DNA of 24,062 bases from a virus, in the IMG/VR virus record IMGVR_UViG_3300041583_000333, positions 1-24,062 of that record; one strand, 5' to 3'. Shown one piece after another: positions 1 through 24,062 of this stretch. Every line of letters starts with the position of its first letter. Positions within the stretch are counted from its first letter, which is position 1. The notes beneath the pieces were generated by a model, which was not told where the DNA came from, searched no databases, and saw only the letters and a program-made list of their open reading frames with translations. Both the position numbers and the translations under genes were made by a program.

Positions 1-75
1 AAGAACAGCTTCTTTTATAATTTCATCTCTGTTCTTAGTAATACGATATTTTTCATACGTTCTGATATGCTTCAT
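1..75 (-). CDS. N-terminus of an unknown protein, runs off left edge
   Basis: An ATG at 73-75 on the minus strand opens 25 codons without a stop up to the window edge, beginning MKHIRTYEKYRI. Too little is visible to name a function. An AATATATA-like box at 101-110 on the same strand sits about 25 nt upstream, a placement seen before other genes here. The MKHI...Y start loosely resembles the MKYL/MKHL starts of four other proteins in this window. It could simply be a chance short ORF. Confidence 0.45.
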   Translation of the reverse strand, partial: MKHIRTYEKYRITKNRDEIIKEAVL

Positions 76-132
76 CTTTAATAGAATTTTTTTTATAGGT
101 TATATATTAAGTATTAAAAGTCGTTTTTTACA

Positions 133-639
133 TTATTTAATCAATAGTATACCAACTATCAAACCAATAATAGCAACCCCACCTAAGGAACCACCAACAA
201 TCATTTTTGTTTTTTGCTTTCTTATAAACTTATCCTTCAAATCTATTTGGTTATTTAGGTTAATTAATTGGTCATTAAACATAACTTCTCTTAATTGATA
301 CTCAGTCACCTGCTCTTGTAAAGATTGTATCGTAGTGTCCTTTGTAGATATATTACTATTCAATTGATTTATTAAAACATTTTGTTCCGATATAACAACA
401 TTTTTATCATTAATAGCCTTAACACAAATAGAATCATAACTACCTATCTGTACATTCAATTGCTCAAATAACACCAATAGGTCTGAATTATTATCAAGTT
501 TCTGTGCTTGCTCTATTGTCATGACTACAACACCTTGTCCCAATGAATCCACCTCATATCTAGGATACTCTATCTCTTGTGAAAAAACATTAATAGAAAT
601 TAATAACCCAACCAACAATGTTAATAAACTTTTCATCAT
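133..639 (-). CDS. Exported coiled-coil protein with C-terminal membrane segment, possible spanin partner
   Basis: 168 residues. The first ~20 look like a cleavable signal peptide (hydrophobic LLTLLVGLLI, then NVFSQE, a cleavage context common in Bacteroidota). Residues ~80-145 are rich in Q/N/L and look coiled-coil. Residues ~146-167 form a strong membrane helix (MIVGGSLGGVAIIGLIVGIL) followed by a single Lys at the end. There is no lipobox Cys, so it is not a classical outer-membrane o-spanin lipoprotein. It overlaps the upstream membrane/coiled-coil gene by 4 nt (ATGA type), so the two are translationally coupled. By topology, a periplasmic coiled coil tethered to the membrane, paired with an i-spanin-like protein, suggests envelope disruption at lysis. 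The function is inferred from topology and pairing only. Confidence 0.6.
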   Translation of the reverse strand: MMKSLLTLLVGLLISINVFSQEIEYPRYEVDSLGQGVVVMTIEQAQKLDNNSDLLVLFEQLNVQIGSYDSICVKAINDKNVVISEQNVLINQLNSNISTKDTTIQSLQEQVTEYQLREVMFNDQLINLNNQIDLKDKFIRKQKTKMIVGGSLGGVAIIGLIVGILLIK

Positions 640-1049
640 TTTGTCTTATTTTTTATTGAGTTAAGTAAATCATCACCGACTCTATTTGGCGGATTTTCCT
701 TAAATTCATTTATCTTCTTTCTAGTTTCTGATAATTCCTTTTTAAGTTTGTTAAGTTTATCATTACTAACACTAGCTTCTTTTTCAGCCTCATTTATATT
801 AAATTCTAATATTGATAACTTCTCATTATTAAGACTATCAACTACCAATAATGAATCAATAAATAAAGACTTATCATATAACCTTTTATTAGATTCTTCC
901 TTTTCATTTTCTATCTCATCATATTCCACCTGTAATTGGTTTAACTTTTCTTCAATACCATCATTACCACTGAAATACCATTTATATCCGAATATAAGAG
1001 TAAATCCAAGTAGGATTAATATGAGTATTGACTTAATATCTATCTTCAT
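636..1049 (-). CDS. Membrane-anchored coiled-coil protein, i-spanin-like
   Basis: 137 residues. An N-terminal membrane helix spans about residues 7-25 (SILILILLGFTLIFGYKWYF). A highly charged predicted coiled coil follows from ~30 to 120, with many E/K/L heptads, and the tail is hydrophilic. This N-in, C-out layout matches Rz-type inner-membrane spanins, which bridge the periplasm to fuse inner and outer membranes during lysis. It is first in a two-gene unit with the exported protein at 133-639. Upstream lies a divergent promoter region with a 20-bp palindrome. No sequence family is recognised, so the spanin call is a topology-based inference; a generic structural or stress membrane protein remains possible. 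Confidence 0.6.
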   Translation of the reverse strand: MKIDIKSILILILLGFTLIFGYKWYFSGNDGIEEKLNQLQVEYDEIENEKEESNKRLYDKSLFIDSLLVVDSLNNEKLSILEFNINEAEKEASVSNDKLNKLKKELSETRKKINEFKENPPNRVGDDLLNSIKNKTK

Positions 1050-1077
1050 AAAACTTTTTTATATTTACATATATATA

Positions 1078-1097
1078 AATTTAGACTAGTCTAAATT
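1078..1097. promoter_or_regulatory. 20-bp perfect palindrome in divergent intergenic region (candidate operator)
   Basis: AATTTAGACTAGTCTAAATT reads the same on both strands. It lies between the divergent starts at 1049 (minus) and 1161 (plus). No T-tract follows directly, so an operator for a dimeric regulator fits better than a terminator. Confidence 0.45.
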
Positions 1098-1134
1098 ATC
1101 TCTTTTTATATTTCATATATTCAAAGATTTTACC

Positions 1135-1142
1135 TATATTTG
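1135..1142 (+). promoter_or_regulatory. Candidate Bacteroidota -7 element (TAnnTTTG)
   Basis: TATATTTG matches the TAnnTTTG -7 element of Bacteroidota housekeeping promoters and lies 18 nt before the ATG at 1161. No clear -33 TTG is seen at the expected distance, so this could be a weak or chance match in AT-rich DNA. Confidence 0.4.
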
Positions 1143-1160
1143 TAATTCAAATTAAAAGAC

Positions 1161-1676
1161 ATGACAAAAACATTATATTGCTTCGACTTCGATGGTACAT
1201 TAGTACACTCACCAATGCCACATGAGGGTGAAAGTATCTGGTTAAAAGAAACTGGAATAGTTTGGCCATATAATGGATGGTGGGGTAAATCAGAATCACT
1301 TGATAGTGATGTATTTTATGTTGCTAAACATGAATGGGTATACCAAAAATATCTTGAAGCTGTCGCTGATGAAGATAATTACACCATAATGGCTACTGGT
1401 AGATTACAAAAAGTACCAGGAATGAGAGAAAATGTAGAGAAGATACTAAATCAACACAATTTATCATTTGAAGAAATTCACTTGAATTGGGGTGGAGATA
1501 CATTTACATTTAAAACAACTCTTTTTGAACAAATGATCAAAAAAACAAATTGTGAAAAATTTCACATGATTGATGATCGAATTGAACATATAATAAGATT
1601 TGAAGAATGGGGTAGAAAACAAAATATCTCAGTTATAATAACTAACGTGATTACTAAAGAAACTAAAACTTTTTAG
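1161..1676 (+). CDS. HAD-superfamily phosphatase-like protein (SAK RNA-repair HAD type)
   Basis: 171 residues. The HAD motifs are in order: motif I FDFDGTL (D9, D11), motif II MATGR (T79), a motif III Lys in FTFKTT (K118) and motif IV MIDDR (D138, D139). The stretch after motif I (SPMP...W) and the DDRxxH context resemble the HAD domain found in Swiss-Army-Knife RNA repair proteins, so a nucleotide or RNA-end phosphatase role is possible. All catalytic residues are present, so it should be active. The start is fixed by a TAnnTTTG element just upstream. A decayed HNH gene and clpS follow on the same strand. Superfamily membership is secure; the substrate is not. Confidence 0.8.
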   Translation: MTKTLYCFDFDGTLVHSPMPHEGESIWLKETGIVWPYNGWWGKSESLDSDVFYVAKHEWVYQKYLEAVADEDNYTIMATGRLQKVPGMRENVEKILNQHNLSFEEIHLNWGGDTFTFKTTLFEQMIKKTNCEKFHMIDDRIEHIIRFEEWGRKQNISVIITNVITKETKTF

Positions 1677-1716
1677 AAAATGTTCATATCTATCATTTAT
1701 TAACTTTTTCATCTCT

Positions 1717-1726
1717 AATATATAAA
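1717..1726 (+). promoter_or_regulatory. AATATATAAA box, candidate phage promoter
   Basis: AATATATAAA lies 17 nt before the ATG at 1744, between the HAD gene and the HNH remnant. It matches a box found at similar distance before many other genes in the window. Confidence 0.4.
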
Positions 1727-1743
1727 GAAAGTGAAAGTTAATA

Positions 1744-2140
1744 ATGACAAAGGAAGAACAAAAGAAAGAAAGAAAAAGACTTTATGATATAGAATATAGA
1801 AAGAGAAACAAAGAAAAATTAAAATTACTTAAAAAATTCTATTAATAGATCAAATTATACTAAGAAGAAAAATACTATATATATATATATACTTGGTTGT
1901 TCTTATGAAGATTTTTCGACACACATTGAAAGTTTATTTGAAGATTGGATGAATTGGAATAATCATGGAAACCCTATTGATGGAATATATACAATAAATA
2001 AAACCTGGGATATTGATCACATAATTCCACTATCTTCAGCTAAAACAGAAGAAGATATAATAAAATTAAATCACTACACTAACCTTAAACCACTCTGTAC
2101 TTATTACAACAGATTTATAAAAAAAGATAAAATTATATAA
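1744..2140 (+). pseudogene. Frameshifted HNH homing endonuclease remnant
   Basis: The first frame opens at ATG 1744 with a basic MTKEEQKKERKRLY start, typical of phage HNH endonucleases, and stops at 1845 after 33 residues. The family signature then continues in the +1 frame, open from 1823: LGCSYEDFSTHIESLFEDW from 1892, then WDIDHIIPLSSAKTEED, LNHYTNLKPLC and a final KKDK, ending at 2140. The DH and N residues of the HNH fold are still present in the second frame. The middle segment seems shortened, and an (AT)n run at 1876-1891 sits near the break, so a deletion plus frameshift is likely. Translation of the C-terminal part from an internal ATG at 1949 cannot be excluded but would lack the DNA-binding front. 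Confidence 0.8.
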
Positions 2141-2145
2141 GAAAA

Positions 2146-2427
2146 ATGGCGACAATTACAAAAGAAGAAACTATATCTAAAGTAGAGGAAATACTTTCCA
2201 AACCATTTAGACTTGATTTACACAACGATGATTTCAACTCATTTGATTGGGTAATTACTTGTTTAATGAAGGTTTGTGGACACGAACAAGAACAAGCTAA
2301 TCAATGTGCTCATCTTGTACACTTCAAAGGAATCTGTGATGTTAAATACGGAGACTTAGAAACTATTTCAACAATGAAAGAAAAATTAGAAAGTGCTGGA
2401 TTATCAGTAACTATGGAAGTTAATTAA
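2146..2427 (+). CDS. clpS: ClpS-like adaptor of the N-degron (Clp protease) pathway
   Basis: 93 residues, the usual size of a ClpS core. The N-degron pocket residues are present in LHNDDFNSFDWV (N27, D28, D29), and the family His is in HLVHFKG (H59, equivalent to E. coli H66). The signature LMKVCGHEQEQANQCAHLVHFKG is closest in style to Bacteroidota ClpS. Host ClpS delivers proteins with bulky N-terminal residues to ClpAP or ClpCP. A phage copy could redirect host proteolysis, or block it by competing for the chaperone. It begins 5 nt after the HNH remnant ends, and a strong terminator follows at 2453-2480. It looks intact and is likely host-derived. Confidence 0.92.
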   Translation: MATITKEETISKVEEILSKPFRLDLHNDDFNSFDWVITCLMKVCGHEQEQANQCAHLVHFKGICDVKYGDLETISTMKEKLESAGLSVTMEVN

Positions 2428-2452
2428 ATATGAAATACACATATATAACAAG

Positions 2453-2480
2453 AGAGATTCAATTCCGAATCTCTTTTTTT
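2453..2480 (+). terminator. Rho-independent terminator after clpS
   Basis: The stem AGAGATTC / GAATCTCT has a 6-nt loop and is followed by a run of T up to 2480. It ends the plus-strand unit of HAD, HNH remnant and clpS, and lies just past the 3' end of the converging terminase gene. Confidence 0.85.
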
Positions 2481-2496
2481 ATTTACTAGTACCAAA

Positions 2497-2533
2497 CCAA
2501 TTACCAGTATTACCGCCAATTACCAGTATTACC
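2497..2533 (-). repeat. 19-bp tandem duplication across the terminase stop codon
   Basis: CCAATTACCAGTATTACC occurs at 2497-2514 and again at 2516-2533, separated by one G. The repeat length of 19 shifts the frame, so the terminase ends GNTGNWR. The other frame would continue GNTGNWFGTSK before a stop. Confidence 0.8.
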
Positions 2534-4729
2534 ATAACCACCACCTTTGTTACGATTCATATATTGTCTTCTAATTTTAAGAACTTGGCCATAATCAACA
2601 CCCTCTACATAATCAATATTCTTTAAACACTCATTTATATAGGTCATAAGATCTCTATCTGTAAATTTACTAGACCATTCTTCAACCATTTCTCTAAACT
2701 CATTCTTCTTAAATATAGAGGTTGTATTAACAATAGTCATTACAGTATCATCATGACCAACATCAGCAGCATACCTAACATTACCAGCAGTTGTTGTGTG
2801 TTTAACAAATGTTGTTATTTCCCTAATTGTCTCTTCATTATTTATAGAGAACCCACCAGAAACCATCAAATCTTGATAATCTTTAACCAATAGGTTTTTA
2901 TTCTCACCTACTTTTAGACCTACTTTTTCCTCAGTAGCATCAGCTCTGTGTTTATATCTAACAAAAACAGAAGATCCATAACCATTATTACCATCAAAAA
3001 CATGTGGCATCTCAGCTAAGAGTGTGTTACCATAATTATTTAACTCTAATACAACCTTAACATTATCCGGATTAAAATATTCAAATACTATAAGATATAA
3101 AATCTCAGCTAATTGTTTAACCGAGACTAAATTACTTCTAAATATTCCAATTTGTTCCAATTTGAAGAAATCAGTTATAGATGTATAAGCAGCCTTTTGA
3201 TTATCAATAACTTCCTTTGTTTTGTTGTTTATTCTAAATATGTTTATTACCGAATAATCCTGACCAAGACCTTCTGCTAAATCGACTGATAGAACAATCT
3301 TATAATCCTTTCTTATCAATGGTATATAAGAATCATCATCAACCCACTTCAAATCATTATAACTAAATCTAAGTTTTTCAAACTCAGGAATCTCTTCATG
3401 TATATAATTCTTCTTAGACTTTAACAATTTATCAATTATTGCCTCATTTAATAAAGATTTACTAGCATTTATAAATCTTAGACCATACTCTTGATTAAAA
3501 GCATCCTCACCACCAATATCCTTAATAGCTTCTTCCTTCCAGGTTGTCAATTCAGATACAGCGAATAAAGGAATCTCTTCACCCTTTGAATTTAATATCA
3601 TCAATGCTCTAATTTCATCATCAGAACAATTCTCATTATTCAATACACTTATAATATCCTTTTGTAAATCAATATTATAACCCATTGATACCTTAGTTAT
3701 TTCACCAAATTTTTCAGTAAGGAAGTCAAGAACGTATTCTTTATCAATACCCTGCTCATATAATTTATGATCATTCAATCTAACATAAGTAACAAACCTA
3801 CCAGGAACTTGATACCAATAAACTCTATGAGCCTTAAAGTTATTCTTCCTAGGATCACCATCTGGTCTCTCACCATCAGTAAGTAATTTATGAAATAAAT
3901 TCATACCATTAGGAGTTGATGTTATTATAATTTTAGAATTTTTAATTGCTGATACCGTTGGGAATACGGCTGTGTAATATGGTTCGATAATATTGGATGG
4001 TATATGTGCAAACTCATCAAGATATAAAACATCAATCGTAAATCCAATCGCTGGTGTCTTTGTTCTAGCTGATGTCTTTATTCTACAACCATTATCAAAA
4101 GTTAATGATTTTTGATTCCAAGTTTTTATACCAGGTTTCAAGAAAAATGGTAATAATGTATAAATTGATTTTATCTTATCAACAATCTCAACTGCTGTAT
4201 CACCTTTATTCGCAACTATCATCACATTTTTATCATTATTAAATAGTATTGTATGTAACATGAATATAGAAGACGATATAGTATTATGTGATAAAATACC
4301 ATTTGTGTAGTATCTGTGGTTTGTATGATCAATGGATAAATCAAACATAGAAGATTTAAAATTTTCTAAAGTTAGAGATAATACTTTCTGTATACCATTT
4401 TCTGTTTGTATCGATGATCCAATTTTTATGTCTTTCGCGAATACTTCCTTAAAATTTTGGTCAAAAAGAATATGATTATCCGCACAAGATAAGTTAAAAT
4501 CTTTAGTCCTAACTTTGTAATGTGTATAGGGTTGTGTTATATGTATATCGGTCACTGATTCATAACCAGTATCAGATTTGACCTTAATATCTAATAACTC
4601 TATTGAATTTAATATCTTCTTTGATATATCACACTCATCAAGAGAAATTTTTCTATATTCAAAATATTCGATATTTTGTATCGAATATTTTATTAACCTT
4701 ATTAAAAATTTCTTAATTCTACCCAACAT
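2510..4729 (-). CDS. Terminase large subunit, C-terminal part, fused behind a C-terminal split-intein half
   Basis: 739 residues. Residues 1-149 are an intein C-half: block B-like SCADNHILF (~81-89), block F-like MFDLSIDHTNHRYYTNG and block G GILSHN, ending at N149. T150 then begins the terminase extein with the Thr of the P-loop. The extein carries Walker B LYLDE (D238, E239), the coupling motif STPNG (~271-275) and a gp17-type RNase H-like nuclease with D483 (SVDLAEG), E562 (VLELNNYG) and D660/D661 (GHDD). Together with the 117-residue N-extein at 5901-6251, the spliced protein would be 707 residues, against 610 for T4 gp17. It starts 11 nt inside the end of the homing endonuclease gene. 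Alone it lacks GK of the P-loop and cannot be an ATPase. Confidence 0.96.
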   Translation of the reverse strand: MLGRIKKFLIRLIKYSIQNIEYFEYRKISLDECDISKKILNSIELLDIKVKSDTGYESVTDIHITQPYTHYKVRTKDFNLSCADNHILFDQNFKEVFAKDIKIGSSIQTENGIQKVLSLTLENFKSSMFDLSIDHTNHRYYTNGILSHNTISSSIFMLHTILFNNDKNVMIVANKGDTAVEIVDKIKSIYTLLPFFLKPGIKTWNQKSLTFDNGCRIKTSARTKTPAIGFTIDVLYLDEFAHIPSNIIEPYYTAVFPTVSAIKNSKIIITSTPNGMNLFHKLLTDGERPDGDPRKNNFKAHRVYWYQVPGRFVTYVRLNDHKLYEQGIDKEYVLDFLTEKFGEITKVSMGYNIDLQKDIISVLNNENCSDDEIRALMILNSKGEEIPLFAVSELTTWKEEAIKDIGGEDAFNQEYGLRFINASKSLLNEAIIDKLLKSKKNYIHEEIPEFEKLRFSYNDLKWVDDDSYIPLIRKDYKIVLSVDLAEGLGQDYSVINIFRINNKTKEVIDNQKAAYTSITDFFKLEQIGIFRSNLVSVKQLAEILYLIVFEYFNPDNVKVVLELNNYGNTLLAEMPHVFDGNNGYGSSVFVRYKHRADATEEKVGLKVGENKNLLVKDYQDLMVSGGFSINNEETIREITTFVKHTTTAGNVRYAADVGHDDTVMTIVNTTSIFKKNEFREMVEEWSSKFTDRDLMTYINECLKNIDYVEGVDYGQVLKIRRQYMNRNKGGGYGNTGNWR
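4283..4729 (-). other. Split intein C-terminal half (IntC, 149 residues)
   Basis: This is codons 1-149 of the downstream terminase ORF. It ends ...NGILSHN with T as the first extein residue, the standard His-Asn/Thr splice junction. Block B (SCADNH) lies in this half, so the natural break is upstream of block B. The first ~30 residues (MLGRIKKFLIRLIKYSIQ...) are basic and hydrophobic and may help the halves associate. Confidence 0.92.
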
Positions 4730-5690
4730 CTAATTGTTTTGATTTTAATATATAATTAACCAACTTTAAAATGGTTAATTCTTTATTATCATTATAATCC
4801 TTTTCACTTATATGTATTACACTATAACCAGATTTAACTATATTATCATCCCTTTCTCTTTCTCTTTTATTATTCTCCACATTATTCCTGTGATAATAAG
4901 TGCCATCAAATTCCAATATTAAATTTAAACTAGGTATAAAAAAATCTGGTAATATATACGATTTATTCAAGCGTAACCGATATTCATAATTATTTTTACT
5001 CTCATGAATATTATCATTCTTATCAAGCTTTGCGAAATAAACTTTATCAACAAACCCAACAGACAATAATTCACTATATAGTGATATAAACATTTCTTGG
5101 CTTATTTTACTATAATTTACTTTCTTATAATTACTTAACCACTTTTCTTGTCTATCAACCCATCTTTTATATCCCTTATCATTTCCATATTTTTCAATAC
5201 ATTTTTCTAATGAGAATGTTGTCTGTCTATCTCTTAGTAGTTTCTCCGATTCCAATTCCGAATACCCCTTATTTATATAATATTGTAACGTGGTATCAGA
5301 AACTCTATACTTGATAGACTCCTTCACAAAGTAACTAATGTGTGATTTTATATCACCAATACCACTATATTTAATAAAGTCTTTAGAAAAGGGACTTCTA
5401 CTCCTCCTATCCAATTCAGTAGTATTAGACTTATGATTTGGGTTTTTATCACCCTTTATTTTTTCCGAAAACATCTTTCTATATTTTTCCTTTCTCATAT
5501 GCTTACCACTATTTAAAGTGGTTTTATCTTTATCTGATATCGCCATTATTGGAGCACCTGGATATAATCTCTTATATTCACCTGTTTTCATATCATTATG
5601 AGAATGTTTTAGATGTCTACCATATATTCTTTTACATTGATCACCACAAATTCTACAAGTAACACTTTCTTTATTATCATCTATTTTCAT
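4719..5690 (-). CDS. Free-standing Vsr/EDxHD-type homing endonuclease in the split-intein gap
   Basis: 323 residues. The N-terminal C2H2-like finger CRICG...RHLKHSH (C12, C15, H26, H31) resembles those of phage homing endonucleases. A GDKNPNHK segment (~80-87) and SPFSKDF (~99-105) follow, a NUMOD-like DNA-binding arrangement. The C-terminal domain (~235-320) is Vsr/PD-(D/E)XK-like, with LPDFFIPSLNLILEFDGTYYH (D262, H267), RERERDD (D281/D282) and VIHISEKDY (E296). This matches the family known to sit between halves of fractured, split-intein phage genes. It runs in the same direction as both terminase parts and overlaps the downstream part by 11 nt. By family, it should cut intein-less terminase alleles and so spread the split intein with itself. 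All visible catalytic residues are intact. Confidence 0.9.
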   Translation of the reverse strand: MKIDDNKESVTCRICGDQCKRIYGRHLKHSHNDMKTGEYKRLYPGAPIMAISDKDKTTLNSGKHMRKEKYRKMFSEKIKGDKNPNHKSNTTELDRRSRSPFSKDFIKYSGIGDIKSHISYFVKESIKYRVSDTTLQYYINKGYSELESEKLLRDRQTTFSLEKCIEKYGNDKGYKRWVDRQEKWLSNYKKVNYSKISQEMFISLYSELLSVGFVDKVYFAKLDKNDNIHESKNNYEYRLRLNKSYILPDFFIPSLNLILEFDGTYYHRNNVENNKRERERDDNIVKSGYSVIHISEKDYNDNKELTILKLVNYILKSKQLDVG

Positions 5691-5694
5691 ATAA

Positions 5695-5704
5695 TATATA
5701 TATT
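5695..5704 (-). promoter_or_regulatory. AATATATATA box before the homing endonuclease
   Basis: This minus-strand box lies only 4 nt from the ATG at 5690, much closer than the ~20 nt seen for most other boxes. If it is a promoter, the transcript would be nearly leaderless or would serve the downstream terminase part. It could also be chance AT-rich sequence. Confidence 0.25.
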
Positions 5705-5732
5705 AAAAAGTTATGGCTTCTTATCAAGTCGG

Positions 5733-6251
5733 TTAGGTGTTTTCTAAATAAAAGAGACAATCATATAATTTTATCTTTATTTTTTCTAATAATGTTAGTC
5801 TTCTTTCTTGTCCTAACATATAATAGTATATCTTACCAATACGAAAATCAAACCGAATACCATCCTTCTCAACGCTACATAAAGTATTGAAAGAAAAACA
5901 TTTACCCACCTGCCTAGATGCCATCAATATATTGAACCTACTATCAACAAAGTTATCCAACATATCTTTTTGATAATCTCTTAGTTTAATATTACCAATA
6001 CTACCATCCTCAGTCTTTACTTTACAATATTGCTCAGTGAAATAATGAACATCTAAAGCACACCTAACATACTCTTGTTGCTCAGCCGGTGTCATTTTAA
6101 ATGTTACACCAGCTCTTCTTAACCCAACCTCACTTTTCAACCAAGGATTCTGATATCGTTTAATAACAACACCATCATTTATCTTATCAGTAGCATCATC
6201 AACCAATATGGTTGTGAATATCATTTGTCTCTGTACTTGCTCTTTAGCCAT
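5733..6251 (-). CDS. Terminase large subunit, N-terminal part, fused to an N-terminal split-intein half
   Basis: 172 residues. Residues 1-117 are the N-terminal region of a gp17-like packaging ATPase, with LRDYQKDMLDNF (~90-101) and the Walker A start MASRQVGK (110-117), equivalent to SRQLGKT in T4. At C118 the sequence turns into an intein N-half, CFSFNTLCSVEKDG..., which runs 55 residues to the stop. The missing P-loop Thr is the first extein residue of the ORF at 2510-4729. The protein is therefore an incomplete ATPase that must be joined in trans. An AATATATATA box 19 nt upstream is a likely promoter, shared with the divergent gene at 6297. The homing endonuclease starts 42 nt downstream. 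Confidence 0.96.
   Translation of the reverse strand: MAKEQVQRQMIFTTILVDDATDKINDGVVIKRYQNPWLKSEVGLRRAGVTFKMTPAEQQEYVRCALDVHYFTEQYCKVKTEDGSIGNIKLRDYQKDMLDNFVDSRFNILMASRQVGKCFSFNTLCSVEKDGIRFDFRIGKIYYYMLGQERRLTLLEKIKIKLYDCLFYLENT
5736..5900 (-). other. Split intein N-terminal half (IntN, 55 residues)
   Basis: It begins with the catalytic Cys (TGT at 5898-5900) directly after GK and carries a block A-like CFSFNTLCSVEKDG. No block B TxxH-type motif follows before the stop. The last ~25 residues (LLEKIKIKLYDCLFYLENT) are amphipathic and basic. Confidence 0.92.
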
Positions 6252-6270
6252 AAAGAAAAAAGAATTTTTT

Positions 6271-6280
6271 TATATATATT
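6271..6280. promoter_or_regulatory. Shared bidirectional AATATATATA box between terminase and gene at 6297
   Basis: It reads AATATATATA on the minus strand, 19 nt before ATG 6251, and TATATATATT on the plus strand, 16 nt before ATG 6297. It is the only such element in this 45-nt divergent gap, so it probably serves both directions. Confidence 0.45.
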
Positions 6281-6296
6281 GTAAAAAACCACCTCT

Positions 6297-6944
6297 ATGG
6301 CGAAAAGTGATAAAGAAAGAAACAGATTACAAGACGAATTTGATCAAATTCAATCTGAAAATAACGACTTTAACTTCGATATATCTAACCATTTAGCTAA
6401 ACCTGAGCTCTTACCAGACTTAGGAGAAATAGAGATATATGATTATGATGCTGACCTTATTGTATCATCACAACAATCAATGGAAGTATTAGAATCTCTG
6501 GTTGATTTATACCTAAGTGATGTACCTCAGTTGAAAGAACACTCATATATAAAGAATAAAATGAAGGAGGATGCTTTGGTTTATACCGAGGCTATATTTT
6601 TAGCCAAAATGACTCGTAAAAATTTCTTAAATCAACTAAGACAAGTAGATAATGGAGACAATTCAGCTAGGATGCATGAAGTTGTTAACCAAACTATTGG
6701 ACAAATAAGAGAGAACTCTAAGTTTCTATCTGGCCAAAGAACAGAATTAGAGAAATTTTACAAAACATTAAGAACCGATTTAGGACTCAATGATATAGAA
6801 AGTCCAGATGTTTTAAAATCACAAAGTGCTGCCGAAGAATCTAACGGGGGAAGTGAATCCGGAGATATAATGGATAATAGGAAATTAAACGACATGATTA
6901 AAGGGGCAATGGTTAGTAAAGAAGAATCTAAAAAGAAAGGTTAA
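6297..6944 (+). CDS. Helical coiled-coil protein, candidate small terminase subunit (gp16-like)
   Basis: 215 residues, acidic at the start. The core (~60-170) is predicted all-helical with long charged/hydrophobic heptads (residues ~60-75, the NQLRQ region and FYKTLRTDLGL), and the tail is disordered and rich in S/G/K. T4 gp16 is 164 residues with a central coiled coil, and it is the neighbour of gp17. Here the gene starts 45 nt from the terminase N-part, divergently, and may share its promoter box. There is no diagnostic motif, so the call rests on size, helical character and position; a different DNA-packaging or scaffold factor is possible. It converges on the next gene with a 4-nt overlap at the stop codons. 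Confidence 0.5.
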   Translation: MAKSDKERNRLQDEFDQIQSENNDFNFDISNHLAKPELLPDLGEIEIYDYDADLIVSSQQSMEVLESLVDLYLSDVPQLKEHSYIKNKMKEDALVYTEAIFLAKMTRKNFLNQLRQVDNGDNSARMHEVVNQTIGQIRENSKFLSGQRTELEKFYKTLRTDLGLNDIESPDVLKSQSAAEESNGGSESGDIMDNRKLNDMIKGAMVSKEESKKKG

Positions 6945-7792
6945 TCCTTTTTGAAGATGAAACTTTCAAATGTTTTCTTTATATTACTCCACTCTACTTG
7001 AACTTCTTTTGTTATAAAAGGGTTTACTTTATTATTAGTTACCTTATTAACTATAACAATTTTATCATCCTCTCTAACAACGTCCTTTATAGTAGATTTT
7101 ATAATATCTTCGGTATTTGAAATAAGAAAGTCAAATAATTTACCACAATCATTAGCTAATGAAATAACTCCAGACTCATCATCATAGAAATAAACCCTAT
7201 CATATTGCGTTATTTCATCCTCAACGAATTTATCATTATCTGTTCTATAACCAACTAAGTGTTGTAATAATAATTTAACTTTAGTGTGTGATATATTATC
7301 CTTATCTCTATTATAAAATGTCTCGGATAGGTAATAGAAATCTTTAATAACTAATCCAGTATCAGCCATTTTCTCTTTCAATTTATCAACTACACCCTTA
7401 TAATTCTTTTCTGTGTTTTTAGAACAAATAATATAAATATCATCATTAGTATTCTTCAAATGTCGGAAGTGCTCAGACATAATATCAAAATCTAGATTAT
7501 CTATAATAGATGGATTCATAAATTCTTGCATAGAGAATGCTAAATCAGTTATATCACATCTTAGATTTTTACATCTAACCTTCAAACTATTCATTAAATC
7601 TTCCGATAACCAATATGATTTATCACCCATATTCAGATTTTGACCATATCTCTTATAAATCCCATTTTTAATTAAATTAAATTCATGTTTTGATACTTTA
7701 ATAATAGGGTTAGTAGGATTTGTTTTAGAAATTACCCAGACCTTACTATTAACATTAATCAATACATCTATGTCGAAAAAGTGAGCACTCAT
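6941..7792 (-). CDS. HAD-fold-like protein of unknown substrate
   Basis: 283 residues. HAD motifs can be traced: motif I FFDIDVLI (D7, D9, with the usual T replaced), motif II IYIICSKN (S124), Lys in HTKVKLLLQ (K171/K173) and motif IV VYFYDDES (D204, D205). The segment after motif I (KVWVISK...IIKVSKHEF) is like a family of phage HAD proteins. Loss of the motif I T and the long insert leave it open whether it is catalytic. It follows the zinc-ribbon gene by a 1-nt gap, in the same operon, and meets the plus-strand gene at 6944 tail to tail. A nucleic-acid phosphatase or a structural HAD-like protein are both possible. Confidence 0.5.
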   Translation of the reverse strand: MSAHFFDIDVLINVNSKVWVISKTNPTNPIIKVSKHEFNLIKNGIYKRYGQNLNMGDKSYWLSEDLMNSLKVRCKNLRCDITDLAFSMQEFMNPSIIDNLDFDIMSEHFRHLKNTNDDIYIICSKNTEKNYKGVVDKLKEKMADTGLVIKDFYYLSETFYNRDKDNISHTKVKLLLQHLVGYRTDNDKFVEDEITQYDRVYFYDDESGVISLANDCGKLFDFLISNTEDIIKSTIKDVVREDDKIVIVNKVTNNKVNPFITKEVQVEWSNIKKTFESFIFKKD

Positions 7793-7793
7793 A

Positions 7794-8030
7794 TTAAAAT
7801 TTATAATTTGTTATTTTATATCTTATTTGATGTGGCATTCCATCATCACGAGGCCCTTCGTATTCTTTATCTTCCCATGTAACACCACCACTCAAATCAT
7901 CATTGAAGCTCTTACACTTACTACATTGACTCGGTATGACTTTCTTACCATCAACATCCTTTATATCTTTATCATAATATATAAAATGAGTTTTACACCA
8001 AGGGTTTCTACATACACTTCTATGTTCCAT
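7794..8030 (-). CDS. Small zinc-ribbon-like protein
   Basis: 78 residues with two Cys pairs, CRNPWC (C7 and C12) and CSKC in the middle, separated by ~23 residues. This is the pattern of a small treble-clef or zinc-ribbon protein. The C-terminal part (GGVTWEDKEYEGPRDDGMP) is polar. No specific family is recognised; DNA or RNA binding is a guess. It is the first gene of a two-gene unit with the HAD-like gene, and starts just after a terminator. A TATATATA stretch at 8035-8042 is very close to its ATG. Confidence 0.6.
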   Translation of the reverse strand: MEHRSVCRNPWCKTHFIYYDKDIKDVDGKKVIPSQCSKCKSFNDDLSGGVTWEDKEYEGPRDDGMPHQIRYKITNYKF

Positions 8031-8040
8031 ATAGTATATA

Positions 8041-8075
8041 TAAAAAAAGAAAACTCATCAAGTTGATGAGTTTTC
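8041..8075 (-). terminator. Rho-independent terminator after the 8081-8840 unit
   Basis: A perfect 13-bp inverted repeat, GAAAACTCATCAA with TTGATGAGTTTTC, spans 8049-8075 and is followed on the minus strand by seven T (8042-8048). It separates the hypothetical gene at 8081-8548 from the zinc-ribbon gene. Confidence 0.85.
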
Positions 8076-8080
8076 ATATA

Positions 8081-8548
8081 TTATCTTATAAAGTCTTTAC
8101 TTATTGCGAAATCATATAATACAGGTAAGTTCAAATATCTCATAAAACCCTCTCTAATATCTTTCATTGTTTTAGCCTTTTTAACAATATTTATAATCAG
8201 GAATCCAAATTCTTCTTGGAAGTCTAAATAACAATCACACCAAGGTCTATTATAATGTTCTAGTGTTCTCCATTCTCTATAACCTCCTGTTAACCAGAAC
8301 AAACTTTTTTCTGGTGTTAAATTCTCAACCTTAACATCAGATAAACTAGTACCCCATATAGGGTGATCCCAACTAAAATCTCTCATAAGAATAACCACTG
8401 CCTCAGCTACATCACTTGTTATCTCTCTACCAACTTCAAAAAACCATTCACCACTTTCTTTAGTAATAACCACCTTATCATTGATATAAATCATTTCTGA
8501 TAATTCCTTACTAAGTAAATCCTTTTTCCTTCTCATAATACTAAACAT
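8081..8548 (-). CDS. Hypothetical protein
   Basis: 155 residues, mixed alpha/beta character, with many aromatic residues in the middle (WDHPIWGTS, SLFWLTGGYREWRTLEHYNRPWCDCYLDF). No signal peptide or membrane helix is seen. It overlaps the end of the upstream W/G-repeat gene by 8 nt, so the two are coupled, and it ends just before a strong terminator. A start at M5 (MRRKK...) is also possible, and would remove the overlap with the upstream gene. No family is recognised. Confidence 0.65.
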   Translation of the reverse strand: MFSIMRRKKDLLSKELSEMIYINDKVVITKESGEWFFEVGREITSDVAEAVVILMRDFSWDHPIWGTSLSDVKVENLTPEKSLFWLTGGYREWRTLEHYNRPWCDCYLDFQEEFGFLIINIVKKAKTMKDIREGFMRYLNLPVLYDFAISKDFIR

Positions 8549-8840
8549 TATTTTTTGATAAATTTATCCCGCTTTCCCAATTGCCTTTAAAGTATCCATC
8601 TTCCCAGATACCATTCTTCCAATTGCCATAAAATCCGCCATTTTTGAATATACCATATTCCCAATCACCAACCATATAAATACCTTCATGCCATATAAGA
8701 GTATTATTCTCTATCTCTATAATAGCACCATCGATTTCAGAATCTATTAACCAATAGAATCCCTCTTCTTTAATAATCTTAATGATTTGATTGTATTCTG
8801 TATAAGTCTTACCGTTATACTTTAATTCTTGAAAATTCAT
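8541..8840 (-). CDS. Small W/G-repeat protein (MORN-like)
   Basis: 99 residues. Residues ~53-92 hold repeats of the G-x-W/F type: GIYMVGDWEYG, IFKNGGFYGNW, KNGIWEDGYFKGNW. Such beta-hairpin or solenoid repeats (MORN-like) are frequent in small phage proteins of Bacteroidota phages. The N-terminal half is a compact alpha/beta stretch. An AATATATAAA box lies 21 nt upstream. It leads an operon with the hypothetical at 8081-8548. The function is unknown; repeats of this sort mostly mediate binding. Confidence 0.7.
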   Translation of the reverse strand: MNFQELKYNGKTYTEYNQIIKIIKEEGFYWLIDSEIDGAIIEIENNTLIWHEGIYMVGDWEYGIFKNGGFYGNWKNGIWEDGYFKGNWESGINLSKNNV

Positions 8841-8861
8841 AATTTAATAATTATTTACATC

Positions 8862-8871
8862 TTTATATATT
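8862..8871 (-). promoter_or_regulatory. AATATATAAA box, candidate phage promoter
   Basis: This minus-strand AATATATAAA lies 21 nt before the ATG at 8840, the same spacing as the boxes before 9511 and 16771. Confidence 0.45.
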
Positions 8872-8952
8872 CAACAATTATTATAGAAAAATTTAACACC
8901 CTCTTTTTTTCTAAAAAATCGACTGTTGAAATAAAAAAAATTATTTAAAATG

Positions 8953-8980
8953 AAAAAACCGGGATATTTCCCGGTTTTTT
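8953..8980 (-). terminator. Rho-independent terminator, potentially bidirectional
   Basis: The stem AAAAAACCGGGA / TCCCGGTTTTTT has a 4-nt loop, so either strand gives a GC core followed by T6. In context it ends the minus-strand gene at 9010-9369. Confidence 0.9.
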
Positions 8981-9009
8981 AAGATATTAACTATTTCTTA
9001 TTTTTTTCC

Positions 9010-9369
9010 TTATTTTGAAAGGTTATCAAGGAATTCTTTCTCGTTTTTACTCAAAGAATCGATACCATATTTTGTAATTTTTTCCAAAACTGAATCCATT
9101 TCTAATTGAATTGGCTCTTTTACAAGTTCAATTGATTTCAATCCTGATAATTCAGTATCATAAGTATCTGTATAAACAATTCTAGTTTTATTTCTTTTTG
9201 TAGTAAATGCTATGATAATACCAAGGTCAACATTAACAAAAAGTTTAGCAAAACCCTCTTTCTTGTTATTGATTAACACAGAAGATTTAACATTCAATTT
9301 AACAGAAACTTCTTCTAGTTTCTCATAGTTGAATTTTGTAAGGTCGATGCAAATTATGTTATTTTTCAT
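9010..9369 (-). CDS. Small protein with a Bacteroidota rhomboid-associated C-terminal motif (DUF6576-like)
   Basis: 119 residues. The C-terminal ~30 residues, MDSVLEKITKYGIDSLSKNEKEFL, follow the pattern seen at the C-terminus of Bacteroidota rhomboid proteins and small relatives (ILdKIsk.G..SLtk.EkefL). The first 90 residues are an alpha/beta stretch with IICIDLTKFNYEKLEE and LFVNVDLGIIIAFTT, with no membrane helix. The role is unknown; the tail probably mediates a protein contact. It is a single-gene unit bounded by the terminator at 8953-8980. This points to a Bacteroidota-associated gene pool. Confidence 0.6.
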   Translation of the reverse strand: MKNNIICIDLTKFNYEKLEEVSVKLNVKSSVLINNKKEGFAKLFVNVDLGIIIAFTTKRNKTRIVYTDTYDTELSGLKSIELVKEPIQLEMDSVLEKITKYGIDSLSKNEKEFLDNLSK

Positions 9370-9481
9370 AGTGGTTTGTGTTTTAATTAATGATTATACT
9401 ACAATATACGAATAATATATCAAGTAACCTAATTTTTGATAAGTTTATAGTAAAATCAATTAAAATAGAATATGGGGAAAT

Positions 9482-9490
9482 AATATATAA
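9482..9490 (+). promoter_or_regulatory. AATATATAA box, candidate phage promoter
   Basis: AATATATAA lies 20 nt before the ATG at 9511, in the 141-nt gap between divergent genes. Confidence 0.5.
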
Positions 9491-9510
9491 TAAAAAAATA
9501 TACTCATTTT

Positions 9511-12099
9511 ATGAAGTATCTATCGAATAGAACTGAATACTTAACAGCTAAATATAAAGTAATTAATGAGAACGTAGCAGGTGCTGGTCCGTTCGCAAAT
9601 GATATAGCATGGGGTGATTCTTTATTAGGAAGAATGTTACACTCATTTGCTAGAAAAGCTAGAATAGGTGTAAATTTAGTTAGAATGGATTCTGTTATTA
9701 AACGTTTACAAACACAATTTGATTATTTATTGGATGTTAGTAAAGTGGATGGAGCTGATATCGATGAAGTAACTAAACATGAAATTGATATGTTACGTAT
9801 TTCTATTTTATTAGGTACACTTATAAAAGCAATTAAAGATCCTGAATCAGAAGGGAAAGATCACTTAGATGAAATAATTAAAACAACTAAGGAGATAATA
9901 AGAGAGATAACCAGAGTAGAGTTACAAACTAATAAAAGTGAAGTTGATAGGGAAGAAGTATTAGTAAAATTGAAGGATTTTTTAACAGAACTAGAATCTA
10001 TCGGCACTGGTAATGAGATAAACAAAGAAGTTAAGTCTGAGACTAAGGAATCTAATAAGGTACCATATAACCTTTATATGGCTAACATCAAATCTATTAG
10101 TGATTTATTAAACTCTTATAAGAATATTAAATCTAAAGGAGCGGAAAATGTTAAAAGTAAAGAAGAGTTACAGAGAGAAATTGATTTAAGTTATAAGAAA
10201 AAGATAGAGGAATGGAAATCTAGTCAAAAGGCTATGAGAACCAATAATACTGGATCAAATATAAATCCTGGTGAAGGGACTAGAAATAGAATAAGAAGAG
10301 AGGTAGAGGCTGAATTAGCACAAGAGAGTTTTATTTTTGAAAATACAAACACTAATGGTATTTTAAATGCTACCAAATCATTATATAGTTATATGATGTC
10401 TAGTCCAGAAAATTTAACTGAATTAGTTGGATTTGTATCTAGTTATGAGAATAAGAATAAAGTATCATCAGGTAATTTCGCGTCTATTAAAAGGTTATAT
10501 GATTATATCAGAAAGACTTCAATATCAGAAAATTTAGATAGTTTATTATCTAATAGTGATAAACTTGGTAACAAGATTAAAGAATTATATAATGTTTCAA
10601 AATCCGGAGACTTTACATCTATACAAGATGAGGGTTTGAAAAACTCATTAACATCATTTAACCAAACGTTAAGTGCTATCTTAACACATAAATCAGAAGT
10701 TAAAGAAGTTCAGAATAATAATGAGAGTAGATTATTAAAGTATAAAAGCTTCAGAAAGGTATTTGAATCGGAAGAAGAAATTACACAAGATACCAATACT
10801 AAAGAAGAAGATGAATATAGATATGATTTATCTATACCTTGGAATAAATACTTTAGTGAAAAATATTTAAGAAAATGGGCTGTTACTGAGGAATTGCAAA
10901 AGAAAGTAAATCAGAAACTAGAAAAAATAGAAAGAGAAGGTAATAGGTATGTTATAAAGGGTATTGACCCAATATTAGAAATTGTTAAGATATTTAACAG
11001 ATCTTATAAATTACATACATCACAAACAATACCTGGATCTAGAAAAGCTGGTAAGGTATCCAATAGAAAAATGGGTGAGTATGAGTATATAGGTAAAGGA
11101 AGTGGACCTAACGCTAATGATGAAGGAAGTGGATTCAAAGCTGGGATGGGACCTTATAGAAATATTAAAATATTTACTAAATGGGAGGATGCTGTTCTTG
11201 ATATATTAAAAGATTCAAAATACCAAGTTTTATTTAATGAAGATACTATTATTGAAGTTGGTGATTCTGATTCTAGAATGAACGTAGATTATTCAACTAA
11301 TAGAAACAAAAACTCAATTGAAAAAGGTGTTGATAATGATGGTGACATCACAAAAACACTTGTTAATAAGAAAGAGAAAAGGGGTAGAATCGAAGGTGGT
11401 GGTAAAGTACTACTTAAATTCATAAATGATATGTTAGACGGTGATACTTTATATAGAGGTGAAAGTGGAGGTGGAGCTCAAAAGAAATTCATAAACACTT
11501 ATTTCAAAGTTGACGTTAAAACAGAAGAATTAGGATTTACCGAAGATGAGCTTGATATTAACGCTAAAAGTGCGAATGATACTAAAGATGAAACAATAGT
11601 TGAGTTCAAAGGGGTTAAAGAAGTTATAAACAAAGATGGGTGTATTTTTAATATAAATGATTCGTATCACATGATAATAACTGGAAGTGATAATGATTTC
11701 GTTTATGTGAAATATTCAAAAACATTTGGAAACATTAAAAAATATATCAGAGGTGAAAAGGTTAGAGGTATGAAAGGTGATCTATCAACATTAGATGATA
11801 ATAAAACCACTATCTACTATGCTAGAATAAACAAAGACCATTTCAGAGAAATTGGTGATAAGAAAGTTTTAAAATTAGGAGATGATTTGAAATTGAAATC
11901 TATTGATTTAAGCTCTTATAATGAAGATTCAATCAGATCTAAATCAGAAGAAGTTGAGATAGGTAATATTGATAGTTTATATGTTCTTAGAGAGAAAAGT
12001 GGTAAACAATACTTTTTACCAACATCAGCTTCACAAGATTCTGGATCAGGTGACAAACCTAGAAAATCTTACGGAGCACTAAAAGATAAGTTGAAATAA
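9511..12099 (+). CDS. Large probable virion-associated protein of unknown function
   Basis: 862 residues, strongly charged, with helical and coiled-coil character over ~50-280 (LVRMDSVIKRLQTQFDYLLD, later EIIKTTKEIIREITRVELQ). The C-terminal half is beta-rich and mixed, with several GGG/GSG stretches (IEGGGKVLLKF, RGESGGGAQKKF). There is no signal peptide. The N-terminus MKYLSNRTEYL...INE resembles a T4 capsid-targeting propeptide. Its stop codon shares one base with the start of the next gene (TAATG), so the two are co-translated, and the tail sheath follows. This placement in the tail block favours a virion or internal head protein, but no enzyme motif is recognised. Confidence 0.7.
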   Translation: MKYLSNRTEYLTAKYKVINENVAGAGPFANDIAWGDSLLGRMLHSFARKARIGVNLVRMDSVIKRLQTQFDYLLDVSKVDGADIDEVTKHEIDMLRISILLGTLIKAIKDPESEGKDHLDEIIKTTKEIIREITRVELQTNKSEVDREEVLVKLKDFLTELESIGTGNEINKEVKSETKESNKVPYNLYMANIKSISDLLNSYKNIKSKGAENVKSKEELQREIDLSYKKKIEEWKSSQKAMRTNNTGSNINPGEGTRNRIRREVEAELAQESFIFENTNTNGILNATKSLYSYMMSSPENLTELVGFVSSYENKNKVSSGNFASIKRLYDYIRKTSISENLDSLLSNSDKLGNKIKELYNVSKSGDFTSIQDEGLKNSLTSFNQTLSAILTHKSEVKEVQNNNESRLLKYKSFRKVFESEEEITQDTNTKEEDEYRYDLSIPWNKYFSEKYLRKWAVTEELQKKVNQKLEKIEREGNRYVIKGIDPILEIVKIFNRSYKLHTSQTIPGSRKAGKVSNRKMGEYEYIGKGSGPNANDEGSGFKAGMGPYRNIKIFTKWEDAVLDILKDSKYQVLFNEDTIIEVGDSDSRMNVDYSTNRNKNSIEKGVDNDGDITKTLVNKKEKRGRIEGGGKVLLKFINDMLDGDTLYRGESGGGAQKKFINTYFKVDVKTEELGFTEDELDINAKSANDTKDETIVEFKGVKEVINKDGCIFNINDSYHMIITGSDNDFVYVKYSKTFGNIKKYIRGEKVRGMKGDLSTLDDNKTTIYYARINKDHFREIGDKKVLKLGDDLKLKSIDLSSYNEDSIRSKSEEVEIGNIDSLYVLREKSGKQYFLPTSASQDSGSGDKPRKSYGALKDKLK

Positions 12100-12653
12100 T
12101 GAAATACTTAAAAAGATACAATTTATTTCTAGAATCTGATGAATTCGAAATTGGTGATACTGATACACCAGATGTTGTTATGTCCAAAGAAAAGATGAAT
12201 ACAACGATGTCTAATATTAAAGACTACAATGCTAAGAAATCTCAAATAGATGCAATCTATAAGAAAGATGGTATTGATATCAAAAAAGAACTTGAAAAGG
12301 TACTAGGTAAGACGGATGTTCAGAACGGAGAGGATAGAAATCCATTCTTAGTAGAATATGCACACTTATCTAAATTAGAGAGTGATATAAACAAACTACA
12401 AGATGATAATTCTAATGATAAAATAAAAATAGATGATTTACAACAATCTCTTAGTTTATCAGAGGATGACTCAACAAAAAAAGCTGTAGAATTTAAGATA
12501 AGTGATATTAAAAATAGAATGTCTGAAAGATACAGCAAAATAAGTGAAATACAAAAAGATTTAGTAGAAAAAGAAAAGGACCATAAAGAACAAATGGTTG
12601 AAATGGAGAAAAATATGAGGGATCATGTAAAAAATCTCTCACCAAATGCGTAA
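12099..12653 (+). CDS. Coiled-coil protein with a capsid-targeting-like N-terminus
   Basis: 184 residues. It starts MKYLKRYNLFLES, like the leader peptides of T4 internal head proteins cut by the prohead protease after a (L/I)xE type site. The remainder is acidic and mostly predicted coiled coil (~70-175, LSKLESDINKLQDDN and ISEIQKDLVEKEKDHKEQ). No enzymatic motif is seen. It is translationally coupled to the 862-residue protein through a TAATG overlap. A scaffold or an internal head protein are the likeliest roles; both are inference. Confidence 0.65.
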   Translation: MKYLKRYNLFLESDEFEIGDTDTPDVVMSKEKMNTTMSNIKDYNAKKSQIDAIYKKDGIDIKKELEKVLGKTDVQNGEDRNPFLVEYAHLSKLESDINKLQDDNSNDKIKIDDLQQSLSLSEDDSTKKAVEFKISDIKNRMSERYSKISEIQKDLVEKEKDHKEQMVEMEKNMRDHVKNLSPNA

Positions 12654-12682
12654 AAGTAGATAAAATACCATTTTTTACTTTT

Positions 12683-12692
12683 TATATATATA
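12683..12692 (+). promoter_or_regulatory. TATATATATA box before the tail sheath
   Basis: It lies 26 nt before the sheath start at 12719 and is a variant of the AATATATAA box. Confidence 0.4.
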
Positions 12693-12718
12693 CTAAATCA
12701 AAAAATTAAAGAAACAAT

Positions 12719-15700
12719 ATGGCAATTCAAATTGGAAAATACAAAAGACCAGGAATCTTCATCGAAGAATTTGACCAGTCCGTAATCATCAGTCCAACTG
12801 TTGCAGGGATTACCAATCTTGTGATGGGTGTATCTAAAAAAGGACCTGTTAATACGCCGATTAGATTAACTAATATACAAGACTTAGAAGCTATCTTTGG
12901 ACAATTAGATCGTAATTTAGAAAGAAAAGGTTCTTTCTTCCACCGAACAATTGCCAAAATGTTAGAAACTTCTACTGTATATGCAATGAACTTATTACTA
13001 ACAGATGATAACTTAGATGTGATTGAATACAAATCATTATCTTCTTCGGCTGGTAGTAAAAATGATATAAAAAGAGAAGGACCTTATAGAAGATTCTTTG
13101 ACACAACAGGTTTCTGGAAAAGAGATACTGAGTCATTTATCAATTTAACAAAAAATAATACAGGATACGCAGAAAGAGCGTTTAGTCTTACTAATTTATC
13201 AGATAAGCCTATCACTACTTTTGTATTCAAATCACAATTGGTTGGTTTTAATAGAACACTACTTGAATGGTATGGTTCTGTTGAGAAGATGCCACCTTAT
13301 GTAAATGCTAATGATTTTGCGGCAGATTACTTAGTTGATGTTGTTGTTGTTGGTGGTGATTGGTCAAACTATCAAGAATTATCAGTTGATCCTAGATGGA
13401 GTCAATACTTTAATGCTTCTGGTCTTAGAAAAGGAAAAGTTAGCGAATTCGCTAATGACAGAAATGTTACTCTACTTTCTTATTACGAAGGGTTATCTTT
13501 AATCCCTTATTTTAGAGATTTGAATGGTAGAAATATATTTATAGAAACTACAATAAACAGAGATACTGACACAACTGGTTTATTCTGTGCATTTGATAAC
13601 GATTTAGTTGAACAAGACTATTACAATGGTATGTTAGACTTAATCGGTAATACAATAGTTGATGAGAACGAAACAGATATTGAATTTTTATCTTATAAAG
13701 AAACAATCTCTGAATCAATATCAATGACTAATACACCTCTTGATTTACCAGGTAATGTAACTGCTTTATTAGGTGGTACTTGGTCAGGGTATGGTTATAT
13801 TAACCAACCAACTCATGCATTTGGGGCGGTACCTACTACATCAGGAATAGTTGTTAACGAAAACAACAGAACATCTTGGTTCGGTGAAGGATCTATTTAC
13901 AATGTAACTTTAGATAATTCAACACCAGTTTCAGCATCAGCGTCAATAACCGTAACATATAATGTTGGATCAGATGCCTACTCTATAATCGGTGACTTAT
14001 ATGTTCCTGTTTCAGCAACAACATCATTAACAATTAGTGCTAATGATTACCCAGTAACAGCGGCAACTGCTTCTTATACATCAGCATTCTCGTTAGACGC
14101 GTCTGGTGAGATTGTATTAATAAACAGTTTAGCACCAAATGTAAACCCTAGTGTTTCTACAAGTGATATTATCTTAGGATATTTAACATTTGATATATTA
14201 ACTGGTGGATTTGTAAACTTAGGAAGTTTATCAGTAATTGATATCACAAACGGGACATCAGGTTATACTGATTTCAGTTTTGGTACATCATCAAATGATG
14301 ATTACTACATAACTGACTTAGGATCTGGATCATTAAAAGTAGAGTTTGTTAATACAAATTCACAACAAGATGTTAAGAACTATACTCAATACAGAAGATT
14401 CAAGATGTTTAACAGATTGGTTAGTGTTATTGATAGTCCTAACAAAAACAAAATAACAATGTCATTAGGTCCAGTATCTAATTACGATAAATATAGTTTG
14501 GAAAATGTTACTATAAGTGATATAGTAACATCAACATTAGAGAATAAATCATTTGTATTAAATACAACATTAACATCATCAGAATTATCTGATGTATTAA
14601 ATGGACATTTAGTATTCTATACAGAAGATGATGAGTTCTTATTAGGAAAAGAAGGTGTTATAACTAAAAATGAAGTTGCTGATGGAGCTGATTTAGGAGT
14701 TGTAGGTAAATACTCAAAATTCTATACAAGCTACTTTGATGGTAACATCAATACAAAAGATTTCTTCTACTCTAACAGATTATACGTTGGAAGTGGTGGA
14801 ACAGTTAATGCTGTTTTAGGAACAGATGTTAATATTACATTCATAGATGGTGAGGTTGCAACATCTGCAACATCTTCATACGCTGGATATGATTACATCG
14901 TTTTTGAATCAGACGTACCATTCTTCTCTAATGAAGTGGACCTTCAAGTTTTCGAACAATTATCGTTCCCTGGTTCAGATGTTAACAAAGGATCTTTTAC
15001 AATAGTTAGCAACACAGTTAATCCATTAGATACACCAACACAATTGGCTATCGACTTAGGATTCACTGGTAACTTCTACGCTTATCAAGTAAATGAAGAG
15101 GTTGAGTTTGAATACTTAACTGAACAAGGATTGGTATTTGATTACTTAACTAGACATTACCTTAAAATGTACCTTGATAATAATGGTATTTTAAGTGTTG
15201 AGTTCAAGGATGAGTTATTAACGTCAGATGTAGATGCTGATCCACAAGCAAATAATACATTATTTGTACAATCTGGAAAATCTAACTTCAAACAAACAAT
15301 CGAAGTTGAATTACCATCTGGATATGTTCAAGTACCTAATAAGATTTTAATAGATGGAGAGAGATACTCAGAAGTTAAAGTTGGTGATTTCTTAGAGGCT
15401 TATTATGACCCTACAGCTCTTGAAGTTGGAGAGGTACCAAGAAGACTTACAAGAATCTTGAGTAAGAGACAATATGCTGGTGATACTAGTTTAACTGAAA
15501 TCTCTTGTGATTCTAGAATAGCAACTTACAACTTCGGTGGTGATGTACAAACAATGAGGTATTTATCAGTTGATCAATACGCATTAACATACAAAGCTAT
15601 TTCAATGAAAGGATTTAAGGTTAGACAATCTTCTTTACCTGATGGAACAGAAGGAAGACAAAATCAAATACTTAATTTAGTAGCTAAAGGAACACCAATG

Positions 15701-16636
15701 TTCAAAGCTTTAATTAACAAAGAAGCATTAGACTTTAGATATTTAATTGATGGATTTGGATTAGGATTAACTGAAAGATCGAAACAACAATTAGTTGATA
15801 TATGTGGTGATAGATTGGACGCATTTGGGTTCATTAATATGCCATCTATGAGGTCATTTAAGAACTCATCCTCACCTACATTTGTTGATAGTGAAGGTAC
15901 ATTACAAGTTGAGTTTATAGCTCAAGGTGGTGACCCAGAAAGTAACCCAGCATTCCTTTACTCATTCGGTGAGGGAGCAGGAACAACTACTGTTGGTTAT
16001 TTCGCACCATATGTTACTGTGAATGATAATGGTAGACCATTAGATTTCCCACCTGCATCTTTTGTAGCAACAACTTATATGAGAAAACATATTTCTAATA
16101 TAACATCTGTTACTCCTTGGACAATAGCGGCTGGTGTAACAAACGGTAAGATTACTAACATCTCTGGTATAGAAATGGACTTTACTCAAGAAGATATCGA
16201 ATTCTTGAATCAAGCTCAAATGAACCCAGTTGTTTTCAAGAGAAATAGAGGTTATATAATTGAAACTGAGAATACATCTCAAACTCTTTACAAATCAGCT
16301 CTTTCTTTCATACACGTTAGAGAGGTATTAATTGAACTTGAAAGAGAGTTATCAAGAATGTTATTAGACTACCAATGGAAGTTTAACACTCCTGATGTAA
16401 GATCAGAAATTAAACTAAGAGCAGATGTTATCTGTGAGACTTACGTAAGTAAGAATGGTTTATACAACTTCTTTAACAAAATGGATGAAGAGAATAACAC
16501 ATCAGAAATCATTGATAACCAAATTGGTGTTCTTGATACTTATGTAGAACCGATTAAGGGTATGGGTATTATTGTTAATAACATTACTATACTTAGAACA
16601 GGAGCTATTTCTGCTGGAGGATTCATAAACTCATAA
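12719..16636 (+). CDS. Tail sheath protein (gp18-like), greatly enlarged
   Basis: 1305 residues, about twice T4 gp18 (659). The N-terminus (PGIFIEEFDQSV...TVAGITNLVMGVSKKGP) and the C-terminal ~400 residues (FPPASFVATTYMRKH, LERELSRMLLDYQWKFNTPDVRSEI, VLDTYVEPIKGMGIIVNN) are typical of contractile sheath proteins, which form the tail tube's outer contractile layer. The extra length is in the middle: ~350-880 contains a Ser/Thr-rich, beta-strand-like stretch (~395-560, e.g. PVSASASITVTYN and SATTSLTISANDY), probably Ig-like domains exposed on the tail surface. The frame is continuous and codon use is like the neighbours. A TATATATATA box lies upstream and a strong terminator follows. The sheath identity is secure; the role of the insert is inferred. 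Confidence 0.95.
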   Translation: MAIQIGKYKRPGIFIEEFDQSVIISPTVAGITNLVMGVSKKGPVNTPIRLTNIQDLEAIFGQLDRNLERKGSFFHRTIAKMLETSTVYAMNLLLTDDNLDVIEYKSLSSSAGSKNDIKREGPYRRFFDTTGFWKRDTESFINLTKNNTGYAERAFSLTNLSDKPITTFVFKSQLVGFNRTLLEWYGSVEKMPPYVNANDFAADYLVDVVVVGGDWSNYQELSVDPRWSQYFNASGLRKGKVSEFANDRNVTLLSYYEGLSLIPYFRDLNGRNIFIETTINRDTDTTGLFCAFDNDLVEQDYYNGMLDLIGNTIVDENETDIEFLSYKETISESISMTNTPLDLPGNVTALLGGTWSGYGYINQPTHAFGAVPTTSGIVVNENNRTSWFGEGSIYNVTLDNSTPVSASASITVTYNVGSDAYSIIGDLYVPVSATTSLTISANDYPVTAATASYTSAFSLDASGEIVLINSLAPNVNPSVSTSDIILGYLTFDILTGGFVNLGSLSVIDITNGTSGYTDFSFGTSSNDDYYITDLGSGSLKVEFVNTNSQQDVKNYTQYRRFKMFNRLVSVIDSPNKNKITMSLGPVSNYDKYSLENVTISDIVTSTLENKSFVLNTTLTSSELSDVLNGHLVFYTEDDEFLLGKEGVITKNEVADGADLGVVGKYSKFYTSYFDGNINTKDFFYSNRLYVGSGGTVNAVLGTDVNITFIDGEVATSATSSYAGYDYIVFESDVPFFSNEVDLQVFEQLSFPGSDVNKGSFTIVSNTVNPLDTPTQLAIDLGFTGNFYAYQVNEEVEFEYLTEQGLVFDYLTRHYLKMYLDNNGILSVEFKDELLTSDVDADPQANNTLFVQSGKSNFKQTIEVELPSGYVQVPNKILIDGERYSEVKVGDFLEAYYDPTALEVGEVPRRLTRILSKRQYAGDTSLTEISCDSRIATYNFGGDVQTMRYLSVDQYALTYKAISMKGFKVRQSSLPDGTEGRQNQILNLVAKGTPMFKALINKEALDFRYLIDGFGLGLTERSKQQLVDICGDRLDAFGFINMPSMRSFKNSSSPTFVDSEGTLQVEFIAQGGDPESNPAFLYSFGEGAGTTTVGYFAPYVTVNDNGRPLDFPPASFVATTYMRKHISNITSVTPWTIAAGVTNGKITNISGIEMDFTQEDIEFLNQAQMNPVVFKRNRGYIIETENTSQTLYKSALSFIHVREVLIELERELSRMLLDYQWKFNTPDVRSEIKLRADVICETYVSKNGLYNFFNKMDEENNTSEIIDNQIGVLDTYVEPIKGMGIIVNNITILRTGAISAGGFINS

Positions 16637-16655
16637 AGATAAACATAATAATTAT

Positions 16656-16686
16656 AAAACCCTCGAAATTTCGAGGGTTTTTTTTT
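16656..16686 (+). terminator. Rho-independent terminator after the tail sheath
   Basis: AAAACCCTCGAAA and TTTCGAGGGTTTT form a perfect 26-bp inverted repeat at 16656-16681, followed by more T on the plus strand. It isolates sheath expression from the hub genes downstream. Confidence 0.92.
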
Positions 16687-16741
16687 CTTTAAACTAAACA
16701 AAGTGTTTATTATTTTTTATAATAGAGGAAGAGTTATATAG

Positions 16742-16750
16742 AATATATAA
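16742..16750 (+). promoter_or_regulatory. AATATATAA box, candidate phage promoter
   Basis: It lies 20 nt before the ATG at 16771 and just after the sheath terminator, which fits a new transcript starting here. Confidence 0.5.
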
Positions 16751-16770
16751 TTAAAAATAAAAGAATTTTT

Positions 16771-17718
16771 ATGTCAGACGAGAAAAAAGATAATATGTCC
16801 GAAGAGGATTACTTAAAAAGACATCTAACAGACCTAGAATCGAATAAATCGGCGGCAGTTAACACTGACATCCCATTTATATCAGAAAAGGAATCTAACA
16901 ATTCAAGAGTTGATGATTTACAATACTTCAATTTTGATGTTAGAGAATTACCTTGTGGTGAATTTTACCCAACAGGTACTCTTTTCATGGTTAGACCAGC
17001 TCAAGTTAGAGAAATACAAGCATACTCAATGGTTGATGATAACAACTTCTATGATATTATTGAAAAAATGAATGATATGTTACAATCATGTGTTAGGATT
17101 AAATTCCCAGATGGTAAGATAGGATCATACTTAGAAGTTAAAGATCAAGATAGATTATATCTTGTATTCTTAATCAGAGAATTAACATTCCAACAAGGTA
17201 ATAGCTTAGCAGTAACAACTAACTGTGGGTGTGGTAATGAATATCAAGTAGAATTAAAAAGAGATAACTTCGTTTACCATAAGATAGATGAGAAATTATC
17301 TAGATTCTTCAATCCATCATCCAGAACATACCAGTTCAATACTGTTAATGGTAAGGAATTTGAAATATCACCACCAAACATTGGGTTACAAAAAGCTTTT
17401 ACTGAGTATATCATAAAGGAAAATAATGAAAAGAAAACTCCAAATTTAGCTTTCTTAAAAATCATACCATTTATGTTAGCTGGTAGAACTAATATATCAT
17501 ACGAAGGTATAAAAGCTAAACTTAAAGATTTTGAAGATATGGATGATATTTCATTCCAATTCTTAAATGGAGCAATTAGTAAAATGACCTTCGGAATAAA
17601 GGAACTTAAAAAATCATGTGAGTGTGGCGAGGAGGGCCGCACGGACATGCAGTTTCCCAACGGAGCCTCAGGTATTTTCGTTATTCATGATGCCTTTGAA
17701 GCATATATTAAAGAATAA
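16771..17718 (+). CDS. gp26-like baseplate hub / tail assembly protein with two CxC pairs
   Basis: 315 residues; T4 gp26 is 208. The front ~50 residues are polar and unstructured. The rest fits the T4 baseplate-protein family: ELPCGEFYPTG, YLVFLIRELTF, LRD/KDF-type helices, and two cysteine pairs, NCGCG (C152, C154) and CECG (C283, C285), which could bind one zinc. The end, FPNGASGIFVIHDAFEAYI, is a family-like tail. In T4, gene 26 is followed directly by gene 51, and here a small overlapping gene also follows. Bases 17621-17670, coding residues ~284-300, are unusually GC-rich. A hub or tail-initiator assembly role is expected, but exact equivalence to gp26 is an inference from size, motif and order. 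Confidence 0.65.
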   Translation: MSDEKKDNMSEEDYLKRHLTDLESNKSAAVNTDIPFISEKESNNSRVDDLQYFNFDVRELPCGEFYPTGTLFMVRPAQVREIQAYSMVDDNNFYDIIEKMNDMLQSCVRIKFPDGKIGSYLEVKDQDRLYLVFLIRELTFQQGNSLAVTTNCGCGNEYQVELKRDNFVYHKIDEKLSRFFNPSSRTYQFNTVNGKEFEISPPNIGLQKAFTEYIIKENNEKKTPNLAFLKIIPFMLAGRTNISYEGIKAKLKDFEDMDDISFQFLNGAISKMTFGIKELKKSCECGEEGRTDMQFPNGASGIFVIHDAFEAYIKE

Positions 17719-17938
17719 GTTATTATTACAGAAACATTTCCATACACAAGAATTTGCTATGGACAGTTGGCCTTATTGGTTATTTGAAGAAAATGTTAAA
17801 CTGGTTAATGAGATTCTTGAAGAAGAAGATTCTAATCAAAAGAGTGGAGAAAAAGACCAAATGGGTAATTTCGATGCTAACTCAATGATGAAAAACGCTT
17901 CTAATATGACAAACAACATGAATATGCCGAAATTCTAA
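17687..17938 (+). CDS. Small tail/hub assembly protein in the gp51 position, overlapping the upstream gene
   Basis: 83 residues from ATG 17687 (or 82 from 17690). Residues ~25-47 (MDSWPYWLFEENVKLVNEILEEE) look like the WPYWxxE helix found in second parts of tail assembly chaperone pairs. The tail is N/M-rich and disordered (NASNMTNNMNMPKF). The frame is +1 relative to the upstream gene, which it overlaps by 32 nt. I chose the internal ATG because reading further back in this frame gives an unnatural peptide. A programmed frameshift joining it to the upstream protein is an alternative. By order (gene 26 then 51 in T4) it may be gp51-like. The terminator at 17974-18006 follows. Confidence 0.55.
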   Translation: MMPLKHILKNKLLLQKHFHTQEFAMDSWPYWLFEENVKLVNEILEEEDSNQKSGEKDQMGNFDANSMMKNASNMTNNMNMPKF

Positions 17939-17973
17939 ATACTAGGCAACCTATTGGGGATAGTATAGATACA

Positions 17974-18006
17974 AAAAAACCCACTCAAATTTTGAGTGGG
18001 TTTTTT
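17974..18006. terminator. Bidirectional terminator between convergent hub and tube genes
   Basis: AAAAAACCCACTCAAA and TTTGAGTGGGTTTTTT form a 16-bp inverted repeat that gives a T6 tail on both strands. It lies between the plus-strand gene ending at 17938 and the minus-strand tube gene ending at 18023. Confidence 0.93.
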
Positions 18007-18022
18007 AATTTGTATCTTATTA

Positions 18023-18643
18023 TTAATATCCTGTTACTAAAGGTGGATTAATTGTAAAGTTTTGATCGATATACTCATCAATGAAGTAATCATAAACGAA
18101 AGAAGCATCTGAACTTTCAATGATGTTATTTGATGACCAATCAAGAGAATAACCAGCTAGTTTAGTAATCTGAACATTTTGAAATGTTACTCTTCTTAAA
18201 ACAACACCCTTCTTATCATGTTGGTTAACTATAATAGTACCAATAATATCACTCTTATAGTGAAGTGCTCCGTTTTGTGAGTTAAATACTAAATCATACC
18301 AAGCTTTCATAGTGTTCCAAGTTTCCATAGAACCTTGTTGATTTACGTTTACTTGAACCGGAATTGTAAGTTCACCACTTGTCTTAGTTGGTGTAGTTAC
18401 AAATTCTCTTGTTGAGTATTTGAATCTTTGTTGTTTAGTAGCAACATCAAACTCTGTTAAGTTTAAGTCGATTTTAGTTGCATTTTGTAGCAATAAAATA
18501 GGGTCTCTACCCTGTGCTTGTAGAATAACTGGTAAAATAAAAGTTATCTCAAAAAGGTTCAAATAAACAACCTCATCAGGTAACGTCCCTGGTCCCCCTG
18601 GTGATCCTGCATTTATTACTTGTGTAAAGTGTGGTAATCCCAT
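18023..18643 (-). CDS. Tail tube protein (gp19-like)
   Basis: 206 residues; T4 gp19 is 163. The pattern is that of a contractile-phage tube protein: a short N-terminal loop (GLPHFTQVINAGSPGGPG), strands with LFEITFILP, a central TIPVQVNVNQ strand, the MKAWYDLVFN helix, then GVVLRRVTFQNVQITKLAGYSLDWSSNNI, the strand pair before the end. The tube forms the inner channel for DNA, with sheath around it. It lies on the strand opposite to the sheath, unlike in T4 where 18 and 19 are adjacent and co-directional. An AATATATAAA box is 44 nt upstream and a bidirectional terminator lies after it. Confidence 0.88.
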   Translation of the reverse strand: MGLPHFTQVINAGSPGGPGTLPDEVVYLNLFEITFILPVILQAQGRDPILLLQNATKIDLNLTEFDVATKQQRFKYSTREFVTTPTKTSGELTIPVQVNVNQQGSMETWNTMKAWYDLVFNSQNGALHYKSDIIGTIIVNQHDKKGVVLRRVTFQNVQITKLAGYSLDWSSNNIIESSDASFVYDYFIDEYIDQNFTINPPLVTGY

Positions 18644-18687
18644 TCTCTTTTTATTATTTTTTAATTAATTTGTTTTAGTAATTATAA

Positions 18688-18697
18688 TTTATATATT
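18688..18697 (-). promoter_or_regulatory. AATATATAAA box before the tail tube gene
   Basis: This minus-strand box is 44 nt before ATG 18643, inside the 156-nt divergent gap to gp47. Confidence 0.35.
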
Positions 18698-18774
18698 ATA
18701 ATTCCACTTTTCTCTATTAGTATATATAAACTATCAAAAATCATTTTTTTCTAAACTATAACTACAACCAACCC

Positions 18775-18782
18775 TATAAATA
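18775..18782 (+). promoter_or_regulatory. TATAAATA, identical to the T4 late promoter octamer, before gp47
   Basis: TATAAATA lies 17 nt before the ATG at 18800. A second AT box, TATATATAAA at 18721-18730, lies further upstream. The exact match to T4 may be chance in AT-rich DNA. Confidence 0.35.
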
Positions 18783-18799
18783 AAAAATAATCTAACTAT

Positions 18800-19915
18800 A
18801 TGAGAGTTTTTATGATAACAGATACACACTTTGGTATCTATCTTAATAACTTAGATAAATGGCTCAATATGATGGAATCTACATTCTATGATTTTGTTAT
18901 ACCTTATCTAAAAGAAAATGCTAAAGAAGGTGATGTCTTAATACACCTAGGAGATTTATTTGATAATAGAAATAGTCTACCAATTATTGTAATCAATAAA
19001 GTAGAAAAGATTCTTAAAGAAATGTCTGATATTTTACCACTACATATAATGGTTGGTAATCATGATTTGTGGAATAAAGGTAATAATGAAGTTAATTCTG
19101 TTAGATTATTTGGATACATGAATAAAAATATACAAGTATATGAACAGACAACCACATTAGAATTAGGTGGTCAAAAGTTAGTATTAATGCCTTGGATAGA
19201 AAAGAGAATCGATATGATTAATCAGATAAGTCAAAGTCCTGGTGATTATTTATTATGTCATTCTGATTTAAATGGTTGTCAAATGCACCTAAATTCAATA
19301 GCTCATAGAAATGCTGATAAGATAGATGTAGAAGAATTCAAAGGATATAAGAATGTTTTCTCAGGACATATACACATAAGACAAGAAAATAAAAACTTTA
19401 TGTTTATTGGTAGTTTATACCAGATGGATAGAAATGATTATGGTGATCAGAAAGGAATAACTTTATTAGATTTAGATACTGATGAAATTTCATTCATACA
19501 CAACACATATTCTCCTAGTTTCAGAAAGGTACGTGTAGAGAATGAGGTAGATGTTGAAAATCTAGATGATATAAAAGATACAAAAGATTATGTTGATATA
19601 GCTATATCAAATTCTTTACTTATGAGTAATAGGAAATTAAGAAGGAAGTTAGAGGTTATATTAGAGAATAGTAATTTCGCATCAGTTGAGTATATAGATG
19701 ATGTTTCACTAATAACGGAAGGTAGTGAGGATGATGTTATAGAAATTGATGAAGAAACATTAGATATATCTATACAACTTGACTACGAGGATTATGTAAA
19801 AGAGTACATACTTAAACAAACCTATGATAATGGTAAATTTAAAGATGGTATACTAAATGAATATGATGAAGTAATTAAAATTTATAAAGAAAACTACACT
19901 AATAATAAAGATTGA
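18800..19915 (+). CDS. Recombination endonuclease subunit gp47 (Mre11/SbcD-like)
   Basis: 371 residues; T4 gp47 is about 340. The Mre11-type metallophosphoesterase motifs are all in order: TDTHFG (D8, H10), GDLFDNR (D52), GNHD (N87, H88, D89), CHSDLNG (H154) and SGHIHI (H190, H192). The C-terminal ~110 residues are acidic and probably the capping or partner-binding region. With gp46 (SbcC/Rad50-like ATPase, not in this window) it processes DNA ends for recombination-dependent replication and helps degrade host DNA. A small gene overlaps its stop by 1 nt. A TATAAATA box is just upstream. All metal ligands are present, so it should be active. Confidence 0.95.
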   Translation: MRVFMITDTHFGIYLNNLDKWLNMMESTFYDFVIPYLKENAKEGDVLIHLGDLFDNRNSLPIIVINKVEKILKEMSDILPLHIMVGNHDLWNKGNNEVNSVRLFGYMNKNIQVYEQTTTLELGGQKLVLMPWIEKRIDMINQISQSPGDYLLCHSDLNGCQMHLNSIAHRNADKIDVEEFKGYKNVFSGHIHIRQENKNFMFIGSLYQMDRNDYGDQKGITLLDLDTDEISFIHNTYSPSFRKVRVENEVDVENLDDIKDTKDYVDIAISNSLLMSNRKLRRKLEVILENSNFASVEYIDDVSLITEGSEDDVIEIDEETLDISIQLDYEDYVKEYILKQTYDNGKFKDGILNEYDEVIKIYKENYTNNKD

Positions 19916-20118
19916 TGATTGAAATAAAATATGATGAGATTTACAATAGAGTAAAATCAGGTAAACCATTTAATAATAAACTGAAACCATATTCTAAAAT
20001 ACAATTAGATAGTGTATTATACTTTTTAGAAGGGGAAGAAGAATATGAAAAGTGTCAGGAAATAAAGAATTTTATCGATAATAGGTTTACACATGAATTA
20101 GGGTTTAAGAGTTACTAA
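19915..20118 (+). CDS. Small hypothetical protein coupled to gp47
   Basis: 67 residues from ATG 19915, which shares its A with the TGA of gp47 (TGATG). An alternative TTG start lies one codon earlier. It has a helical look (YDEIYNRVKSGKPF, QLDSVLYFLEGEEEYEKCQEIKNF), is acidic, and has no recognised family. Tight coupling suggests a role with gp47 or the recombination complex, which is inference only. Its 3' end overlaps the end of the minus-strand gene at 20098-20757 by 21 nt. Confidence 0.7.
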   Translation: MIEIKYDEIYNRVKSGKPFNNKLKPYSKIQLDSVLYFLEGEEEYEKCQEIKNFIDNRFTHELGFKSY

Positions 20119-20757
20119 TATAGTAGCTGCTTTATCACCATAACTATCTCTCAATTCTTTCTTTATATCAAATTTAGAAATGTCTAATCCTCGAAATAGG
20201 TTATTTAATTTTCTATCAGTATATGACATACTAGCGTTTATTTTGATAGTTTTATTTTCTTTATCTAAAGTCATAACTAAGCCATGATAAAAATCAGTAG
20301 TTCCAGAATTACCCTTTCTTCTTATAGAATTATAAAATTTTTCCAATTCAAATAGATCACTATCAACCTCACCATCAGTTAAAAATGATATAGAAAATCT
20401 AGGATAATCATTTCTAATACTAAAATATAAACAAACTTTATCACTTTGTAATCTACTTTTAAATGTTATTAACTCATCTAGGAATTCCCAAACTTTATCA
20501 TTATCGATCATAGTAGTATATGATCCAAAACCAGCACCAGAACTGAAATCTTTTAAATAAAAATTAATAGTTATAAACTTTCGACCACTAAATTCACCCT
20601 CAGTTATTGATTTTTCTAATCCTTGATAATCCTCAATAGAAACATCAATACCCATATCTCTAATAGGAACTAATATTTCATTCAATTTATCTATTGTATA
20701 TCTACCACTATCAGCCGATTCTAAAATGTAGTCAAAAAATTTCTCTAAGTGTTTCAT
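20098..20757 (-). CDS. Unknown protein with a capsid-targeting-like N-terminus
   Basis: 219 residues, starting MKHLEKFFDYILESA, very close in pattern to MKYLKRYNLFLES at 12099 and to T4 leader peptides (an ILE-S cut site can be imagined). The rest is an alpha/beta protein with strands such as FITINFYLKDF, KVCLYFSIRND and TIKINASMSYT, and no recognised motif. It is the third gene of a minus-strand operon, sharing one base (TAATG) with the stop of the 231-residue gene. A packaged head protein is possible. Confidence 0.7.
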   Translation of the reverse strand: MKHLEKFFDYILESADSGRYTIDKLNEILVPIRDMGIDVSIEDYQGLEKSITEGEFSGRKFITINFYLKDFSSGAGFGSYTTMIDNDKVWEFLDELITFKSRLQSDKVCLYFSIRNDYPRFSISFLTDGEVDSDLFELEKFYNSIRRKGNSGTTDFYHGLVMTLDKENKTIKINASMSYTDRKLNNLFRGLDISKFDIKKELRDSYGDKAATILVTLKP

Positions 20758-21452
20758 TATTTATTCTTCAATTTTTTATCCAACATTTTAGCAATATTAG
20801 ACCCAATAAAGAAGTGTACATTATCCAATGTATCTGATTCATATGTTTCTATATCATCCATAAACCTAAATTGGAATTTATAAGAATCTATTTCATTCTT
20901 TTCCTCATCTCTATCTACTTTAGTAATAGATAAATCCATATCATAATTGTTGTTAATATTTAACTTGAAGTCAAACGTTGTTTTATCACACGGAGTGGTC
21001 TTAAACTTTGGTTGATACTCCACATCAAAAATAGAATAATCTGTTATCTTATGTCTTCTCATATAGTAATTTAAGAACATAGCAGGTGCTTCAATGAAGT
21101 CAGAAAGTATTTGTAAATCCTCACCAAAATCTTTAGATTCGATAATATCTGTTATCCTTTCTTTTAAATCAATAACATTCTTAAATTCTATCTTGTGATA
21201 TACACAATTAACATCATATAAATATATAAAAGACTCTTCTACTATTCTTCTTTTTTCTAAATCAACCTTGAATATAAACTTAGTATGTATGATAGTAGTA
21301 TCTTCGGTAACTAAACCATGTATAGATATAACCAATTTAAGAAAATCACCTTCTTCGGGTGATTCATAAACAGATTCAACAGAGTTAACAACTCCCTTTT
21401 CCTCATCAAATACTTCTTTGAATATTTCTTCTATTTCTGATATACTAGTCAT
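20757..21452 (-). CDS. Hypothetical protein
   Basis: 231 residues, acidic, alternating strands and helices, without signal peptide or membrane helix (e.g. FLKLVISIHGLVTEDTTIIH, YDMDLSITKVDRDEEKNEID). The C-terminal DNVHFFIGSNIAKMLDKKLK is a final helix. It is the middle gene of a three-gene operon, 2 nt after the nucleotidyltransferase-fold gene. No family is recognised. Its architecture (repeated hydrophobic strands plus a C-terminal helix) is similar in feel to the next gene, but I cannot claim homology. Confidence 0.7.
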   Translation of the reverse strand: MTSISEIEEIFKEVFDEEKGVVNSVESVYESPEEGDFLKLVISIHGLVTEDTTIIHTKFIFKVDLEKRRIVEESFIYLYDVNCVYHKIEFKNVIDLKERITDIIESKDFGEDLQILSDFIEAPAMFLNYYMRRHKITDYSIFDVEYQPKFKTTPCDKTTFDFKLNINNNYDMDLSITKVDRDEEKNEIDSYKFQFRFMDDIETYESDTLDNVHFFIGSNIAKMLDKKLKNK

Positions 21453-21454
21453 AA

Positions 21455-22201
21455 TTATTTAAATTGATTATCATAAGATTTTCTCTTTAGTTTAAGAACC
21501 TTACTTATATACTCATTTCTTCTAAGTAACTTAAATACTAAGTTACCAGTTGAGAATTCACCACCCTCAGTAGCTAATCCACTTTTTCGATAGTTTTTTA
21601 TCTTATCCAAAACCTTATCAAGTTTTTTCTGAAACTCTTCATAACCATCCTCATCAATATCACCTTCCAAATCATCAACCATCATCATAGCTGATTTAGC
21701 CTTTTCTCTAATTGATTCCTCATCTGGTTCAAAATCTTTTTTATTTGGTTTAACATTCCACTCATCCTTCATTAACGAATAAATACCAGATGCTTTATGT
21801 GGTTCATTTATATCTTGTATATAAACCTCAACCTCATAACCAGCTATTTTAATATCATGCAATCCATTCCAGATATTCTTAACTGAGTCTGTATATTTTT
21901 TAACTAATTCAACGTCATCATTAATATCATTCATATCAATCAATATATGTAAATCATAGTCAGAATACTTTTCAGACCAATTATAATTAGCTAGTGATCC
22001 AGTAAGTATAATGTCTTTAACATCAGCTTTTAAATCTGTACCATCATAAAAATCTTGTGCAATTTGTAATAATTGTTCTCTAACTTCTTGATTGATTTCC
22101 TCATTATTCCAAACTTTTGGGTTCAGTTCATCTTTAATATGAAATGATTTAACAGGTTCTAAATCAGCTTGTACGAATTCTAAATATTTGGTGAGTTTCA
22201 T
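21455..22201 (-). CDS. Nucleotidyltransferase-fold protein
   Basis: 248 residues. The Pol-beta-type nucleotidyltransferase signature is clear: LTGSLANYNWSEKYSDYDLHILID (G68, S69, then D81 and D83), with a likely third acid in YEVEVYIQD (E123 or E125). A helical C-terminal part follows (DEESIREKAKSAMMMVDD...). Such proteins transfer nucleotides to proteins, RNA or small molecules. In T4-like phages, enzymes that modify host targets can be packaged in the head. The N-terminus MKLTKYLEFVQA is a weaker match to the MKYL-type leader seen on its neighbours. It leads the operon to 20098. An AATATATATAA stretch sits only 2 nt before its ATG. Confidence 0.8.
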   Translation of the reverse strand: MKLTKYLEFVQADLEPVKSFHIKDELNPKVWNNEEINQEVREQLLQIAQDFYDGTDLKADVKDIILTGSLANYNWSEKYSDYDLHILIDMNDINDDVELVKKYTDSVKNIWNGLHDIKIAGYEVEVYIQDINEPHKASGIYSLMKDEWNVKPNKKDFEPDEESIREKAKSAMMMVDDLEGDIDEDGYEEFQKKLDKVLDKIKNYRKSGLATEGGEFSTGNLVFKLLRRNEYISKVLKLKRKSYDNQFK

Positions 22202-22235
22202 AATTATATATATTAAAAATTTAATCTGGTATTAC

Positions 22236-22709
22236 TTACATTATAGTACCATTCAACTTAGCCTTTATATAATCTCTAAAATCCATACCAATCATCCAAG
22301 GAACCATAGCTGTTGTATAATCATTACTTGGTATAACATTATCTAACCAAGTTGCGATAACATCATTCTCTATATCGTCTATTAAAGGACCTCTACCACC
22401 ATTACCCCAAGATCCAAAAGCGGCTGAGTGTCTCGTTTGTAAATCAGTAAGTTTGTGATAAGCGTCATCAGCATCAGTAAATGTTCCTGATAAAACCCCA
22501 TCCAAACCGACATGATCAATTAACTGCTCAATTCTATTTGCTCTTCTCTTTTCACCCTCTGCATGTCTTTTCTGCCTACTATCATAATATTTTACAGATA
22601 TCTTAGTATCAGGAGACCAAGTACCATCCATAAGAGCCCAAGTTCTAGTAACAACACGACTAACAACTTCATCATCAACACTTAATTCAGCAACAGCTTC
22701 ATATTCCAT
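22236..22709 (-). CDS. C-terminal frame of a broken or overlapping structural gene
   Basis: 157 residues from ATG 22709 (MEYEAVAEL...). I do not take the earlier ATG at 22781 because the peptide it adds (MIHYQHLLYMF...) is the out-of-frame reading of a better-looking frame. The protein is polar, with W-rich stretches (RTWALMDGTWSPDTKISVKYY, HSAAFGSWGNGGRGPLIDD), and ends KAKLNGTIM. It lacks a recognised family; a fibre- or head-attachment protein is possible. It overlaps the previous frame by 11 nt (ATG inside GATGGAATATGA). Either a coupled gene or the last third of a gene with two frameshifts. Confidence 0.5.
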   Translation of the reverse strand: MEYEAVAELSVDDEVVSRVVTRTWALMDGTWSPDTKISVKYYDSRQKRHAEGEKRRANRIEQLIDHVGLDGVLSGTFTDADDAYHKLTDLQTRHSAAFGSWGNGGRGPLIDDIENDVIATWLDNVIPSNDYTTAMVPWMIGMDFRDYIKAKLNGTIM

Positions 22710-22899
22710 CAACAGATTGAGGTGTAAATTTCGTACCATCAAAGGTAAGAACATATACAGTAGATGCTGATAATGGATCAATTTCTATATTATTAACAGA
22801 GAAAGATGCGCCTTGTACATAAACACCACCAGTTGAAACAATATCAACTGAATTAGATGCTGATATCGTAATAACATCATCAGCTAAAAATTGAGCCAT
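22699..22899 (-). CDS. Middle frame of a broken or overlapping structural gene
   Basis: 66 residues, beta-rich (MAQFLADDVITISASNSV..., DGTKFTPQSVDGI). Its composition is fibre/head-decoration-like. It starts in the tail of the upstream frame and ends in the head of the next frame. Both frame changes are in the same direction (+1). Alone it is a small beta protein; more naturally it is the middle part of one longer protein. Confidence 0.45.
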   Translation of the reverse strand: MAQFLADDVITISASNSVDIVSTGGVYVQGASFSVNNIEIDPLSASTVYVLTFDGTKFTPQSVDGI

Positions 22900-23023
22900 T
22901 TAATACTGTACCAACTTGTGTCATACCATCACCATCAGTAATTAAAGCTTCTTTTAGTTTATCATCTAAAGCTTTTATATCAAATAAAACATTTTCAGAA
23001 GATGGTAAATTACATATACATTT
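22880..23023 (-). pseudogene. Start-less fragment, first frame of the broken gene
   Basis: An open stretch without an ATG at its head, after a stop at 23024-23026, reads NLPSSENVLFDIKALDDKLKEAL...DGDGMTQVGTVLNG, a protein-like sequence, before a TGA at 22880-22882. It lies directly after the stop of the collagen-like gene. It looks like the front part of the protein in the next two frames, with the true 5' end lost or replaced by the collagen-like gene. Confidence 0.45.
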
Positions 23024-23036
23024 TTATATTTTTTAA

Positions 23037-24062
<1,026 letters not shown>

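What the first reader, a model, noticed from the sequence alone, without database searches (positions are those of the whole stretch)
2510..6251. Terminase gene fractured by a split intein with a Vsr-like homing endonuclease gene in the gap
Seen: the N-part ORF (5733-6251) goes from terminase into CFSFNTLCSV... right after GK; the C-part ORF (2510-4729) begins with intein-like sequence ending GILSHN, then the terminase Thr; between them is a same-strand gene with Vsr/EDxHD-type residues. Known: fractured phage genes with split inteins and such nucleases, and split terminase inteins (AceL-TerL), have been described. Inference: the phage makes one packaging motor by protein trans-splicing, and the nuclease is the spreading partner of the split intein.
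Basis: partly seen in the sequence, partly recalled or inferred. Interest (0 to 1): 0.92.

Follow-up and report, generated by a model that had tools for sequence, protein, structure and literature searches.

The report
Phage packaging motor split by intein
In this giant-phage fragment the gene for the DNA-packaging motor is cut in two inside its ATP-binding loop by a split intein with a homing-nuclease-like gene in the gap, so the phage almost certainly has to join two separately made proteins to get a working motor; relatives show the same cassette moving between phages, and in some the two gene halves have drifted up to about 70 kb apart.

Summary
The reading holds. N-ORF 5733-6251 = 117 aa of T4-type terminase large subunit (TerL) ending SRQVGK, then 55 aa of N-intein; C-ORF 2510-4729 = 149 aa of C-intein ending ILSHN, then Thr and the rest of TerL (590 aa in all); a 323-aa endonuclease ORF lies between. 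In 54 of 80 TerL relatives the two parts abut with no extra base at this point (GK|T, Walker A). The C-half profile matches VidaL (1.5e-13), CatC and gp41-1 inteins; contiguous inteins sit at the same bond in Ackermannviridae and in relative L159, which carries both halves in one frame. Catalytic residues are kept across dozens of copies. In relatives the halves can be 12 kb or ~68 kb apart, or on opposite strands, excluding cis RNA splicing and readthrough there. No second intact TerL was found. All 57 distinct copies of the nuclease family adjoin a TerL intein half; cassettes nearly identical between phages with diverged exteins look like homing footprints; nuclease loss leaves the split intact. 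This is the known 'fractured gene' arrangement, here as a TerL GK|T clade of huge phages with long helical extensions, dispersed halves and allele replacement. Splicing and cleavage are untested experimentally.

The parts
5901..6251 (-). N-extein: TerL residues 1-117, ending ...MASRQVGK (Walker A up to Lys)
   Evidence: PHROG TerL matches; abuts the C-extein directly in empty-site relatives
5736..5900 (-). N-intein half, 55 aa, CFSFNTLCSV...LTLLEKIKIKLYDCLFYLENT, with a conserved helical tail
   Evidence: Cys1 in 66/66 sequences; aligns in frame with the N-part of the contiguous intein of L159; helix in the L159 model
5733..5735 (-). TAA stop of the N-half ORF
4719..5690 (-). Homing-endonuclease-like gene, 323 aa; residues 1 to ~165 zinc-finger/DNA-binding part, residues ~190-323 Vsr/EDxHD-like nuclease part
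   Evidence: phrog_15137 endonuclease 2.8e-7, phrog_3339 homing endonuclease 1.2e-5; DUF559 2.9e-4, MTES_1575 1.4e-4, ROS_MUCR 0.0017; Vsr 0.012; I-Bth0305I fold match E 0.057; invariant C12, C15, H26, H31 and E236, D249, E260, G263, H267
4283..4729 (-). C-intein half, 149 aa: N-terminal helix (MLGRIKKFLIRLIKYSIQNIEYFEYR), block B CADNH, block F MFDL..NHRYYT, block G NGILSHN
   Evidence: VidaL 1.5e-13, CatC 1.4e-8, gp41-1 1.2e-6; hhalign 99.9% to Ackermannviridae TerL inteins; Intein_splicing / intein_Cterm
2513..4282 (-). C-extein: TerL from the Walker A Thr onward, 590 aa
   Evidence: Terminase_6N 2.6e-13, phrog_2 1.9e-26
4719..4729 (-). 11-nt overlap of the nuclease gene's end with the C-half's start (8 or 25-28 nt in most relatives); possible translational coupling

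Best explanation
A mobile split-intein cassette sits at the GK|T bond of the Walker A motif of terL. The phage makes a TerL(1-117)-IntN protein and an IntC-TerL(118-707) protein. The halves find each other (probably helped by the conserved helical tail of IntN and helical head of IntC), fold into one Hint domain and splice in trans with Cys1, the terminal Asn and the extein Thr+1 as the reacting residues, rebuilding an intact Walker A loop; without ligation an ATPase active site is unlikely to form. The nuclease encoded in the gap is the dedicated homing partner: it would cut the uninterrupted terL site of co-infecting phages so that the IntN-nuclease-IntC cassette is copied in. Shown here by sequence: precise insertion, intein homology, residue conservation, purifying selection, exclusive association of the nuclease with this site, and transfer footprints. 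Inferred: association through the helices, actual trans-splicing, cleavage of the empty site.
For: Exact empty site in 54/80 relatives. C-half profile: VidaL 1.5e-13, CatC 1.4e-8, gp41-1 1.2e-6; Intein_splicing in 18/18 members. Contiguous inteins at the same bond in Ag3, LIMEstone1, VAP7, VPALA and others (hhalign 99.9%, E 1.2e-33) and in L159, whose single ORF carries both halves; the L159 model matches T4 gp17 (3.7e-7) and VidaL (1.0e-6). Cys1 66/66, Thr+1 78/78, terminal Asn 77/78, penultimate His 75/78 (contiguous copies included). dN/dS of both halves mostly 0.07-0.26. Halves 12.4 kb apart in LR756501, ~68 kb apart in G010, ~22 kb apart on opposite strands in G009. No second TerL with intact Walker A in 18 records searched. 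N and C halves co-vary beyond the exteins: partial Mantel r=0.38, p=0.001. Nuclease: 57 distinct family members all adjoin a TerL intein half, 49 lie between both. Footprints: L122/L126 cassette 98-100% identical with exteins 88%, switching at both edges; L017/L138 and L020/L145 similar. Nuclease-less gaps hold remnants of a nuclease gene.
Against: No experimental splicing or cleavage data. The N-half alone matches no intein model. Block B has Ala (CADNH) in place of the usual Thr of TxxH. LR756501, LR756500 and L202 carry altered C-terminal residues (NLN, SSQ, SLN), so splicing may differ there. The nuclease matches to Vsr/EDxHD are weak and its model is poor (pLDDT 58). The rest of the window phage's genome is not held, so a second terL outside these 24 kb cannot be excluded for it specifically.
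Confidence: 0.9

Rival explanations
1. The insertion is a group I (or II) intron with a homing-endonuclease ORF, spliced at the RNA level, as reported for terL of Vibrio phage ICP1.
For: ICP1 terL is split into a short N exon and a long C exon by an RNA intron, with a homing endonuclease nearby (PMC10448857); introns are common in huge gut phages (PMC12363816).
Against: No Rfam match in window, L015, L016, L082. The sequence on both sides of the gap is in frame, under purifying selection and homologous to contiguous inteins translated as one ORF. In L016 the gap is 47 nt, in L130 the halves overlap by 32 nt, and in G009 they lie on opposite strands.
Confidence: 0.02
2. The two polypeptides work as an unspliced two-chain motor; the intein parts are dead remnants.
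For: A ribonucleotide reductase split by a homing endonuclease works as two chains (cited in PMC10448857). LR756501, LR756500 and L202 have lost canonical C-terminal intein residues.
Against: The break is between Lys and Thr of the Walker A loop, where complementation without a peptide bond is implausible (inference). Catalytic residues are kept in nearly all copies over deep divergence and both halves are under purifying selection.
Confidence: 0.05
3. The split intein is real, but the middle nuclease is an independent parasite of the gap and not the driver of intein spread.
For: Split inteins persist without it (L016, L123, L130, L137, L141, L167, LR756501), and an unrelated reverse-strand DUF7487 nuclease occupies the gap in L009 and L015. 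In L004/L119 the transferred tract holds IntN and nuclease but not IntC.
Against: The nuclease family was found only at this site, and in L122/L126, L017/L138 and L020/L145 the whole cassette shares higher identity than the exteins, with edges at the intein boundaries.
Confidence: 0.15

Closest known systems
Fractured genes with split inteins and Vsr-like/EDxHD homing endonucleases (Dassa et al. 2009, NAR 37:2560; from my own knowledge, cited in PMC7090010, full text not held)
   Same: Essential gene broken by a split intein with a free-standing Vsr-like nuclease gene in the gap.
   Different: Host-gene site and sequence (TerL GK|T, Thr+1); IntN mostly 51-62 aa with long helical extensions; some members have lost the nuclease or have halves 12 to ~70 kb apart.
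AceL-TerL / GOS-TerL / Cat-TerL and VidaL atypical split inteins
   Same: Split before block B; C-half profile matches VidaL 1.5e-13 and CatC 1.4e-8.
   Different: AceL and GOS IntN are 25 and 37 aa with Cys+1 (PMC11766414); here IntN is 55 aa with Thr+1, and the first ~41-46 residues of IntC fall outside the match to VidaL and CatC.
Contiguous TerL inteins of Ackermannviridae (Shigella phage Ag3, Dickeya phage LIMEstone1, Vibrio phage VAP7)
   Same: Same insertion bond GK|T, homologous intein (hhalign 99.9%).
   Different: One open reading frame with no gap and no nuclease inside; a different linker in place of the two helical segments.
[quoted passage not shown]
   Same: Same architecture in a jumbo phage.
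   Different: Different gene, different nuclease family.
ICP1 terL intron (PMC10448857)
   Same: terL broken near a homing endonuclease.
   Different: RNA splicing, not protein splicing.

Membership tests
Class 1 intein (Hint domain) | Nucleophile at position 1 (Cys/Ser) | tested here: met
   Cys1 in the window and in 66/66 sequences
Class 1 intein (Hint domain) | C-terminal His-Asn followed by Cys/Ser/Thr | tested here: met
   HN|T in the window; Thr+1 78/78, Asn 77/78, His 75/78
Class 1 intein (Hint domain) | Block B TxxH and block F D...H | tested here: inconclusive
   Block B is CADNH (His kept, Thr replaced by Ala); block F MFDL...NH kept
Class 1 intein (Hint domain) | Homology or fold match to solved inteins | tested here: met
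   Profile to VidaL 1.5e-13; fold of contiguous relative L159 to VidaL 1.0e-6 and gp41-1 3.3e-5
Class 1 intein (Hint domain) | Exact insertion relative to intein-free homologues | tested here: met
   54 of 80 relatives
Naturally split intein | Halves encoded by separate genes | tested here: met
Naturally split intein | Trans-splicing activity | not testable with these tools
   needs co-expression and mass spectrometry
AceL/VidaL-type atypical TerL split intein | Split before block B, so that block B lies in the C-half | tested here: met
   IntN 55 aa; block B in the C-half
AceL/VidaL-type atypical TerL split intein | AceL/GOS-like IntN size and Cys+1 | tested here: not met
   55 aa and Thr+1 here vs 25/37 aa and Cys+1
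Fractured gene (Dassa type) | Nuclease gene between the two halves | tested here: met
Vsr-like / EDxHD homing endonuclease | Catalytic domain homologous to Vsr / I-Bth0305I | tested here: inconclusive
   Vsr E=0.012, below cut-off; PDB Vsr E=0.85; I-Bth0305I fold E=0.057, prob 0.94
Vsr-like / EDxHD homing endonuclease | Cleaves the uninterrupted target site | not testable with these tools
   only mobility footprints
Group I/II intron | Rfam covariance match in the insertion | tested here: not met
   no match at gathering scores

The most novel reading that the evidence does not exclude
A huge-phage clade in which TerL is a stably two-gene protein: split-intein halves that outlive their nuclease, disperse across the genome (12 to ~70 kb, either strand), and exist as at least two sequence classes (LEK-type and DYIKY-type N-half tails) that replace one another as matched pairs between otherwise near-identical phages. 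If the classes do not cross-splice, co-infecting phages would be incompatible in motor assembly, so the intein pair would act as a lineage-specific lock on packaging.
Probability: 0.15. Interest if true: 0.8.

Novelty: new variant of a known kind. Interest (0 to 1): 0.64.

Why it matters
It gives a natural series in one essential gene: empty site, contiguous intein, split intein with nuclease, nuclease eroded, nuclease gone, halves dispersed. That makes the origin and persistence of split inteins testable. It also means annotation pipelines will report truncated TerL for such huge phages, and TerL is a standard phylogenetic marker. The roughly 60 natural pairs, with long helical segments and two N-half classes, are candidates for new trans-splicing tools.

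Tried and rejected
Rfam intron search: nothing. N-half against the PDB: only chance hits to designed knot proteins. A first mixed alignment (A5) misplaced the N-halves; replaced by A6, anchored on extein sequence. The nuclease model is too poor for a firm fold assignment: the top hits by E-value are mitoribosome proteins, the nuclease hits are ranks 4, 5, 8 and 12, and none reaches E<=0.001. Papers for Dassa 2009, I-Bth0305I and VidaL are not held. A genome-contig scan with the C-half found only six distant hits in MAGs, no clear host clue. A suspected intact second TerL in LR756501, LR756500 and G016 turned out to be ATPase-only paralogs with the Walker A Lys lost (SRQMGI).
Full report
Check of the observation. 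On the minus strand, in order: ORF 6251-5733 (172 aa), ORF 5690-4719 (323 aa), ORF 4729-2510 (739 aa). The outer two hit terminase large subunit families. The 1618-bp insertion (4283-5900) falls between Lys and Thr of the Walker A motif...MASRQVGK|CFSFNT... and ...TNGILSHN|TISSSIF....

Exact empty site. A viral-contig scan with the C-ORF gave 80 loci. In 54 the N-extein and the C-extein abut with no extra base; 24 carry the split intein; two are truncated. Two uncultured huge phages, LR745206 (635 kb) and LR756502 (642 kb), are also empty. So the insertion is precise and polymorphic among relatives.

Intein identity. A profile of 18 C-halves (A1) finds, in the PDB, VidaL (1.5e-13), the engineered consensus CatC (1.4e-8) and gp41-1 (1.2e-6). 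Pfam Intein_splicing is seen in all 18 members, best 3e-8; TIGR01443 in 15. tblastn of the C-half in phage records found contiguous TerL inteins in Ackermannviridae at the same GK|T bond, hhalign probability 99.9%. L159 (IMG/VR) has both halves in one 194-aa intein inside one ORF; the halves of split relatives align to it, the N-half of L144 best. L156 is a second contiguous case. The AlphaFold model of the L159 segment (mean pLDDT 74) matches the T4 gp17 ATPase and VidaL. In it the region where the split lies is one long helix (residues 117-148), but confidence there is modest (block means 45-76); I infer, without test, that these helical segments help the halves associate. The N-half by itself matches no library model, so its identity rests on the contiguous relatives.

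Conservation. Over 78 distinct C-halves and 66 readable N-halves (contiguous copies included): Cys1 66/66, Thr+1 78/78, terminal Asn 77/78, penultimate His 75/78. dN/dS of IntN and IntC is mostly 0.07-0.26, with higher values in a few close or recombinant pairs (a simple pairwise count, often at saturated dS).

Necessity of trans-splicing. No other TerL with an intact Walker A was found in the 18 records searched, most of which are fragments; LR756501, LR756500 and G016 carry ATPase-only paralogs with SRQMGI in place of the GK motif. The complete genome of the window's own phage is not held. In relatives the halves can be far apart: 12.4 kb in the 735-kb LR756501, about 68 kb in G010, and about 22 kb on opposite strands in G009. 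This rules out cis RNA splicing or readthrough for those members. Rfam finds no intron.

The nuclease. The middle ORF has an N-terminal zinc-finger-like part (C12, C15, H26, H31 invariant) and a C-terminal domain with E236, D249, E260, G263 and H267 invariant. Weak matches to Vsr, DUF559 and MTES_1575 and to the I-Bth0305I, PvuRts1I and AbaSI folds make it Vsr/EDxHD-like rather than a proven EDxHD enzyme. A scan with its profile alone gave 52 loci. After merging with the other loci, 57 distinct copies remain (58 sequences, of which L081 is the window again, reversed) and every one adjoins a TerL intein half: 49 between both halves, the rest mostly at contig ends (L208 has its N-half but no C-half within 4.8 kb). 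Two alternative catalytic domains are joined to the same N-terminal part. The C-half start codon usually lies inside the end of the nuclease gene (overlap 8 or 25-28 nt; 11 in the window).

Mobility. L122 versus L126: cassette 98-100% identical, both exteins 88%, changing at both insertion edges. L017/L138 and L020/L145 show the same with older transfers. L004 versus L119 share IntN and nuclease at 95% while exteins and IntC are 65-70%. L022/L147 versus L024/L025 have exteins 97-100% identical at the protein level but IntN 27-29%, IntC 50-51% and nuclease C-domain 54%, with the nuclease N-domain 90-95%: the intein alleles were exchanged. Distances of IntN follow IntC (partial Mantel 0.38, p 0.001) and not the exteins once IntC is accounted for (0.04-0.07), while the nuclease N-domain follows the exteins (r 0.81-0.86). 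That is what one expects if the halves must match each other and the DNA-binding part must match its terL target; it is correlation, not proof.

Loss of the nuclease. The gap is 47 nt in L016, 284 nt in L018 and 76-82 nt in L123, L137, L141 and L167; in L130 the halves overlap by 32 nt. The gaps of L017, L137, L141 and L167 hold sequence that reads as 3' remnants of the nuclease (L017 clearly, HEG profile 70 bits; the others by eye); L016 and L018 hold remnants of the reverse-strand DUF7487 nuclease that is intact in L015. The split therefore persists after the nuclease is gone.

Comparison with known systems. This is the fractured-gene arrangement known from metagenomes, in terL, related to AceL-TerL and VidaL. 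It differs by site (GK|T, Thr+1), IntN length, helical extensions, and the population-level series above. Al-Shayeb et al. 2020, who built a TerL tree for huge phages, do not mention inteins in the main text. I did not find this locus described in the papers held, but several key papers are not held, so novelty of this clade is likely rather than certain.

Verdict. Supported; new variant of a known kind. Trans-splicing and cleavage remain to be shown at the bench.

Noticed in passing
L096 (LR756501 record 699854-701026); LR756500 within L083; L222 1475-2374: ATPase-only TerL paralogs with the Walker A Lys lost (SRQMGI) in three huge phages that also carry the split TerL; function unknown.
   Followed up: partly
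L024-L027, L038 (C-extein); insertions of similar size in L153/L154 and L164: A second, contiguous intein of about 340 aa in the TerL nuclease domain (GNDD|C...HN|C), with LAGLIDADG-like motifs by eye; in these phages TerL would need one trans- and one cis-splicing event.
   Followed up: partly
L091 (Vibrio phage VP-1) ~3400-4480: TerL fractured at another site (FDQEYD|C...HN|C): the N-half is fused to a GIY-YIG-like nuclease ORF and the C-half is a separate ORF; annotated as two terminase genes. The related VAP7 lacks this insertion.
   Followed up: partly
L168 / L224 (G012): In-frame TGA codons in both TerL halves read as Trp restore the conserved protein, so this phage probably uses TGA=Trp; it too has the split intein.
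   Followed up: partly
L009 4239-5966 (-), L015 4257-5981 (-): An unrelated endonuclease-like gene (DUF7487 match for the L009 copy) on the opposite strand occupies the intein gap in place of the usual nuclease.
   Followed up: partly
window 1949-2140 (+): Small 63-aa ORF with a weak HNH_4 match (E=0.0095), possibly a nuclease fragment.
   Followed up: no
window 12719-16636 (+): Very large tail sheath protein (1305 aa) with sheath homology mainly in the last ~450 residues.
   Followed up: no
L225-L230: Six contigs of bacterial genome assemblies (MAGs) encode distant relatives (29-37% identity) of the C-intein; may be phage contigs binned with hosts.
   Followed up: no
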